From an uncultured delta proteobacterium (GTDB lineage Bacteria > Desulfobacterota > Syntrophia > Syntrophales > UBA8958): a stretch of 64,000 bases of DNA. Positions 1-64,000 of this stretch are shown one piece after another (the stretch's first letter is position 1; each line of letters begins with the position of its first letter). The translations under genes were made by a program, and so were the position numbers. The notes under the pieces are model-generated. The model ran no database searches and had not been told where the DNA came from. It saw only the letters and a program-made list of their open reading frames with translations. The stretch covers positions 1-64,000 of the forward strand of contig CAISJV010000019.1 of assembly GCA_903885795.1 (NCBI GenBank). Direction: 5' to 3'.

Positions 1-47
1 CATTATCTATCTGTTTTTCTTATTGATATAAGAAAAAGGAGGTAGAT

Positions 48-251
48 ATGATTAGCAGCGGCATAAATTTACGGCAGGCCAGATTATTATCTGATGCGTA
101 TGAAGTAGGCCCACCTGATTTTGATGATTTCTCAGGTAATCCTCACCTCAATTTCAAATCGGAAGTTGCTGACTCGTATGTGACACCAACAGCAGGTGCA
201 ATTCAAAATTTATTTGATCACTTCTATAACAGTATTGGTCGAAAGCGATGA
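48..251 (+). CDS. Small protein of unknown function (67 aa)
   Basis: A 67-residue reading frame with a textbook Shine-Dalgarno (AAGGAGGT at about 37-44) placed just before the ATG. The product is soluble, acidic in the middle (PPDFDDF) and basic at the end (GRKR); I see no signal peptide, membrane segment or known motif. It is AT-richer than the neighbouring genes and stands alone ahead of a 338-base non-coding stretch. The excellent ribosome site argues that it is translated. I do not recognise the family. Confidence 0.5.
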   Translation: MISSGINLRQARLLSDAYEVGPPDFDDFSGNPHLNFKSEVADSYVTPTAGAIQNLFDHFYNSIGRKR

Positions 252-278
252 TGATAATCAAAGCAAGGGCTAAAGGTC

Positions 279-293
279 AACCACAGTGTGGTT
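279..293. repeat. Perfect inverted repeat, 7 bp arms
   Basis: AACCACA and TGTGGTT flank a single base, just downstream of the small gene ending at 251. It could be a protein-binding site or a minor hairpin. There is no T-run, so a terminator is unlikely. Confidence 0.4.
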
Positions 294-300
294 AAAATTC

Positions 301-320
301 GACTTCAGTGCACTGAAGTC
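301..320. repeat. 20-bp perfect palindrome
   Basis: GACTTCAGTG is followed directly by its reverse complement CACTGAAGTC. A loop-less palindrome of this length suits a dimeric DNA-binding protein better than an RNA hairpin. It lies 8 bases after the repeat at 279-293. The function is unknown. Confidence 0.45.
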
Positions 321-382
321 AGTTAAGCTATTGATACTGAAGAGTAATCAAAAGCTATATATGTTATTTTCGCCCTGTTCAT

Positions 383-456
383 ACCGCCGTCACCGGGACA
401 TCAAAGCGAGAGGAAGCCTCTCCTGATCCTGGGGGGACGGCCCACTTGTCGGCGGT
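383..456 (+). ncRNA. Candidate structured RNA element (unassigned)
   Basis: The 338-base gap between the genes at 48 and 590 holds nested complementary segments. ACCGCCG (383-389) pairs with CGGCGGT (450-456). Inside it, CCGGGA pairs with TCCTGG (one G-U), and inside that GAGAGG (408-413) pairs with CCTCTC (417-422) around a 3-nt loop. A palindrome follows at 461-476. The nesting resembles a riboswitch or small RNA, but I could not match it to a known class. The strand is assumed to be that of the downstream small ORF. Confidence 0.3.
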
Positions 457-460
457 GGGG

Positions 461-476
461 TGTCGGAGCTCCGACA
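461..476. repeat. 16-bp perfect palindrome
   Basis: TGTCGGAG followed by CTCCGACA, directly after the candidate structured RNA. It may be part of that structure or an operator for the small ORF at 590. No T-tract follows. Confidence 0.35.
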
Positions 477-589
477 TCACCAAAATACTTGATTATATAT
501 TGTGTTTTACGAAGACAAAAAAATTTTGCCTCCATAAAATAGTCATAAGTTCGTCCTATCTGTCGTAAAGGAAGGAAGAAACGGGGGCT

Positions 590-766
590 ATGCTTGAAAT
601 TGAAATCAAGGCGGTTCTCGCCAATCCCTGGTCCATGAAGAAACTACTGGAAAAGTTGGGGGAAGACAAAGAGGTCATTGAACAGGAACTCCTCGCCCTG
701 GCCAGAAAGCTGGGAGTTAGAGCATTCGAACCCCGGACCTACCTCGCCATGGTCTTGTCGAAGTGA
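590..766 (+). CDS. Possible small protein (58 aa), unknown
   Basis: ATG with a purine-rich ribosome site (AAGGAAGGAAG, 568-578) opens a 58-codon frame ending in TGA. The product is largely helical and charged (for example KKLLEKLGEDKEVIEQELLALARKL), with no membrane segment or motif I recognise. Its last 28 bases overlap the 3' end of the convergent M15 peptidase gene. The good ribosome site and amphipathic composition favour a real small protein. The short length and the overlap are the reasons for doubt. Confidence 0.35.
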   Translation: MLEIEIKAVLANPWSMKKLLEKLGEDKEVIEQELLALARKLGVRAFEPRTYLAMVLSK

Positions 767-1416
767 TGATAGTCCTTCATGGACTTGAAGTTGGCCCCCC
801 ACTGCCAGCCCCGCTTGAGAAATTCCTCCACAACGGGGTGATCTGGCGTCAGAACGCCGGGGTCGCATGGCCGGTAAACAGCGCCACGAGGTGATATCCG
901 CCCGCCGTTATGGACCACGGGATTCCGGAAGGGGTTGATGTCCACGGCCAGGCCGCAGGCATGACGTGAGAGTCGCTTCGTCCCCGCCACGGTCCGGTAG
1001 TTGAAAGCTGAAGTATTGTTATCCGCCATTGAGGCGTTGTCTGACCAGCCATAAGAGACGATGGGGACGACCTTGTTAACGGGAAACTTCAACCTTTCGA
1101 TGAGCTGGAAAATCTCCACTACATCCACCCTGACATCCTTGTGAACAACCAGCTGCCCCTGGTGGAGCATCCCGTCAAAAGAATAATAACGGACATCTAA
1201 AAGGCATAGATCCCGCACGACCTCCGTTGGAGCCTTGCTCCCGGCTATGGCCTCACGGAAAGTCATCTGACTGTCCATAATGGGCGCTGTAGCATGTTGT
1301 TCATTCGTCATACCAGATCCTCCCGTCAGTAGAATAAAAAAGGACAAACTGATAAAAAGTCCGGAAATTCCCTTCCCCTTTGGCGGGGGAGGGTTTAGGA
1401 GTGTCGGATTGCTCAT
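739..1416 (-). CDS. M15-family (VanY/DD-carboxypeptidase-like) peptidase
   Basis: A zinc D-alanyl or L-Ala-D-Glu type peptidoglycan peptidase, probably exported. The M15 signature is visible: SRHACGLAVDINP supplies the first zinc His and the Asp, and DYHHFD near the C-terminus supplies the second His. After a short basic stretch, a hydrophobic segment at about residues 17-36 (ISGLFISLSFFILL) looks like a signal peptide or anchor. The start is 2 bases after the stop of the upstream DUF4922 gene, so translation is probably coupled. The first residues (NPPPPKGKG) are encoded by a REP-like GC-rich hairpin at about 1369-1393, so the repeat has contributed the N-terminus. Its neighbours (AmgK, MurU-like) suggest a wall-turnover role. 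Exact cleavage specificity is not readable from sequence. Confidence 0.85.
   Translation of the reverse strand: MSNPTLLNPPPPKGKGISGLFISLSFFILLTGGSGMTNEQHATAPIMDSQMTFREAIAGSKAPTEVVRDLCLLDVRYYSFDGMLHQGQLVVHKDVRVDVVEIFQLIERLKFPVNKVVPIVSYGWSDNASMADNNTSAFNYRTVAGTKRLSRHACGLAVDINPFRNPVVHNGGRISPRGAVYRPCDPGVLTPDHPVVEEFLKRGWQWGANFKSMKDYHHFDKTMAR
1369..1393. repeat. REP-like GC-rich hairpin inside the M15 peptidase 5' end
   Basis: CCCTTCCCC, a short spacer and GGGGGAGGG form an imperfect inverted repeat of the type seen again near 31107-31176. Translated on the minus strand it yields the low-complexity PPPPKGKG at the start of the peptidase. Confidence 0.4.
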
Positions 1417-1418
1417 TA

Positions 1419-2432
1419 TTACAAATATTTCATTTTATTCACTATTTCTTCAATCATCTCGGTTGACAGGGACACCTCCCGATAGATCTCCTCGGCAAGG
1501 GCCGGGGTCATTTTGAGGAAATCATCTTCCCGGATCGTAATTAGCAAACCACCCATCTCCACGGCCCCGGGTGTCACGAGGACGCTGCCTGCCCCCTCCC
1601 GGTAATAGGCGTCCGGTCGATGCTTGCGGCGGGGGAAGATAAGGAGTCGCCAGCGTCCCTCTTTCTTAGTACAGAAAAGATTTAGCATGGGTTCTTCCGC
1701 ACTGCCCATAACCTCTCCCATTGCCCCGATGAGCCGCTTCAGGAATGCCTCCAAAGTTTCCGGGACGCTTCCTTCTACGAACAGGGCGCTTCTCCCCGGC
1801 AATCTTAGAACGCCAAAAGACACTCCATCCCGATCCGCGCCCGGGACTTCACTTTCCCTTTCTTCCCATGCCTTTTCAACAGGTATCATTCCCGCGGGGC
1901 ATACCTGAAAATGATGATGATCCGGTGCGGAAGCCCCACAGCGGGGTCCATTGTAAAAGACCGTGAAGGACGGTCCCAGATCATGGGCCAGGGCAAGGAG
2001 GACGTCTAGATTACTCTCAATATCCTGTGGCTCATGGTTAATGTGCACTACAGTATAATGGGGTGAAAAGATCGGGTAGGGATTGACAAGAATCAGAAAT
2101 GTCTGACCGTAAAGGACCGCCTTCTGAGCCGCCGGCAGATGGTACTCGCAGAGAAAGCAGGGGCGTCTCCTGATCGTATCCGCGTCAAGGGCGGCGGTGG
2201 CGCTGACGGTCCGGCCCTGATTGAACTGGACCAATAGTGTATGCTGTCCGGAAATTATCTCCCGGAGCCAGGCCCCTTTCATATTCATATGGGCGACAGC
2301 AAACTCCTGCCAGTTAAAGAGCTGCTGAGAAAAAAGCTCCCCGCACATGGATGCCAGGGACATCCCTCCCGGAGCGCCGTCAAATTCGCTCCATATTCTG
2401 TCGGGCATTAACTCATAATCCGATGTTTTCAA
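1419..2432 (-). CDS. DUF4922-type HIT/GalT-like nucleotidyltransferase or phosphorylase
   Basis: A 337-residue protein with features of the HIT/GalT superfamily. A CxxC pair (RPCFLC, about residues 91-95) sits in the N-terminal half and is followed by Pro- and aromatic-rich strands. The histidine triad DHHHFQV lies near residue 171. Members of this superfamily (GalT, GDP-galactose phosphorylase, Ap4A phosphorylase) move a nucleotide between a sugar phosphate and phosphate. The start is TTG with GAGGAG upstream. The gene is 2 bases from the M15 peptidase and downstream of a GT2, an AmgK-like kinase and a MurU-like enzyme. I infer a nucleotide-sugar step in amino-sugar or wall metabolism; the actual substrate is unknown. 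Confidence 0.7.
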   Translation of the reverse strand: MKTSDYELMPDRIWSEFDGAPGGMSLASMCGELFSQQLFNWQEFAVAHMNMKGAWLREIISGQHTLLVQFNQGRTVSATAALDADTIRRRPCFLCEYHLPAAQKAVLYGQTFLILVNPYPIFSPHYTVVHINHEPQDIESNLDVLLALAHDLGPSFTVFYNGPRCGASAPDHHHFQVCPAGMIPVEKAWEERESEVPGADRDGVSFGVLRLPGRSALFVEGSVPETLEAFLKRLIGAMGEVMGSAEEPMLNLFCTKKEGRWRLLIFPRRKHRPDAYYREGAGSVLVTPGAVEMGGLLITIREDDFLKMTPALAEEIYREVSLSTEMIEEIVNKMKYL

Positions 2433-2491
2433 TGATCACTCCTCTTCATTTTTTGATGACCCTGTAAAAAGTCGAAACTTCGGCCATAATC

Positions 2492-2616
2492 GACGGCTTC
2501 GTAAAAAGATCCGCAGGCAAGGCGCGCAAAGCCTGAGGAAAGAGGCGTACTACTCGTACGCCGCAGTGACGAAGGATGCAGCGCAACGCAGCATCCGGAC
2601 TTATTACGAAGCCGTC
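2492..2616. mobile_element. MITE-like element, 125 bp, with 17-bp terminal inverted repeats
   Basis: The ends are GACGGCTTCGTAAAAAG and the complement of GACGGCTTCGTAATAAG (16 of 17 match). Internal hairpins include GGCGTAC (2544-2550) with GTACGCC (2556-2562), and GGATGC with GCATCC. It has no coding capacity. It sits between the GT2 and DUF4922 genes, and its right end supplies the last three codons and the TAA stop of the GT2 gene. A related fragment (CCTGTAAAAAGTC, about 2461) lies beside it. Mobilisation in trans by a transposase is inference. Confidence 0.6.
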
Positions 2617-4118
2617 ATTCTTTGTCTGGTCATGATCTCCAGGCTCCGGAGCCTGTCTTTGTAGGCGTCGTTCCCATTAGCTTTTTCTATGGAGAGAGCG
2701 GCGTCGGTGTTTCCTTCCCAGCGCCGGCACAGGTACAGGCTATCATATATCCGGCCGATCCGGTAATCCCGGGATATTCTCAGGCAGACGGCGTAATCCT
2801 CTCCGTAGCTCACATTCGGAAACCCGCCACAGCTTCGGAGAATGTCCGTCCGGAAGGCCCTGGGGGCGCCGAAACCGTTCACCCGCAGGGCGTTGTTCCG
2901 GCCGTTCTCGTCCGTCCATTCCCGGTGATCCACAAGACCGGGAGGGATTTCACTCCCCTTGCCGTCCACGAGGGTATAAGACCCGATGACGGCGGCATAA
3001 CGTCCCCCCCTCAGAACAGCTACAATCCGTTGCAGGCTCTCCGGGCCTCCGTAGAGATCGTCGGAATCGAGCTGAACGGCGTATTTCCCGCAATGGGGGG
3101 AATAGACCGCCTCATTCCAGCAACCACCAATGCCGAGATCTCGACGCTCCGGGACCAGGAGCCGCACACGGGAATCACCTTTTGTCAGCTCCGAGACGAT
3201 GGAGGTCGTGCCATCGGTGGAATGGTTATCCACGACGAGGACATTGAAGGCAAAATCCGCTTCCTGGGCCAGGGCGCTGCGGACGGCGTCGGCAATTGTT
3301 TTTCCACGGTTCCGGACAGGGATTACCACACTGGCCGCCACGGGATAAACCGTCCGATCGGCGGGCAGTCTCCTGAATGATGGCGGGAGCCAGGCCCCGA
3401 GTCGGCGCAGGTGCTCCGAGGCCACCATTTCCATCTCCTGCTGGTAGGCAAGATTCCGGGGATCCACATAGGCAAAATGCATTCCCTCGTTCTGCGATTT
3501 ATGGATTCCCTTATTTTCCGCTTGCTCTTTACCCTTTTTATTCATCTCCGGGGATACACATGTCCCGTAAAGGCGCTCCGGTAGATGAACAATCGGCGCT
3601 GTCAGGGAAAGCTTCAGGCGCAGGTCATACAAAGCGGCATATTTTGTCACCGGGAGGGGCCCGCTGCCGACGAGGGCCTGCCGGACAGCAAGGGTTGAGA
3701 ATAATTGCACCGGACCGAAATGAAAGTCATCCCGGATATTTCCCAACTGATAATCATTTACGGGCCGTTCCTTGCGGATGCCATCGGACGTCGTTTCCTC
3801 ATAGTCGCTGTAAAGCATCCCAGCCCCCGTCGCCTCGATGACATCAACCAGTCTTTCCAAGGCACGCGAGCCAATATCAATAGTCGTTTCCCCCGTGATC
3901 AGGAGGAGATACCGGGTGCGGGCTTTTTTCAGGATGGCCTCCAGAATCCAACCCGCTGCAAGTGTATCCCCTCTGATTCCCTGACACTTCGGCCAGGCAG
4001 GCGGGGGATTGCCATCGTGAACGACCAGTATTCTGGAAACGAGGGGGGACGCGGCAAGAAGCTCAATGGTCTGATCCGCCCCGCCACCGGAAGCCCGGCA
4101 CAAAGCAACAGTAATCAT
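2604..4118 (-). CDS. Two-domain family 2 glycosyltransferase
   Basis: The 504-residue protein has two GT-A-like halves. The C-terminal half (from about residue 260) carries a clear GT2 core: SVVIPVRNRGKTIADAV, the VVDNHSTDGT nucleotide-binding segment and a QLDSDD metal-binding motif. The N-terminal half has a weaker Rossmann-like pattern (ILVVHDG, LLLITGETTID, MLYSDYEE) and may be a second, degenerate transferase domain. The ATG overlaps the AmgK-like stop by 4 bases, so the two are translationally coupled. No membrane segment is seen, so it is probably cytosolic. The last residues (MTAS-stop) come from the terminal repeat of the adjacent MITE. Donor and acceptor are unknown; context suggests an activated amino sugar. 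Confidence 0.8.
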   Translation of the reverse strand: MITVALCRASGGGADQTIELLAASPLVSRILVVHDGNPPPAWPKCQGIRGDTLAAGWILEAILKKARTRYLLLITGETTIDIGSRALERLVDVIEATGAGMLYSDYEETTSDGIRKERPVNDYQLGNIRDDFHFGPVQLFSTLAVRQALVGSGPLPVTKYAALYDLRLKLSLTAPIVHLPERLYGTCVSPEMNKKGKEQAENKGIHKSQNEGMHFAYVDPRNLAYQQEMEMVASEHLRRLGAWLPPSFRRLPADRTVYPVAASVVIPVRNRGKTIADAVRSALAQEADFAFNVLVVDNHSTDGTTSIVSELTKGDSRVRLLVPERRDLGIGGCWNEAVYSPHCGKYAVQLDSDDLYGGPESLQRIVAVLRGGRYAAVIGSYTLVDGKGSEIPPGLVDHREWTDENGRNNALRVNGFGAPRAFRTDILRSCGGFPNVSYGEDYAVCLRISRDYRIGRIYDSLYLCRRWEGNTDAALSIEKANGNDAYKDRLRSLEIMTRQRMTAS

Positions 4119-5203
4119 TTCAGCATCACTCCTTTACGGCATTTTTCCGCTAGGTTTAAAAGCCGGGGCAACCGCCCGGAAGCAGCCGCCATCCTGCACA
4201 GATTCTCTATGCCCTGGGGAATATGACCCATAAACGCTTCTTTCCCCTTTTTCAATCCTAAAAACCCAAATGCCCCCAGGGCCTGCATGAGCCGCTGGGC
4301 ACTCCCATCGAGAAAACACATATTGAAGGAAGGCCAGTCCAGATGAGGGGGCGCAAGTTCGTCATACAGCCCGGCACGCCCGGAATCCGTGGTCAGAAGC
4401 TCATAGGCATAGCGTACGAGATCATCCCGATCCTCCTCCGTAAGGGGGACATAGGCGTCGCACAGGAGTGATCCCAGGTCATAGAAGAGCGATCCCCGGC
4501 GCAGACCCTGAAAATCAATAAAGACCGGTTCGTCACCGCAAATCATGATGTTCTGGGATTGGAGATCCCGGTGGACAAGGGCCGTTCCCGTCGCCAACAA
4601 CCGCCCGGTCAGGGCTGCCAGTTCCTCCCTCAGGGCTGCCCCTTCCCTCTCCGTGAGATTTATCCGGCATACGTCCCGGACAAACTGTTCCAGAAAATAG
4701 TCGTGTTCCCAGCAGTAGAGATCCCGGTCGTATCCCTTCATTGTCCTGGGGAGAGATGGTGATATATTTGCGGGCGCCCTCCCCCTTCCCTGGCTCAGAA
4801 AACCTTCGACAAAGGTATGAAGGGGGTTGATTCTTTGCAGCACCTTCCGGTACAGGTCACGGCGAACCTCCCAGGGTTCGTGCCGGTACGACCAGAGATC
4901 CCGGTCCCCGAGATCTTCCATGAGGACGAAGCCCAACCCCGGGTCATGTCCATAAACCGCCGGGACGGGAATCCCCAACTCGGCGAGAAATGTGGCAATG
5001 TCTGCCCAGTAGGCATTCTCCTCCTGCTGACGGCCATAGGCCATGAACAGGAAGCTTTTGCCATCCGCCATCGTCAGGCGATAAAAACACCGGTCCGAGC
5101 CGCCTTTCATAATCGCCTTGATCGCCATTCGCCCCGCCGCCTCCTCAGTAATACCGAGGATGTTACGGGCATAGGCGATAAATGTATTTTCAGTATGCGT
5201 CAT
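4115..5203 (-). CDS. amgK: AmgK-like sugar kinase (aminoglycoside phosphotransferase fold)
   Basis: A 362-residue phosphotransferase of the APH/choline-kinase fold. The catalytic loop HRDLQSQN and the metal-binding DFQG are both present near residue 210-230, and VLMEDLGDRDL precedes them. Family knowledge: AmgK phosphorylates the anomeric position of MurNAc and GlcNAc, feeding MurU. I chose ATG at 5203 (MTHTENT) because it overlaps the MurU-like stop as ATGA; an in-frame extension of 84 residues upstream is low-complexity and lies inside murU. It is 4-base-overlapped on both sides, so it is a tight operon member. The pairing with a nucleotidyltransferase supports the assignment, but the substrate is inferred. 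Confidence 0.75.
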   Translation of the reverse strand: MTHTENTFIAYARNILGITEEAAGRMAIKAIMKGGSDRCFYRLTMADGKSFLFMAYGRQQEENAYWADIATFLAELGIPVPAVYGHDPGLGFVLMEDLGDRDLWSYRHEPWEVRRDLYRKVLQRINPLHTFVEGFLSQGRGRAPANISPSLPRTMKGYDRDLYCWEHDYFLEQFVRDVCRINLTEREGAALREELAALTGRLLATGTALVHRDLQSQNIMICGDEPVFIDFQGLRRGSLFYDLGSLLCDAYVPLTEEDRDDLVRYAYELLTTDSGRAGLYDELAPPHLDWPSFNMCFLDGSAQRLMQALGAFGFLGLKKGKEAFMGHIPQGIENLCRMAAASGRLPRLLNLAEKCRKGVMLK

Positions 5204-5937
5204 CGTGAGAGTGTTCCCCCGTTGTTCAGGGCTTCGTAGGTCTCCGGAGTCCCGATATCGTTCCACTGACCGGCATCGATCAAGACTCCCGCCACCGCTC
5301 CCGGCGCCTCCCGGATCATATCTATGAACACGAGGATGATATCCTGCTTGGCCCCAGGTTTCAGCCTTTTCAGGAGTGTTTTTTCGATAATGTAAACCCC
5401 CGTGAAAAGGCAGGCTTGCACCCCATGATTTCCCAGAACCTGGCGGAAATCGCATATAGCACCGCGGGCGTCAAGATTCACATTCCGGGGATGACCATGA
5501 GTCCGGAGGGCGAGGGTCGCCTCCTTCCCGGCCCGGAAATGGTTATCCACCAGATCCACGAGGGGGATATCAGTCAGAATGTCACCGTTGTAAACCATGA
5601 GCGGCTCACCGTCATCGATAAGGCTTTCGATGTTCTTCAATCCCCCCCCCGTATCAAGGAGCTCCGGCTCATGGCGGAAAAGAATCGGGACGCCGCGCCA
5701 GGCGTGCCCCGGGAAGACCTGCTCATATACCTCGGCGCAGTGGTGCGTATTGACAATGAACCGCTCGATCCCGGCCTGCCGGAGGTGGTCCATGGCATAC
5801 GTAATGATCGGACGACCACGCAGGGGCAAGAGGGGTTTGGGGCAGTCCCGCGTCAGCGGCATCAAGCGCGTCCCCAGACCCGCCCCGAGAATAAAGGCCG
5901 TTTTTATTCGTCTTTCCGATCCTGTCGACTGTTTCAT
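5200..5937 (-). CDS. murU: MurU-like sugar-1-phosphate nucleotidyltransferase
   Basis: A 245-residue NTP-transferase of the RmlA/MurU type. The N-terminal signature GAGLGTRLMPLT with PKPLLPL is intact, followed by VYNGDIL (metal-binding Asp) and a C-terminal QWNDIGTPETY. In Pseudomonas, MurU makes UDP-MurNAc from MurNAc-1-P supplied by AmgK, and the same two activities lie next to each other here. I chose ATG 5937 because TTAAGGGG sits 7 bases upstream; a TTG at 5958 is a weaker alternative. A mannose-1-phosphate or glucose-1-phosphate enzyme cannot be excluded from sequence alone. The adjacent kinase makes the salvage role the better reading. Confidence 0.75.
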   Translation of the reverse strand: MKQSTGSERRIKTAFILGAGLGTRLMPLTRDCPKPLLPLRGRPIITYAMDHLRQAGIERFIVNTHHCAEVYEQVFPGHAWRGVPILFRHEPELLDTGGGLKNIESLIDDGEPLMVYNGDILTDIPLVDLVDNHFRAGKEATLALRTHGHPRNVNLDARGAICDFRQVLGNHGVQACLFTGVYIIEKTLLKRLKPGAKQDIILVFIDMIREAPGAVAGVLIDAGQWNDIGTPETYEALNNGGTLSR

Positions 5938-6006
5938 GAGAGGCCCCTTAACACACAAGCGGCGCCCCTGACCAGATCATTATTCCAATGATGGTAAATT
6001 CGTATT

Positions 6007-7026
6007 TTAACGCCAGTGAACCATGGGCAGCCCCGGAACCGGGGAGGGGAAATACGGGATGCGAGTACCCTTGAGGCTGCCGATATAGGCCGTGCGCAGA
6101 TCGGCGCCGCCGAAGGTGATACTGGCAAACCACGGGGCTATCGTCCCGCCGGCAGTAAGCATCATCTCCGGGGTAAGGCGATCTTCGACAAAGGCCTTTT
6201 CCATGGCAAGAGAAGCCGCATCATTCCCGTCGTCAAGTATGATGTGGAAATCTCCGTCGGGGGTTAAAAAAAAGAGCTGATCCGCCATAACCAGGGTTCC
6301 CCATAAATTCCCGAAGGAGTCGAAGGCAATGCCGTCAGGGAATCCGAACCGGCCCAGCTTGGAAGGGCCGAATATTTCCCGCTCCGACAGAGATCCGTCC
6401 GCCCCCACCTTCATGCGGGAGATGCACTGCCCGGTGGTCTCAACGATATACAGGCTTTCTTCCTTGGCATCCAGACGGATTTCATTGGTAAACCGAAATC
6501 CGTCGGCGACGATCCTGATCCCCTTTTCATCCGCCAGGGCGATATATCCATCCGCCACCTTGGGGCTCATCGCCTTCATCCAGTTTTGGATACGCGTGGA
6601 TACGGTCAACCAGATCCTGTTTTTGCTATCTCGGAGGACAAAATTCACCTTGCCGATGGGCTGCCCGTCAATCCGGTCGTGGAGAGTTCTGGTTCCCCCG
6701 TCACGCGTCATTACTTCGAGCAGGTCCGTACCAAAATTGGAGATTAAAATATCCCCGTTTTCCGCAAAGGCCAATCCATTGGGCAATGTCCCCTGGGTGA
6801 AGCGACTCGCCTCATCGGCCGTCTCCTGGAAGGCGGCCGCAAAGGCCTGGGTAACTATTTCCTGCCTTCCATCGGGCGTGATTTTCACCACTCCCCCCCG
6901 GGCGTCAGCAGTCCAAAGGGTGCCATCCTGCTCCGCGAGAATACATTCCGGACGCTGCAGATCATGGCCTATATATCCAATCTCGGAACGATCGACCTGA
7001 AATCCTATCATCGGGTTCTTCGCCAC
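6007..7026 (-). CDS. SMP-30/gluconolactonase/LRE-family protein
   Basis: A 339-residue beta-propeller of the SMP-30 lactonase family. Repeated blade patterns are visible (RPECILAEQDGTLWTAD; LPNGLAFAENGDILISNFG; GFPDGIAFDSFGNLWGT), including the Glu after RP and the Asn and Asp positions that bind the divalent metal. No signal peptide is seen, so it should be cytosolic. It starts with GTG after GGGAGGTG. It lies upstream of the murU-amgK-GT2 genes on the same strand, separated by about 70 bases, so it could be the first gene of that unit. The natural substrate is probably a sugar lactone but cannot be read from sequence. Confidence 0.8.
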   Translation of the reverse strand: MAKNPMIGFQVDRSEIGYIGHDLQRPECILAEQDGTLWTADARGGVVKITPDGRQEIVTQAFAAAFQETADEASRFTQGTLPNGLAFAENGDILISNFGTDLLEVMTRDGGTRTLHDRIDGQPIGKVNFVLRDSKNRIWLTVSTRIQNWMKAMSPKVADGYIALADEKGIRIVADGFRFTNEIRLDAKEESLYIVETTGQCISRMKVGADGSLSEREIFGPSKLGRFGFPDGIAFDSFGNLWGTLVMADQLFFLTPDGDFHIILDDGNDAASLAMEKAFVEDRLTPEMMLTAGGTIAPWFASITFGGADLRTAYIGSLKGTRIPYFPSPVPGLPMVHWR

Positions 7027-7245
7027 GGCACACCTCCCAAAAAATCAAAAAGCGCTTTCCATCGACCGTTTTTAGCATCCGGTAAAGCGTCACATTCATA
7101 AGCACATCGACTATTTTTCTATCAAATTCCCAGAGTAAGGTCAACAGTCTTTCCGGTCAGAAATCAGTTGCCTCATTAATAAATATTACCGAAGAAATTG
7201 CGAAGGAAGGCAAACTATAAAAGGCTTGACAAGGAGAAACAACCC

Positions 7246-7389
7246 ATGCATACTACTCTTGTAGTAAAGAAGACCGCCGCGGATATTTCATCATCCCTCT
7301 CAAAACAGGATGGACATGGAACAAGGATTTGGCGACACATTCCAGGCTACGGTGGAGGCTCTCAACAGCATGGGCCTCACGGTCTATGA
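7246..7389 (+). other. Short upstream reading frame overlapping the TrmB-type gene
   Basis: AAGGAG then ATG at 7246 opens a 47-codon frame that runs into the regulator gene in another frame. Its ribosome site is better than that of the regulator. It may be a leader peptide or chance; the sequence (MHTTLVVKK...) resembles nothing I know. The divergent promoter region (7027-7309) shared with the SMP-30 gene holds no other feature I can support. Confidence 0.25.
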
Positions 7390-8128
7390 AGCCAAGGCCT
7401 ATATAGCCCTCCTCCAAAAGCACCCCTCCCACGGCCATGAAATAAGCCGCCACTCGGGCGTCCCGGGTCCTAAAATTTACGAAACCCTGAACCGCATGAT
7501 GCAAAAAGGACTGGTCGCCGTTTTAAATACGGACCCCCAGATGTATTCCCCCCTGCCCTACCATGAATTCCTCGCCCGCAAAAAAAATGAGTTCAAGATC
7601 ACCGAGCAGATCTTAACCGCCAATATTGAAAAGCTTTCAATCCCCCCCACCGACATCACCGTCTGGCAATTGACTGACCACGGCATCCTGATCGGCAGGT
7701 CCCGGGAACTAATCGACGGGGCGAGAAAAACCGTATTGATGAGCCTTTGGCAGCAGCAGGGAACGCTCCTGGAAAAAAGTCTTGCCGCAGCCGGACAACG
7801 GGGCGTTAAGATCATTTCCATTCAGTTCGGACCGGAAAGCGTAGAAATCGGCAAGGTTTTTCATCATATCCAGACAGATACGGTTTACAAGCGTCATAGC
7901 GGGGAATTGACGATAGTCGTCGATGAATCCATCGGCCTGTTCATGGCCCAACCGCCAGGCCAGGAATGGAACGGTTTCTGGACAACCAACCCCGGCGTTG
8001 TCAAGCTCATGACCAACTACATTCGCCACGACATCTATTCGAACAAACTGATTTATCGTTTTGAAGATGCTATAAAGAGCGAATACGGGGACCAGTTACA
8101 GGGATTGCTAAACCTTGAGATGGATTAA
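7310..8128 (+). CDS. TrmB-family transcriptional regulator
   Basis: A 272-residue regulator with an N-terminal winged-helix domain typical of TrmB (LTVYEAKAYIALLQ, HEISRHSGVPGPKIYETLNRMMQKGLV, residues about 23-70). A short coiled segment follows, then a C-terminal ligand-sensing domain resembling a phospholipase-D-like fold (VLMSLWQQQ). TrmB proteins bind sugars or other metabolites and control transport operons. It is divergent from the SMP-30 gene and directly upstream, in the same orientation, of the BKACE-cyclase-ABC transporter genes, so it probably controls them. The start codon has no strong ribosome site, and a short frame at 7246 with a good site overlaps its 5' end. Confidence 0.85.
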   Translation: MDMEQGFGDTFQATVEALNSMGLTVYEAKAYIALLQKHPSHGHEISRHSGVPGPKIYETLNRMMQKGLVAVLNTDPQMYSPLPYHEFLARKKNEFKITEQILTANIEKLSIPPTDITVWQLTDHGILIGRSRELIDGARKTVLMSLWQQQGTLLEKSLAAAGQRGVKIISIQFGPESVEIGKVFHHIQTDTVYKRHSGELTIVVDESIGLFMAQPPGQEWNGFWTTNPGVVKLMTNYIRHDIYSNKLIYRFEDAIKSEYGDQLQGLLNLEMD

Positions 8129-8198
8129 CAGTCGGTAAAAAAGCACCGGTTAGTCACGAAATATGTGCCACGAACCATAAGAAAGGAGATTGGCCGTC

Positions 8199-9122
8199 AT
8201 GAGGGAAAAGAGAATTATTACCGCCGCTTTGACCGGGGCCATCCACACCCCCAGTATGTCCCCTTATCTTCCCGTCACCACGGAAGACCTTATTGAAGAG
8301 GCGGTAAAAGCTTACGAAGCCGGGGCGGCCGTCGCCCATGTCCATGTTCGGAATCCCCAGACGGGGCTCCCCTGCGCCGATCAGGATATCTTCCGTACCT
8401 TTGCCGAGGGGGTCAGAAAGCGTTGTGACATGGTTGTATGCTGCACGACAGGGGGCCGTCTCGGCGAACTGGTGGAGAACCGTGTCCGGGTCGTGACAAG
8501 CCTCTCGCCGGAATTGGCGACCCTCAACGCCGGTTCCCTCAATTTCGCCCTCTTTCACATCGCCGACAACTACCAGAACTGGACTTATGACTGGGAGAAA
8601 GGGTATCTGGAAGCGACAGAGGACTTCATCTTCCCCAACACCTTCCTGACCATGCGGCAGTTCCTGGAAAAATTCGCCGCCCAGGGAACGAAGCCGGAAT
8701 TTGAGATCTACGATCTCGGAATGATCAACAATCTGGCCTTCCTTATTGAGAAGGGACATGTCCGGAAACCCGTTTATCTCCAGTTTGTCATGGGGATTCT
8801 CGGCGGCATCCCCGCGACGATTGAAAACTTCGTTATTCTCCTGGAGAACGCCCGTAAGGCCATCGGCGATTTTCAGTTTTCCGTTTGCGCCGCCGGCAGG
8901 ACCCAGTTCAGCCTCTGTACGACCTCCCTGATGATGGGCGGGCACGCCCGGGTCGGACTGGAGGACAATCTCTATCTCGAAAAGGGTCAGTTGGCAAAAA
9001 GCAACGCCGAGCAGGTGGCCAAGATCGTCCGCATTGCCCGGGAATTCGGCATCGAACCGGCAACACCGACGGAAGCGCGGCAGATTCTGGGACTAAAGGG
9101 AATAGACAAGGTTAATTTTTGA
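8199..9122 (+). CDS. BKACE (DUF849) beta-keto acid cleavage enzyme
   Basis: A TIM-barrel enzyme of the BKACE family. Known members condense a beta-keto acid with acetyl-CoA to give acetoacetate and a new CoA ester, as in lysine fermentation (Kce). Seen here: ITAALTGAIHTPSMSPYLP at the N-terminus, the zinc-binding HVHVR (residues about 47-51), and FSVCAAGRTQF and MMGGHARVGLEDN toward the C-terminus, a typical order and length (307 aa). ATG 8199 is chosen because AAAGGAG lies 10 bases upstream; a TTG at 8190 is too close to that site. It is the first enzyme gene of the operon. The keto-acid substrate varies widely in this family and is unknown here. Confidence 0.9.
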   Translation: MREKRIITAALTGAIHTPSMSPYLPVTTEDLIEEAVKAYEAGAAVAHVHVRNPQTGLPCADQDIFRTFAEGVRKRCDMVVCCTTGGRLGELVENRVRVVTSLSPELATLNAGSLNFALFHIADNYQNWTYDWEKGYLEATEDFIFPNTFLTMRQFLEKFAAQGTKPEFEIYDLGMINNLAFLIEKGHVRKPVYLQFVMGILGGIPATIENFVILLENARKAIGDFQFSVCAAGRTQFSLCTTSLMMGGHARVGLEDNLYLEKGQLAKSNAEQVAKIVRIAREFGIEPATPTEARQILGLKGIDKVNF

Positions 9123-9217
9123 CGACACTGTAAAAGTCCGGAGATTTCATCCCCCAGGGGAGCGGAAGAAATGGATTTTGCGAGTGCGTCATTTTAGAAG
9201 GAGGAGGAACCACGAAG

Positions 9218-9997
9218 ATGGGAAAGCGATTCGTAGATTTGAGTATTGCCATTGAAGCGGCGCTCCCCTGCGATCCCCCCATGATGATTCCCAAGATCGA
9301 ATACGTCGATCATGCCCAGGGGGCAGCGCAGATGCTCGATTTCTTCCCCGGCATCCGCAGGGAACAGCTACCCGGCGGCCTCGGCTGGGCGCTGGAAGTC
9401 CTGACCCTCACGACTCACAGCGGGACTCACTTAGACGCCCCTTACCACTACCATCCCACTCAGGATAAAGGAAAGCAGGCCCTTACCATTGACGAGGTGC
9501 CCCTGGCCTGGTGCATGAACGACGGCGTCCTCCTCGATTTCCGTCATAAAGCGGACGGAGAGCGTATCATGGCGGCAGACGTAAAACATGAATTAGGCAG
9601 AATCGGATATGACCTAAAACCTCTCGATATCGTGCTGATCCAAACCGGGGCCGACGCCGCCTGGGGAACACCCCAGTATCTCGTCAAGGGACCTGGCATG
9701 ACCAGGGAAAGCACCCTCTTCCTGACGGAAAGGGGTGTAAAAGTCGTCGGCATCGACTCCTGGAGCTGGGATCGTCCCCTGCCCTTCCTCGCTCAGGAAT
9801 TCAAGGAAAAAGGGGACCCGAAGGTCATCTGGGAGGCCCACTTTGCCGGTATCGAAGCGGGCTATTGTCATATGGAAAAGATGGCCAACCTCGCCGCCAT
9901 CGGCCGCCCCCACGGTTTCACGGTATGCTGCTTTCCCGTCAAGATCAAAGGGGCTTCGGCCGGCTGGTGCCGGCCGGTGGCCATTATCGATATATAA
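9218..9997 (+). CDS. Cyclase-family metal-dependent hydrolase (kynurenine formamidase-like)
   Basis: A 259-residue member of the cyclase/KynB fold. The metal motif HSGTHLDAPYH (residues about 67-77) matches HxGTHxDxPxH, and further metal-site residues are likely in the C-terminal half (EAHFAGIEAGYCHMEKMANL). Members open amide or lactone bonds (formylkynurenine, isatin, cyclic esters) using Mn or Zn. A strong ribosome site (GAAGGAGGAGG) precedes the ATG. It sits between the BKACE gene and the transporter genes, so it probably hydrolyses an imported amide- or ester-like compound ahead of keto-acid cleavage. It lacks a signal peptide and is cytosolic. The substrate is not readable from sequence. 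Confidence 0.88.
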   Translation: MGKRFVDLSIAIEAALPCDPPMMIPKIEYVDHAQGAAQMLDFFPGIRREQLPGGLGWALEVLTLTTHSGTHLDAPYHYHPTQDKGKQALTIDEVPLAWCMNDGVLLDFRHKADGERIMAADVKHELGRIGYDLKPLDIVLIQTGADAAWGTPQYLVKGPGMTRESTLFLTERGVKVVGIDSWSWDRPLPFLAQEFKEKGDPKVIWEAHFAGIEAGYCHMEKMANLAAIGRPHGFTVCCFPVKIKGASAGWCRPVAIIDI

Positions 9998-10010
9998 GGG
10001 CAGGGTGGGG

Positions 10011-10763
10011 ATGGTGTTTACAGGAACAATCATGCTGGAAGGAAAGAAAATAACAAAGCGTTTCGGCGGTCTGACGGCCCTCTCGGAAGTCGATTTCGAG
10101 GTGCGCCGCGGCGAGATCGTCGGGCTCATCGGACCGAACGGTTCGGGAAAGACAACGCTCTTCAACGTTATCTCCGGCATTTACGCCCCTGACGGCGGAG
10201 ATTTGTTCTTCGAAGATCGAAAAATCACGAATCTCCCCCCCTACAAACGAGCCAGCCTGGGAATCGGCCGTACCTTTCAGATCGTCCGTCCCCTGACGGG
10301 CCTGAATCTCATCGAAAACGTCTCTACAGGCGTCCTTTACGGTCGCAAGAAGACGAACGGCGCCAGGGGCGCAAGGGAAAAGGCAATGGAGATCCTCGCC
10401 TTTACGGGCCTGACGGAAAAAGCCCGTCGCCTCCCCAGCGAACTGGTCCTGGAAGACCGCAAGCGTCTGGAAATCGCCCGTGCTCTGGCCCTCAATCCGG
10501 AAGTCCTCCTCCTCGACGAGGTCTTTGCAGGACTGAATCCGACGGAAATCAGCAGCGCCATTGAGTTGACCTTCCGTATCCGTGATACTTACGGAACGAC
10601 GATTTTCATGATCGAACATGTGATGAGGGCCATTATGTGCACCTGCAGCCGCATCATGGTGCTTAATTTCGGAAACAAGATCACCGAAGGACCGCCGGAA
10701 GAGGTAGCCAATCACCCGGAGGTCATCTCCGCCTATCTGGGAGCCGCTTATGCTGCGTGTTGA
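10011..10763 (+). CDS. livG: Branched-chain amino acid-type ABC transporter ATP-binding protein LivG
   Basis: ATPase of a HAAT-type importer. Walker A GPNGSGKTT, the LivG-specific GIGRTFQIVRPL after the Q-loop, Walker B VLLLDEV and the AGLNPTE D-loop are present. The usual LSYGQ/LSGGQ signature is replaced by LVLEDRKRLEIARAL, a divergent form that I believe occurs in one LivG subgroup, so it does not by itself imply loss of function. The C-terminal tail (EEVANHPEVISAYLG) is LivG-typical. The start could be ATG 10011 or ATG 10032 (AGGA 6 bases upstream); the longer is given. It overlaps livF by 14 bases. Confidence 0.9.
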   Translation: MVFTGTIMLEGKKITKRFGGLTALSEVDFEVRRGEIVGLIGPNGSGKTTLFNVISGIYAPDGGDLFFEDRKITNLPPYKRASLGIGRTFQIVRPLTGLNLIENVSTGVLYGRKKTNGARGAREKAMEILAFTGLTEKARRLPSELVLEDRKRLEIARALALNPEVLLLDEVFAGLNPTEISSAIELTFRIRDTYGTTIFMIEHVMRAIMCTCSRIMVLNFGNKITEGPPEEVANHPEVISAYLGAAYAAC

Positions 10764-11454
10764 CAATCTCACCGTCTGTTACGGCCAGATGCAGGCCCTG
10801 CGCGGCGTGTCCATGGAGGTGTCCCCGGGGGAGATGGTGGCCCTGATCGGCGGCAACGGCGCCGGTAAGACAACCCTGCTAAACACCATCTCCGGATTGA
10901 TTCCCCCGGCAGGGGGCAGCCTGGGCTGGGAGGGCCGACCTCTGAATGGTCTAACCCCGGACATGATCTGCCGGGAGGGAATCGTTCAGGTCCCCGAGGG
11001 TCGCAAGCTGTTTCCCGCCATGACGGTGGAAGAGAATCTGATCATGGGGGCTTACCTGCCTACGGTCCGGAAGCAGAGCCGGGAGTCCCTTCGTAAGGTA
11101 TATGACATTTTTCCCCGCCTGGCCGACCGGCGCCGCCAGTTGGCGGGCAGCATGTCCGGAGGGGAGCAGCAGATGGCGGCCCTGGGAAGGGCCTTGATGG
11201 CCAGGCCCCGTCTCCTCATGCTTGATGAGCCTTCCTTGGGTCTGTCTCCCAAGGCGGCAGCGGAAATATTTGCCACCATCAGAGTATTAAACAAGGAAGG
11301 GCTGTCGGTACTGCTAGTGTCCCAGGAAGTACTGGAAACCCTGGCGATCACCGCCCGCGGGTATGTCCTGGAAAATGGGGTTGTGGCCCTTAAAGGCCCA
11401 TCTTCAGAACTCCGGGAGGATCCGAAGGTAAAAACGTCCTATTTGGGACTCTAA
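10750..11454 (+). CDS. livF: Branched-chain amino acid-type ABC transporter ATP-binding protein LivF
   Basis: The second ATPase of the importer, 234 residues. Walker A GGNGAGKTT, the LivF hallmark VPEGRKLFPAMTVEENL, an intact signature MSGGEQQM and Walker B LLMLDEPSLGLSP are all visible. The H-loop position carries VSQEV where most LivF proteins have VEQN; the switch His is therefore Gln, a small departure worth noting. It starts inside the end of livG, so the two ATPases should be made in equal amounts and form the heterodimer at the membrane face of LivHM. Confidence 0.92.
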   Translation: MLRVDNLTVCYGQMQALRGVSMEVSPGEMVALIGGNGAGKTTLLNTISGLIPPAGGSLGWEGRPLNGLTPDMICREGIVQVPEGRKLFPAMTVEENLIMGAYLPTVRKQSRESLRKVYDIFPRLADRRRQLAGSMSGGEQQMAALGRALMARPRLLMLDEPSLGLSPKAAAEIFATIRVLNKEGLSVLLVSQEVLETLAITARGYVLENGVVALKGPSSELREDPKVKTSYLGL

Positions 11455-11475
11455 ATTTGGAAAGGAGGCTACATA

Positions 11476-12684
11476 ATGAAAGGAAAACGGATGAAAGGAT
11501 TCTCTTTGTTAATGACCATCGCCGTGCTTTGCGGACTCATGCTGACAGTCCCCGCCGCGGCAATTGGAGCCGGCAAGCCCATTGTCATCGGCGGCTCCCT
11601 CCCCCTGACGGGTGAGTTCGCTGAAACGGGTCAGTGGATTGAACGGGGGATGCGATTCTGGGCGGAAGGAATCAACGCCAAGGGGGGCCTTCTGGGACGT
11701 CCCGTGGAATTCAAGATCTACGACGATCAATCCAATGTGGGCAAGGCCGTAACTTTTGCCGAAAAAGCCATTACCGTGGATAAGGTCGATCTCCTCTTCG
11801 GCGGCTATCCCGGCACTGCGGCCCGGGCCGTCATGCCCGTGGCGGAGAAGCACAAGGTCGTCTATGTATCTATGGGCGGCCACATGAAGAGCTTTCAACA
11901 GGGCTATACCTATTCCTTCGGCGCCCCGCCTCTGATGGGCGAGTGGTGGTACGAAGGCTTCTTCCAGTGGCTGGCCACTATCCCCGCGAACCAGCGTCCG
12001 AAAAGAGCCGCCGTTTACACTATCAACAATCCCGTCGGCCTCGCCCTTCAGGACTCCATTGATCGTTGGACGAAAAAGCTCAATATCCAGGTGGCGATCA
12101 ATGAAAAATACAATTCCCCCCTTGCCGACGCTACATCCATGATCGTCAAGGCCAAACAAATGAACTGCGACATCATCTTCGCCAACGGTTTCTTTCCCGA
12201 CGGTGTCACGACGATGAAGGCCGCCAAAGCCCTCGACTACAATCCCAAGGCCATCGTCCAGGGGGTCGGCTCCGTGGTACCCGCCTGGATCAAGGAACTC
12301 GGGGCGGACGGGGACTTTGTCTTTTCCGGCACATCGCTTTACAACAAGCTGAATTATCCGGGCAACGACAAGCTTAACGCCTATGTGAAGACAAAGTACA
12401 ACCTCGACGGCTATCCCCTCTATTTCGGGTTTGGTTATGCGTGGATGCAGACCATCGAACAGGCCGTGACAGGAGCCAAAAGCCTGGATCAGACGAAGAT
12501 CCGCGACTGGCTGAAGACGCACAAGGTCGATACCATCGCCGGCCCCATGACCTTTGACAAAAAAGGCCTGCCGGCGCCGATCAATTTCTGCACCCAGATC
12601 ATCAACGGCAAGGTAGAGTTGATCTGGCCAAAGAACATCCGGACGAAGGAACCGGTCTATCCGAAGCCGGCCTGGAAGAAGTAA
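11476..12684 (+). CDS. Periplasmic ligand-binding protein (LivK/amidase-binding type)
   Basis: A 402-residue type I periplasmic binding protein. It has a signal peptide (basic MKGKRMKG, hydrophobic core to about residue 30, cleavage near AIGAGK). The mature start KPIVIGGSLPLTGEFAETG is typical of the branched-chain amino acid/urea/amide binding family, followed by GGLLGRPVEFKIYDDQSN and GGYPGTAARAV. The ribosome site AAAGGAGG is strong, as expected for the most abundant component. It lies between livF and livH. The ligand is unknown; operon enzymes suggest an amide- or ester-bearing acid, not leucine itself. Confidence 0.92.
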   Translation: MKGKRMKGFSLLMTIAVLCGLMLTVPAAAIGAGKPIVIGGSLPLTGEFAETGQWIERGMRFWAEGINAKGGLLGRPVEFKIYDDQSNVGKAVTFAEKAITVDKVDLLFGGYPGTAARAVMPVAEKHKVVYVSMGGHMKSFQQGYTYSFGAPPLMGEWWYEGFFQWLATIPANQRPKRAAVYTINNPVGLALQDSIDRWTKKLNIQVAINEKYNSPLADATSMIVKAKQMNCDIIFANGFFPDGVTTMKAAKALDYNPKAIVQGVGSVVPAWIKELGADGDFVFSGTSLYNKLNYPGNDKLNAYVKTKYNLDGYPLYFGFGYAWMQTIEQAVTGAKSLDQTKIRDWLKTHKVDTIAGPMTFDKKGLPAPINFCTQIINGKVELIWPKNIRTKEPVYPKPAWKK

Positions 12685-12685
12685 C

Positions 12686-13561
12686 GTGGACTCTGTTTTA
12701 ATAATTCAGTCCCTGATCAGCGGCATCATGATGGGCATGGTATATGCGCTCCTCGGCGTCGGATTTTCCCTGACCTGGGGGGTCATGCACGTCATCCACA
12801 TCTCCCATGCCGCTTTCGGACTCCTCGGGGCATACCTGGCCTATAGCCTGTTACAGTATTTTGGCGTGGACCCTGTCGTTTCGGCGGCGGTGTCCGTGCC
12901 ACTGCTGTTCCTGGTGGCCTGCGGGGTCTACCAACTCCTCATCAGACCCATCACCAAGGCCAAGGAGGTCATTGTGGCGTCGATGATCCTAACCTTCGGC
13001 CTGGCCATTATCCTGGAAAACGTCATGGTCCTTATCTGGAAGGCCGATCCCCGCGTGCTGACGCCGACTTACGCCAGCGGCGCCCTGATCGTGGGACCCT
13101 TCTATTTTCAGTATCCCCACCTTGTGGGCTTCAGTTTGTCAATCGTGGGGATAACCGCAATTTATCTGTTTCTGAAGAAAACCTACACGGGCATGGCCGT
13201 CCGGGCCGCCTGGCAGCAGCCCGAGGCCACCCAGCTCTACGGCGTCAATCTTTACCGGATCAGCATGATAACCTTCGCCCTTGCCGTCTCTACGGCCGGG
13301 GCCGGGGGCATCAGCCTGGCCCTCCTCAATTCCTTTGAGCCCCACTCCCACAATCTCTGGCTCATCTATCTATTTTTGGTCGTTATCGTAGGGGGGGTTG
13401 GGAATGTTATCGGCACGGCCATGGCAGGACTCATCATCGGGGTAATCACTGGACTCTCCATGGCCTTTCTCCCCTACCAGTGGGTAAATCTGGTCACCTT
13501 CGGGCTCCTGATGATCTTTCTCATCTTCCGGCCACACGGCCTGTTTAAGCAGGGGGTATAA
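12686..13561 (+). CDS. livH: Branched-chain amino acid-type ABC transporter permease LivH
   Basis: A 291-residue inner-membrane permease with about eight hydrophobic segments. LivH hallmarks are seen: the opening GIMMGMVYALLGVGFSLTWGVM, then MAVRAAWQQPEATQLYGVN, and a glycine-rich VVIVGGVGNVIGTAMAGL near the C-terminus, matching the EAA-type coupling region. It starts with GTG one base after the binding-protein stop, so translation is coupled. It forms the membrane channel with LivM. Confidence 0.92.
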   Translation: MDSVLIIQSLISGIMMGMVYALLGVGFSLTWGVMHVIHISHAAFGLLGAYLAYSLLQYFGVDPVVSAAVSVPLLFLVACGVYQLLIRPITKAKEVIVASMILTFGLAIILENVMVLIWKADPRVLTPTYASGALIVGPFYFQYPHLVGFSLSIVGITAIYLFLKKTYTGMAVRAAWQQPEATQLYGVNLYRISMITFALAVSTAGAGGISLALLNSFEPHSHNLWLIYLFLVVIVGGVGNVIGTAMAGLIIGVITGLSMAFLPYQWVNLVTFGLLMIFLIFRPHGLFKQGV

Positions 13562-13563
13562 AA

Positions 13564-14499
13564 ATGCAGAAATACCGCCTGGTCGCAATTGCAATCCTCA
13601 TAGTGATGCTCGCCGCCTTCCCATTCCTCGAACCCGAGGTCTATTACCTTTCCTTTATGTTTTCCCTTTTCATGTACGTGGTCCTCGCCTCCTCCTGGAA
13701 TTTCATCGGCGGCTATACCGGCTACCTTTCCTTCGGTCACGCGGCCTTCTTCGGGATCGGCGCCTTTGCCACGGCGAAAGCGGCATCGATGCTCGAATTG
13801 ACGCCCTTCCTGACCATATTGGCCTCGATACCGGCCGGAGCGTTGGCGGCATTGGTCGCCCTGATCGTCGGCTATCCGTGTCTGAAAATCCGGGGGCCCT
13901 ACTTCTCAGTCGTGACAATCTGCTTTGCCTTTGTCGTGGAGCTAACTGTGAAAAACATCGAGTTTTTAGGTGGGGCGGAAGGAATCTGGCTGAAGTTCAT
14001 GGACATCCCGGAAAAACTCTCCCGCTCCATCCTGTACGAAGTCATGCTCCTCCTCATGATCGTCACTCTCAGTGTCGCCTGGTGGCTCGACCGCTCGCGG
14101 TTCGGCGCCGGTCTGAGAGCCATCCGGTCCGATGAAGAAGTCGCCGAAACCATGGCCATCCCGACGGCGAAAATCAAGATCCAGGCCTTCGTCCTCTCCG
14201 CCTTTTTCCCCGGGATTGCCGGGGGGCTCTTCGCCTATTACCTGACCTATATCCATGCCGACGTTGTCTTTAACATCAACATCTCCATTCTCATTGTCCT
14301 CATGGCCATGTTCGGAGGTGGGGGCACCTGGCTGGGACCGATCATCGGGGCCGTTATCCTGACCGTTGTAAACGAGGGACTCTCAACCTTCGCCCAAGCG
14401 GAAATCGCCCGGATCATCTACGGCGCCCTCTTCATCGTCGTCACTATCTTCATGCCCAACGGTATCATTGATTTTTTCAGGAAAAAAGGCAGCAGTTAG
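13564..14499 (+). CDS. livM: Branched-chain amino acid-type ABC transporter permease LivM
   Basis: A 311-residue permease. The LivM signature YTGYLSFGHAAFFGIGAFATA lies near residue 55, KIRGPYFSVVTICFAFV is in the middle, and the coupling region GGGGTWLGPIIGAVIL is near residue 260. It follows livH by two bases with AGGGGG as ribosome site. It is the last gene of the operon that begins with the BKACE gene; a GC-rich hairpin lies shortly after its stop. Confidence 0.92.
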   Translation: MQKYRLVAIAILIVMLAAFPFLEPEVYYLSFMFSLFMYVVLASSWNFIGGYTGYLSFGHAAFFGIGAFATAKAASMLELTPFLTILASIPAGALAALVALIVGYPCLKIRGPYFSVVTICFAFVVELTVKNIEFLGGAEGIWLKFMDIPEKLSRSILYEVMLLLMIVTLSVAWWLDRSRFGAGLRAIRSDEEVAETMAIPTAKIKIQAFVLSAFFPGIAGGLFAYYLTYIHADVVFNINISILIVLMAMFGGGGTWLGPIIGAVILTVVNEGLSTFAQAEIARIIYGALFIVVTIFMPNGIIDFFRKKGSS

Positions 14500-14506
14500 T
14501 ATGGGC

Positions 14507-14527
14507 CGGCGAAGGTTGCCTCCGCCG
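14507..14527 (+). terminator. GC-rich hairpin after livM (weak terminator candidate)
   Basis: CGGCGAAGG, loop TTG, CCTCCGCCG: 8 of 9 pairs. It lies 8 bases after the livM stop and between convergent genes, but no T-run follows, so Rho-independent activity is doubtful. Confidence 0.35.
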
Positions 14528-14581
14528 ATGCTATCCAACGCCGAGCTGCTCAGCGTGGAATGATGGAGGGTGAATTACCTA

Positions 14582-15946
14582 TTACTCAAGACTTTCGAGA
14601 TGCGATTGAAGATTTGCCCTTCTATTGCTCAAACCGAGTTTTTTTCTGACATTTTTTCTGTGGATATCTATTGATGCAGTGGCTATCCCCAATATTTCCG
14701 CGATTTCCTTTGTTGACCTGCCTTGTCTTACTAGGGCAGCTACCTTGATTTCTTTGGGAGTAAAGTTGAACTGCCTCATATTTTTCAGCAAGGGGGTGGC
14801 AATTGCATGGAGGTGTGTTTCTATAATGTCAAGATAGGGTCGCTGTCCGACATTAAGATTCCCCTTTTTCATCTGTTCCACGTAGGGGAGAACCAGATTC
14901 CGGACATTCATAACAAACCTCTCCTCCATGTCCTTCTGGTCTCCTTCCCTTTGCTTCAAGAGAACCTTGAGCGTCGTATTGAGTTCCTGAAGGGTTACGT
15001 TCTTGCCTTCCAATTCCTCCGTTCGTTCCTTAATCATGTCCTCAAGATACTTTTGATGCCGTTCCAAATCCTCTTCCACCCGCTTACGTGCGGTGATATC
15101 CCTTGAGATCTCAAGCACTGTGACAGGTTTGTCGTCTTTGCCTCTTAACGCCACATTTGCTGTACAGTGGAAGTGAATCGTGTTCCCCTCCTTATCGACA
15201 ACATCCGTGTTGTGTTCATAAACACCTCCATCATTAAATGTTTTAAGGACAAGACAGGGATAAGGTTCACAAGGCTCTTTTCGGTTATGGTAGGATTCGT
15301 AACATTTTCTGCCAATAATGCCGTCTCCGAACATTTGTGTTGCAATCTTATTGGCCCAGACAATATTCAGTTCTTCATCCATCATAGTCATATGATCCGG
15401 AATTGACTGCAGCATGGCCTTGAGTTTGCTCTCACTCTCCCAAAGGGCCTTCTCCGCCCGCTTGCGCTCGGTAATGTCCTCAACAAAACCCTCTATGGTT
15501 AAAAGGCTGCCATCAGCATTCTGGACTGGCCATATGTGCAGGTTGCCTATGAAAGTGCTGCCATCCTTGCGGCGATAAATATTCTCGAAGTTTCTCAAGG
15601 TTGGACTTTCCAATATCATGTGCACAATTTCCGATCGTCGCTGATGGTCTTCATAGATCTCTGTGGCGACATCTTCTATGGAGGCGATGACGTCTGCAGG
15701 CGATTCGTAACCGAACATACGCGCAAAGACAGGATTGGCAGTGATTACCTTTCCTTCAGCCGAAGACTGAAAGATTCCAATTGTCGCAATCTCAAAGAGC
15801 CTTTGGTATTTCGCTTCATTCGCCTGGATTAACTGCTCGGCCGGGGTTGACTCAGATGGTTTCGATCGCCCCAGCTCCTCAACTTTCCGTCTTAGAGAGA
15901 CCAATTCCTCGATCAATTTCTGCTTTGTCTTGGTATGATCTTGCAT
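14582..15946 (-). CDS. PAS-PAS sensor protein with C-terminal LuxR-type HTH
   Basis: A 454-residue one-component regulator with no membrane segment. A coiled coil (residues about 1-40) precedes PAS 1 (about 45-165, with FARMFGYESPADV and IYRRKDGSTFIGNLHIWPV). PAS 2 (about 175-295) carries a cysteine-rich insert CYESYHNRKEPCEPYPC, a possible metal or redox site. A second coiled coil follows, and then a LuxR-type HTH (FTPKEIKVAALVRQGRSTKEIAEILGI...HRKNVRKKLGL, about 385-445). There is no kinase or receiver domain, so sensing is direct or by protein contact. It is convergent with the liv operon. A 16-bp palindrome lies upstream at 16091-16106. The target genes are unknown. Confidence 0.88.
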   Translation of the reverse strand: MQDHTKTKQKLIEELVSLRRKVEELGRSKPSESTPAEQLIQANEAKYQRLFEIATIGIFQSSAEGKVITANPVFARMFGYESPADVIASIEDVATEIYEDHQRRSEIVHMILESPTLRNFENIYRRKDGSTFIGNLHIWPVQNADGSLLTIEGFVEDITERKRAEKALWESESKLKAMLQSIPDHMTMMDEELNIVWANKIATQMFGDGIIGRKCYESYHNRKEPCEPYPCLVLKTFNDGGVYEHNTDVVDKEGNTIHFHCTANVALRGKDDKPVTVLEISRDITARKRVEEDLERHQKYLEDMIKERTEELEGKNVTLQELNTTLKVLLKQREGDQKDMEERFVMNVRNLVLPYVEQMKKGNLNVGQRPYLDIIETHLHAIATPLLKNMRQFNFTPKEIKVAALVRQGRSTKEIAEILGIATASIDIHRKNVRKKLGLSNRRANLQSHLESLE

Positions 15947-16090
15947 ATGGTGATCCCTCTTTGCTTGGACGGTCTGTGGGTTGAAAAGATAACGAGTATC
16001 AGGTTTTGCCTGATTGAAAATCCTCGGTAAATATTGAATACCATATGTGGTCTTGCATAATTGTCAAAAGTCATCAAGCAAACATTACAG

Positions 16091-16106
16091 GTTTTCCCGG
16101 GAAAAC
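16091..16106. promoter_or_regulatory. 16-bp perfect palindrome upstream of the PAS-LuxR gene
   Basis: GTTTTCCC followed by GGGAAAAC, in the 188-base gap between the SpoIID-type gene end and the PAS-LuxR start. It is a plausible dimer-binding operator (autoregulation) and could also act as a weak terminator of the SpoIID-type gene. Confidence 0.35.
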
Positions 16107-16134
16107 TGCCGATATGATAATTTTGCATTCCCTA

Positions 16135-17619
16135 TCAGTAGAGTTTACGGAGTGTCGTCCCCCGGAAATAGTGACCGAGGATGTCCTCCATCCCAAAACC
16201 CTTGATCGCCATCATCGCCGCACCGATCTGGCAGAGGCCGACGCCGTGGCCCCACCCTGCCCCTTGCAGACAGAAACGAACGACCGTTCCCCGACCATCC
16301 CTTTCGGTCCGGACAATAAAGGCGCTGCTGTAAAGGTGGCTGGGAGACAGCCAGCGGCGGATTTCCAGTTCCTTGCCCACGATGACGCAGGCCTTTGATC
16401 CCTCGATCTTCAGGCGGATGATCCGTCCCGAAGGCCCCCGCTCAAGGGGGATAATGGCATGGAGTTCCCCAAAGTCGATACCGGATTTCCTTAAAAGTAA
16501 TGTCTCCAGTTCTTCCCGGGAACAGGAAACATTCCACCGGAAAAAATCCGTTGTTTCCTGATCGAAGGAGGGCAAGATCTGGCCGAGAGCATGGCTGTCA
16601 CTGGCGTTACAATAGGCAGCCGGGGAGGAGTTTATCCATTTCTCCGCATCTTCCGCCGATGACACCGGAGCGAAAGCCGCCTGGCCATCGGCGATGGATG
16701 TCAGATAGGGGATAGGAACATCCTCCCAGACATTCGAGAAATCTTCCGTCCGGCCGCCGCAAGCTTTGTGATACCTGGCATCGCAGATCCCGCCGTTGTG
16801 AACCAGAAAGAGGCCCCGCGTGACTTCGATGGCCTGACGGACCTGATCCGTAATGATCTTTGTCACCCCCTGGTAACGCTGGCAATGGTCATCGGCACAG
16901 ACATCAAACCGGCCATGGTCCTCCCGGCCATACCAGCGGATGATCTCGCCGACGTATGGAAGTAAACACCCACCCTGATCGTCATTCCGGAGAAGGCCGG
17001 AAATCGAAGATTCATGTTCACAATCCAGTATTTTCAAGACATCTCTGGATTCCGGTTCAAGCCCGGAATGACGGAGGGGGTTGTTTTTCAAAGGTCTCGT
17101 CTCATCATCACCACTCTTCCCTGACTCCTCTCCATCCCTATTGACAGCCTCTTTCTTCTCCAACATGGCCATCAGCCAGCTTCGAGATGTAACGGCGTGG
17201 GCTTTAAGAAACTCCAGTGGGGCGGCGGCGGACATTTCCGAAGAAATGACACTCCCCAGATAGTCTTCGAGAGCAAGCTCATTGACTGCCGTCAAGGTAC
17301 CATCCTCTTCTGCAAGAACCGACAGGGCGCCCTGGAAGGTTTGGACCTCATGACGCTCCCAATGAAAGTTCACACCAATGGTGACATTGTAAAGGGAAAA
17401 TGTTGCGGCCCCCTGGGGTCGGCAGCTGAACTCCCGCTCCGACAGGGTTCGCTCGCCCGCACCGAAAGTCATGGTAATCCGGTCAGCAGTGACGTAAAAG
17501 CGAAAATCGCCGCTTAGCTCCTCCCCGGAAAAGCTGTGAAAAACTCCCTGAAAACATCCCCGGATCTCCCGGCAGTCCGTCATAATACCTACCCGAATCG
17601 TTGGCTCCCGGTCCCACAT
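16135..17619 (-). CDS. SpoIID/LytB-domain protein with a repeat-derived insertion
   Basis: A SpoIID/LytB-family protein of 494 residues. SpoIID of Bacillus is a lytic transglycosylase acting on denuded glycan. Family marks: LALEDYLGSVISSEMSAAAPLEFLKAHAV, then RSWL, FDVCADDHCQRYQG, ARYHKACGGRT, and the C-terminal GWGHGVGLCQIGA. No signal peptide is evident from ATG 17619, which has AAAGGATAAG upstream; a 43-residue in-frame extension is unlikely. Residues about 183-213 (RHSGLEPESR...LLRNDD) are encoded by a palindromic repeat inserted in frame in the loop between two conserved blocks. It is divergent from the PAS-GGDEF gene. I suspect a functional link to the amgK/murU/DUF4922 set. Confidence 0.85.
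   Translation of the reverse strand: MWDREPTIRVGIMTDCREIRGCFQGVFHSFSGEELSGDFRFYVTADRITMTFGAGERTLSEREFSCRPQGAATFSLYNVTIGVNFHWERHEVQTFQGALSVLAEEDGTLTAVNELALEDYLGSVISSEMSAAAPLEFLKAHAVTSRSWLMAMLEKKEAVNRDGEESGKSGDDETRPLKNNPLRHSGLEPESRDVLKILDCEHESSISGLLRNDDQGGCLLPYVGEIIRWYGREDHGRFDVCADDHCQRYQGVTKIITDQVRQAIEVTRGLFLVHNGGICDARYHKACGGRTEDFSNVWEDVPIPYLTSIADGQAAFAPVSSAEDAEKWINSSPAAYCNASDSHALGQILPSFDQETTDFFRWNVSCSREELETLLLRKSGIDFGELHAIIPLERGPSGRIIRLKIEGSKACVIVGKELEIRRWLSPSHLYSSAFIVRTERDGRGTVVRFCLQGAGWGHGVGLCQIGAAMMAIKGFGMEDILGHYFRGTTLRKLY
16981..17072. repeat. 92-bp palindromic element inserted in frame in the SpoIID-type gene
   Basis: The ends are GTCATTCCGG and CCGGAATGAC, a perfect 10-bp inverted repeat. 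Nested inside are AATCCAG (17022-17028) and CTGGATT (17045-17051). The element reads without stops through the host gene. The translated RHSGLEPES pattern is the familiar product of this widespread proteobacterial repeat. Confidence 0.7.
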
Positions 17620-17713
17620 TTTTTTCTTATCCTTTCTGATAAAACAGTGTATGTTGTCTCCAATAATAAATGCGGCATTGTATGTCAATGGATTCATGAC
17701 GTTGAGGTAGAAG

Positions 17714-19894
17714 GTGAGCCCGTCCCCAATTCCGTTGCAGCAAAACATGGCCTTGTTTCAGAGCATTGTGGATAACATGCTCGACGCCGCCCTGATCCTG
17801 GACTGGGATGGAACGATGTTGTTCGTGAACCGGGCGGCCCTCAGGCTTGTGGGGCTTTCGTCCCTCCCGGAAGCCCTTGGAAATAATGCCGTCCAGTTTA
17901 TCCATCCTGATTCGCTGATTTCGGTGACCGCTGATCTGGAGCGCGTCCATAGTGAGCAGGGCGGTTTCTTTTCCGAATACAGGTTAATCACCCGACAAGG
18001 GCAGGAAAAATGGGTGGAAGGTCTCGGCACGAAACTAATCATCGAGGGACGGGATTTGAATCTGGTGATCCTCCGGGACATTGTAGACAGAAAGCTCCTG
18101 GCGGAAGAACTGCAAAAAGCATCGGAAGAGCTGGAGAACCGGGTACAAGATCAGACCGCTATGCTGACGAAGTCCAATCAAAACCTACAGGACGAAATTA
18201 TTGAACGTAAGCGCCTTACCGAGGCCCTCCGGAAGAGCGAAGAGAAACACAGCACCTTTCTTGACACCCTCGGAGACATGGTCTTCATAACGGACCGGAA
18301 AGGCCATTTTACTTACGTCAACCAGATGTTTGAAACTGTCCTGGGGTGGCCGGCGGGAAATCTCATGGGACGAGTTTTCTCGGAGATTGTGGCGACCGAG
18401 TTTCAAGATGAAACCATTGACCGCTATCGGCGGGGCATGGATGGCGAAGCGATCCCTATATATGAACTCGATTTTTTACGACCCGACGGCCGGAGACTTC
18501 TCGTGGAGCTAAACGTGTCCACCCTGCACGATCCCGATGGAAACGCTGTCGGCAGGATCGGCGTCGCCCGCGACATCTCGAGACGCCGGCAAGCAGAGGC
18601 GCTCTATCGGACTCTGGCCAACACCTCCCGGGCCGGGGTTTACATTGTCCAAAAAGGGAAGTTCCGTTTCATCAATTTTAACGCCGCCCGCTATGCCGGA
18701 TACACGGAAGAAGAGATGATCGGCATGGATTCGCTGAGCATTGTTTTTCCTCAGGACCGGTCGGCAGCAATCGAAAATTCCCGGGAAATGCTCGCAGGAG
18801 AATTGAATGTACCGTATGAATTCAGGATATGGACAAAAGATGGACAGATCCGATGGATCATGGAAACGGTGACCTCGATTGTTTATGAGGGAGAAAAGGC
18901 CGTCTTGGGTAATTCCATGGATATCACGGAACTGCGGCAAGCAAGAATGAAACTGGAGCAGAGCGAACAGCGCCTGGCGCAGATCATCGAAGGGACGACG
19001 GTGCCAACCTTTGTCATCGACGCCGATCACAAGGTCACCCACTGGAACCGGGCCTGTGAACATCTGACCGCCATTCCCGGTCAGGAGATCATCGGTACCC
19101 AGAATCAATGGACAGCCTTTTACGCCCACACCCAATTGACCCTAGCGGATCTTATCGTAAACCAGGCTGCCGAGGGGATACTGACTACTCATTATGAGGG
19201 AAAACAGCGACCTTCGGAACTCATCGATGGGGCCTACGAAGTGGAAACCTTTTTCCCCGATCTGCTGCCCAAAGGCAAATGGCTTTATATCACGGCCTCC
19301 CCGATTAGGGATGTCGAGGGACGAATAACAGGCGCCATCGAGACCATTCAGGATATGACGGAAAGGAAGGAGATAGAGGAGGAAGTTCGCCTGCTGGCAG
19401 TGACGGATCAGTTGACCGGCCTTTACAACCGGCGGGGATTCATCGCTTTGGTGGAGCAGCAGTTGAAGCTGTCCGCACGGTCGCGCAAATCCATGCTCCT
19501 CTACTTTGCCGATCTGGACGGGATGAAACAGATTAACGATACCTGGGGACACGACGAGGGGGATCGCGCCCTGATCAACACGGCTTCCATTCTTAGAGAG
19601 ACGTTTCGAGCTTCCGATATTTTAGCCCGCATCGGCGGCGACGAGTTTGCCATCTTTTCCGTCGATGCTATGGATGTAGCTCCCCAATCCCTCCTCAGAC
19701 GTATTGAGATTAACCTTCATGAGTTCAACAGCCACAAAAATCACCCTTACAGTCTTTCCCTGAGCATCGGCGTGATTTCCTACGATCCGGAACACCCTTG
19801 TAGTCTGGATGACCTCATGTGCCGGGCTGACGACGAAATGTATGCCAGCAAGAATCAGAAGCGATGCACTCAGAAAGAGACATTGCTTAAATGA
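17714..19894 (+). CDS. Multi-PAS diguanylate cyclase
   Basis: A 726-residue cytosolic sensor. Four PAS domains are visible (about 12-130, 170-295, 297-415, 425-550), separated by a coiled coil at about 130-170. A GGDEF domain follows from about 560. The active loop is intact (GGDEF at 641-645), and an allosteric I-site RASD stands five residues before it, so product inhibition by c-di-GMP is expected. Arg, Lys and metal-site residues (LYFADLDGMKQIND) are present. The start is GTG 17714 with GAGG six bases upstream; ATG 17747 is an alternative. It is divergent from the SpoIID-type gene and 32 bases upstream of the molybdopterin enzyme gene. No membrane segments are seen. Confidence 0.9.
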   Translation: MSPSPIPLQQNMALFQSIVDNMLDAALILDWDGTMLFVNRAALRLVGLSSLPEALGNNAVQFIHPDSLISVTADLERVHSEQGGFFSEYRLITRQGQEKWVEGLGTKLIIEGRDLNLVILRDIVDRKLLAEELQKASEELENRVQDQTAMLTKSNQNLQDEIIERKRLTEALRKSEEKHSTFLDTLGDMVFITDRKGHFTYVNQMFETVLGWPAGNLMGRVFSEIVATEFQDETIDRYRRGMDGEAIPIYELDFLRPDGRRLLVELNVSTLHDPDGNAVGRIGVARDISRRRQAEALYRTLANTSRAGVYIVQKGKFRFINFNAARYAGYTEEEMIGMDSLSIVFPQDRSAAIENSREMLAGELNVPYEFRIWTKDGQIRWIMETVTSIVYEGEKAVLGNSMDITELRQARMKLEQSEQRLAQIIEGTTVPTFVIDADHKVTHWNRACEHLTAIPGQEIIGTQNQWTAFYAHTQLTLADLIVNQAAEGILTTHYEGKQRPSELIDGAYEVETFFPDLLPKGKWLYITASPIRDVEGRITGAIETIQDMTERKEIEEEVRLLAVTDQLTGLYNRRGFIALVEQQLKLSARSRKSMLLYFADLDGMKQINDTWGHDEGDRALINTASILRETFRASDILARIGGDEFAIFSVDAMDVAPQSLLRRIEINLHEFNSHKNHPYSLSLSIGVISYDPEHPCSLDDLMCRADDEMYASKNQKRCTQKETLLK

Positions 19895-19926
19895 CATCGG
19901 TGAAGATAGCTTGAAAGGAGTGTATC

Positions 19927-22164
19927 GTGAGCACAATACATAAAACCGGCTGCGTTCTTTGCAACCAGAACTGCGGCCTCATCGCCGAAGTGGAAGATAA
20001 CCGGATTGTCAAGGTCCGGGGAGACAAGGACAACGTCCGGAGCGAGGGCTACTGCTGCCGGAAAGGCCTTAATATAGCCTGGCACCAGGATAACGCCGAT
20101 CGCCTCCAATACCCTCTGAAGCGCACCGCCAATGGCTTTGAAAGGATCTCTTGGGAAGGGGCCCTGGGAGAAATCGCCGTCAAGCTCAAGAGCATTGTCG
20201 GCAAGTACGGTCCCCGGTCCTTCGCCTATATGGGCGGCGGGGGACAGGGTTGCCACTTTGAAGCTGCCTTCGGTGTACGTCTCATGCGCTCGCTGGGATC
20301 ACGGTATCATTACAGCGCCTTGGCCCAGGAACTTACAGGGCTGTTCTGGGTCCACGGCCGGACGCTGGGACGGCAGTATCTCGGCCTGATCCCCGACGAA
20401 ACAAATACGGACATGCTCCTGGCCATCGGCTGGAACGGTATGCAGAGTCATCAGATGGCCCAGGCGCCCAGGCATTTGAAAAGACTATCGAAAGACCCGG
20501 ATAAACTTCTTGTCGTCATCGATCCCCGCGTCTCGGAGACGGCAAAGATCGCCGACATCCATTTAGCCGTCCGGCCGGGGACAGATGCTCTGCTCCTCAA
20601 GGCGATAATTGCCATCATTTTTCAGGAAGGATGGGAAAACCGTGCTTATATCGGCAGGCATGTCGCTGGTTGCGACGAAATCAGGCCCTGGTTCATGGAC
20701 TTTGACGCCCGGGCCGCCATTGCCGTATGTGAGATCGACTATGACCGGGTCTACGAGTTTTCCCGCCTCCTGACCACCCGGCGTTGGTCCTGCCATTACG
20801 ACCTCGGCATCATGATGAACCGCCACAGCACCGTGACCTCATGGCTGGCGATCATCCTGCTGGCCATCTGCGGCCGCATCGGCGTCCCTGGCGGCAATAT
20901 CTTCCCCGGCCACCTCATGCCTCTGGGAGCCCATTCGGACGAGCGGGACCCCAAGGCCTGGCGGACCGTGACCACTGATTTCCCGCCCATCATGGGGGTA
21001 TATCCCCCCAACGTCATGCCCGAAGAGATCCTCGCCGACCACCCCGAACGGCTGCGGGCTGTCCTCGTATCCGGTTCCAACCCCCTGCGCTCTTTCGCCG
21101 ACACAACAGCCTACGAAGAGGCTTTCGGGAAGCTCGATCTCCTCGTCACCTGCGAACTGGCCATGACGGAAACAGCGCGGCTCTCCCATTACATCCTGCC
21201 CGCCCGATCGGCCTATGAATCCTGGGATGGAACCTTCTTTGCCTGGACCTTCCCTGGGATCTTCTTCCAAATGCGCAGACCCATTGTCACCCCGGCCGGA
21301 GAACCACTGGAACTAAGCGAGATCATGTTGCGCCTGGCCGACGCCCTAGGCTTCATTCCACCGATTCCAGACGTCCTTTACGAGGCCGCCCGCCAGGACC
21401 GGCAGACCTTTGCCCAAAAGCTATTCGAGTACGCCCTGGCGGAACCGCAGGCCATGAAAATGATGCCCTTTATCCTGGGTAAAACCTTGGGTCGGGCCCT
21501 GGGGTCGGTGAATCTTGCCGCCCTGTGGGGGATGCTCCAGATACTGCCGAAGGATTTTATCAAAAATGCCGGTCGGGCCGGATTTACGGTCGGGCCGAGC
21601 TTGGGAGAAGAGCTCTTCCAGCAGCTTGTGGATCATCCGGAAGGACTGTGGATCGGCCAGGTAGATGGGGAGAACAACCTGGACAGTCTCCGGACAGAAG
21701 GCAAGAAAATTGAACTCCAGATCCCTGAACTGGCAGACTGGCTCCGGGGCATCGACGCCAGTTCGGAAACGATCGCCTTGCGGGGAGCGGCGGAATTTCC
21801 CCTCGTCCTCATGGCCGGCCGCCATTTTGACAGAAACGCCAACACCCTGATGCGGAACCCGGAATGGAATCAGGGAAAGCGGGATTGTACGCTCCTCATG
21901 CACTCTGCCGACGCCAAAGACCTTAACATTCACGATGGCGATATCGTTCGCGTCGTCACCGAGGCGGGAACAGCGGAAATTGAGCTGGAAGTCACAGACA
22001 CATCGCGGAAAGGGCACGTCGTCATCCCCCACGGCTTCGGCCTGGTCTACGACGGCAAGACGCACGGGGTAAACGTCAACCGCCTGACCAAGAACACCCA
22101 TCGGGACGCCTGGGCGGCGACTCCTTTGCATCGCTACGTCCCCTGTAGGGTGGAAAGTTTATAG
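19927..22164 (+). CDS. Molybdopterin (DMSO reductase family) oxidoreductase
   Basis: A 745-residue Mo/W-bisMGD enzyme with an N-terminal [4Fe-4S] site (C9xxC12xxxC16 and C43 or C44). The cofactor domains follow (DMLLAIGWNG, VVIDPRVSETAKIAD, VLVSGSNPL) and the C-terminal dinucleotide-binding domain (MHSADAKDLNIHDGDIVRV). There is no Tat or Sec signal, so it is cytosolic. Where formate dehydrogenases have Cys/Sec before His (CHxxxVAG), this protein reads WVHGRTLG (V142-H143), so I see no protein thiol ligand for the metal. No electron-transfer or membrane subunit is adjacent. It may belong to the broad acetylene-hydratase/BisC-like group; the reaction is unknown. The start is GTG with AAAGGAG upstream. 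Confidence 0.85.
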   Translation: MSTIHKTGCVLCNQNCGLIAEVEDNRIVKVRGDKDNVRSEGYCCRKGLNIAWHQDNADRLQYPLKRTANGFERISWEGALGEIAVKLKSIVGKYGPRSFAYMGGGGQGCHFEAAFGVRLMRSLGSRYHYSALAQELTGLFWVHGRTLGRQYLGLIPDETNTDMLLAIGWNGMQSHQMAQAPRHLKRLSKDPDKLLVVIDPRVSETAKIADIHLAVRPGTDALLLKAIIAIIFQEGWENRAYIGRHVAGCDEIRPWFMDFDARAAIAVCEIDYDRVYEFSRLLTTRRWSCHYDLGIMMNRHSTVTSWLAIILLAICGRIGVPGGNIFPGHLMPLGAHSDERDPKAWRTVTTDFPPIMGVYPPNVMPEEILADHPERLRAVLVSGSNPLRSFADTTAYEEAFGKLDLLVTCELAMTETARLSHYILPARSAYESWDGTFFAWTFPGIFFQMRRPIVTPAGEPLELSEIMLRLADALGFIPPIPDVLYEAARQDRQTFAQKLFEYALAEPQAMKMMPFILGKTLGRALGSVNLAALWGMLQILPKDFIKNAGRAGFTVGPSLGEELFQQLVDHPEGLWIGQVDGENNLDSLRTEGKKIELQIPELADWLRGIDASSETIALRGAAEFPLVLMAGRHFDRNANTLMRNPEWNQGKRDCTLLMHSADAKDLNIHDGDIVRVVTEAGTAEIELEVTDTSRKGHVVIPHGFGLVYDGKTHGVNVNRLTKNTHRDAWAATPLHRYVPCRVESL

Positions 22165-22168
22165 CGAA

Positions 22169-22270
22169 ATGTGCACAAGTGGTAAAATACCTATGGTCTA
22201 TATTGGAGGATATAACCGAAACGCGAAACCTTTTCGCTGGACATGTGCCGGAGAACCCCTTAAAATGTAG
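22169..22270 (+). pseudogene. Possible remnant of a transposase C-terminus (IS630-like)
   Basis: A 33-codon frame directly after the molybdopterin gene ends in YNRNAKPFRWTCAGEPLKM. This resembles the conserved tail of IS630-type transposases (YN...AKPFxWT...GxPL). Nothing upstream continues the homology and no inverted repeats are visible. The similarity is from memory and short; chance is possible. It lies in the 166-base leader region of the first hybrid kinase. Confidence 0.3.
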
Positions 22271-22330
22271 AACCTCTATTCATGTGACAAGGCGTCAGTA
22301 TGGTATCCCCAAGTTAAAAGGAGAGCGGCC

Positions 22331-25813
<3,483 letters not shown>

Positions 25814-25818
25814 ATATT

Positions 25819-27864
25819 ATGGAGAGTAGCCAGAAAAAATGTGACCTCGTGGAGACGCTCCGGGATAGTGAGATAAAACTACAGACAATATTCAACACCG
25901 TAGGAACAGGTATTCTGATCATTGACAAGGACACTCAGATCATAATTGAAGCTAATCAGACTGCCATAAAAATGACCGGGCAGTCCCGAGAGCGGATTGT
26001 CGGACAGATTTGTCACTCCTTGGTTTGTCCTGCCCAGGCAGGTAAATGTCCGGTCAAAGATCTTGGCCAAAGTGTGGATCACTCTGAACGTAAACTCCTC
26101 CATGCTGATGGACATCTAATAGACATCGTGAAAACCGTTCATCCCATTACCATCAAGGGAAGGGATTGTTATATCGAAAGTTTTATCGACATTTCGGACC
26201 TCAAGCGGGCGGAGGATGCTCTTCGCCAGGCCAAGGATGAAGCGGAAGCAGCCAATCGTGCTAAAAGTGAATTTCTGGCCAACATGAGCCATGAAATCCG
26301 GACGCCCATGAACGCCATTCTCGGCATGGCGGAACTCTTGGCGGAGACGCCCCTGAACAGGGACCAGGAAAAGTACGTCCAGATCTTCCGTGACGCCGGG
26401 GAGAACCTCCTCACCCTGATCAATGACATTCTCGACCTTTCCAAGGTGGAAGCGGGAGAGATAAAGTTAGAGTCCTTCCCCTTTCATCTTGGTGAACTTA
26501 TCGAAAAGACAGGTGAAATTCTTGGCATGCGGGCCGGTGACAAGGGGCTTGACCTGGTCTGTCACGTCCAGCCCGATCTCCCGCTCGAGGTCATCGGCGA
26601 TCCCCTCCGCCTGCGGCAGAGCCTCAGTAACCTCATCGGCAACGCCATCAAGTTTACGGAAAAGGGGGAGATTGTCCTGACGGTGAAGGCAGCCACGCCC
26701 ATAGATCCGGAAGCCAAAGAGATTGAGATCATCTTTTCCGTCGCCGATACGGGGATTGGCATTTTGCCTAAGCAACGGGATCATATATTCGATAAATTCA
26801 CCCAGGCCGACGCCTCCACTTCACGGAAATATGGCGGCACGGGGTTGGGCCTTACCATCACCAGACATTTTGTAGAGCTTATGGGGGGAACCCTGTCGGT
26901 TCAGAGCGAACCGGGCCAGGGCAGTACCTTTTCCTTCACCGTCTCCCTGGCTATGCAGGATCAGGGCCTGCTTCGGGAGGAGACGGCCACGCCCCCCGAC
27001 CTGTATCATGCCCGCATCCTCATCGTGGACGACAACGCCACCAACAGGATGATCGTAAGAGAATCTCTCGCCTCCTGGGGGGCAAAGGTAGCGGAGGCGG
27101 CCGGGGGCGAGGAAGGATTGGCCATGCTCCACCGGGCCTGTGAGGCTGGAAAACCTTTCGGGCTGGCCATCCTCGATTATCAGATGCCGGATCTGGATGG
27201 CTTCGAGACGGCCCGACTCATCAAAGGGCAACCGGAACTGCAAGGAACGATCCTGATCCTCCTGACTTCGGTCCAGCGTAAGGATGACATGGAAAGGGCC
27301 AAAGAAATCGGTTTTGCCCGCATAATCTACAAGCCGGTGAAAAGGGCGGAACTGAGAGAGGCCGTCACGAGAGCCCTGGGCGCCCTGGATATGGAAGGAG
27401 AGAAAACACGAATTCCCGCAACGACCGCGGCGCCCATCGCATCCCCGCAACGGGCGCTACGTATCCTCCTTGCCGAAGACAACGAGGACAACCGGACCCT
27501 GATCTGGATGTATCTGAAAAACACTCCCCATGAAATGCAGATGGTGGAAAACGGACGCCTCGCCGTGGATATGTTCATCAAGAACGGGCCCTTTGATCTC
27601 GTCTTTATGGATATCCAGATGCCCGTAATGGACGGGTATATCGCAACCCAGGCCATCCGGTCCTGGGAAGAGGAGCAGGGTCGGAAACGGACCACCATTA
27701 TCGCCCTGACCGCCCATGCCCTCAAGGAAGATCTCCAGAAGAGCCTGGACGCGGGCTGCGACGCTCATCTGACAAAACCAGTGAAAAAGGCAACATTTTT
27801 AGAGGCCCTCGGCCATTACAACGCCGGGGAAGGAGCAGCTGGCAAGAATTTTGAGACGCCATAA
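25819..27864 (+). CDS. Soluble hybrid histidine kinase (PAS-HisKA-HATPase-REC-REC)
   Basis: A 681-residue paralogue of the preceding kinase, without membrane segments. A PAS domain (about 15-125) contains a conserved cysteine pair region CHSLVCPAQAGKCPV that could bind metal or sense redox. HisKA follows with SHEIRTPMN (His158), then an intact HATPase ([29 protein letters not shown]), and two receivers (Asp in AILDYQMP and VFMDIQMP). From the kinase core onward it is strongly similar to its neighbour, so the pair arose by tandem duplication with swapped sensors. It is five bases downstream and therefore co-transcribed. Confidence 0.92.
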   Translation: MESSQKKCDLVETLRDSEIKLQTIFNTVGTGILIIDKDTQIIIEANQTAIKMTGQSRERIVGQICHSLVCPAQAGKCPVKDLGQSVDHSERKLLHADGHLIDIVKTVHPITIKGRDCYIESFIDISDLKRAEDALRQAKDEAEAANRAKSEFLANMSHEIRTPMNAILGMAELLAETPLNRDQEKYVQIFRDAGENLLTLINDILDLSKVEAGEIKLESFPFHLGELIEKTGEILGMRAGDKGLDLVCHVQPDLPLEVIGDPLRLRQSLSNLIGNAIKFTEKGEIVLTVKAATPIDPEAKEIEIIFSVADTGIGILPKQRDHIFDKFTQADASTSRKYGGTGLGLTITRHFVELMGGTLSVQSEPGQGSTFSFTVSLAMQDQGLLREETATPPDLYHARILIVDDNATNRMIVRESLASWGAKVAEAAGGEEGLAMLHRACEAGKPFGLAILDYQMPDLDGFETARLIKGQPELQGTILILLTSVQRKDDMERAKEIGFARIIYKPVKRAELREAVTRALGALDMEGEKTRIPATTAAPIASPQRALRILLAEDNEDNRTLIWMYLKNTPHEMQMVENGRLAVDMFIKNGPFDLVFMDIQMPVMDGYIATQAIRSWEEEQGRKRTTIIALTAHALKEDLQKSLDAGCDAHLTKPVKKATFLEALGHYNAGEGAAGKNFETP

Positions 27865-27905
27865 TAGTTTTTTAAGATTACAGGTTATGATAATGGCTAC
27901 AAAGA

Positions 27906-28487
27906 ATGGGGTTTTTCGTTATGACCGATGAACAGAACGACTGGCGTGAAAAAGCCTTGAGATGGAAGAAACAATTGGCCTGGCGGTCGACCCATGACAC
28001 CCTGACGGGGCTTCCGAACCGCGTGCTCTTTATCGACCGGCTTTCCATGGCTATAATCCAGGCCCAACGGGAACGGGAAAGGGCGGCAGTCGTCATCCTC
28101 AACCTGGATGAGTATAGAAACGTCGTTCACCGCTTCGGTCTCCGGGCCGGGGATGAGCTGATCAAGGAAGTCGCGGCAGGACTGCGTCGTGGCCTGCGGA
28201 AAGGGGACACCCTGGCCCGTATGGACAGGGACGAGTTTCTTATCCTCCTGCCCCGCATCCTCCGCATCTCCGACGCCGTTACTGTCATAACAAAGGTCAT
28301 GGAAGGCTTGAAATCGGCACTTTTTACCATCCAGGGGCAGCGTTTGGACATAACCGCCGGCGCCGGCGTTGCCTGCTATCCGGAAAACGGGGACCAGGCG
28401 GAGGAACTGATCCGCTGCGCCGATATAGCCCTTTACGAGGCCAAACAGGCAGGGAAAAACACCCACCGGATCTATAGGCCGATGTAG
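27906..28487 (+). CDS. Degenerate GGDEF-domain protein
   Basis: A 193-residue protein that is little more than a GGDEF domain, preceded by a short helix. The fold markers are present (THDTLTGLPNRVLFIDRL, VVILNLDEYRNVV, ADIALYEAKQAGKN), but the catalytic loop reads MDRDEF instead of GGDEF (residues 106-111). The two glycines needed for GTP binding are therefore Asp and Arg, and cyclase activity is unlikely. The preceding residues (RKGDTLAR) retain an RxxD-like I-site (RKGD), so it may be a c-di-GMP receptor. ATG 27921 is an alternative start. It sits directly after the two hybrid kinases and probably in their transcript. Confidence 0.85.
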   Translation: MGFFVMTDEQNDWREKALRWKKQLAWRSTHDTLTGLPNRVLFIDRLSMAIIQAQRERERAAVVILNLDEYRNVVHRFGLRAGDELIKEVAAGLRRGLRKGDTLARMDRDEFLILLPRILRISDAVTVITKVMEGLKSALFTIQGQRLDITAGAGVACYPENGDQAEELIRCADIALYEAKQAGKNTHRIYRPM

Positions 28488-28523
28488 CACTGGCAAGTTT
28501 TTGATGTACAAGGAGAACGAAAA

Positions 28524-28547
28524 ATGAGGAACGGGCTTATTGCTTAA
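28524..28547 (+). other. Seven-codon mini-ORF with strong ribosome site
   Basis: AAGGAG, an 8-base spacer, then ATG-AGG-AAC-GGG-CTT-ATT-GCT-TAA (MRNGLIA). It lies 69 bases before the secreted isochorismatase-like gene. It could be a leader peptide or the remnant of a lost gene. Confidence 0.25.
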
Positions 28548-28615
28548 GATATGCATAGCGCTTATCTTGGCTAATGTAACAGATATTTCAATATGAATAA
28601 TTAGAGAGGAAGGTT

Positions 28616-29272
28616 ATGAAAAAGATTTTTTTTGTCAAAAGGTCGGTTTTGCTTCTAAGCGCTCTCAGTCTGTGCCTGGTACTTGCTGCTCCGGTCTCCG
28701 GCGCGACGATTATCGACGAGTGGGGCATGGTTGTCACCCCGGCGGCGCCACAACTCAAGGAGGTAAAGTTGCCGGCGGAGGGGACAGCGCTGCTCCTGCT
28801 GGATTTCAACAAACAGGTCTGCAACAATGAGCAGCGTCCCCGGTGCGTCTCCTCCATCCCCGCCGTCAGCCGCCTTCTCGGCGAGGCAAGAAAAGCTAAT
28901 ATCCTGATTGTTTACAGCCATACGACGGGCTCTTCTCCCCAGGATATAGCTCCGGCTCTTGCGCCCCGTCCCGGTGACCAGATCGTTATCTCAGGACCGG
29001 ATAAATTCCTGGGGACGGATCTTGAGAAAATCCTGAAAGACCGAAATATCAAAACCGTGATCGTCACGGGGACGTCAGCGCACGGGGCCGTGATCTGCAC
29101 GGCCAGCGGGGCCGCACTGAGGGGCATCAAGGTGGTAATCCCTGTGGATGGTATCTCCGCAGATAGCCTCTACCCGGAACAGTATACCGTCTGGCATCTT
29201 CTCAACGCCCCTCGAGTCTCAACGATGTCAATGGTCACCAAAACCGACATGGTACGGATAGGGACAAAGTAA
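28616..29272 (+). CDS. Secreted isochorismatase-fold protein lacking the catalytic Cys
   Basis: A 218-residue protein with a clear Sec signal (basic MKKIFFVKR, hydrophobic core, cleavage near VSGA-TI at 30). The mature part has the cysteine-hydrolase (isochorismatase/nicotinamidase) fold: LLLLDFNKQV with the catalytic Asp (D63), Lys in GPDKFLGTDL (K130), and the cis-peptide loop TGTSAHGAVICTASGAALRG. In typical enzymes the nucleophile Cys stands where this protein has Ala158; a Cys occurs three residues later (C161). It may therefore act differently or only bind ligands. The ribosome site GAGAGGAAGG is good. It appears monocistronic. Confidence 0.82.
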   Translation: MKKIFFVKRSVLLLSALSLCLVLAAPVSGATIIDEWGMVVTPAAPQLKEVKLPAEGTALLLLDFNKQVCNNEQRPRCVSSIPAVSRLLGEARKANILIVYSHTTGSSPQDIAPALAPRPGDQIVISGPDKFLGTDLEKILKDRNIKTVIVTGTSAHGAVICTASGAALRGIKVVIPVDGISADSLYPEQYTVWHLLNAPRVSTMSMVTKTDMVRIGTK

Positions 29273-29844
29273 TCAGGATCAAGAATTGTGATGTGAGATT
29301 AACTAAAGCAGGCACCAGCGGGAGCCGGTAGTATCGGCGATCCGCTGGATGGACTGGTCAGATATCCGATCATATTAATTTTATTTGGGTATCCTGAATA
29401 TGTGATTTAGGAAGCTCAAAGTTTTCTTCTTCGAGGAGGCGGATCAGGATTGATATCAGCGCCATAATTGATTTCACGCGCTACGTGATTCTGGTGGAAG
29501 TTGGTTGCATAGCAGCTTTCAACCGGTAGTGATCAGGCAAGATGAATGAAAATGTCAAGGGTGGCCGTTATCGCTCACTTGATGATGGGGAAACCGCCTA
29601 TAAAAAAACCTTAAAATGCAGAAATAATATCTTGACTGGAATAAACAAGGAAGTTGTTCACACCCGCGCTTATACGAAAAATCACCCTTCATAAACATCC
29701 ACCTTTCTTTTGGAAATCAGCAACACTTTTTTAATAAAAACATGCATATAGCTGATGTTGCACTGTCCAACATATATGGAGATATCGCCTCGACACCCGG
29801 TATTGTGGACAGTCCAAAAAAGGATTCAGGTGCGGTCGGCCGGA
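29273..29844. other. 572-base region without a confident gene
   Basis: I see no RNA gene here. A 50-codon frame at 29542-29694 (+, MNENVKGGRY...) has only a weak ribosome site (CAGGCAAG). On the minus strand a short frame at about 29378-29488 (...LLEEENFELPKSHIQD) looks like a coding fragment but has no recognisable family. Base composition is AT-richer than flanking genes. This may be decayed coding sequence plus the 3' regions of the two convergent secreted-protein genes. Confidence 0.4.
29762..29813. repeat. Inverted repeat, 8 bp arms, between convergent genes
   Basis: ACTGTCCA (29762-29769) and TGGACAGT (29806-29813), followed by a short A-run (T-run on the minus strand lies outside). 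A smaller repeat, ATGTTG with CAACAT (29755-29773), overlaps it. A transcription-end structure for the chagasin-MliC gene is possible. Confidence 0.3.
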
Positions 29845-30486
29845 CTATTTCCCGGCTTGGACCGTTCCCTCGAAGATAACCTTATCCCCCTTGGAGTAGG
29901 TGCCCTTTCCCTGATGATCCCAGAATGTTTCGTAGGCATTGCTGTAGCGGGCTCCGGATGCTGAAATAGCCGCGGGTAATAAAACAGTTCGCCCGTCCGG
30001 CAGGATCACCTGCACCTGGTTGGTATTCGGGTCAAATGATGCTGTCAGTGTTGCGCCCTTGTCCGACAGGTAATGAACCGTGGTCAGCGGCTTTCTTTCC
30101 TTTGATGAATTCACATCCGCGGTTATCTCGAAGGTCTTTACAGGCGGCATATCCTTTTCCCAGGTTCTGAGATAGGCGAGAATCACCTTGGTGTATCCTT
30201 GACTGCGTGCTGAGAACCGGAAGGTGAATCTCCCCCCTGCTCCCGGCAGGGTCGAATCCCGCACATATTCCGGCTCCAATCCCGGCTCCAGAATGTCAAC
30301 GCGTATGGCAGCCAGCTTCCAGGTATAGCCGGTGGTAGGGTTTCCCGGCACCGTTACCTTGATCTGATCCCCTAGCTGCACTTTCACAAAGGCCCCGCTG
30401 TCCTTTTCAGTCAGCTCGATTGTCGCGGCAGCAGCCGGAAGAGCCGCAAGCAGAAATAGTCCCAGTAATCCCATCAGCACTCTCAT
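29845..30486 (-). CDS. Exported chagasin (I42) - MliC fusion, predicted dual inhibitor
   Basis: A 213-residue exported protein; signal peptide to about residue 21 (LLGLFLLAALPAAAA). Residues about 22-130 form a chagasin/I42 domain: the cysteine-protease-binding loop NPTTGYTW is exact, with further loops before and in GAGGRFTFRFSARSQG and LAYLRTWE. Residues about 135-213 resemble MliC/PliC lysozyme inhibitors: VHYLSDKGATLTASF, VILPDGRTVLLPAAISASGARYSN and ETFWDHQGKGTY, containing the SGARYS and fW..qG marks; the usual disulfide Cys residues are missing. Known chagasins block papain-like proteases and MliC blocks c-type lysozyme. The combination implies defence against host or predator hydrolases. 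The ribosome site AGGAGG is good. Confidence 0.82.
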   Translation of the reverse strand: MRVLMGLLGLFLLAALPAAAATIELTEKDSGAFVKVQLGDQIKVTVPGNPTTGYTWKLAAIRVDILEPGLEPEYVRDSTLPGAGGRFTFRFSARSQGYTKVILAYLRTWEKDMPPVKTFEITADVNSSKERKPLTTVHYLSDKGATLTASFDPNTNQVQVILPDGRTVLLPAAISASGARYSNAYETFWDHQGKGTYSKGDKVIFEGTVQAGK

Positions 30487-30610
30487 CTCACTCCTCCTAT
30501 ATTACCCGTTTTCTTTTCCTCGTATCAAATCAATTGATAAGAATTTGCTCCTAGATATGCCTATGTCACTATCTCTTTTTTTGCATGCACATCAAGTTCT
30601 TTCTGGACGG

Positions 30611-31042
30611 TCAATCGGTGACAGATGGCGAGCTCATCGTGATGGCATGGACAGGACACTCGCTTGCGCAGAAACCGCAACCGATGCACCGTTTGTCTTC
30701 CTTCAGGAAGGGATAGGCGTGAAGTTCCCTGACTAATAATACCGGCTCGGCAAAGGCCAGGCAGTTGACGGGACAGGTTTCTATGCAGATGCCGCAGGGC
30801 ATGCAGGTTTTCAAGTCAATTTGCGGTTTTTCCCAGGCATTTCGTTTGATCCGTTCACAAACAATTCCAAAAGAGTCCTTGACTGCCGTCACCGGGCAGA
30901 TCCTCCCACAAGCCCCGCAGTCGATGCAAAGCAGAGAATCGATCAGGTGGAGGTTTTTCTTCTCTCCCGTAATGGCGCCAACGGGACAGAGTTTAACACA
31001 GGCCCCGCAACCGTTGCATGTTTCAGTAATTCTGTAGGACAT
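30611..31042 (-). CDS. Polyferredoxin with four [4Fe-4S] clusters (AOR electron partner)
   Basis: A 143-residue soluble iron-sulfur protein with four CxxCxxCxxxCP motifs (beginning CNGCGAC, CIDCGAC, CMPCGIC and CIGCGFC), enough for four cubane clusters. It follows the aldehyde:ferredoxin oxidoreductase gene on the same strand after about 110 bases containing REP-like hairpins. I infer that it takes electrons from the AOR. The chosen start is ATG 31042 with AAAGAGG upstream; an in-frame extension (SSPFKGEVGGGW...) is only translated repeat DNA. No signal peptide. Confidence 0.9.
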   Translation of the reverse strand: MSYRITETCNGCGACVKLCPVGAITGEKKNLHLIDSLLCIDCGACGRICPVTAVKDSFGIVCERIKRNAWEKPQIDLKTCMPCGICIETCPVNCLAFAEPVLLVRELHAYPFLKEDKRCIGCGFCASECPVHAITMSSPSVTD

Positions 31043-31106
31043 ATCATAACCTCTTTGTGGTCCAGGGATAAAATACTGCTCTGTCAAATTGGCCCATCCA
31101 CCACCA

Positions 31107-31176
31107 ACCTCGCCCTTGAAGGGGGAGGAACGCAAATATTATCCCTCCCCTTCAGTGGGAGGGCCGGGATGGGGTT
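31107..31176. repeat. Pair of REP-like GC-rich hairpins between AOR and polyferredoxin genes
   Basis: Two imperfect palindromes: ACCTCGCCCTTGAAGGGGGA (31107-31126) and CCCTCCCCTTCAGTGGGAGG (31143-31162), plus GGGATGGGGT. They are of the same type as at 1369-1393. The second provides the last codons and the stop of the AOR gene. They may stabilise the upstream mRNA or reduce read-through into the ferredoxin gene. Confidence 0.55.
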
Positions 31177-33101
31177 ACCTCCCCGTCCGGATGACCGGTC
31201 TTGGGATCCCAACCGCATTGACGCCAGTAATCGCTCCTCATCTTTTCGATATCCATGGTCCGGCCCTTGTTGGCCCCCCGGTTCTGGGGCGGCCTTCCGA
31301 CCACACGATCCACGACCTGGAAGGAGCGAGGCTCAACACCGTGTTTGATATTGAAGCTTTGTTTCAGGGTCTGAATAGCGGCGCCGATGGCCATATATTC
31401 CTCCGGCGTCCTGCGCCAGCCCGTTGCGGCGTTGAGCCACGCAAAGGCGGGAATCCGCGCTGCCCCGAGGAAGAGGCCGAACATGCATAACCCCGCCCCG
31501 TTGGCAACATTCATAAACCTGCTGCACGCCGCCGCCATGACGGCTTTTTCTTCGTCGGCAACGTACTTCCGGTCCTTATGGTAAAACAGAGGCGGTCGCG
31601 GCAGGCCACTGACCCGCTTCCAAAGCTGGAACATCTCGTAATAGAGCTGGGCCCCGATGGTATGGCGGCCAGGCGCGGCTTCCACGTAATAATGGACATT
31701 GAAGCCCGGATCATTGCGTCCGTCATGCATGGGCAGTTCCTGACCCCCGGCGTGCACGGCATAAGATTCGGCTCCCTTGCCGATTTTCCTGGCTGCAGCC
31801 AGGGAACCATCAGCGAGAAGGTCCCCGACACCCTCACGCTTGATCATTTTCTCGACCAGGGTAATCATGGCCGCGGCATTCCCCCAGGTCAGATCGAGAC
31901 CGTCCAGGTCTTCCCTGGTAAGGATTCCCTGCTCATAACATTCCATGGCAAAGGCAATGGTTCCGCCAGCGGAGATCGTATCCATCCCCGCCCGGTTGAG
32001 CATTTCATTCATGGTAAAGATGCTCTCCAGATCGCCGTTCATACAGAGGCCGCCCAGAGCCAGGACTGACTCATATTCAGGCTTGTGGACATCTCCGTAG
32101 GGACCCTTCGTAACGCAGACGCCGCCGCAGCCCAAGGGACAGGAGTAGCAGTGATATTTGACCTTTTCCCGGGACTTGAAGGCGTCGGGATTGACGGATA
32201 GAGACTTCCTTATTCCCCAGTCCCGATTGCTCCCCTTCCAGTTCATGACGGGAGCGTCCCCTATCTCGACGGACATCTGATTCATGCTCACTGTCCCCCA
32301 CTTCTTCAGCAGGATCTTGTAAACCATCCCCTCCATGGCCATCTGGGTAGGCAGGATGCGCATGATGGTTCCCACATAGGCTGCCATCGGACCGGAAATA
32401 AAAGGGGGCTGAAGCTGGACCCACTTATTGCATTGCCGGCTCAGGCGCTGGACCTCCGCACGCTGATAAACGGGAATACGTTTCTTGCCGTTGAGAACCA
32501 TGGCCTTGAGGCGCTTGGAACCCATGACTGCCCCCAGACCGGAGCGGGCGGCAATCCGCCCCCGATCATTGCAGATCCCGGAGATCAGGGAAAGGTTTTC
32601 TCCCGCCGGACCGATAACGGCTACCCGGGCGTGCCCCCCGGACTCCGCAATGAGGTATTCCTCCGTTTCCGCTGTGTCCTTTCCCCAGAGATGGCCGGCG
32701 TCTTTGAGTTCCGGCCGGCCATGATCGATAAGAAGATACACGGGTTTTTCGCTGACACCGGTGAAGAAGATCCCGTCAAAACCGCAGCGTTTGATGGCCG
32801 GCGAGAGAGTCCCGCCGCAATTGGCGTCACCCCAGCCTCCCGTGAGCGGAGATTTCCCTGCGACCATCCAGCGACCGGTGAAGAGGGACCCCGTCCCGGT
32901 CAGGAGCCCAGAGACAAAGGCGAGGATATTTTCCGGTCCCAGGGGATCGGCCCCGGTGGGGATACGTTCAGAAAGCAACCAAGCCGCCAGCCCTGTCCCG
33001 GAGAGGTATTTCTCATAGATTTCAGCGGGAATCGCTTCTTCCCGAAACTCATTAACCGTCAGATCCACCCACAGGATCTTGCCCATGTACCCTCCGTTCA
33101 T
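31152..33101 (-). CDS. Aldehyde:ferredoxin oxidoreductase family (tungsten) enzyme
   Basis: A 649-residue AOR-family protein that oxidises an aldehyde (or reduces an acid) at a tungsten-bispterin with one [4Fe-4S] cluster. Family marks: GGYMGKILWVDLT at the start, GGWGDANCGG and FDGIFFTG, VAVIGPAGENLSLISGI, RSGLGAVMGSKRLKA, the cluster motif CYSCPLGC, and a later Cys in NGAGLCMFG as the probable fourth ligand. ATG 33101 is chosen for its AGGGAGG site. It begins 10 bases after the Fe-ADH gene and precedes a polyferredoxin, implying alcohol-aldehyde-acid conversion linked to ferredoxin. Its last residues (SRPSH and stop) derive from a REP-like repeat. The substrate is unknown. Confidence 0.92.
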   Translation of the reverse strand: MNGGYMGKILWVDLTVNEFREEAIPAEIYEKYLSGTGLAAWLLSERIPTGADPLGPENILAFVSGLLTGTGSLFTGRWMVAGKSPLTGGWGDANCGGTLSPAIKRCGFDGIFFTGVSEKPVYLLIDHGRPELKDAGHLWGKDTAETEEYLIAESGGHARVAVIGPAGENLSLISGICNDRGRIAARSGLGAVMGSKRLKAMVLNGKKRIPVYQRAEVQRLSRQCNKWVQLQPPFISGPMAAYVGTIMRILPTQMAMEGMVYKILLKKWGTVSMNQMSVEIGDAPVMNWKGSNRDWGIRKSLSVNPDAFKSREKVKYHCYSCPLGCGGVCVTKGPYGDVHKPEYESVLALGGLCMNGDLESIFTMNEMLNRAGMDTISAGGTIAFAMECYEQGILTREDLDGLDLTWGNAAAMITLVEKMIKREGVGDLLADGSLAAARKIGKGAESYAVHAGGQELPMHDGRNDPGFNVHYYVEAAPGRHTIGAQLYYEMFQLWKRVSGLPRPPLFYHKDRKYVADEEKAVMAAACSRFMNVANGAGLCMFGLFLGAARIPAFAWLNAATGWRRTPEEYMAIGAAIQTLKQSFNIKHGVEPRSFQVVDRVVGRPPQNRGANKGRTMDIEKMRSDYWRQCGWDPKTGHPDGEVTPSRPSH

Positions 33102-33111
33102 AAATGCCTCC

Positions 33112-34356
33112 CTATTCTCTGATGCGACCGGAATCGAGGGCAACCCCTTCCCAGGCCGCCTCCAGGACCATCAAAAAGTCATCGTAGTCCAGTTCTTCCG
33201 GGTTGTAGAAGATTGATCCGTCGCCGAGGGCAGTCCGGGCGATATCCGGCAATCTTTCTCTGGGCACGGCGGGCTTCCCTTCGCGATCCGAAACTTCCTT
33301 GAAATAGCGTGCATGCCTCCCCCCCGATGCGTCATGGAGATCCTGATTCATCTGGCGGACATAGGCAATAACCCGGTCCGTCCGCTGCTCTTTAGGGGTT
33401 CTGGCAAAAACATCGGAGCCTCCCATGGGGAAAAAAAGTTCCCCCATTATAGCCTCCCGTTTATGGCGGTTATACTCCAGCCCATAGGGCAAAAGTATGG
33501 CCATACAAACCCCGTGGGGAACCCCGCAGACCGAACCAGTGGCGTGCCCCAGGGTATGGACCATGCCCACCATGGAGTTGGAAAAGGCCATGCCGGCCAG
33601 GGCGGCGGCGTTGGCCATCGCCAGGCGGGCCTCGCGATCAGAGGGGTTCCTGGTAGCCTTGACGAGGTTCCCGCTGATCAACCGGATCGCCGCAAGGGCC
33701 GTTGCATCGCTCAGGGGGTTTTTGCTCAAACCGTAGTAGGCTTCGACGGCATGAGTCATGGCATCCATACCCGTGGCGGCCGTGATGGCCGCCGGCAGGC
33801 TCAGTGTCATGCGGGAATCGAGAATCGATACGTCAGGAAGGAGAAAATAGCTTACAAAGGCCATTTTCAGATGCCGTTCATGATCCTTGACCACGGCCAC
33901 GAGGGTGACCTCCGATCCGGTTCCCGCCGTGGTCGGAATGGCAACGAGGGGCTTCAATGGCCGCTTCAGGGCCCCGGCGCCGCTGAATTTCATGAGATCA
34001 TCTGCCCCCTCGGAAACGACGATGTTGATCCCCTTGGCCGTATCCATAACGGACCCCCCGCCCACGGCAATTAGTGCGTCGCAGCCCTTTTCCCGGTAAA
34101 GGGCAGCCAGGCGATTGACAACGCGCAGATCCGAATCGGGAGGGACGTCATCGGCGACAGCCCCGATGACCAGTTGGTCCTTGACGGCCCCCAGCACAAT
34201 ATCGACCAGACCCGCCCCGGCGACGCCTTTGTCCGTTACAATCATCGGTCGACAGGCATGGAGGTCTTGAAGAATTCCCGGAATCTTCTCCAGGGCGTCG
34301 TGGCCGGCGATGACTTTCACACTACAGTGGTATTCATAATATCCAGGAAGGTCCAT
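33112..34356 (-). CDS. Iron-containing (group III) alcohol dehydrogenase
   Basis: A 414-residue NAD(P)-dependent dehydrogenase. The nucleotide loop GGGSVMDTAKG and the TTAGTGSEVT segment are canonical. All four metal ligands are present: D198 and H202 in GMDAMTHAVEAY, H267 in GMVHTLGH and H281 in VPHG. The C-terminal part carries a longer tail than usual. It follows a paralogue lacking these ligands (15-base gap) and precedes the AOR gene (10-base gap), so alcohol and aldehyde oxidation are probably coupled. Ribosome site AAGGAGT. The alcohol is unknown. Confidence 0.92.
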   Translation of the reverse strand: MDLPGYYEYHCSVKVIAGHDALEKIPGILQDLHACRPMIVTDKGVAGAGLVDIVLGAVKDQLVIGAVADDVPPDSDLRVVNRLAALYREKGCDALIAVGGGSVMDTAKGINIVVSEGADDLMKFSGAGALKRPLKPLVAIPTTAGTGSEVTLVAVVKDHERHLKMAFVSYFLLPDVSILDSRMTLSLPAAITAATGMDAMTHAVEAYYGLSKNPLSDATALAAIRLISGNLVKATRNPSDREARLAMANAAALAGMAFSNSMVGMVHTLGHATGSVCGVPHGVCMAILLPYGLEYNRHKREAIMGELFFPMGGSDVFARTPKEQRTDRVIAYVRQMNQDLHDASGGRHARYFKEVSDREGKPAVPRERLPDIARTALGDGSIFYNPEELDYDDFLMVLEAAWEGVALDSGRIRE

Positions 34357-34371
34357 ACCATTACTCCTTCG

Positions 34372-35541
34372 CTAAAATCTTGTTTCCCATGCCTTCTCCA
34401 TAATGTCGCGGATATCCTGGGGGCCGTATCCGCCCCTTACCCCGGCGGTGCCCAGCGGTGGGATGAGGCTCTCCAGGTCCTCCCTTTTAATGCCCACATC
34501 CCTGATGCTTCTTGGAAAATCCGCAACCAGGACCTGGATCTCCAGTAATATTTCCACGATCCGGTCAACAGCCTTTCTGGGGCTTGCCTCCGCCATTGTT
34601 CCGGCAAAGGCTTCCGGACCCCCGATGAAAAGATATAAATCGTTCCTCACGATTGTTTCTTTTTTCATCTCCAGGAGCAGGAAGTGGGGAAGAAGCAATC
34701 CCATGATCAAACCCGGGTTGGTCCGACAGCTTCGGGACATGGCCATCCCCGACTCGTACACCATTCCCGGGGCAAGATTGTCAAAGACGGTCTGGGCAAA
34801 AAACGCCGCGTTGGCCAGGGCAAGTCTCCCCTGCCGGTCGGAAGGATTCCTCAGGACGTTAATAATATTCTCCATGATGAACCTGGCCGCTCCATAGGCG
34901 TAGGCGTCCGTAAGGGGGTTCCGCGCGGGATGGAGACAGGCCTCGACGGCCTGGGTCATGCTCATCAGGGCCGTGGCCGCCAGGGTCTTACGCTCTTCCT
35001 CCGGAACGGTACGGGAATCGATAATCATCAGATTCGGGATCAGGGCGGGAGAAGTCAGGGAGACGGGACCGAGGGAGGCATAGCGGGTCATTTCGCAACC
35101 GGAGAGATCAAGGTTCAGAATGGCCACCAGGGGTCGCAGCTTCTTCGTCAAAGGATTACGGTCAGCCAGGCTTTCCAGGTCTTCCGGACGGCCGGAGACG
35201 GCAACATTAAGGGCCTTGGCAGTATCCATCACCGGCCCGCCGCCGAGAGCGATTATCGCATCGTAGCCATTGTCCCGGTAAAGACCGTATAATTCGCGGA
35301 CAAGCTTCAGGTCCGGTTGGGCAGGGATGCCGGCAAAGACGCCGATGGTAAGATTTGAATCGGCAAACGCCGACGCCACGACCTTTTCCATCCCCCGTGC
35401 GGACAGTCCCGGGGTGGTTAGAATGAGGGGTTTGACGGCGTTCATGCCGTCCAACTCCACCGGCAGATTCTCCAGGGCCTTGTTTCCCGAGAGGATCTTG
35501 GTGGGGCTATAAAATGCGTACGCGCTTTGCGGTTGCAACAC
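34372..35541 (-). CDS. Fe-ADH-fold protein lacking all metal ligands (likely non-catalytic paralogue)
   Basis: A 389-residue protein with the iron-alcohol-dehydrogenase fold: the N-terminal Rossmann-like half has ALGGGPVMDTAKALNVAVSG, close to its neighbour. In the metal site each ligand is replaced: Asp by Met193 and His by Gln197 (ALMSMTQAVEA), His by Tyr262 (GMVYESGM) and the PHG His by Pro276. The TTAGTGSE strand is also altered (NLDLSGCE). It cannot bind Fe or Zn in the usual way. It may be a regulatory or structural partner of the canonical enzyme encoded next, or use another chemistry. It starts with GTG after AAAAGGAGGG. Confidence 0.85.
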   Translation of the reverse strand: MLQPQSAYAFYSPTKILSGNKALENLPVELDGMNAVKPLILTTPGLSARGMEKVVASAFADSNLTIGVFAGIPAQPDLKLVRELYGLYRDNGYDAIIALGGGPVMDTAKALNVAVSGRPEDLESLADRNPLTKKLRPLVAILNLDLSGCEMTRYASLGPVSLTSPALIPNLMIIDSRTVPEEERKTLAATALMSMTQAVEACLHPARNPLTDAYAYGAARFIMENIINVLRNPSDRQGRLALANAAFFAQTVFDNLAPGMVYESGMAMSRSCRTNPGLIMGLLLPHFLLLEMKKETIVRNDLYLFIGGPEAFAGTMAEASPRKAVDRIVEILLEIQVLVADFPRSIRDVGIKREDLESLIPPLGTAGVRGGYGPQDIRDIMEKAWETRF

Positions 35542-35553
35542 GGTTCCCTCCTT

Positions 35554-36084
35554 TTACAATCCTAAGACGGCGCCGGCATATATCCGGATCCGGTTCCGGA
35601 CCTTCTCTCCGAAAGACCAGTCGGGATAACGCTTGACGGCGAGCTTTGCGATCAGCTTGGGCAGGAGATACACCTCCACAATGTCAAGGACGCGGACGAT
35701 AGCGCAGGCCGCGGGGACTTCACCATCGACGATGAGACGGTTCCGCGCCGTGGCCAGAGCGGTGCTCTCCTGAAAAGTGAACATCAAAATGGCCCCTTCC
35801 AGATTCTTTACCTTCATCTTGAGATCGATCTTTTGTCCTTCCGTGTTCCAGCCACGATACTTTACAAGACCTTGGGCATCCTTCCCGACAATCATTGTCG
35901 GCCCCTGGGGCATCACTCCCAGGGAAAAAGTGAATCCCGGCGCCAAACCGTCAAATTCCGCCTTGACTACCCCATCAACCCTGGCCGCAGCCTCAATGGC
36001 CCGGCCTACGAACCACAGCATCAGGGCAACGTAGGCCCGCTTAAAGGGCTTACTTCCTGACTGTATCTCTTTGTAACTATTCAT
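35554..36084 (-). CDS. Conserved protein of unknown function, possibly SCP2-like
   Basis: A 176-residue basic protein between truA and the Fe-ADH genes, with gaps of 5 and 12 bases, so it is an operon member. Central residues (GFTFSLGVMPQGPTMIVG, KIDLKMKVKNLEGAILMFTF, TARNRLIVDGEV) suggest a beta-sheet lipid- or sterol-carrier (SCP2-like) layout. There is a hydrophobic helix at about 125-150 (AIVRVLDIVEVYLLPKLIAK) and a basic tail. No signal peptide and no catalytic motif. The SCP2 comparison is a guess from pattern, not an established match. Confidence 0.65.
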   Translation of the reverse strand: MNSYKEIQSGSKPFKRAYVALMLWFVGRAIEAAARVDGVVKAEFDGLAPGFTFSLGVMPQGPTMIVGKDAQGLVKYRGWNTEGQKIDLKMKVKNLEGAILMFTFQESTALATARNRLIVDGEVPAACAIVRVLDIVEVYLLPKLIAKLAVKRYPDWSFGEKVRNRIRIYAGAVLGL

Positions 36085-36089
36085 TTATA

Positions 36090-36926
36090 TTACCCTCCAC
36101 GAGCAACTCGCGATTTTGTCGTATTAGAAATATTACCCAGGAGCGGCAATGGCAGATGAAACCTTTCCTCAGAATCTCCCTTATAGAACACCTGCGCCAG
36201 GAACAGGCCCGAAGGCGGAGCCGTAAGCCTGGCAGGCGCCTCGGAACGGGAGGTCAGCATGACCTCCACATCTCCCTTCGTCATGTTTCCCCTGCCGACT
36301 TCAACTAGGACACCCACCATACGCCGTACCATTTTCCAGAGAAAATGAGAGCCTGCCATCCGGAAGACGATCAGGTCGCCTGCCTCTTCAATGCTTATGG
36401 AGTCAATCAAAACTTTTGTCGAGGCATTCCGTTCCAGGCGCCGGTCGGCAAAGGAAGCAAAATCATGAAAACCATGGAACAATTGGCAGGCTTCTCTCAT
36501 TTTTTCGGCATTCAGGGCGTCTTTCACCCACCAGACATAACGCTTGCCGAAGGCGGTCCGGACCCGGGAAAGGACATAGACATAGACCCGCGCCACGGCG
36601 TCATGGCGGGCATGAAAATCGGCAGCGGCCTGCTCCACCTTGAGGATGTTGATACCGGCGGGCAGCAGATCATTTAATCCCTCTCTGATTTTTCGGGGCT
36701 GCCGCACACTCTTTACGGTAAAATGCGCTACCTGACCCAGTGCATGGACACCGGCGTCTGTTCGTCCCGCCCCCTGGATATCAACTTCCTGGCCGAAGAA
36801 ATCGACCGCAGCCTGAATCAGCGTCCCTTGCACAGACCGGGCGTTCTGCTGGGTCTGCCACCCACGGTAGCCTGTGCCGTCATATTCCAAAGTCACTTTG
36901 TATTTAATCGATGGCGCTATCGCCAT
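36090..36926 (-). CDS. truA: tRNA pseudouridine(38-40) synthase TruA
   Basis: Isomerises uridine at positions 38-40 of the tRNA anticodon arm. The catalytic Asp motif GAGRTDAGVHA is intact at about residue 53-63; EYDGTGYRGWQTQ, the HFLWKMVRRMVGVLVEVG block and APPSGLFLAQVFY are family marks. The length of 278 is slightly longer than usual owing to a basic C-terminal tail. A strong ribosome site (AGGAGAGG) precedes the ATG. It is the first gene of the minus-strand unit that continues into the Fe-ADH, AOR and polyferredoxin genes. Confidence 0.95.
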   Translation of the reverse strand: MAIAPSIKYKVTLEYDGTGYRGWQTQQNARSVQGTLIQAAVDFFGQEVDIQGAGRTDAGVHALGQVAHFTVKSVRQPRKIREGLNDLLPAGINILKVEQAAADFHARHDAVARVYVYVLSRVRTAFGKRYVWWVKDALNAEKMREACQLFHGFHDFASFADRRLERNASTKVLIDSISIEEAGDLIVFRMAGSHFLWKMVRRMVGVLVEVGRGNMTKGDVEVMLTSRSEAPARLTAPPSGLFLAQVFYKGDSEERFHLPLPLLGNISNTTKSRVARGG

Positions 36927-37161
36927 ATCAAACCTCTCCTGGTCTTATCGTAATGGCTCCTAATATCTTCCGGAAAAATGTTTTATCGTGTTTATCTTAC
37001 ACATTTTATTTATAGAATCAAGTAGGCTTTATTCTCCATGGGTTCCTTTTTCATTGACACAAAAGGCCGTCCATCGTAGGAACCATAATACCAAAGCGCG
37101 TTTTTCGTCAGTATCAGCTTCACAACACCGAACCATCATACCGCACTGAAAGGAGTATCCC

Positions 37162-37551
37162 ATGAAAAAGATTATTTCCCTGCTGTCCGTTGCAATTTTT
37201 GCAGTCGCTATCCTCGCCTTTGCTGCCGAAGACACCAAGCCGGAACTACGCCCTGCCCAAAAGATAATGCAAGCCCGAGTAGCCTGGCTGACCGCAATGA
37301 ACAAAAACCTTGACGCTAAATATTTTGTTGCCGTTGCCAAGGATGCCGACGATTTGGCGGTCCAGGCCAAGAAAGTTGGCGAAAATATTCAAAACCCTCT
37401 CGGCAAAGAGCTGACCCTGGCCATTTCATCGCTCGCCAAGGACATCTCCACTGCCTCTGCCAAGCAGGATGGAGACACTGTCAAGATCAAACTGGGAGAG
37501 ATCAAGGGTAAGTGCGGCGAGTGCCACGCTAAGATCCGGGATAAGAAATAG
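37162..37551 (+). CDS. Periplasmic class II cytochrome c (cytochrome c' type)
   Basis: A 129-residue exported haem protein. The signal peptide spans about residues 1-21 (KKIISLLSVAIFAVAILAFAA). The mature part is all-helical, and the single haem motif CGECH stands near the C-terminus (residues about 118-122), the position typical of cytochrome c' four-helix bundles, in which the haem iron is five-coordinate. Ribosome site GAAAGGAG. It is followed by a strong terminator and is monocistronic. It may bind NO or serve electron transfer; the partner is not apparent. Confidence 0.85.
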   Translation: MKKIISLLSVAIFAVAILAFAAEDTKPELRPAQKIMQARVAWLTAMNKNLDAKYFVAVAKDADDLAVQAKKVGENIQNPLGKELTLAISSLAKDISTASAKQDGDTVKIKLGEIKGKCGECHAKIRDKK

Positions 37552-37568
37552 ATCGTAAAACTGAGGCT

Positions 37569-37613
37569 AACAAAAACAAGGGCCGCCGGGAACCGGCGGC
37601 CCTTGTTTTTGTT
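37569..37613. terminator. Strong bidirectional Rho-independent terminator
   Basis: A perfect 21-bp stem beginning AACAAAAACAAGGGCCGCCG with loop GAA and its complement ending in TTTTTGTT. GC-rich core, A-tract before and T-tract after, 17 bases beyond the cytochrome stop. Confidence 0.9.
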
Positions 37614-37839
37614 GTCTGACTCCTCAGCCTCTGTTAAGGCAGACGTCCACAGTGGAAGGAGAGAAGCGGGAGTACGGAGGGCCAAGTTCTGTTTCCTCTT
37701 TTATCAAGCGTAACGTAATTTTAGCTGACATCCAACCTTTCATATGGTACTATCCACATTATTTCTTTCATTTACATGCGTCTGATCAATGTTTCCACGG
37801 TTGCTTTATTGCACTAAGCAATTCCAGGGGATTCAAAAC

Positions 37840-39687
37840 ATGAATGATGCAGCAAATAAATCACCCCAATATATTGATGAACTCTTGCAGCTTCACAACA
37901 AAATTGCTGAGTTGGAGCGCATCCTATCAGAGGCAATGACAGAGAAGGACGTCATGCGAGAGAGACAAACGCAATTCCAGCGACTGGTGGAAAGCATCGG
38001 CGATGTCATCTTTGAGGTTGATCATCAAGGGGTGATTCTATACTTCAGCCCAATTGGGAAAGATATCTGGGGATATGATCAGGAAGATATCATTGGTAAG
38101 AACTTCATTGAATTTGTTCATCCGGATGATCGAGACATTCTAATAACTCGGTTTATGGAACTCAGCACCGGGGTGGAATACCCGTTGATCTATAGAATCA
38201 AGAACAAATCAGGTGAGTTCAGATGGGTGCGGACGAAAACGAAATCCAGGATAGGAAACGGCACATTTATTGGAGCCATTGGAACGCTTATTGACTTTTC
38301 CGATCAGAAGCAAATGGAGGAGACGCTGCGGGAAAGTGAAGACCTTTTCCGTTCCCTCGTTGACTATATGCACGACGCAATGATAATTCTCAGCTGGGAT
38401 GGTTCCATCCTTTTCTCTAACCGGGCAGCGGCAAGAATCATCGAATACGAGCGGGCTGAAGAGTTAGTTGGTCACAATATGGTTGAATATATTCACCCCG
38501 ATTCCCTCCAGAATGCAGCAGAGGATCTCGAAGCAGTCAAAGCTGACAAAATGGGTTTTCTCTCAGAATATCATCTATGTACAGTAACGGGTCGGAACAT
38601 TTTGGTGGAAAGCGTGGGCGGGAAAATTATTTTCCGCGGCGATCCTGCGAACCTTGTATGCATCAGGGATATTACCTCGCGCAAGCGGGCGGAGGGAAAA
38701 CTTCTCGAATCCGAGGAGAAATATCGAAATATCCTGGAGAACATTGAAGACGGCTACTTCGAAGTCGATCTGGCAGGCAATTTCACATTCTTCAACCCTT
38801 CTCTTTGCCGTATCCTTGGTTACCCCAGAGAAGAAATGCCGGGTATGAACAACAGGGTATTCATGGACGACGAGAATGCAAAGAAGGTCTTTCGGGCTTT
38901 TAACGAGATCTATGCAACCGGTATTCCTACAAAGGGCTTTGAGTGGGAGACGATTAGAAAGGACGGCGCCAGGACATACATCGAGGTGTCGGTATCTCTT
39001 ATTGTAAAGCCAGGTGAGAAACCAACCGGTTTTCGTGGCATTGCTCGCGATGTCACCGAGCGCAATCAGGCGGAACAAAAACTCCAGGATACCCTTGAAA
39101 GTCTCAGAAAGTCAGTCAGCGCGACCGTTCAGGTCATGGTGTCCGCTGTGGAGATAAGAGATCCCTATACCGCCGGTCACCAGAACCGGGCCGCCGACCT
39201 TGCCCGCGCTATTGCCACGGAGATGAGTCTTTCCCAGAGTAGGATTGACGGTATCCGCATGGCGGGAAGCATTCACGACATCGGGAAACTGTCCGTTCCG
39301 GCAGAGATATTATCCAATCCGACTAAACTGACAGAACTCGAATTTTCCATGATTAAAGAACATGCCCATAAAGGATTCAAGATGCTTAAGGAAGTGGTGT
39401 CCCCCTGGCCCTTGGCAGAGATAGTCTATCAACATCATGAGCGGATGGATGGTTCCGGCTATCCGAGACACCTGAAGGGGGAAGAAATCCTCCTGGAGTC
39501 ACGGATACTGGCCGTGGCGGATGTGGTGGAATCGATGGCCTCCCATCGACCATATCGTCCCGCCCTGGGGCTTGACGCCGCCCTGAACGAAATTGAGAAC
39601 AATAAGGGGACGATTTATGATGCAGGTGCAGTGGATGTGTGCCTGAGATTATTCCGTGAGAAGGGTTATCAATTTACCTTACGGTAA
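37840..39687 (+). CDS. PAS-PAS-PAS HD-GYP phosphodiesterase
   Basis: A 615-residue cytosolic sensor. An N-terminal coiled coil (to about 40) precedes three PAS domains (about 45-165, 170-290, 300-415). An HD-GYP domain follows from about 425: HDIGKLSVPAEIL, KEHAHKGFKML, QHHERMDGSGYP, ILAVADVVESM, so the metal and GYP residues are complete and c-di-GMP hydrolysis to GMP is expected. ATG 37840 is preferred over 37789 because the upstream residues lack domain character and AGGGG lies before it. PAS 2 resembles PAS 1 of the GGDEF protein at 17714, so opposing enzymes may share a signal. Confidence 0.9.
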   Translation: MNDAANKSPQYIDELLQLHNKIAELERILSEAMTEKDVMRERQTQFQRLVESIGDVIFEVDHQGVILYFSPIGKDIWGYDQEDIIGKNFIEFVHPDDRDILITRFMELSTGVEYPLIYRIKNKSGEFRWVRTKTKSRIGNGTFIGAIGTLIDFSDQKQMEETLRESEDLFRSLVDYMHDAMIILSWDGSILFSNRAAARIIEYERAEELVGHNMVEYIHPDSLQNAAEDLEAVKADKMGFLSEYHLCTVTGRNILVESVGGKIIFRGDPANLVCIRDITSRKRAEGKLLESEEKYRNILENIEDGYFEVDLAGNFTFFNPSLCRILGYPREEMPGMNNRVFMDDENAKKVFRAFNEIYATGIPTKGFEWETIRKDGARTYIEVSVSLIVKPGEKPTGFRGIARDVTERNQAEQKLQDTLESLRKSVSATVQVMVSAVEIRDPYTAGHQNRAADLARAIATEMSLSQSRIDGIRMAGSIHDIGKLSVPAEILSNPTKLTELEFSMIKEHAHKGFKMLKEVVSPWPLAEIVYQHHERMDGSGYPRHLKGEEILLESRILAVADVVESMASHRPYRPALGLDAALNEIENNKGTIYDAGAVDVCLRLFREKGYQFTLR

Positions 39688-40057
39688 TGTTGGAGTAAAG
39701 TGACGAACGGCGGCAGAAGATAGGGTAAAGTGGTTCAATGAACAAAAAGGCTGGAGTACTAAAAATCATCCATACAACTGTTAATCTTCGATGCTTTTCT
39801 CTCAACCATTGTATGGACTCTCAGGTGTGTGCAGATTTCGCTAAAAAGTTGCTGCTTTCGATGGGGAATGTTGAAACAAAATAATTTCTTACATAAAAAA
39901 CTACCATCCCCTTTTTTTGCCATGTATCGTATCAGGCAAAACAAGAGGGACGGTGTCGATAAACGCTATATAACGAGGCATGAAGATGCAACACCAATCG
40001 TAGCTGCCTATTCAATATGGTTTTCAGCTTACAGGAACCCTAATGCTCCCTGCCTGC
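39688..40057. other. 370-base region without an intact gene
   Basis: AT-rich spacer between the HD-GYP gene and the convergent deacetylase gene. It contains a ten-codon cold-shock-protein-like fragment at 39725-39754 and otherwise nothing I can support. A longer plus-strand frame starting at 39829 runs antisense through the deacetylase gene and is not convincing. Confidence 0.5.
39725..39754 (+). pseudogene. Possible cold-shock protein (CspA) remnant
   Basis: Ten codons read VKWFNEQKGW, matching the RNA-binding start of cold-shock proteins (KVKWFNEQKGFGFI). There is no in-frame start upstream (stop nearby), and the match ends abruptly. The short length means chance cannot be excluded. Confidence 0.3.
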
Positions 40058-40708
40058 TCAAACAAACAAATCTGCTACAAAAGCCCATTCAACTTCTGGA
40101 TCTGAAGAAATACCTCCTATCCTCATTTCAAAATTCTCCCACATGGTCTCATCTGTCAACTCATAACTGTGACCCCAAAAGAAGAAAACGCCGTTTCTTT
40201 CCTTTTGACGATCATATTTCCCCCAGAAATCCTGATCAAGAAAATGACAACAGGGATGGAACTCAAGTGGATCAATGGGAGGATAAACAATTTCCTGATG
40301 CTGGTTTCCCCTGGCCCATTTATAACCTGCTGAACGAACTGCATCTTTTACGAAATCGTTATAAGTATTGAATGGGTAACAGAACCCCAGAACCGGCTTC
40401 TGAAATATATTCTCCAGGATGTGCCTGCTTGATTGTAATTCCCAATGTAAATGATCAGCAGAATGATCGGTCAAATACGGGTGCGTCATTGAGTGGCTGC
40501 AAATCTCAAAGTCATTGTACACATCAACCAATTCATGGATGCTGAGGCGCCAGACTTCCCTGTTTTCATGAATCCACCCGAATGATCTGTTTTCCTGATA
40601 AAGACCGGGATTGAGACAAAAGGTTGCCTTGGCTTGATGGCGACGTAGTACTTCTATCAGCCGAATATCTGAAACAATGCCGTCATCCCAAGTTTGAATG
40701 ACTTTCAT
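40058..40708 (-). CDS. Polysaccharide deacetylase (CE4/NodB-like)
   Basis: A 216-residue CE4-fold protein that should remove N-acetyl groups from a glycan. Motif 1 is TWDDG (residues 6-10; both Asp present), motif 2 is SHSMTHPYL with both metal-binding His, and CYPFNTYND corresponds to motif 3 with the usual Arg replaced. No signal peptide, so it acts in the cytosol or on a precursor. Codon usage is AT-richer than most of the window and it stands alone between regulators, which hints at horizontal acquisition. Ribosome site AAAAGGAA. Confidence 0.82.
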   Translation of the reverse strand: MKVIQTWDDGIVSDIRLIEVLRRHQAKATFCLNPGLYQENRSFGWIHENREVWRLSIHELVDVYNDFEICSHSMTHPYLTDHSADHLHWELQSSRHILENIFQKPVLGFCYPFNTYNDFVKDAVRSAGYKWARGNQHQEIVYPPIDPLEFHPCCHFLDQDFWGKYDRQKERNGVFFFWGHSYELTDETMWENFEMRIGGISSDPEVEWAFVADLFV

Positions 40709-40910
40709 GATATTATCATTCCTTTTGATCGGCAGGATCTGATGAGGCTCTTATCTCTATAATCATCATGAAACCATACATTTTATTGAGAAACAAAGTT
40801 TCAAAAATCCCCTTAAAAATATTTCGGCGGAATCAATTTTGACTACGCGATATTTTAGCAAATGCGGACTTCCTTATTGTTTGATGCTTTAGCATTTTTT
40901 ATTAACGTTA

Positions 40911-43643
40911 TCAGTACCTTATGCGAGGCAGAATTCCTGCGGCGTACCGATCGATGGCTTCTAAAAAGGCCACCTTTTTCAAGGGCTTGGTCAGATGGGC
41001 GTCACAGCCGGCCTCGAGACTTTTCCGGAGGTCCTCCTTGAAGGCATGGGCCGTGAGGGCGACGATAGGCGATCGTTCCCTATTCTGTGCCGCTTCCCAC
41101 GCACGGATGGCCCTGGTTGCCTCATAGCCGTCCATGACGGGCATCTGGATATCCATGAAGACGAGATCAAAGGGCCCGTCGTTGATGAATTTATCCACGG
41201 CAATCTGGCCGTTTTCCGCCACCTCCATGTCATGGGGGGTGTTTTTCATGTACATTCGGATCAGGGTCCGGTTATCCTCGCTGTCCTCAACAAGGAGAAT
41301 TCGGAGGGGCTGCTTCGACAACGGCTCCGGCGTGGCTACGGGGGGCAGTTTTCCCTCTCCCTTACTCTGATACTCTAAAGGGCGATGCTGCAGGTCGGGA
41401 GGGGCGAAGATTTCTTCCCTGGGCCGGGGCTGGTCCTGTCTAGCGATGGCTACGGTGAAGGAAAAGACGCTGCCCCCGCCAAGCTCACTCTGGACCGATA
41501 TGGTTCCCCCCATCAGCTCGACAAAATGCTTGGTGATAGTGAGCCCCAATCCCGTGCCGCCGAATTTCCTTGCCGTGGAGGCGTCGGCCTGGGTAAATTT
41601 CTCGAAGATATTCTCTACCTGATCCGCCGAAATGCCTATTCCCGTATCGGTAATGGAAAATACCACCTCCATCTCTCTGGTCGCCGGGTCGACGGGTGCG
41701 GAGGTCTTCACCTCCAAAATAATTTCTCCATTTTCCGTAAACTTAATGGCGTTGCCGATGAGGTTGGTGAGGATCTGCCGCAGGCGGAAGGGATCACCAA
41801 TGACCTCGAACGGAAGATCGGCCTGGATGTGAAAGATCAGATCAAGCCCCTTATCTCTGGCTCTCATGCCAAGGATTTCAACAATCTTTTCGACAAGCTC
41901 GCCAAGGTGGAAGGGAACAGCCTCTAGTTTGATCTGTCCTGCTTCCACCTTGGAAAGGTCGAGAATATCGTTGATCAGGTTAAGGAGATTCTCTCCGGCA
42001 TCATGAAAGAGTTGGACATATTTCTCCTGCTCTCCGCTCAAGGGCGTCTCGGCCAGGAGTTCTGCCATGCCGAGGATGGCATTCATGGGCGTCCGGATTT
42101 CATGGCTCATATTGGCCAGAAATTCACTTTTGGCCCGGGTGGCCGCCTCTGCGTCCTCCTTGGCCTGGCGAAGGACCTCGGCCGCTATCTTCTGTTCGGT
42201 GATGTCTCTTATGACGCCTACAGCGTGCCAGCTGCCTTTGATATTGACGGCAGATAGGGACAGGGCCACTGTGATCTCGCGACCATCTTTTCGCTGAGCC
42301 TGCAATTCAAGCGTCTTGCCCACCGCCTCCCCCTGGCCGGTTTGCTTGAACTCCGGCAAGGCGGCCAGGTGCGCCGCATGGTAACGCGACGGCGCAATCA
42401 GGCCATGGAGGTTATGCCCCATTGCTTCGTCGCTCGTGTAATTGAAAACACCTTCGGCGGCGGGATTCCAGTAGGTCACCCTTCCTTCCGGATCCATCAT
42501 CAGAATGGCGTCCCGGGCAGAACCGGTAATAGCTTTCAGTCTGGATTCACTCTCCCTGAAAGCTTCTTCAGCCCGTTTTCGTTCCACGATCTCGATTTCA
42601 AGCTGCCGATTCTTCTCGCCCATATCTCGTTCCTTGATCGTGGAATCTACCAGCCTGGTCTGCAGAATCAGAGATCGTACCGTTAATCCAAAAATGAAAA
42701 AGACGCCTGTGAAGATGACCGACGCCTGAATCGCCATGTTGATAAGAAGCTGGTCAGGATTAAGTTCTCCGAAAGCGTCCTTTGCATCGACGATGCGCAC
42801 CAGGGAAAAGGGAGTATCTTTCACGGAAATACGCAGGGCGATTCTTTTCTTGCTTACAGAACCTTCATTTCTGGTCTCGAACGATTTGATTTCTCCTACG
42901 GCGAGGGACTGGAGTTCCGGCAGATACAATGGCAGGGAGAAAGGCGCGGCGCCGATAGACAGGAAATGATCTCCTTCCGGTGCAACGAGAAACATCAGTC
43001 GATTGCCGGGTGCTTGTTCCTTGAGTAGATGCTGATCTACGATCTCCGGCCTGATCCACGCGATAATCTGCCCTGCATATTTATCCTTATGGTAATAAGA
43101 AACGGAGGCCAGGAGCTCTTTCCGGTCCGGGGAGGTTGTAATGACACCATTTCTGAACTTATGGTTAAGAAATGATTTCCATTTCTTCGCGCCTGATCCC
43201 GTTTGATCTTGACCCGAAACATCGACGATGGTTGAGCCATCTCTCTCGATCAGAACGATTCTTGAGTAGATTCTATCCTTTCCCACCTGCTTGCGTTCCA
43301 TCAAATCAATGAAAAGTTCCCTGATCGGGATCAGACTGAGGTTCAGGCCGTATTCCATGCTCATGCCCAGGGCCTTGTTTTCAAAGAAACCAGAAATTTC
43401 CCTGCTCAATGCCAGATTGACAACGTCGTCTCTCCTTTCGGAAAAAAAGTAATCGACAGAGGCGGCCCGTATTTCGCTATCCTGTTTCAATTGTGTGACA
43501 AGGTTTTTCTGCAATTCGGTCTGGGAGGTGTAGTTTGAAATGAGCAGATAGACCACATAGGCCACCAGGGACAGACCAATGGCAAGGGCGATCGCATAGG
43601 TGAGATAAAATGATCTCTTCTTTTTCAGTGTAACCTTTAGCAA
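40911..43643 (-). CDS. Membrane hybrid histidine kinase (sensor-PAS-HisKA-HATPase-REC)
   Basis: A 910-residue kinase. TM1 (about 13-36) and TM2 (about 310-332) flank a roughly 270-residue periplasmic Cache-like sensor. A coiled coil leads to PAS (about 375-490). HisKA has SHEIRTPMN (His514), then an intact ATPase ([29 protein letters not shown]) and one receiver (VFMDIQMP). A proline-rich linker replaces the first receiver found in its paralogues at 22331 and 25819. The start is TTG after CAGGAGC. It is the gene nearest to the pseudopilin cluster on the same strand, but 129 bases separate them. Confidence 0.9.
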
Positions 43644-43772
43644 GTTTGGCGCTCCTGAACTTCAGTGTAACATGATCATTTCATTTTGATAAATTCCGGG
43701 AAATAAATAAAGCGCGACCAGGGAATCCGGCACATCAAGCAGCGTTGGTCCGGATTATCCTTTGGAGCAAAA

Positions 43773-44789
43773 TTATTTTCCTGCCGAGAGGTCCCGGATT
43801 TCCTTATCCGTCAGAGCGCGGTTAAAGATGTTAGCTCCATCCAGAGAACCGTTAAAAAAGCTCGAACTTCCGTTCTCAGCACCGAGATAAACAGGCAATT
43901 TGCTGTTACTGGTTCCGGCACTACCCACAGTTCCGCTTAAACCGGTTTTCACCAATAAAAGCTCTCCGTCCTTATACAGATTCATGGTGGAACCATCGTA
44001 GGTAGCCGTAAGATTATGCCAAGCATTATCCTTAATGACAAGATCAGCATACCCTTTCCCGGCAGCATAGGTCCCGGTAACGGAAACATATTTCCCGTCC
44101 AGATACATATCGGCGCCGGGCATAAGACCGTCCCCGCTTGGCCCCAAACTCAGGTGAAAATTAGAATTTTTCGAAAGAAGCTTTTGACCCTGGGGAGCTA
44201 TCCCATCAGTAAAATCCTCTCCCGACTTGAACCAGACGCTGTATGTTATCTGCTCATATGGCATTTTCAGCACCCCGTCTCCCGGAATCGCCACATAATC
44301 ATTCTTACCGTCAAGGTTCAATACAGTACCTCGCTGAGGGTCATCGCCCCACAGGGCGCCGTACACGGTCCCGATGGATTCTCCTGCGCCGATCGTAGCT
44401 CCCCGACCTTCATCCATATTCCAGGCTGCCACCAGACCTTCCATGGGAGGTTTCGACAATGAGGATGAAGGTGCATAATGGAGCGAACAACCGACCAGCG
44501 GATACGTCGGGTACGTGGGATCACCGACCATCCACGCATACACACCTCCGGAAGGGCACTGGTAACGGCTGTCAATGGCCAGGTAAGGGCTGGTGTTATT
44601 CAGATAGTATGTCCGCTCATCCTGCTCGATATTGTAGCGGTTGGAAAGGCAATTCGCCTTGCGACCCTGTTCAAGATAGGCGGCAAGCAAGGGCAAGGCG
44701 ACACTCAAGAGCACTCCGATGAGGGCAATCACCACCATCAGCTCGACAAGGGTGAATCCATAATTATTCCTCGGAGAGGATGCCTTCAT
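43773..44789 (-). CDS. Type IV prepilin-like protein with C-terminal LamG domain
   Basis: A 338-residue fusion. The prepilin leader is canonical: a basic start, then G-FTLVELMVVIALIGVLLSVALPLL with cleavage before Phe and Glu at +5. A short pilin core follows with CLSNRYNIEQDE and a CPSGGVYAW...GCSLHYA pair of Cys (to about residue 105). Residues about 118-335 form a LamG/concanavalin-like jelly roll (LVAAWNMDEGRG, VLNLDGKNDYVAIPG, ITYSVWFKS, NLTATYDGSTMNLYKDGEL, GSLDGANIFNRALTDKEI). LamG domains usually bind glycans, so it could be an adhesive (pseudo)pilus subunit. The start lies two bases after the zinc-ribbon gene stop. Confidence 0.85.
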   Translation of the reverse strand: MKASSPRNNYGFTLVELMVVIALIGVLLSVALPLLAAYLEQGRKANCLSNRYNIEQDERTYYLNNTSPYLAIDSRYQCPSGGVYAWMVGDPTYPTYPLVGCSLHYAPSSSLSKPPMEGLVAAWNMDEGRGATIGAGESIGTVYGALWGDDPQRGTVLNLDGKNDYVAIPGDGVLKMPYEQITYSVWFKSGEDFTDGIAPQGQKLLSKNSNFHLSLGPSGDGLMPGADMYLDGKYVSVTGTYAAGKGYADLVIKDNAWHNLTATYDGSTMNLYKDGELLLVKTGLSGTVGSAGTSNSKLPVYLGAENGSSSFFNGSLDGANIFNRALTDKEIRDLSAGK

Positions 44790-44791
44790 GG

Positions 44792-45328
44792 CTATTTTTT
44801 CAACTCCGGCACGGGGTTCTTTTTCGTAACCAGGATATCACGGAAGCCGTGGACCCCCGGATTCGGACAATGAACTTCCGCATTGGCGCCCGCCCTGATC
44901 AGATAAGGCTTGCCGGTCGCCGGACAGGCAAGAGCTTGACCGGCGGCCGGGCGGCCCTGCTGAATCAGATAGGCGATCTGCCAGAGATTTTTTATACATT
45001 TGTCGGTTATTTCATCGGTATCGTAGCTTCCCATCCGGATCGGTTTGGGATCCTTGGTCGCCGACATGATCCGGGGAGCCTGATAGGCAATAACCCCGAA
45101 ACAAATGATGATTACCGAAATCATGGCGACCTTCCAAGCCACGGTTTCCCGGAGCCGTTGCAATTTTGGCTTTTCGACCGGCGTGTCTTTGATATACCTT
45201 TCCGCCCGAGTCATCATACACTGGCTGCAATAGACATCCCTGTCCTCACAGGACTGTTTTTCGATACTGCCGGTTACGAGTTTGCCGCACCCCTTGCAGA
45301 GAATTTCCTGTCTATCCTGGTCTCCCAT
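44792..45328 (-). CDS. Zinc-ribbon / single-TM protein with pilin-core-like ectodomain
   Basis: A 178-residue protein with three parts. Residues about 11-37 have paired Cys (CKGC and CSQC) typical of a zinc ribbon. Residues about 66-86 form one membrane helix (VAMISVIIICFGVIAY) without a prepilin cleavage motif. The C-terminal domain (about 105-170) reads CIKNLWQIAYLIQQG, ACPATGKPY and VHCPNPG, which parallels the Cys-containing core of the two flanking prepilins. It therefore may connect a cytosolic metal-binding module to the pseudopilus. It lies between the two prepilin genes. I know no described family with this layout. Confidence 0.7.
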   Translation of the reverse strand: MGDQDRQEILCKGCGKLVTGSIEKQSCEDRDVYCSQCMMTRAERYIKDTPVEKPKLQRLRETVAWKVAMISVIIICFGVIAYQAPRIMSATKDPKPIRMGSYDTDEITDKCIKNLWQIAYLIQQGRPAAGQALACPATGKPYLIRAGANAEVHCPNPGVHGFRDILVTKKNPVPELKK

Positions 45329-45359
45329 AACCTCTCCTTATCCGATAATTTCGCTGTAT

Positions 45360-46217
45360 CTACTTGACAACGGTCAGATTATCAAAATTTACCGTCCCTC
45401 CCCAGGTCCGAAACCCACCGGAACCGGAAGCAAAGCTGCTGTCCGTGAAATCCATTATAACCTGGTTGTCCACCTTTATGATCTGCCGGTTGCCTACAAC
45501 GGCGATGCTGATATCGTGGGCCTGATTTAAGACGGGAAATCCTGCCGGCATGGATACGCTCTGGAAGGGAGACTGTTCCTGGCCAGCTATAACCTTTCTG
45601 ACCAAGAATTTATTCCCCAGACCAGGATCGTACTGGAAAATATAGCCGGTAATATTCGGGTTGCCGTCGGCACGGTAATAAATCCCGTAGCCATTACCTT
45701 TAGTGAGATCGGCACTGACCTTGATCTCGTAATCCGTCCAACTGTTATCGCCAAAGGCCAGGCGTGATTCTCCCGTTGAGGTACTGGTAAGGCTCCCATT
45801 ATTAATATTCCAGGTCCCCATAAGGCTTTTCAGATTATCCATATTGTCAAAATTACTTGAAAACAGGACATTGGCCGTTTCTCCCGCCAGGATGGTAGCG
45901 TAATGGAGTGAGCAACCGAGAATCGGCGTCGGCGTCCGCTGGAGCCATACATAAACGCCGCCGCTGGCGCACGTCGGTTCATGGGTCAGGAGCCCCGACC
46001 CGACCAAGTCACTGAAGGTCGAACTGGGCCCGTTTTTCTCCATTACATAGGTGGACTCCGCATGCTCGGTATTATAGCGCTCGGAGAGACAGGCCGTCGC
46101 CCGGGCCCGATCCACATAGGGCAACATCACCGGCACGGCGATGGATAAGAGCGCCATAACCACACCGATGACCACCATCAGTTCAACCAGGGTAAATCCT
46201 TGGTTATCCCTTTTCAT
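45360..46217 (-). CDS. Type IV prepilin-like protein with C-terminal beta-sandwich (DUF1080/LamG-like)
   Basis: A 285-residue protein. Leader NQG-FTLVELMVVIGVVMALLSIAVPVML with Glu+5, then a core sharing CLSERYNTEHAESTY and TCASGGVYVW...LGCSLHYA with the other prepilin. The C-terminal half (about 120-285) is a beta-sandwich like glycoside-binding DUF1080/LamG domains (GTWNINNGSLTS, WTDYEIKVSADL, GYGIYYRAD, GFRTWGGTVNFDNLTV). The two prepilins are paralogues with different sandwich domains. The gene follows the assembly ATPase by 26 bases. Ribosome site AGGGAAAG. Confidence 0.82.
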   Translation of the reverse strand: MKRDNQGFTLVELMVVIGVVMALLSIAVPVMLPYVDRARATACLSERYNTEHAESTYVMEKNGPSSTFSDLVGSGLLTHEPTCASGGVYVWLQRTPTPILGCSLHYATILAGETANVLFSSNFDNMDNLKSLMGTWNINNGSLTSTSTGESRLAFGDNSWTDYEIKVSADLTKGNGYGIYYRADGNPNITGYIFQYDPGLGNKFLVRKVIAGQEQSPFQSVSMPAGFPVLNQAHDISIAVVGNRQIIKVDNQVIMDFTDSSFASGSGGFRTWGGTVNFDNLTVVK

Positions 46218-46243
46218 CTTCTTTCCCTATCTCTTTCTGTCAA

Positions 46244-48463
46244 TCAATTCAGATCGCGCCTTTCCAATGCCTTTTTGACCCTCATGAGCAGAGCGTCTTT
46301 TTTTACCGGTTTCTTCAGATAATCCAGTGCCCCTAATTCAAGGCCCTTGACCTCATCCTCCTCTTCCGATCTGGCTGTAAGAAACATCAGGGGGGCCTTA
46401 ATCCCCTTCTGGTTGATGATCTCCAAAAATTTGAACCCGTCGAGATTGGGCATATTGATGTCCGACAATATCAAATCAAATTGTTTTTTTGCCAGCACCA
46501 TCAGGGCGTCGATACCATCGCCGGCCACAGACACATCATAGCCCTGCTTGGTAAGGATTCGGGAGATGAGCAGCTGGTTATCCGGATCGTCCTCTACCAC
46601 AAGGATAGAGACGGCGCCACGAGGATGATCCGGCGTCTCTCTCCTGTCTTGTGTAATATCTTCTTCCTTCGTGAGACTCCAAATCTCCTCCACCAGGACC
46701 TTTTCATAGACATCCTTCACCGGAAATAGATGGGTCTTCACCTTCTCAACGGCATGGTGGCTGATGAGATAGTCACCTCGGCGGTGTATAAAGTCCCGAA
46801 ACTCGGAAATCGGGATTCCGGCCCGGATCTTGTCCAAAAGCTCTTGATCGAAAGCGATGATCTCATAGATCCCTTCCCTGCCAAAATAGCCTTCCCGGCA
46901 CTTTGCGCAGCCCACAGGATGGGCGACATGGGTCGGCAGATCTTCGGTAAAGGGACCGAGTATTTCTGCCTCTGCCTCCGTAATAGGTTCGATCTGCTTG
47001 CAGAAGGGACAGAGCTTTTTCAAAAGCCGCTGGGCAATTATGCCGAGAAGGGCCTCGGCCATGACCTCACGAACCACCCCGAGGCGTTCGAGGCGGAAAA
47101 TCGCCGTAGTGGCATTGTTGGTATGGAGGGTCGAGATGGCCATGTGACCTGTGCTGGCAAAATCAACAGCTATCCTTGCCGAAAAGGTGTCACGAATTTC
47201 TCCCATATAAAGGGTATCCGGATCCTGACGAACCGAGGACTTCAGAAGGGCGTCAAAGGTAACCCCCGCCTTTTCATTGACCTGTTGCTGGTTGGCATTG
47301 GGAATCCGGTATTCCACCGGATCTTCGACGGAGATGAGACTCCGGGACTTTGTATCCACGTGGGAGAGGAAACTGTAGATTGTCGTTGTCTTTCCGGCGC
47401 CGGTCGGACCGACTACGAGAATTAGTCCGTAGCGGCGCGTGGAGAAATACGCCATCGTCCTGACCTGGGCGTCGGTCATGCCGAGTTCGCTCAACTCCTT
47501 TGGTTTGGCGGTGGGTTCGAGTACTCTTATGACCAGGCTTTCTCCGCTCGGCGTCGATGTCGTCGCCAGACGGAGCTTGAATTTCCTCTTGCTGACCATG
47601 ATCTCCACCGAACCATCCTGGGGCTTCAACCTTTCCGTAATGTCCATCCCGGCCAGGGCTTTGAGACGGGAGATGACCATTGTCCCCGTCTGCTTCTTCA
47701 GGTGGAAGATGTCCTGCAGGTCGCCGTCGATGCGATAGCGGACAACGGTATCCTTTTCCTTGGGCTCGATGTGGATATCGCTGGCCCTTTCAATAACCCC
47801 TGTATACAGGATATTGTTGGACACATAGACGACGGGGCGCTTTTCTATATCGGCGTCTGAAACAGGTCCCACATCTTCAATCACAGTGGTAGTGATCGGA
47901 ATATCTTCCCCTTCCTCCTCCATCAGCTCCGGCGACTCGCCGCCCGCCTCCCCCGGGGGCCTTTTTTTCCCCTGTTTAAGGTTTTGATCAAGGAGGCCAC
48001 GAATGTGGCTGGGATCGGCAATGATGAGACGCAAGGGTTGATCGGTTGACGTATTTTTTTTCAGAGCATCGAGAAGTTCCCAGTCAAAAGGATTGCTGAG
48101 GAGAAATGCGGGCTTGCCTTCATCGTCAAGAACGGGGACAACGATGTTCCAGCGGCAGAATTCGATGGGCATCAGTTGGGTATTTACCTCATCATAACTG
48201 ACAACCGTGACATGGGGAAGATTCAGGAATTCCGCTACCAACACGGCAAAATCACTTCCCGGCATGCCGAGTATCCCCGCGAAGGCATAAAAATCGGCAA
48301 TCTTGACCTTTGCGAGCGCCTGTCTCTCTGTTTCGGACTGGGCAAGGCGCTCGGCAATGTACTTCTTGAACTTGCCAAAATCGGGATGCAGGAGCCGACC
48401 GTCAACAAATCCTTGAGACGCCGGCGCCTCTTTTGCGGGTGAATTTCCGGAACTATCGATCAT
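46244..48463 (-). CDS. GspE/PilB-type secretion ATPase fused to a receiver domain
   Basis: A 739-residue assembly ATPase. A T2SSE N-terminal domain lies at about 60-170. The ATPase core follows, with Walker A GPTGAGKTTT at about 350, the Asp box, Walker B-region DPDTLYMGEIRD, the His box HMAISTLHTN, and the tetracysteine zinc site CPFC...CAKC, a PilB/GspE (extension) mark not found in PilT. Residues about 614-735 are a receiver with phosphoacceptor Asp668 (ILSDINMPNLDG) and the switch Thr (LTARS) and Lys (KKP). Fusion of a motor to a receiver suggests phosphorylation-controlled polymerisation. No GspF, secretin or prepilin peptidase gene is nearby, so those parts must come from elsewhere. Confidence 0.92.
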   Translation of the reverse strand: MIDSSGNSPAKEAPASQGFVDGRLLHPDFGKFKKYIAERLAQSETERQALAKVKIADFYAFAGILGMPGSDFAVLVAEFLNLPHVTVVSYDEVNTQLMPIEFCRWNIVVPVLDDEGKPAFLLSNPFDWELLDALKKNTSTDQPLRLIIADPSHIRGLLDQNLKQGKKRPPGEAGGESPELMEEEGEDIPITTTVIEDVGPVSDADIEKRPVVYVSNNILYTGVIERASDIHIEPKEKDTVVRYRIDGDLQDIFHLKKQTGTMVISRLKALAGMDITERLKPQDGSVEIMVSKRKFKLRLATTSTPSGESLVIRVLEPTAKPKELSELGMTDAQVRTMAYFSTRRYGLILVVGPTGAGKTTTIYSFLSHVDTKSRSLISVEDPVEYRIPNANQQQVNEKAGVTFDALLKSSVRQDPDTLYMGEIRDTFSARIAVDFASTGHMAISTLHTNNATTAIFRLERLGVVREVMAEALLGIIAQRLLKKLCPFCKQIEPITEAEAEILGPFTEDLPTHVAHPVGCAKCREGYFGREGIYEIIAFDQELLDKIRAGIPISEFRDFIHRRGDYLISHHAVEKVKTHLFPVKDVYEKVLVEEIWSLTKEEDITQDRRETPDHPRGAVSILVVEDDPDNQLLISRILTKQGYDVSVAGDGIDALMVLAKKQFDLILSDINMPNLDGFKFLEIINQKGIKAPLMFLTARSEEEDEVKGLELGALDYLKKPVKKDALLMRVKKALERRDLN

Positions 48464-48539
48464 TCGACGCCCCGCACTTCAAGATCGGAGAAATCACCCG
48501 GACGAATTTATCTTTTTCTTCGCTCATCACCATCTCATG

Positions 48540-48869
48540 TCAGGTCTGGTAAACGACGTCCACCCGATTCAGGAATGTTTTTAAAGCCTCCGTCTGCCTG
48601 CTTATTTCTTCTCCATGATCAATTTTCGCCGCATCTTCAATTGCCCTGCCAATATCGGTAATCTGATCGAACCCATACCCGCCGCCGGAGCCCTTCATTT
48701 TGTGCCCGATAGAACGGATCGCGTCGAAATCTCTCTGTGCGAGGGCTGCCCGGATCGCCGCAATGTCCTTAAGACGATTCTCCAGATATCCCGGGATCAG
48801 ATCCCGAAGATCCTCATCCACAAAAACCACAATTTTTTTGTTCTGATTATCTTTTGCCTGGATAATCAT
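48540..48869 (-). CDS. Stand-alone HPt phosphotransfer protein
   Basis: A 109-residue four-helix HPt domain with the phosphorylatable His in IGHKMKGSGGGYGF (His at about 57). It passes phosphate between receivers of hybrid kinases and response regulators. Its position, 76 bases before the GspE-receiver gene and on the same strand, makes Asp668 of that protein a natural target. The hybrid kinases at 22331, 25819 and 40911 are possible donors. Ribosome site GAAGAGGG. Confidence 0.88.
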   Translation of the reverse strand: MIIQAKDNQNKKIVVFVDEDLRDLIPGYLENRLKDIAAIRAALAQRDFDAIRSIGHKMKGSGGGYGFDQITDIGRAIEDAAKIDHGEEISRQTEALKTFLNRVDVVYQT

Positions 48870-48947
48870 CTGCTTCCCTCTTCTATGCTCTCTGAATTAC
48901 TCGTCCTGAATATCAAATACCTCTTTATTTTACAAGCGGATCTACCC

Positions 48948-50357
48948 TCAACCTCCCGTTCCTGGAGGCGAAAATGACGACATCTGGTCCGCAGGAACGA
49001 TCAGGATCATCCCTCGCAGATACCGGGAATACACTCCCTCCGGAGGTCCCATGCCGTTGAATTCTTTCCCCGGATAAAGAGTCGTGATCGCCGCATGACC
49101 CACGACTTTCTTGCCCTGTTGTCCCCGTTCGCTCGTCGTCCTGACGCTCCAGAAATTGTGAAAGACCAGGGGCTCCCCGTTTCGGGAACCGATATAGAGC
49201 ATGATGTGTCCCTTCAGCCACAAAAGGGTTAAATAGGGAACCCCCCGGGCAATGATGATCTTCTTTTTTTCTGCTGCGGAAAGGTTGGACAGATCCACGT
49301 AGAGGCCGCCCTCGCTTGCTTGGTCGGCAGAATGTCTGGGAAGCCAGATACCGAAGGGGGCAAAAAGATCGCGGATCATGGCGGAACAATCGCGGTTGTT
49401 CCGCAGCCCGCCCCAACCGTAGGGTTCACGGATCATTTCGTTAGCCAGGGACGCTAAATGACAGAGGGTCAGGGAGAGGGGCCTCGTCATTGCTGTCTCC
49501 TTCAGCAGGGTAGCCTTACGCATCTCCGCCTGTCCCTGTTCACTCTGCACCGGCACAAGGATTTCCACGGTATCTTCGCTTTCCGCCGTTTTCGGGAACA
49601 TGGCCCCCAAAGAGGCTCGGAAACGGAATCCTTTATCATCATAAATCGGCGTTTTGTCGCGAATGACAGCGGCATGTGGTCCCTGCTCCCAGCGCTTGAC
49701 AAACTCGGGGGTGACGACAGCCAGTTCCTTCAAAGACATCCATCCCAAGGCATAACCGGTTTCAACCACCGCCCAGGCTTTGTCTTTGGAAACATGGGAG
49801 ACATATACGGGCGTGCCGGGGGCAATCGACGAAACCTGGAGTTTATCAAAAGGGCGATTTTTTTCCCCGGCAAGGGGCGTCCGGAAATAAACAGGATTGG
49901 CTGCCGGAAGATGACGTAAATTGGCCGCATCAATTGTTATAGCCTTCACGGACGCATTGGGATAAGATGGGAGTCCGGCATTGGCTGCCATTTTCCTAAT
50001 CCAGGCACTGCGGCGCCTGCTGCTTTTTCTACCATCCCGCGAATCATTTTTTAACTTCACCCATGCCTGTTCCACATCGATCTTCGCAAATCGCGACGTT
50101 GCCTGATGCCATGGCATGAAAAAGTTGGCAAGGTACTGTTCATCCATCTTTCGTTGCCATTCCATACTCACCAGCGGACGCTCGCATTGCGCCTTGTCCA
50201 CGTAAGAAAAGTGATCCTGACTGAATTCCCGAATATCTCTGATGACATCCGGGTTGCTGTTACACCCGGACAACCAGACGGCCAGGCAGGCCGCAAAAAT
50301 AAGGCCATAAGGCCTTGCCCCGCCATTTTGCATATTCAAACTACTGTAACTTGTCAT
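48948..50357 (-). CDS. SH3-NlpC/P60 peptidoglycan hydrolase, lipoprotein
   Basis: A 469-residue wall hydrolase of the SH3b1/SH3b2-NlpC/P60 type. A lipobox (WLSGC, lipidated Cys at about 32) follows the hydrophobic signal. The N-terminal stabilising region and two SH3-like domains occupy about 50-290 (ANLRHLPAANPVYF; GYALGWMSL). The NlpC/P60 catalytic Cys stands in NNRDCSAMIRDLF and the His in KGHIMLYIG. Such enzymes cleave the D-Glu-to-diamino-acid bond in stem peptides. The gene is upstream of the HPt and pseudopilin genes and may open the wall for the fibre (inference). The ribosome site is weak; an inner ATG at codon 10 is possible. Confidence 0.88.
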   Translation of the reverse strand: MTSYSSLNMQNGGARPYGLIFAACLAVWLSGCNSNPDVIRDIREFSQDHFSYVDKAQCERPLVSMEWQRKMDEQYLANFFMPWHQATSRFAKIDVEQAWVKLKNDSRDGRKSSRRRSAWIRKMAANAGLPSYPNASVKAITIDAANLRHLPAANPVYFRTPLAGEKNRPFDKLQVSSIAPGTPVYVSHVSKDKAWAVVETGYALGWMSLKELAVVTPEFVKRWEQGPHAAVIRDKTPIYDDKGFRFRASLGAMFPKTAESEDTVEILVPVQSEQGQAEMRKATLLKETAMTRPLSLTLCHLASLANEMIREPYGWGGLRNNRDCSAMIRDLFAPFGIWLPRHSADQASEGGLYVDLSNLSAAEKKKIIIARGVPYLTLLWLKGHIMLYIGSRNGEPLVFHNFWSVRTTSERGQQGKKVVGHAAITTLYPGKEFNGMGPPEGVYSRYLRGMILIVPADQMSSFSPPGTGG

Positions 50358-50490
50358 GATTTATGGTAAGCTTTTTTCCAGGATTCGGCAATCGATATTA
50401 TCAATCGAAGACATTAATTTTTTATGGCATTCTCTCACGAATCTTGATAATAACATCATCAAATAAGATTATTTCTGAAGGAGGGGCGCT

Positions 50491-50976
50491 ATGGTTACGG
50501 CAAATATGCTGAAAGAATTCAATTTTTTTAAGGATTTTACGAATGAGCAATTAGAGAGACTGTCCTCCATCGCCACAGAGGAGACCTACGCAGCAGGAAG
50601 CCAGATGTATAAAAAGGGTGATCCGGCGCGAAGCCTTTACATCCTCCTGGAGGGGAAAGTGGTCATGTCCCTCGAATCATACCTGGGACCACACCGGCCG
50701 CCGATGCAGGTGACGGTGGATACCATCGCCCGGGGAGAAACCATGGGTTGGTCCGCCGTCGTTGAGCCTTACATCTTTACCCTGGGGGCTTTATGTATTG
50801 ACAACACCAGGCTCTTTGCCCTAGATGCGGCAAAAATGCGTGGTTTGATGGATGAAGACTGTGACCTGGGATACAAAGTGATGAAGGCCATCGCCAAGAC
50901 CATTGCCTCCCGCCTTAGCCATACGCGCATTATTCTGGTGGGGGAAAGAGGCCTGTCACACCTGACGGAATACTGA
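50491..50976 (+). CDS. Cyclic nucleotide-binding (CRP-like) domain protein
   Basis: A 161-residue protein with one cNMP-binding beta-roll (FFKDFTNEQLERLSSIATEE, YKKGDPARSLYILLEGKVVM, IARGETMGWSAVV) and a C-terminal helix, but no DNA-binding domain. The phosphate-binding cassette is not canonical (GETMGWSAV rather than GE..RAA), so the ligand may not be cAMP. The ribosome site GAAGGAGGGG is strong. It precedes the Uxx-star gene by 15 bases, so the two are probably co-transcribed, perhaps with a redox theme. Confidence 0.85.
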   Translation: MVTANMLKEFNFFKDFTNEQLERLSSIATEETYAAGSQMYKKGDPARSLYILLEGKVVMSLESYLGPHRPPMQVTVDTIARGETMGWSAVVEPYIFTLGALCIDNTRLFALDAAKMRGLMDEDCDLGYKVMKAIAKTIASRLSHTRIILVGERGLSHLTEY

Positions 50977-50991
50977 AAGGCAGGTGCACAG

Positions 50992-51207
50992 ATGGAAAGC
51001 AAGGTCCTGATTTACGGCAAAGGCGGTTGTCCATACACAGACCAGGCCAGGTCGGCCTATGGGAACCGAGCGGTCTATGTGGATGTGAAAAAGGACGCCT
51101 CCGGGCTTCAGGAGATGTTGAGGCTTTCCGGGGGGAAGCGTCAGGTCCCCGTCATCGTGGAGGGGGAAAAGGTAACCGTCGGTTACGGCGGCACGTGAGG
51201 CGTATAA
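50992..51207 (+). CDS. Uxx-star family glutaredoxin-like selenoprotein (TGA read as Sec)
   Basis: A small thioredoxin-fold protein with active site GGCPYT (residues 12-17), a VPVI cis-Pro strand and a GYGGT end. An ordinary reading stops at TGA 51196-51198. Reading on gives Sec-Gly-Val then TAA (51205-51207), exactly the U-x-x-stop ending that names the Uxx-star (seleno)protein family as I recall it. A hairpin CCCATC-GTT-GATGGG begins 12 bases after the TGA, with G first in the loop, fitting bacterial SECIS rules. The full product is 71 residues. Function is probably thiol/selenol redox chemistry. The genome must carry selA, selB, selC and selD for this to hold; they are not in the window. 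Confidence 0.8.
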
Positions 51208-51227
51208 AGACCCATCGTTGATGGGCC
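51196..51227 (+). promoter_or_regulatory. Predicted bacterial SECIS element
   Basis: TGA (51196-51198), a 12-base spacer, then CCCATC (51211-51216), loop GTT and GATGGG (51220-51225). Stem length, distance and the loop G agree with bSECIS constraints. It would bind SelB and direct Sec insertion. Confidence 0.65.
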
Positions 51228-51269
51228 ACCACCAACCGGCAACATTTGACCATTCAGGGGGCAATTTGC

Positions 51270-51737
51270 ATGAAAAACAAGAGTCTGGAGACGATTCTGG
51301 GAAAGGCCATCAGGAACGAGGAAGAAGCCTTCCGGTTTTACATGGACCTCTACAACACCGTTGAAGACAAGGTCGCCAAGAATACGCTGGTTTTTTTGGC
51401 AGATGAAGAAAAAAAACACCGGGACTATCTTATCAAATATCGTGACGGCGTTTATCCGGAAAATGCCATGACCGTCTCGGAAGAAACGACAGCCGCAATC
51501 AAGGAATTCGCGGAAAACCCTGGCATCAAGAAAACATCGCAGGCCAAGGATGTTTTTCTCGCGGCTGCCGATCGGGAACTCATCGCCTACAACTTCTACA
51601 AGAAGCTCGCCGACATCCATCCCTCAGGGGAGGTCAGGGAACTCCTTTTGCGTATGGCCCAGGAGGAACTCAAGCACAAGGAGAAGATGGAATATCTATA
51701 CGACAATACGGCGTTTCCCCAAACAGCGGGGGGATGA
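51270..51737 (+). CDS. Ferritin-like / rubrerythrin-type diiron protein
   Basis: A 155-residue four-helix protein with two ExnExxH sets: EEEAFRFY with DEEKKHRDYL, and DRELIAYNFY with QEELKHKEKM, giving six candidate diiron ligands. It lacks the C-terminal rubredoxin domain of true rubrerythrin. Family members remove peroxide or handle iron in anaerobes. ATG 51270 is chosen for its CAGGGGG site. It lies just after the Uxx-star selenoprotein, consistent with an oxidative-stress group. Confidence 0.9.
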   Translation: MKNKSLETILGKAIRNEEEAFRFYMDLYNTVEDKVAKNTLVFLADEEKKHRDYLIKYRDGVYPENAMTVSEETTAAIKEFAENPGIKKTSQAKDVFLAAADRELIAYNFYKKLADIHPSGEVRELLLRMAQEELKHKEKMEYLYDNTAFPQTAGG

Positions 51738-51828
51738 ACAAAATATTTTTCTCCTCATTGACACGACCTGAACAACCTGATAAGCACTGCGTCGATAACA
51801 TTATACTGTGGCAAAGGAGGGGTTAACA

Positions 51829-52377
51829 ATGAAAACCCTTGTCCCTACTAAAGTTTTTTTCACCAAAGGGGTTGGCACCCATAAGGATGAGCTTCATTCT
51901 TTTGAACGGGCGCTCCGGGATGCGGGCATTGAAAAGTGCAATCTCGTTCAGGTCTCCAGTATTTTTCCTCCGGGCGCAAAAATGATCTCCCGGGCCCAGG
52001 GACTGCCGATGCTTGTCCCCGGAGCGATCACTTTCTGCGTCATGAGCAGGGCCTGCAGCAATGAACCCAAGCGTCTTCTCGCCGCCTCCGTCGGTTGCGC
52101 CATCCCGGCCGATAAGACATCGTATGGTTATATCAGTGAACATCACGCCTTCGGCCAGACGGAAAAACAGGCCGGAGAATATGCCGAAGACCTGGCCGCC
52201 GCCATGCTCGCTTCGACTCTAGGCATTGATTTCAACGTCGACGAAAGCTGGGACGAAAAGAAGGAAATCTTCAAGATTAGCGGCCAGATCATTCGTACCC
52301 GCAATGTAACTCAGTCATCCATCGCCAAAAACGATGGCTACACCACCGTAGTCGCTGCCGCCGTTTTCGTCTTCTGA
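51829..52377 (+). CDS. pdaD: Pyruvoyl-dependent arginine decarboxylase
   Basis: A 182-residue proenzyme that cleaves itself in VSSIFPP between the two serines, so the second becomes the pyruvoyl cofactor. Arginine is then converted to agmatine and CO2. Family marks: [78 protein letters not shown] 51829 is chosen because AAAGGAGGGG lies 7 bases before it; an upstream GTG would place the ribosome site inside the gene. The product feeds polyamine synthesis. It appears monocistronic. Confidence 0.93.
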
Positions 52378-52417
52378 ATGGACTTGGATACCGCGAAGAG
52401 CGGAAATGACCATTTTA

Positions 52418-52449
52418 AAGCGCTAAGGACAAAGCAGTACATAGCGCTT
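52418..52449. repeat. Inverted repeat, 8 bp arms
   Basis: AAGCGCTA (52418-52425) and TAGCGCTT (52442-52449) with a 16-base loop, between the arginine decarboxylase and alpha/beta hydrolase genes. No T-run follows, so it could be an operator or a weak terminator. Confidence 0.3.
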
Positions 52450-52477
52450 AGACGTTGGTGAACCATTTTTACCGGCC

Positions 52478-53356
52478 ATGCAAAAGATTACCAGGAAAGA
52501 ATCTCTGCCCCAAGAAACGAGTCTAAACCTTGGAGAGGTTGAGATACCCTATCTGATTTATGATGCTGATGGTCCTGCGCTCATGTTTCTTCACGCCACC
52601 GGCTTTCTGCCCTGGCTGTGGCATCCTCTGGCAAGAGAGCTCTCACCCCCTTACCGTGTCATTGCCCCCTACTTCTGCGACCATCGGGAAACATCTAATG
52701 AAAACGGCGGGCTGAGTTGGCTGCTGCTCGCCCAGGACCTTGCCGCGTTCTATAACGCCTTGGATCTTGAACCGCCATTTCTGGTCGGCCACTCCATGGG
52801 GGCGACGATTATGACCCTCGCCAACTCCCGTTTCGGCCTGAAGGCCCGGGGAATGATCCTCATCGAACCCATTTTTCTACCCCAGGATTATTACGGTCTC
52901 CAGATTACCATAGAACAACACCCCCTGGCCTCAAAATCCATCAAAAGACAAAACTACTGGAATTCGAAAGGAGAAGCCGGAGCCTATGTCCGCTCCCGTC
53001 CTCTCTTTAAGAACTGGGATGAAGAGATGATGGATCTCTACATACAATACGGAATGAAACCTGGTGAATCCGGAGGACTTCAACTTGCTTGTTCACCGCA
53101 GCGGGAAGCAGCCCTGTTCATGGGGGGGATGCAATATGATCCCTGGCCGGACTTGAGTAAAGTTACCTGTCCGGTATTGGTTTTGGAAGGCGAAATGAGC
53201 GAAAACCGGCATTTTATCGATCTGCAGAAAGCGACGTCATTATTTCCAAAGGGGACCCATCAGGTGATCCAGGGGGCCGGGCATCTCATTCCCATGGAGA
53301 AACCGCGGGAAATTGTCAGTATTATAAAGACCTTTTTTGGTTCCCTGACAGGCTGA
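52478..53356 (+). CDS. Alpha/beta hydrolase
   Basis: A 292-residue alpha/beta-hydrolase fold protein. The oxyanion-side segment FLHATGF, the nucleophile elbow GHSMG (Ser at about 106) and the catalytic His in QGAGHLIPMEKP are visible; the acidic residue is probably in the VLEGEMSENRHF strand (about 245). No signal peptide. Substrate unknown: members include esterases, C-C hydrolases and lactonases. It has no clear ribosome site and no obvious operon partner; the HEAT-repeat gene starts about 97 bases later. Confidence 0.88.
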   Translation: MQKITRKESLPQETSLNLGEVEIPYLIYDADGPALMFLHATGFLPWLWHPLARELSPPYRVIAPYFCDHRETSNENGGLSWLLLAQDLAAFYNALDLEPPFLVGHSMGATIMTLANSRFGLKARGMILIEPIFLPQDYYGLQITIEQHPLASKSIKRQNYWNSKGEAGAYVRSRPLFKNWDEEMMDLYIQYGMKPGESGGLQLACSPQREAALFMGGMQYDPWPDLSKVTCPVLVLEGEMSENRHFIDLQKATSLFPKGTHQVIQGAGHLIPMEKPREIVSIIKTFFGSLTG

Positions 53357-53452
53357 GGATATGAAAAGTGGTTCATCCGGAAATATAACGGATGATTATC
53401 AAATTGCGGCGCATGTGATTTTTGAAGCAAGTACTTATCAATCGAGGCCATT

Positions 53453-55687
53453 ATGATAGACAATTGGATGAAACAAAAGGCACTGGAAATACTCGTAATC
53501 ATGAACACTGCCATTGTCAATTTACGACTCTATCCCCCGACTAGCTCCATGATCATCAACACCGTCGATCGGCTTTACCAAAACCTGCAAATGGCATTTG
53601 AAAGGGAACCTTCTTTGATTATTTCAGAAGCGGATAAAAATCTTCTGATCGGAGACGAAATGCTGAGCCAGAAGGATCTGGAAAGGCCGCAAGTAGCCGC
53701 CTTTCTCGGATTGCTGCTAAATTTTGGCGTAAGAAGCATCACTTTCAAGAACGATCTGACCAGGGAAGATCTCTCCTCCTTTCTGGAAATCATGGGGGAA
53801 AAGCCGGAAACTATTAAGCAGGCAGGGGGCTTGCCGAATGTAATGACACAAAAGAATGTGTCTCATATTCTCCTAGATCATAAAATATACGTTGCAACGG
53901 ATGGTAACCATCAACTCATTGCCAACCTCGAAATCAAGGATGATGATATTATTAAATACCTTATAGGGGGCGCTGATTCGGGGTTGGAACTGGATATCCA
54001 GCAAGTCAGGGAATTGGCGCAGAATGCAGACTGGCTAGAGCAAGTCTTCAAGAGCGGCATGAGTAAGCTCATCAATAATGAAAATTTACTGCCGAATATT
54101 CAGTTGTCGGAGAACATGGTGCGGATGCTGGGTATCCTTGACAAGATTGTCGATAAAATGGACCAGGACAAGTTCGCCCAACTCATTGCGAAATCCATTG
54201 CCGAGCTGGATGCGGATATGATCGGCCTCGTGTTAACACAAGGCATCGACCAGTTATTCAACGGGAAATTGTTCCAGGAAATTATAAATGAAATAGATGG
54301 CACAAAATTTGAGCAGGTTTTAGAAATGATTGGGGTAATGGAAGGTGATAAGTCCCTGACAGGCATAAATTCGACAATTACTGCTCCCCCAGGCTTCGTT
54401 AGTGCCTATCAGCAATTGATGAGTTCAGATAAGGGCGTAGAACTTCAGCAAAGAAGCGAAGAGAAAAAGACCAGAGAAAAAGATGAGAAGGAGGAAAAGA
54501 TTCGTGCCCTAAAGCAGGAAGTCGAACCCATCCTCAGAGGACATGAAGAAAGCTTTATGAATCCCTCCTTGATGGCCTCCATAGCCGGTTTTGTCGATAA
54601 TCTGGCTGATCATGAAGAATTTGAAACGGCTGATGCCCTTATTGACCGTCTCGCGGAAGCGCTGCTGAGTGACAAACAAGGTGTGCGCGATCAGGCTGCT
54701 GCGACCTTGGTAAAGGTTATCGACAATCTTCCGGAAAGGCGGCAAAAAGAGGTCATCTATGAGCTGTCAGAGACGCTGACAAAATGGATCAACCTGGAAA
54801 CATCAACTACTACGGCCTATAAAAAGATCTGTTACCGGTTAAAAGACCAGATACTGGCCCTTATTCGTGAGAAACACTATGCTGAATGTTTGCCGTTGCT
54901 GAGTATCTTTCATCTCATCGACTACGGTCTGCTGGACAAGAATGAGACGGCCCAAAAAATCGCTTCGGATATCATCATGGAATTATCTTCCCCCGAACGA
55001 CTGGATGTGCTCTTTAGAGATTACGCAACTGCCAGAGAAAAAGAACAGAAAGATCTCGGGCGTGTGTTATCGAGGTTGGGATCTGCCTCTTTGAGTCGGT
55101 TAATGGACATATTGCGGGATCATTCTGACAGTGATGAGCGTGTTAAAATTTTACATCTATTGATAGAAATTGGTCAGCCGGCCCTGTCCGTCATCAGAAA
55201 CGAAACCCTTCGTGAACATCCCTGGTTTTTTCACCGGAATTTAGCCTATTTACTGGGGCATATCAAGGGCCCGACTACCATCGAAACTTTACAGACTATG
55301 CTAATGCATAAGCATGACAAGGTTCGGCAGGAAGCCTTGAACAGTCTTCACCGCGTGGGGGAAAACGAAAAAGGGCCGGTCCTCCTGGCTATTTTGCCGG
55401 CGGTTGACGATGCCTTTAAAATGAGTATCATCGAAATGTTGGGTAAGATTAAATACAAGAAGGCAACACCAGCCCTCGTGGAGATTTTGAAGGGACGTCC
55501 GTTTGTCGTATCTTCGGCAAGAATTGATCTGGAAGAGATGATCTGTGTTTCCTTGGGAAGAATAGGCTCGTTGGAAGCAGTTCCTATTTTAAAAGAGATC
55601 AGTAAGCCCAAGTTTTTTAGCGTGACAACCTATCATAAAAAAGTTAAGAATGCCGCCGCCATGGCGCTAACGGCTATCAAACCATAG
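53453..55687 (+). CDS. Large HEAT-repeat protein
   Basis: A 744-residue, almost entirely alpha-helical protein. The N-terminal part (MNTAIVNLRLYPPTSSMIINTVDRLYQNL) resembles a segment I associate with HEAT-repeat and HD-type proteins of delta-proteobacteria. A charged coiled coil lies at about 325-360 (EEKKTREKDEKEEKIRALK). HEAT-like helix pairs fill the C-terminal part (about 540-740; RQEALNSLHRVG, PALVEILKGRP, SLGRIGSLEAVPILKEI). No enzyme motif or membrane segment. It is presumably a scaffold or protein-binding platform. Ribosome site GAGG five bases before ATG. Confidence 0.8.
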   Translation: MIDNWMKQKALEILVIMNTAIVNLRLYPPTSSMIINTVDRLYQNLQMAFEREPSLIISEADKNLLIGDEMLSQKDLERPQVAAFLGLLLNFGVRSITFKNDLTREDLSSFLEIMGEKPETIKQAGGLPNVMTQKNVSHILLDHKIYVATDGNHQLIANLEIKDDDIIKYLIGGADSGLELDIQQVRELAQNADWLEQVFKSGMSKLINNENLLPNIQLSENMVRMLGILDKIVDKMDQDKFAQLIAKSIAELDADMIGLVLTQGIDQLFNGKLFQEIINEIDGTKFEQVLEMIGVMEGDKSLTGINSTITAPPGFVSAYQQLMSSDKGVELQQRSEEKKTREKDEKEEKIRALKQEVEPILRGHEESFMNPSLMASIAGFVDNLADHEEFETADALIDRLAEALLSDKQGVRDQAAATLVKVIDNLPERRQKEVIYELSETLTKWINLETSTTTAYKKICYRLKDQILALIREKHYAECLPLLSIFHLIDYGLLDKNETAQKIASDIIMELSSPERLDVLFRDYATAREKEQKDLGRVLSRLGSASLSRLMDILRDHSDSDERVKILHLLIEIGQPALSVIRNETLREHPWFFHRNLAYLLGHIKGPTTIETLQTMLMHKHDKVRQEALNSLHRVGENEKGPVLLAILPAVDDAFKMSIIEMLGKIKYKKATPALVEILKGRPFVVSSARIDLEEMICVSLGRIGSLEAVPILKEISKPKFFSVTTYHKKVKNAAAMALTAIKP

Positions 55688-55732
55688 ACCTTTTGCATGG
55701 GCTCCTTCTTATACAACCTTTGCACAGTACCC

Positions 55733-56071
55733 TTACTTTGACGCCTTTTTCTGCCGCTTCAGGATCGCTTTAAGGATTTTTTTGTCTGTGATGATCTCCT
55801 TTGCACTGCTAACGTCACGGGAAAAGTAGCTGCTCTCAGGCAGTATATCTCCTTTCCCGGTGGGTACAAAGGGAGTTTCCGGCGTCATTTTCCCTCTTTC
55901 GGCAGGGGCAGAGAGTGTTGCCGATGTCTTGGCGACAGATCTCCTACTCTTGATCTTCGCGATAATGAACTGGGCAAAACTCTTTCCGAACTGGCCAATG
56001 AATCCGGCTGCCAGTACAACCAAGGCCCATTGCAGGATTGACCAGGTTCTGATATCCAGGAGGTCGGACAT
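55733..56071 (-). CDS. Small membrane-anchored protein of unknown function
   Basis: A 112-residue protein with one N-terminal hydrophobic helix (about 11-30, ILQWALVVLAAGFIGQFG), a basic middle and a lysine-rich end (KKILKAILKRQKKASK). The tail could interact with nucleic acid or acidic lipids. It starts 6 bases after the mobB stop and uses a ribosome site inside the mobB end, so the two are coupled. I recognise no family. Confidence 0.65.
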   Translation of the reverse strand: MSDLLDIRTWSILQWALVVLAAGFIGQFGKSFAQFIIAKIKSRRSVAKTSATLSAPAERGKMTPETPFVPTGKGDILPESSYFSRDVSSAKEIITDKKILKAILKRQKKASK

Positions 56072-56077
56072 AATATT

Positions 56078-56587
56078 CTACCTGAAGGTTATGAATCCAC
56101 TCTTTTCCAGCCAGTTGACAAGCCCGGTAATATCGTTAACATCGAAACAGGGAACTCCCGCCCCTAATGGTTCATCGCTGACCAAGGCAATGAGGTTGTC
56201 GTTTTCCCCACACAGGCGCTCCCGACGCAGGGACGGGCGAAAGACCTCGATCTTTGGATAGGGGTTCTGCTTGAATCCCTCCACGATAATCAGGTCCACA
56301 TCCCGGATGTAGCGGTCCCTCAGTTCGGCTATCTCATAATCCCGCTCTGTATCTTCCACCACCGCCACCTGATGTGGCGAGGCGATGACGGTCGTCCGGG
56401 CTCCCGCCTGCTTATGGCGCCAGCTGTCCTTCCCCTCGTGATCGATGGCAAAACCGTGGCGGTTATGCTTGATCGTCGCCACCCGCCAGCCCCGGCGGAT
56501 CAGTTCGGGGATCATCTTCTCGATAAGGGTTGTCTTGCCGGAATTGGACTTCCCGACGATAGAAAGCATGGGAATGGTTTTTGACAT
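56078..56587 (-). CDS. mobB: Molybdopterin-guanine dinucleotide biosynthesis protein MobB
   Basis: A 169-residue GTP-binding adaptor that assists MobA in making MGD for Mo/W enzymes. Walker A is GKSNSGKTT at about 12-20. IKHNRHGFAIDHEGKDSWRHKQAGA and DLIIVEGFKQNPYPKIEVFR are the usual MobB blocks. The length is typical. This fits the presence of a DMSO-reductase-family enzyme at 19927; the AOR at 31152 uses a related pterin without the nucleotide. Confidence 0.93.
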   Translation of the reverse strand: MSKTIPMLSIVGKSNSGKTTLIEKMIPELIRRGWRVATIKHNRHGFAIDHEGKDSWRHKQAGARTTVIASPHQVAVVEDTERDYEIAELRDRYIRDVDLIIVEGFKQNPYPKIEVFRPSLRRERLCGENDNLIALVSDEPLGAGVPCFDVNDITGLVNWLEKSGFITFR

Positions 56588-56665
56588 GCTTCTTACATAT
56601 CTGATTACGGCTCTCGACTCAAGAGGATTTCCCTGATGATATCTTCCCTCCCTCCCCTCTGCCAG

Positions 56666-56684
56666 AGAAGAAAAGATTTCTTCT
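56666..56684 (-). terminator. Hairpin between lactate permease and mobB genes
   Basis: AGAAGAAA, loop AGA, TTTCTTCT: a perfect 8-bp stem about 70 bases after the permease stop (minus strand). It is AT-rich and only modestly stable. GC-rich REP-like blocks (CTCCCTCCCC; GGGGTGGGG) flank it. Confidence 0.35.
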
Positions 56685-56751
56685 GCCCCTGCAAGGGTTG
56701 GGGTGGGGTCTATAGAACATTCCCGTCTGCCGAGGAACCAGGAACATTGGG

Positions 56752-58314
56752 CTACGCAAAAAACATGGCCATCACCGACGCCACAAATGTAATCAACGCA
56801 GAGATGATGAATGCGGTTTTTATGACCTGGCTTTCGATTCCCAAAGCATCTATCGTTGCCGCAGCGTTTTGAAGCTTCGCCGGGGAAATGACACTGGCTA
56901 ATCCCCCACCTATGGCGGTTACGGCGGTTACTATCAATGGATCTACATTAAGGAGCTTGGATGTCAACAGATGGTATTTGGTAAACATCGCAATCGTGGA
57001 GGCCTCGCTGCCACTTAAGAAACCGCCAAATAGCCCGAGGTAGCCGCTTATGAAGGGATAGAGGGATCCAAATGCCAGGGAAGACCCTTGCGCCAGCGTC
57101 CAGATCATGTTGGAAGAAGGCTCAACGATTTTCCAGGCGGATCCCAGGTTCTGAATTCCGGAGTTATTCATCACGAAGGCGATGGCAAAAAAGATTGCTG
57201 CGGAAAGGGCCGGCCTGGGCGCCCGCTTGATCCACTTAGCGAAAGTCGCCTGCAAAGATCCCCCTTTTGGTCTGATGAATATGATGGAGACAACCGTACT
57301 GATCAGCACCCATGTGTAGGCATTCCAGAGCATCCTGGTTCTAAGGACCTGACCCGGTATGATCGAAACGGGCATGGCTATGGTCTTGTAAAGAAGATCA
57401 AAAACAGGGGGACAAAAATTGACGGCAAAGGAAGCGGCAATCAATATAATCCAGGGAGAAAGGGCTGTCAGAAGAGACATCTCTTTTTCAATTTTCAGAT
57501 CATTGTCTGTTAAATGTGTCCTGTCGATAATCGGTTGCCCCTTCATCCTTAGGTAAAGTAACATGACAATCATCGTGGTAAACCCGGAAATAACGCCTGT
57601 GAGCACCACACCTCCCTCAAGAAATGGAATATAACTGACGGCTACTGCCATACCACCGTTTGTGAGCCCGGCGATGACACAGGGCGCGAAGCCTTCCTTC
57701 ATCAACTTCCATCTTCCCACGATCCAGAGCATCCCGAAACCGATTAACATTGAAATAATGGGAAGAAATTTGGCAAATACTCTCGCAGATTGAACAAGGG
57801 GTGTCCCGGTGAGATCGGAGTAAACCACCAGGGGTGCACCGAGAAGGGCAAACGTGCAAAGGGCATCAAAACCTATTGCCGGTAGCGCTACCGCGATAAA
57901 CTTTGAGTATCCCAATGCCACGAGAATAGGAGGCAGAATTGAAACCGGGGTAGCGCCCACAGAGACTAAAAGAGTTCCGGCGCCGATGTTGATCAGCATG
58001 ATCTGTACTGCTTTCTCCCTGGATCCAAAAGTCTTTACAAATACAGCCACCCTGCGGAGAGCTCCTGTCTCCTCCATGAAGGTAATCTGCAATATAGATG
58101 TGACCACCATCAAGGATACGGGAAAAGAGGCGATAATACCGGCGATGGAAGAGCGGAGACCGGCTTCAACGCTCGTATTGAAGAACAAGAAGGCAATCAC
58201 CAGGGTGAAGAACCACCCGATGACCCCGCTTGTATCGGCAGCATAGTTTTTCTTGATCATCAGAAATACGATAAGAACGATCGGAAGCAGGGTAAGAATG
58301 ACGGATAGAAACAA
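56752..58314 (-). CDS. lldP: L-lactate permease family transporter
   Basis: A 520-residue membrane protein with about 12-13 hydrophobic segments. Marks of the LctP family include the early LRSSIAGIIASFPVSLMVVTSILQITFMEETGAL, the conserved VSVGATPVSILPPILVALG, and near the end GGFLSGSEASTIAMFTKYH followed by GGGLASVISPAKLQNAAATI. It imports lactate or glycolate with protons. The start is TTG with AAAGGAGG five bases upstream. No lactate dehydrogenase is adjacent in the window. Confidence 0.9.
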   Translation of the reverse strand: MFLSVILTLLPIVLIVFLMIKKNYAADTSGVIGWFFTLVIAFLFFNTSVEAGLRSSIAGIIASFPVSLMVVTSILQITFMEETGALRRVAVFVKTFGSREKAVQIMLINIGAGTLLVSVGATPVSILPPILVALGYSKFIAVALPAIGFDALCTFALLGAPLVVYSDLTGTPLVQSARVFAKFLPIISMLIGFGMLWIVGRWKLMKEGFAPCVIAGLTNGGMAVAVSYIPFLEGGVVLTGVISGFTTMIVMLLYLRMKGQPIIDRTHLTDNDLKIEKEMSLLTALSPWIILIAASFAVNFCPPVFDLLYKTIAMPVSIIPGQVLRTRMLWNAYTWVLISTVVSIIFIRPKGGSLQATFAKWIKRAPRPALSAAIFFAIAFVMNNSGIQNLGSAWKIVEPSSNMIWTLAQGSSLAFGSLYPFISGYLGLFGGFLSGSEASTIAMFTKYHLLTSKLLNVDPLIVTAVTAIGGGLASVISPAKLQNAAATIDALGIESQVIKTAFIISALITFVASVMAMFFA

Positions 58315-58602
58315 GATGTCCTCCTTTATTATTTACAGTAATGGGCTCAATGGACGATATTGTTAAGAATGTTCTTGGTCCCGGTATGCCCACTGAGGCC
58401 GGTAATTTGGCGCGGCCCCCAGAAGAATACGCGGAAAGAAGCATAAATTAAAGAGGGTGTCAATTTAAAAGATTATTCAAAAGTGCGCATAACCTGGATG
58501 AATCGAATATCTCAATTGCTCCCTCTCTTTTAGGGGCGGATGTAGGGATGGTCTATAAATGTTTTATTTGCATTATTCACCTTGCGGCGTTAGGAGTTGT
58601 CC

Positions 58603-59394
58603 ATGACTCTGCAACTCATGGACAGCGTTCGACAGATCCTGGCCGCTGTGGAGAAATCATCCGGGAAGACGATAACCTATATCGAAAGGCCGGATCTTCC
58701 TGCCCCGGTCAGTCTCAATATTACCGACAAAGACGACCCCCAACTCAAGCTTTTCTACCATCCCCATCATGATGAAGGCGTCAATTATGCAGTCGCGAAT
58801 CAGGCCGGGCATATCCTCCGACTCTTTGCCGCCCCGCCGGAGGAGCGGTTTGTCTCCGTGGCCAACCGCCAGACCATGGCCCGCTTCATCATGGAAACGG
58901 AAAGCGAACTGGAAAGACTGAGTTCTCTTCTGGGACGGGATAAAGTCAGAAAGATGATCTCCCTCTGGTATCAGGGGGTGGTCTATCAACTGACGAGAAT
59001 GCCCCCGGACATCATGGTCAACAGGTGGCTCTATGATGACTGGCCGGAGCTGCGTCCCCTCCTCCTTCAGGGCATCGCGGCCCAGCGGCGTGAAGCCATC
59101 CCCTCCCTGTCGCCGGATGTCCGGAGGGCGACGCCCGCCCGTATCTATCGCGCCGCCAACATCATGAACTTCGTTTTTTTCAAATGCCTCGAAGATCACT
59201 TTCACGGCGACTTCATCGGCCCTTATCACGGGACGATTTTTATTCTCGACGGCGCCCCCCTGGCCCGCATCACGGCAAGCTCTAATCAGAACAATCACGC
59301 GGGCGACCGCAGCATGATCGATCGCTGGGCCGGCGAACTGGAACTGAACAACTGGTATGAGTGGCAACCCTATGTAACTTTTCGAGAAAAATAA
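58603..59394 (+). CDS. Conserved hypothetical protein (263 aa)
   Basis: A soluble protein, largely helical after residue 85, with basic and aromatic content (MISLWYQGVVYQLTRMPPDIMVNRWLY; MNFVFFKCLEDHFHGDF). The N-terminal half contains HPHHDEGVNYAVANQAGHILRLF, which has metal-binding-like His and Asp residues. The region after it resembles a peptidase-like layout only in a general way. ATG 58603 is chosen because TTAGGAG precedes it by six bases. It is divergent from the lactate permease and 140 bases before cstA. I do not recognise the family. Confidence 0.75.
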   Translation: MTLQLMDSVRQILAAVEKSSGKTITYIERPDLPAPVSLNITDKDDPQLKLFYHPHHDEGVNYAVANQAGHILRLFAAPPEERFVSVANRQTMARFIMETESELERLSSLLGRDKVRKMISLWYQGVVYQLTRMPPDIMVNRWLYDDWPELRPLLLQGIAAQRREAIPSLSPDVRRATPARIYRAANIMNFVFFKCLEDHFHGDFIGPYHGTIFILDGAPLARITASSNQNNHAGDRSMIDRWAGELELNNWYEWQPYVTFREK

Positions 59395-59534
59395 TTGACA
59401 TCAGCTTTTCAAATAACGTATCATCAGGGGGCAGATAAAAGGGGGGGAGAGAGAAATCCACCCATAAAGATGGACGTTTCAAACCCCGAATTTTTTATAT
59501 TTTATAATATTTTATAGAAAGGGAGGAAGATTTT

Positions 59535-61376
59535 ATGAGTTCATTATATTTGATGCTTGGTTCGTTGTGCTGCTTTGCTCTTGCGTATCGCTACTATGCG
59601 GCGTTCATCGCAGCAAAGGTCCTCATGCTGGACGACAGGAATATCGCGCCGTCCATTTCCTGTAATGACGGTCAGAATTTTGTCCCCACCAACAAGTGGG
59701 TTGTTTTCGGCCATCATTTTGCCGCCATCGCCGGTGCGGGACCGTTGATCGGACCGGTTCTGGCCGCCCAGTATGGATGGGGACCGGGCTTCTTCTGGAT
59801 TCTGCTGGGCAGCGTCTTTGCCGGTTGCGTCCACGACATGATCATTCTTTTCGCATCCTATCGCCACCAGGGGCAATCCCTGTCCGTCATCGCCGAGAAG
59901 GACGTCGGCAAGGTCACCGGCGGCGTCACGGCGATCGTAATTCTTTTGATTATCATCATCGCCCTGGCCGGTCTGGGTGTGGCCGTGGTCAACGCCCTCT
60001 TCAATAATCCCTGGGGCGTCTTCTCCATCGCCATGACGATTCCCATCGCTATGATCGTCGGCGTTTACATGTTCAAGATCAAACCGGGGGCCATTCTTTC
60101 CGGATCTATCGCCGGATTCATCATGGTCATCCTCGCAGTGCTTATGGGCCCCTATATTGCCGAATCCAGCCTTGCCTCCTGGTTTACCTTCAGCAAGAAG
60201 GAAGTTTCCGTGCTCCTGCCCGTCTACGGCTTCTGTGCGGCGGCCATTCCCGTCTGGCTCCTCCTTGCTCCCCGGGACTATCTGAGCACCTTCATGAAGA
60301 TCGGCGTCATCGCCGCCCTGGGCATCGGCCTTCTCTTCGTGAACCCGACGATAAAGATGCCCTTCACCACGGAGTTCATGTCCGGCGGCGGACCGATCAT
60401 CCCAGGTCCCTGGTGGCCCTATGTGTTCATTACCATCGCCTGCGGCGCCATTTCGGGATTCCATGCCTTGATCGGCTCGGGAACGACGCCGAAGATGATC
60501 GAACATGAAACGGAAATCACCATGATCGGCTACGGCGCCATGCTGACGGAGGCTTTTGTAGCCGTCATGGCCCTCCTCTCCGCCATTACCCTCAATCCGA
60601 GCGATTATTTCGCCATCAATACCTCTGCCGCCGTTTATGCGAAATTGAAGATGGCTGTCATCGATCTGCCGGTCCTCAGTCAGTTGGTCGGACTGGACGT
60701 AGCTCATCGCCCGGGCGGCGCCATCTCCCTGGCCGTGGGCATGGCCCATATCTTTGCCAATGTCGGCGAGGGGCTCCGGCATACGATGAAGTACTGGTTC
60801 CAGTTCATCATCATGTTCGAGGCCTTGTTCATCCTGACGACGATCGACGCCGGCACCCGCGTGGCCCGCTACATCCTCCAGGACATCCTCGGCTATGCCT
60901 ACAAGCCCTTCGGCAGAAAAGACTGGATTCCCGGCACTGTGGTCTGCAGCGCCCTCGTTTCCTCAGCCTGGGGTTATCTGCTCTACACGGGCGATATTTC
61001 CTCCATCTGGCCGATGTTCGGCGTCACGAACCAGACCCTGTCCGCTCTGGCCCTGGCGATTGGAACCACGATCATCCTCAGGATTGGGACCAAGAAGATC
61101 TATGCCCTGGTTACGTTGATCCCCTGCCTTTTTGTCACGGTCACCACCTTTACGGCCGGCATCATGAATGTTCAGATGTATCTTGCGAAGGGCATGTTGC
61201 TGAACGCCTGGCTGAGTATCGGAGTTATCATTCTTGTGGTCATCATCATTGAAGAAAACTTCCGCGCCTGGCTGAGGCTGCTCAAGACCGACAAGCCCAT
61301 CGGCATGAATGTTGACCGTGATGTGGTTTACTGTGCGGAGATTTCCCCTGATGCGCCACCCGACGCGAGACCTTAG
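59535..61376 (+). CDS. cstA: Carbon starvation protein CstA family peptide/pyruvate transporter
   Basis: A 613-residue membrane protein with about 14-16 hydrophobic helices. CstA marks: the opening RYYAAFIAAKVLMLDD, FVPTNKWVVFGHHFAAIAGAGPLIGPVLAAQ, and FWILLGSVFAGCVHDMIILF. Further marks are ISGFHALIGSGTTPKMI and, near the end, FGVTNQTLSALALAIGT. CstA-type carriers import peptides and some act on pyruvate. The ribosome site GGGAGGAAG is strong. Only a small CC/Se-motif gene separates it from kup. Confidence 0.94.
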   Translation: MSSLYLMLGSLCCFALAYRYYAAFIAAKVLMLDDRNIAPSISCNDGQNFVPTNKWVVFGHHFAAIAGAGPLIGPVLAAQYGWGPGFFWILLGSVFAGCVHDMIILFASYRHQGQSLSVIAEKDVGKVTGGVTAIVILLIIIIALAGLGVAVVNALFNNPWGVFSIAMTIPIAMIVGVYMFKIKPGAILSGSIAGFIMVILAVLMGPYIAESSLASWFTFSKKEVSVLLPVYGFCAAAIPVWLLLAPRDYLSTFMKIGVIAALGIGLLFVNPTIKMPFTTEFMSGGGPIIPGPWWPYVFITIACGAISGFHALIGSGTTPKMIEHETEITMIGYGAMLTEAFVAVMALLSAITLNPSDYFAINTSAAVYAKLKMAVIDLPVLSQLVGLDVAHRPGGAISLAVGMAHIFANVGEGLRHTMKYWFQFIIMFEALFILTTIDAGTRVARYILQDILGYAYKPFGRKDWIPGTVVCSALVSSAWGYLLYTGDISSIWPMFGVTNQTLSALALAIGTTIILRIGTKKIYALVTLIPCLFVTVTTFTAGIMNVQMYLAKGMLLNAWLSIGVIILVVIIIEENFRAWLRLLKTDKPIGMNVDRDVVYCAEISPDAPPDARP

Positions 61377-61405
61377 ATTGTTAATACCTTAATCGCTTTT
61401 TAACC

Positions 61406-61432
61406 GGAGGGAGGATCGTTGATCCTCCCTTC
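61406..61432 (+). terminator. Hairpin after cstA
   Basis: AGGGAGGATC, loop GTT, GATCCTCCCT: a perfect 10-bp stem 31 bases after the cstA stop. No long T-run follows. It may cut transcription before the CC/Se-motif gene or merely stabilise the cstA end. Confidence 0.45.
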
Positions 61433-61458
61433 CACATTAAAAAATGAGAGTTTGTCGC

Positions 61459-61740
61459 ATGGTTACCATTAGCCAGGAAGCCCAAGATCATGCCATGAAG
61501 AATGGAGGGGAGCTCTATCTGGAGTATATCGTCTTGCAGAGCGGCTGCTGCATTCCCTATCAGCCAGGCCCAACCGTCAGATTCGGCAGGCCCCGTGATC
61601 CGGCGCGCTTCCATGCGGCGGCAGTGGAGGGAATCACCGTTTTTGTTCCTCGCGAGCTGCCCAATGTTCCCCTTCGTATCACCATTAATTCGTTCATGGG
61701 CTTCAAATGGCTCATCGTTGAGGGCTGGCGTCACGCCTGA
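61459..61740 (+). CDS. CC/Se-motif family (seleno)protein, Cys form
   Basis: A 93-residue soluble protein. The vicinal pair SGCC (residues about 29-32) begins SGCCIPYQPGPTVRFGRP, and the end reads GFKWLIVEGW. This matches, as I recall it, the small CC/Se-motif (seleno)protein family, in which one Cys of the pair is Sec in some species; both codons are Cys here. ATG 61459 is preferred to 61444 because GAGAG lies before it. It lies between cstA and kup. The role is unknown, presumably redox. Confidence 0.75.
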   Translation: MVTISQEAQDHAMKNGGELYLEYIVLQSGCCIPYQPGPTVRFGRPRDPARFHAAAVEGITVFVPRELPNVPLRITINSFMGFKWLIVEGWRHA

Positions 61741-61779
61741 TGACCATGTGCGATACAACCGGACGGTTAAAATCATAAT

Positions 61780-63627
61780 ATGGGGCGCTTGAATAAACCG
61801 CTCATCACCCCGGAAAGAGGGGAAGCTGATTCCTTCTGGGGTGGTGTCGTCAAGGCCATGGGGCTTGTCTTCGGAGACATCGGCACCAGTCCAATCTATA
61901 CCCTCGCGGTGGTCTTCGCCCTAACGAAGCCCACATACGACCATGTACTGGGTATTCTCTCTCTCGTCATCTGGACCCTCACGATTCTTGTCACCATTGA
62001 ATACGCCTGGCTCGCCACCAGCCTCTCCTACAAAGGGGAAGGTGGGGCGATCGTGCTCCAAAGAATCCTCATTCCCCTCCTCAAATCGGGCCGGGCAACG
62101 GCATTTGTGGGTATTCTGACCTTCGTCGGCGTTTCCCTTCTCCTCGGAGACGGGGTCATCACCCCTGCCATCAGTATCCTTTCCGCCGTGGAGGGCATCG
62201 ATATCATCCCGGGAATGGAAGGAACGGGGAGTCATGTTTTGCTTGCCATTGCCATGTGCATCACCGTGGTCCTCTTTCTATTTCAATATCGCGGCACAGA
62301 CCGGATCGCCTGGGCCTTCGGTCCCGTCATGCTCATCTGGTTTATCGCCCTTGCCGCCTCGGGACTTGCCTCCATTCTTACCATGCCCGAGATCGTCAAG
62401 GCCGTCAGTCCCTGGTACGCCATCAAGTTTCTCACCGAAAACGGGGTTGCGGGCTTCTTTGTCCTCTCCGAGGTAATCCTCTGTGCTACCGGAGGAGAAG
62501 CCCTCTATGCAGACATGGGTCACCTCGGCCGCAAACCGATCGTCCATGCCTGGTATTTTGTCTGGGTCGCCCTGATGATTAACTATCTCGGCCAGGGGGT
62601 CTTCGCCCTGCAACACCCGGAGGCAAAGGTAATGATCTTCGGAATGGTTCAACACCAGGCCCCTTTGCTATACATCCCCTTTCTTATCCTGGCCATCACC
62701 GCCACCGTCATTGCCTCCCAGGCCATGATCAGCGGCGTTTTTTCCGTGGTCTATCAAGCGATCACGACCCGGGCCATGCCCCTGATGAAGATCAGCTACA
62801 CATCCCGAGCCATGCAGTCTCAGATCTACATCGGTTCCGTGAACTGGATCCTTATGTTGGGAGTCCTGTTTATGATGATTGTCTTCCAGAAATCTTCGAA
62901 CCTTGCCGCTGCCTACGGGATGGCCGTTACGGGCTCCATGACTATCACGGCCATCGTCATGACCATGGTTTTCTACCATAAGACCAAGTGGAAGGTTCCC
63001 ATCGCCGCCGCCGTCGCAGTTATAAATCTTATGTATCTGACGTCCACCTTCTACAAGTTCCCCCACGGCGCCTACTGGTCACTGGTCATTGCCGCCTTTC
63101 CCCTGGCGATCATGCTCATCTGGACCCAGGGTCAGAAACGTCTCTACCAGCGCCTTATGCCTCTTCCTTTCGATACCTTCCTGGTCAGTTATGAACAGGT
63201 GTACGGCAAAGGAAGGACCATCCCCGGGACGGCCCTCTTCTTCGTGCGCAGTCTGGACTTTGTCTCGCCCTATATCGTTCATTGCATCCTGAGCAGCAAT
63301 ATCATCTACGAGCGAAACATCCTCACCTCCATTATCCGGACAGATCAACCCTACGGGATGAAGGTCGATTACCGTCGGGATATAGGAACTGGTCTGGATT
63401 ACTTCGAAATACAAGCCGGCTACATGACCTTTGTCAATGTGGAGGCCCTTTTGAACCATTACGGGATCAAGGCAAAGATCATTTTCTACGGCGTGGAGGA
63501 CATCATTGCGAAAAACCCCGTCTGGTGGATCTTCAGCACGATCCGGAAGCAATCAACCAATTTCGTCCAGTTCTACAAGCTCCCCGCCAGCAAGCTCCAT
63601 GGCGTCGTCACCCGCATCGAAATGTAA
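61780..63627 (+). CDS. kup: Kup-type low-affinity potassium transporter
   Basis: A 615-residue K+/H+ symporter of the HAK/KUP family with about 12 membrane helices. Marks: GLVFGDIGTSPIYTL near residue 29, YKGEGGAIVLQ, LLGDGVITPAISILSAVEG, GGEALYADMGHLG, and ASQAMISGVFSV. The soluble C-terminal domain includes FFVRSLDFVSPYIVHC and GYMTFVNVEALL. The start has only a weak ribosome site (GGACGG). It follows the CC/Se-motif gene by 39 bases. Confidence 0.95.
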   Translation: MGRLNKPLITPERGEADSFWGGVVKAMGLVFGDIGTSPIYTLAVVFALTKPTYDHVLGILSLVIWTLTILVTIEYAWLATSLSYKGEGGAIVLQRILIPLLKSGRATAFVGILTFVGVSLLLGDGVITPAISILSAVEGIDIIPGMEGTGSHVLLAIAMCITVVLFLFQYRGTDRIAWAFGPVMLIWFIALAASGLASILTMPEIVKAVSPWYAIKFLTENGVAGFFVLSEVILCATGGEALYADMGHLGRKPIVHAWYFVWVALMINYLGQGVFALQHPEAKVMIFGMVQHQAPLLYIPFLILAITATVIASQAMISGVFSVVYQAITTRAMPLMKISYTSRAMQSQIYIGSVNWILMLGVLFMMIVFQKSSNLAAAYGMAVTGSMTITAIVMTMVFYHKTKWKVPIAAAVAVINLMYLTSTFYKFPHGAYWSLVIAAFPLAIMLIWTQGQKRLYQRLMPLPFDTFLVSYEQVYGKGRTIPGTALFFVRSLDFVSPYIVHCILSSNIIYERNILTSIIRTDQPYGMKVDYRRDIGTGLDYFEIQAGYMTFVNVEALLNHYGIKAKIIFYGVEDIIAKNPVWWIFSTIRKQSTNFVQFYKLPASKLHGVVTRIEM

Positions 63628-63636
63628 GTTTGATCG

Positions 63637-63837
63637 TCATTCACTCTTACCCTTGATTTTATTAGTTTCTGCCGCATTGTCCGATTTTATCTCCGGTTCA
63701 TCCATGGCTTTTTTAAATCCTTTGATCGCCTTGCCAAGGGAATCCCCGATACCACTGATCTTACCGGGGCCAAACACGATCAGGGCAATCAGAAGGACCA
63801 CCACCAGGTGCATGGGCTGAAACAATCCTTGAAACAT
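63637..63837 (-). CDS. tatA: Twin-arginine translocase subunit TatA/TatE
   Basis: A 66-residue TatA-type protein: one short membrane helix (about 9-21), the FGPGKISGIGDSLGKAIKGFKKA hinge and amphipathic helix, and a charged tail. Its length fits TatA/TatE better than TatB. Ribosome site AAGGAG. It is convergent with kup, 9 bases apart. No tatC is in the window. Confidence 0.9.
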   Translation of the reverse strand: MFQGLFQPMHLVVVLLIALIVFGPGKISGIGDSLGKAIKGFKKAMDEPEIKSDNAAETNKIKGKSE

Positions 63838-63870
63838 AATGTAATCTCCTTAAAAAGTAACCTCAATAAA

Positions 63871-63925
63871 TCCCTCCCCCCGACCTTAATCAACAGGGGC
63901 GGGAGGAGGGCGGTCAAGGAGGGAT
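63871..63925. repeat. GC-rich REP-like imperfect palindrome
   Basis: CCCTCCCCCC and GGGGCGGGAGG are complementary blocks upstream of tatA, similar in style to the repeats at 1369 and 31107. The rest of 63838-64000 shows no gene. Confidence 0.35.
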
Positions 63926-64000
63926 CTTGACTCTTTTATAGCTCTATTTAATTGTTTTTGTGTTTTTATCCTCCCCCTTCATAAGAAAAACCTTCTTTCC

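Follow-up and report, generated by a model that had tools for sequence, protein, structure and literature searches.

A UXX-star family 1 glutaredoxin-like gene with a probable C-terminal selenocysteine and a putative SECIS hairpin beyond its stop codon in a Syntrophales genome

A short glutaredoxin-like reading frame in a Syntrophales contig (the stretch analysed, 64,000 nucleotides, is called the window) raises the question of where its protein ends. The frame opens with an ATG at 50992, has CPYT at codons 13-16, and runs through GYGGT to a TGA, at which standard gene calling closes a 68-aa ORF. The TGA is followed by GGC, GTA, and TAA, giving the layout CPYT...GYGGT-Sec-Gly-Val-stop if the TGA is read through. 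The original prediction treated the gene as an overlooked Uxx-star selenoprotein, shortened by three residues in standard calling and served by a SECIS-like hairpin downstream. Each of the named motifs and codons is present where it had been placed, and the frame read through the TGA has 71 residues against the 68 of the called ORF (Table 1). We consider it likely that the locus encodes a 71-residue UXX-star family 1 selenoprotein in which the hairpin directs selenocysteine (Sec) to position 69 and Cys13 and Sec69 form a redox couple.

Table 1. Features of the locus, in window coordinates
Feature	Position	Strand	Basis
Cyclic-nucleotide-binding-domain protein, 161 aa, upstream operon partner	50491..50976	+	PF00027
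UXX-star family 1 (seleno)glutaredoxin-like gene, 71 aa, TAA included	50992..51207	+	NF041114/NF041212 scores, homologues
Codon 13, TGT (Cys) of CPYT	51028..51030	+	TGA (Sec) in 76/84 homologues
Probable first-SECIS relic AGGCC[AGGTC]GGCCT past codon 13, 5/5 paired	51044..51058	+	Hairpin comparison
In-frame TGA, read as Sec69 (predicted)	51196..51198	+	Homologues keep TGA-Gly-Val-stop, with silent third-base variation
True stop TAA	51205..51207	+	Same site in homologues: TAA 39, TGA 34, TAG 11 (n=84)
Putative bacterial SECIS hairpin CCCATC[GTT]GATGGG, wholly 3' of the stop	51211..51225	+	18-nt spacing, G-loop, covarying stem (84 homologues)
Rubrerythrin-like (ferritin superfamily) protein, downstream	51270..51737	+	PF02915; in 14/80 loci
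Pyruvoyl-dependent arginine decarboxylase	51829..52377	+	NF009064, TIGR00286, PF01862

Family membership

With the TGA read as Sec, the protein scored 111 bits against NF041114 ("UXX-star selenoprotein family 1", an equivalog model with a curated cut-off of 72), and the match spanned positions 1-70 of 70. The broader model NF041212 gave 85 bits against a cut-off of 66. The protein scored under the cut-offs of NF041211, NF047338, and NF045501, the models for UXX-star families 2 and 3 and the HUGP/GUXX-star fusion, with which it shares a homologous domain and, going by their names, the UXX* ending. The series UGA-GGC-GTA-TAA puts Sec third from the C-terminus, and Cys13 in CPYT conforms to the first-site pattern U/C-P-[YFH]-T. 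The Uxx-star assignment is thus confirmed, with the gene a genuine member of family 1, and the annotation is settled at 71 residues with a C-terminal Sec, not 68. Members above the NF041114 cut-off occur in 51 of the 198 genomes sampled from the same phylum; viral contigs yielded no relatives.

The gene is of a kind already catalogued: very small selenoproteins resembling glutaredoxin form a known family. PMC13188914 lists the family as 'distant Grx-like protein 1', with a UxxT first site and two Sec, and credits Zhang and Gladyshev 2008; the double-Sec form was therefore already known. The description of the gene as overlooked consequently holds for simple gene callers that ignore Sec, but not for the family, which has curated NCBIfam models in addition to that entry. 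The earlier reading also missed that two Sec (UPYT plus UXX*) are usual in the family. The window protein shares with the catalogued form its size, glutaredoxin domain, Sec third from the end, and downstream SECIS, but has CxxT and a single Sec in place of UxxT and two. Two Sec are not demanded by the NF041114 model, and several other sequences above its cut-off likewise contain just one in-frame TGA.

Within the order, some longer relatives differ from the window protein by an extra stretch ahead of GGTU. Three same-genus loci (L045, L049, and L050) encode a longer paralogue, GTDTUPFC...LFGGTUPV, in which more residues follow the C-terminal Sec; no copy of this paralogue was found in the genome that contains the window.

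The C-terminal UGA and the hairpin beyond the stop

The genome, 100% complete at 4.0 Mb in 95 contigs, has Syntrophus and other metagenome genomes of Syntrophaceae as its closest named relatives. It was searched for the Sec-decoding machinery on whose presence the original prediction had staked itself. Both Infernal and ARAGORN detected a tRNA-Sec, and selB, selA, and selD were found with 382, 603, and 392 bits, respectively, the full set (tRNA-Sec, SelA, SelB, and SelD) by which a Sec-decoding organism is recognized. The selD gene is itself a Sec-UGA gene, with an in-frame TGA in GSGUACK.

Relatives were drawn from 60 genomes and 80 named contigs, and 84 distinct family 1 members were compared. 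These 84 had been chosen for a C-terminal Sec with a stop two codons on; in the unselected list of 80 loci, nearly all share the U-G-V-stop ending, so homologues that consistently end at Thr, which would have spoken against the prediction, did not appear. The UGA is followed by Gly in 81 and Val in 80 of the 84, each with any third base, and then by TAA, TGA, or TAG. Entropy past the UGA is 1.8 bits at third bases and 0-0.3 at first and second positions. Drift confined to third bases argues that the codons past the UGA are translated. Cys was not found at the C-terminal site in any of the 80 unselected loci. The comparison supports the reading of the UGA as selenocysteine.

The hairpin has exactly the form predicted for it: a stem of 6 bp (51211-51216 paired with 51220-51225) closed by the loop GTT (51217-51219), twelve bases past the TGA (51199-51210), with 18 nt between UGA and loop. 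It conforms to the bacterial SECIS model of a review (G within the first two loop places, 16-37 nt, MFE <= -7.5), with a fold of -8.2 kcal/mol for 51205-51240, and to this extent the claim that it follows bacterial SECIS rules is borne out. When the window's own sequence downstream was dinucleotide-shuffled, 1.4% of the shuffles gave a G-loop stem equally good. The 50-nt fold of the single sequence from the UGA favours another pairing (z about 0), and an Rfam scan of 50900-51400 returned zero matches at E up to 1. We also considered a terminator, and rejected it; the hairpin has no T-run and is absent from the terminator scan list.

Among the homologues, 72 of 84 have a G-loop hairpin scoring at least 5, compared to 4.7% of shuffled controls; a few have weak hairpins. 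The loop lies 16-22 nt from the UGA, in most cases 17-19, and GTT, GGT, GGC, and GTG are its most frequent sequences. Five or more Watson-Crick pairs form in 78 homologues, which between them use 27 different 5-bp stems; all four pair types occur at several stem positions. Since the stop codon precedes the hairpin, this covariation is not explicable by coding constraint, and its freedom points to a bacterial SECIS lying wholly past the stop codon. Judging from these alignments, comparison rather than energy alone marks out the hairpin, and SelB would be the factor that recognizes it. Hairpins so unconstrained by coding would expose the bare bacterial SECIS rule through their covariation: a short stem, a G[G/T]N loop, and a distance of 16-22 nt.

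Fold, proposed chemistry, and the first site

The AlphaFold model (pLDDT 96; alignment of 72 sequences) has the order strand-helix-strand-helix-strand-strand, and the last glutaredoxin helix is absent. Residues 4-67 of the model align with glutaredoxins and NrdH (Z about 9, rmsd about 2); the thioredoxin fold and active-site position are common to cGrx1 (7c12), cGrx2 (4tr0), E. coli Grx3 (3grx), and NrdH (1h75). In contrast to selenoglutaredoxins and classical glutaredoxins, the window protein stops at the Gly-Gly turn, gains a C-terminal Sec, and has no second Cys in its motif. Fold and motif together make it a candidate for glutaredoxin activity, which consists in GSH-dependent thiol-disulfide exchange.

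The only redox residues of the window protein are 13 and 69, and exactly two Cys/Sec are present in 83 of the 84 proteins. Since Cys13 is the only redox residue besides Sec69, the likeliest chemistry, and the simplest mechanism, would be a Cys13-Sec69 pair. On the preferred reading, the ribosome would decode the UGA as Sec under the direction of the hairpin, SelB, and Sec-tRNA, add Gly and Val, and terminate at the TAA. The product would be a glutaredoxin fold truncated at the Gly-Gly turn, in which Cys13 may attack a substrate such as a disulfide or a glutathione adduct, which Sec69, placed on the C-terminal tail, may then resolve as a selenenylsulfide. Most relatives have Sec at both positions; here Cys has taken the place of Sec13, probably recently.

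The upstream partner, in which no DNA-binding domain was detected, ends 15 nt before the ATG of the selenoprotein gene. In 21 of 80 loci, mostly from Syntrophaceae or unplaced Deltaproteobacteria where the organism is named, the selenoprotein gene immediately follows one for a cyclic-nucleotide-binding-domain protein. The arginine decarboxylase is found at most 3 kb downstream in 20 of 80. No universal partner gene was found, and outside the Syntrophales both flanks are heterogeneous. This arrangement suggests a general reductant that in Syntrophales sits within an operon of oxygen- or peroxide-defence flavour.

The main rival to the redox pair is metal binding: the same selenoprotein, with Cys13 and Sec69 (both of them Sec in relatives) forming a metal or metalloid site. 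PMC13188914 proposes a metal-ligand role for the UXX-star Sec, and Cys, although accepted at site 13, never stands in for the C-terminal Sec here. However, the glutaredoxin fold keeps its VPV and Gly-Gly elements, and the operon neighbours in Syntrophales are rubrerythrin-like and cNMP-binding proteins, not metal-resistance genes (elsewhere the neighbours vary). We regard a metal site as unlikely.

At codon 13, the 84 homologues divide into 76 with Sec and eight with Cys. Members with TGA13 have a hairpin of their own, typically AGGCC[AGGTC]GGCCT, with its loop 18 nt away and a mean of 4.9 of 5 pairs. On a protein tree with site 13 masked, the site changed between Sec and Cys at least four times. 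The window gene falls in a Cys13 clade with two same-genus relatives, L084/L014 and L085/L013; two key papers aside, we found no description of this clade's Cys13 variant in the literature. On this comparison the CPYT Cys is a derived substitute for a second Sec, a point that the original prediction missed. The first hairpin of the window gene is still fully paired, whereas some other Cys13 forms have lost the hairpin or its loop; the replacement is therefore probably recent, which is suggestive only, as the hairpin region is also protein-coding. Comparison of the window gene with its Sec13 relative L086 (92% identical) offers a close pair for testing the contribution of the first Sec.

The leftover first SECIS, together with a nonsense codon in the same-genus copy L087/L054, could also fit a decaying copy that is heading to loss instead of a working Cys variant. 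Against this, the clade's three Cys13 genes have protein products that are 99% identical, their C-terminal Sec, SECIS, and operon are intact, and site 13 has changed at least four times across the family; we consider decay very improbable. Still less credible, to the point that we discount it, is an ordinary stop at the TGA with a protein ending at Thr68 and the hairpin a terminator or a chance structure, a reading that has the 68-aa ORF of standard calling and the unremarkable single-sequence fold in its favour but conflicts with the conserved Gly-Val-stop and its silent third positions, the G-loop hairpin that covaries, keeps SECIS spacing, and lacks a T-run, the occurrence in 34 of the 84 homologues of a second UGA at the site that is TAA or TAG in the rest (as a true stop predicts), and the full Sec machinery of the genome.

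Endings with two UGA codons

In those 34 members, 6 nt separate the Sec UGA from the stop UGA, and the second UGA is about 9 nt from the loop, under the 16-nt minimum of the SECIS model. From the alignment, the second UGA probably acts as a stop, because the remaining 50 members have TAA or TAG there. We give roughly even chances to a broader proposal: the catalytic residue that cannot be replaced is the C-terminal Sec, the classical glutaredoxin site is secondary and repeatedly swaps Sec for Cys, and the non-coding SECIS separates Sec and stop UGAs only 6 nt apart in about 40% of members. If true, the family provides a natural gauge of how short the UGA-to-SECIS distance can be. Its UGA-x-x-UGA members serve as natural controls for the way in which SelB discriminates Sec from stop.

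Three homologues depart from the common pattern. In L087:6001-6213 (= L054), from a Syntrophus aciditrophicus MAG of the same genus, a stop takes the place of the Tyr in GYGG, and UGV is not followed by one; this is either a broken gene or an assembly error. The Nitrospirae homologue L131:5113-5325, on a low-coverage contig, has TAA in place of TGA at codon 13 (GGG-TAA-CCC), and its first SECIS loop has AGA where most have AGG; an error, decay, or an unusual Sec codon could account for the TAA. In the contig-edge homologue L123:5-214, TGG replaces the C-terminal TGA within a G run, through either a sequencing error or loss of Sec.
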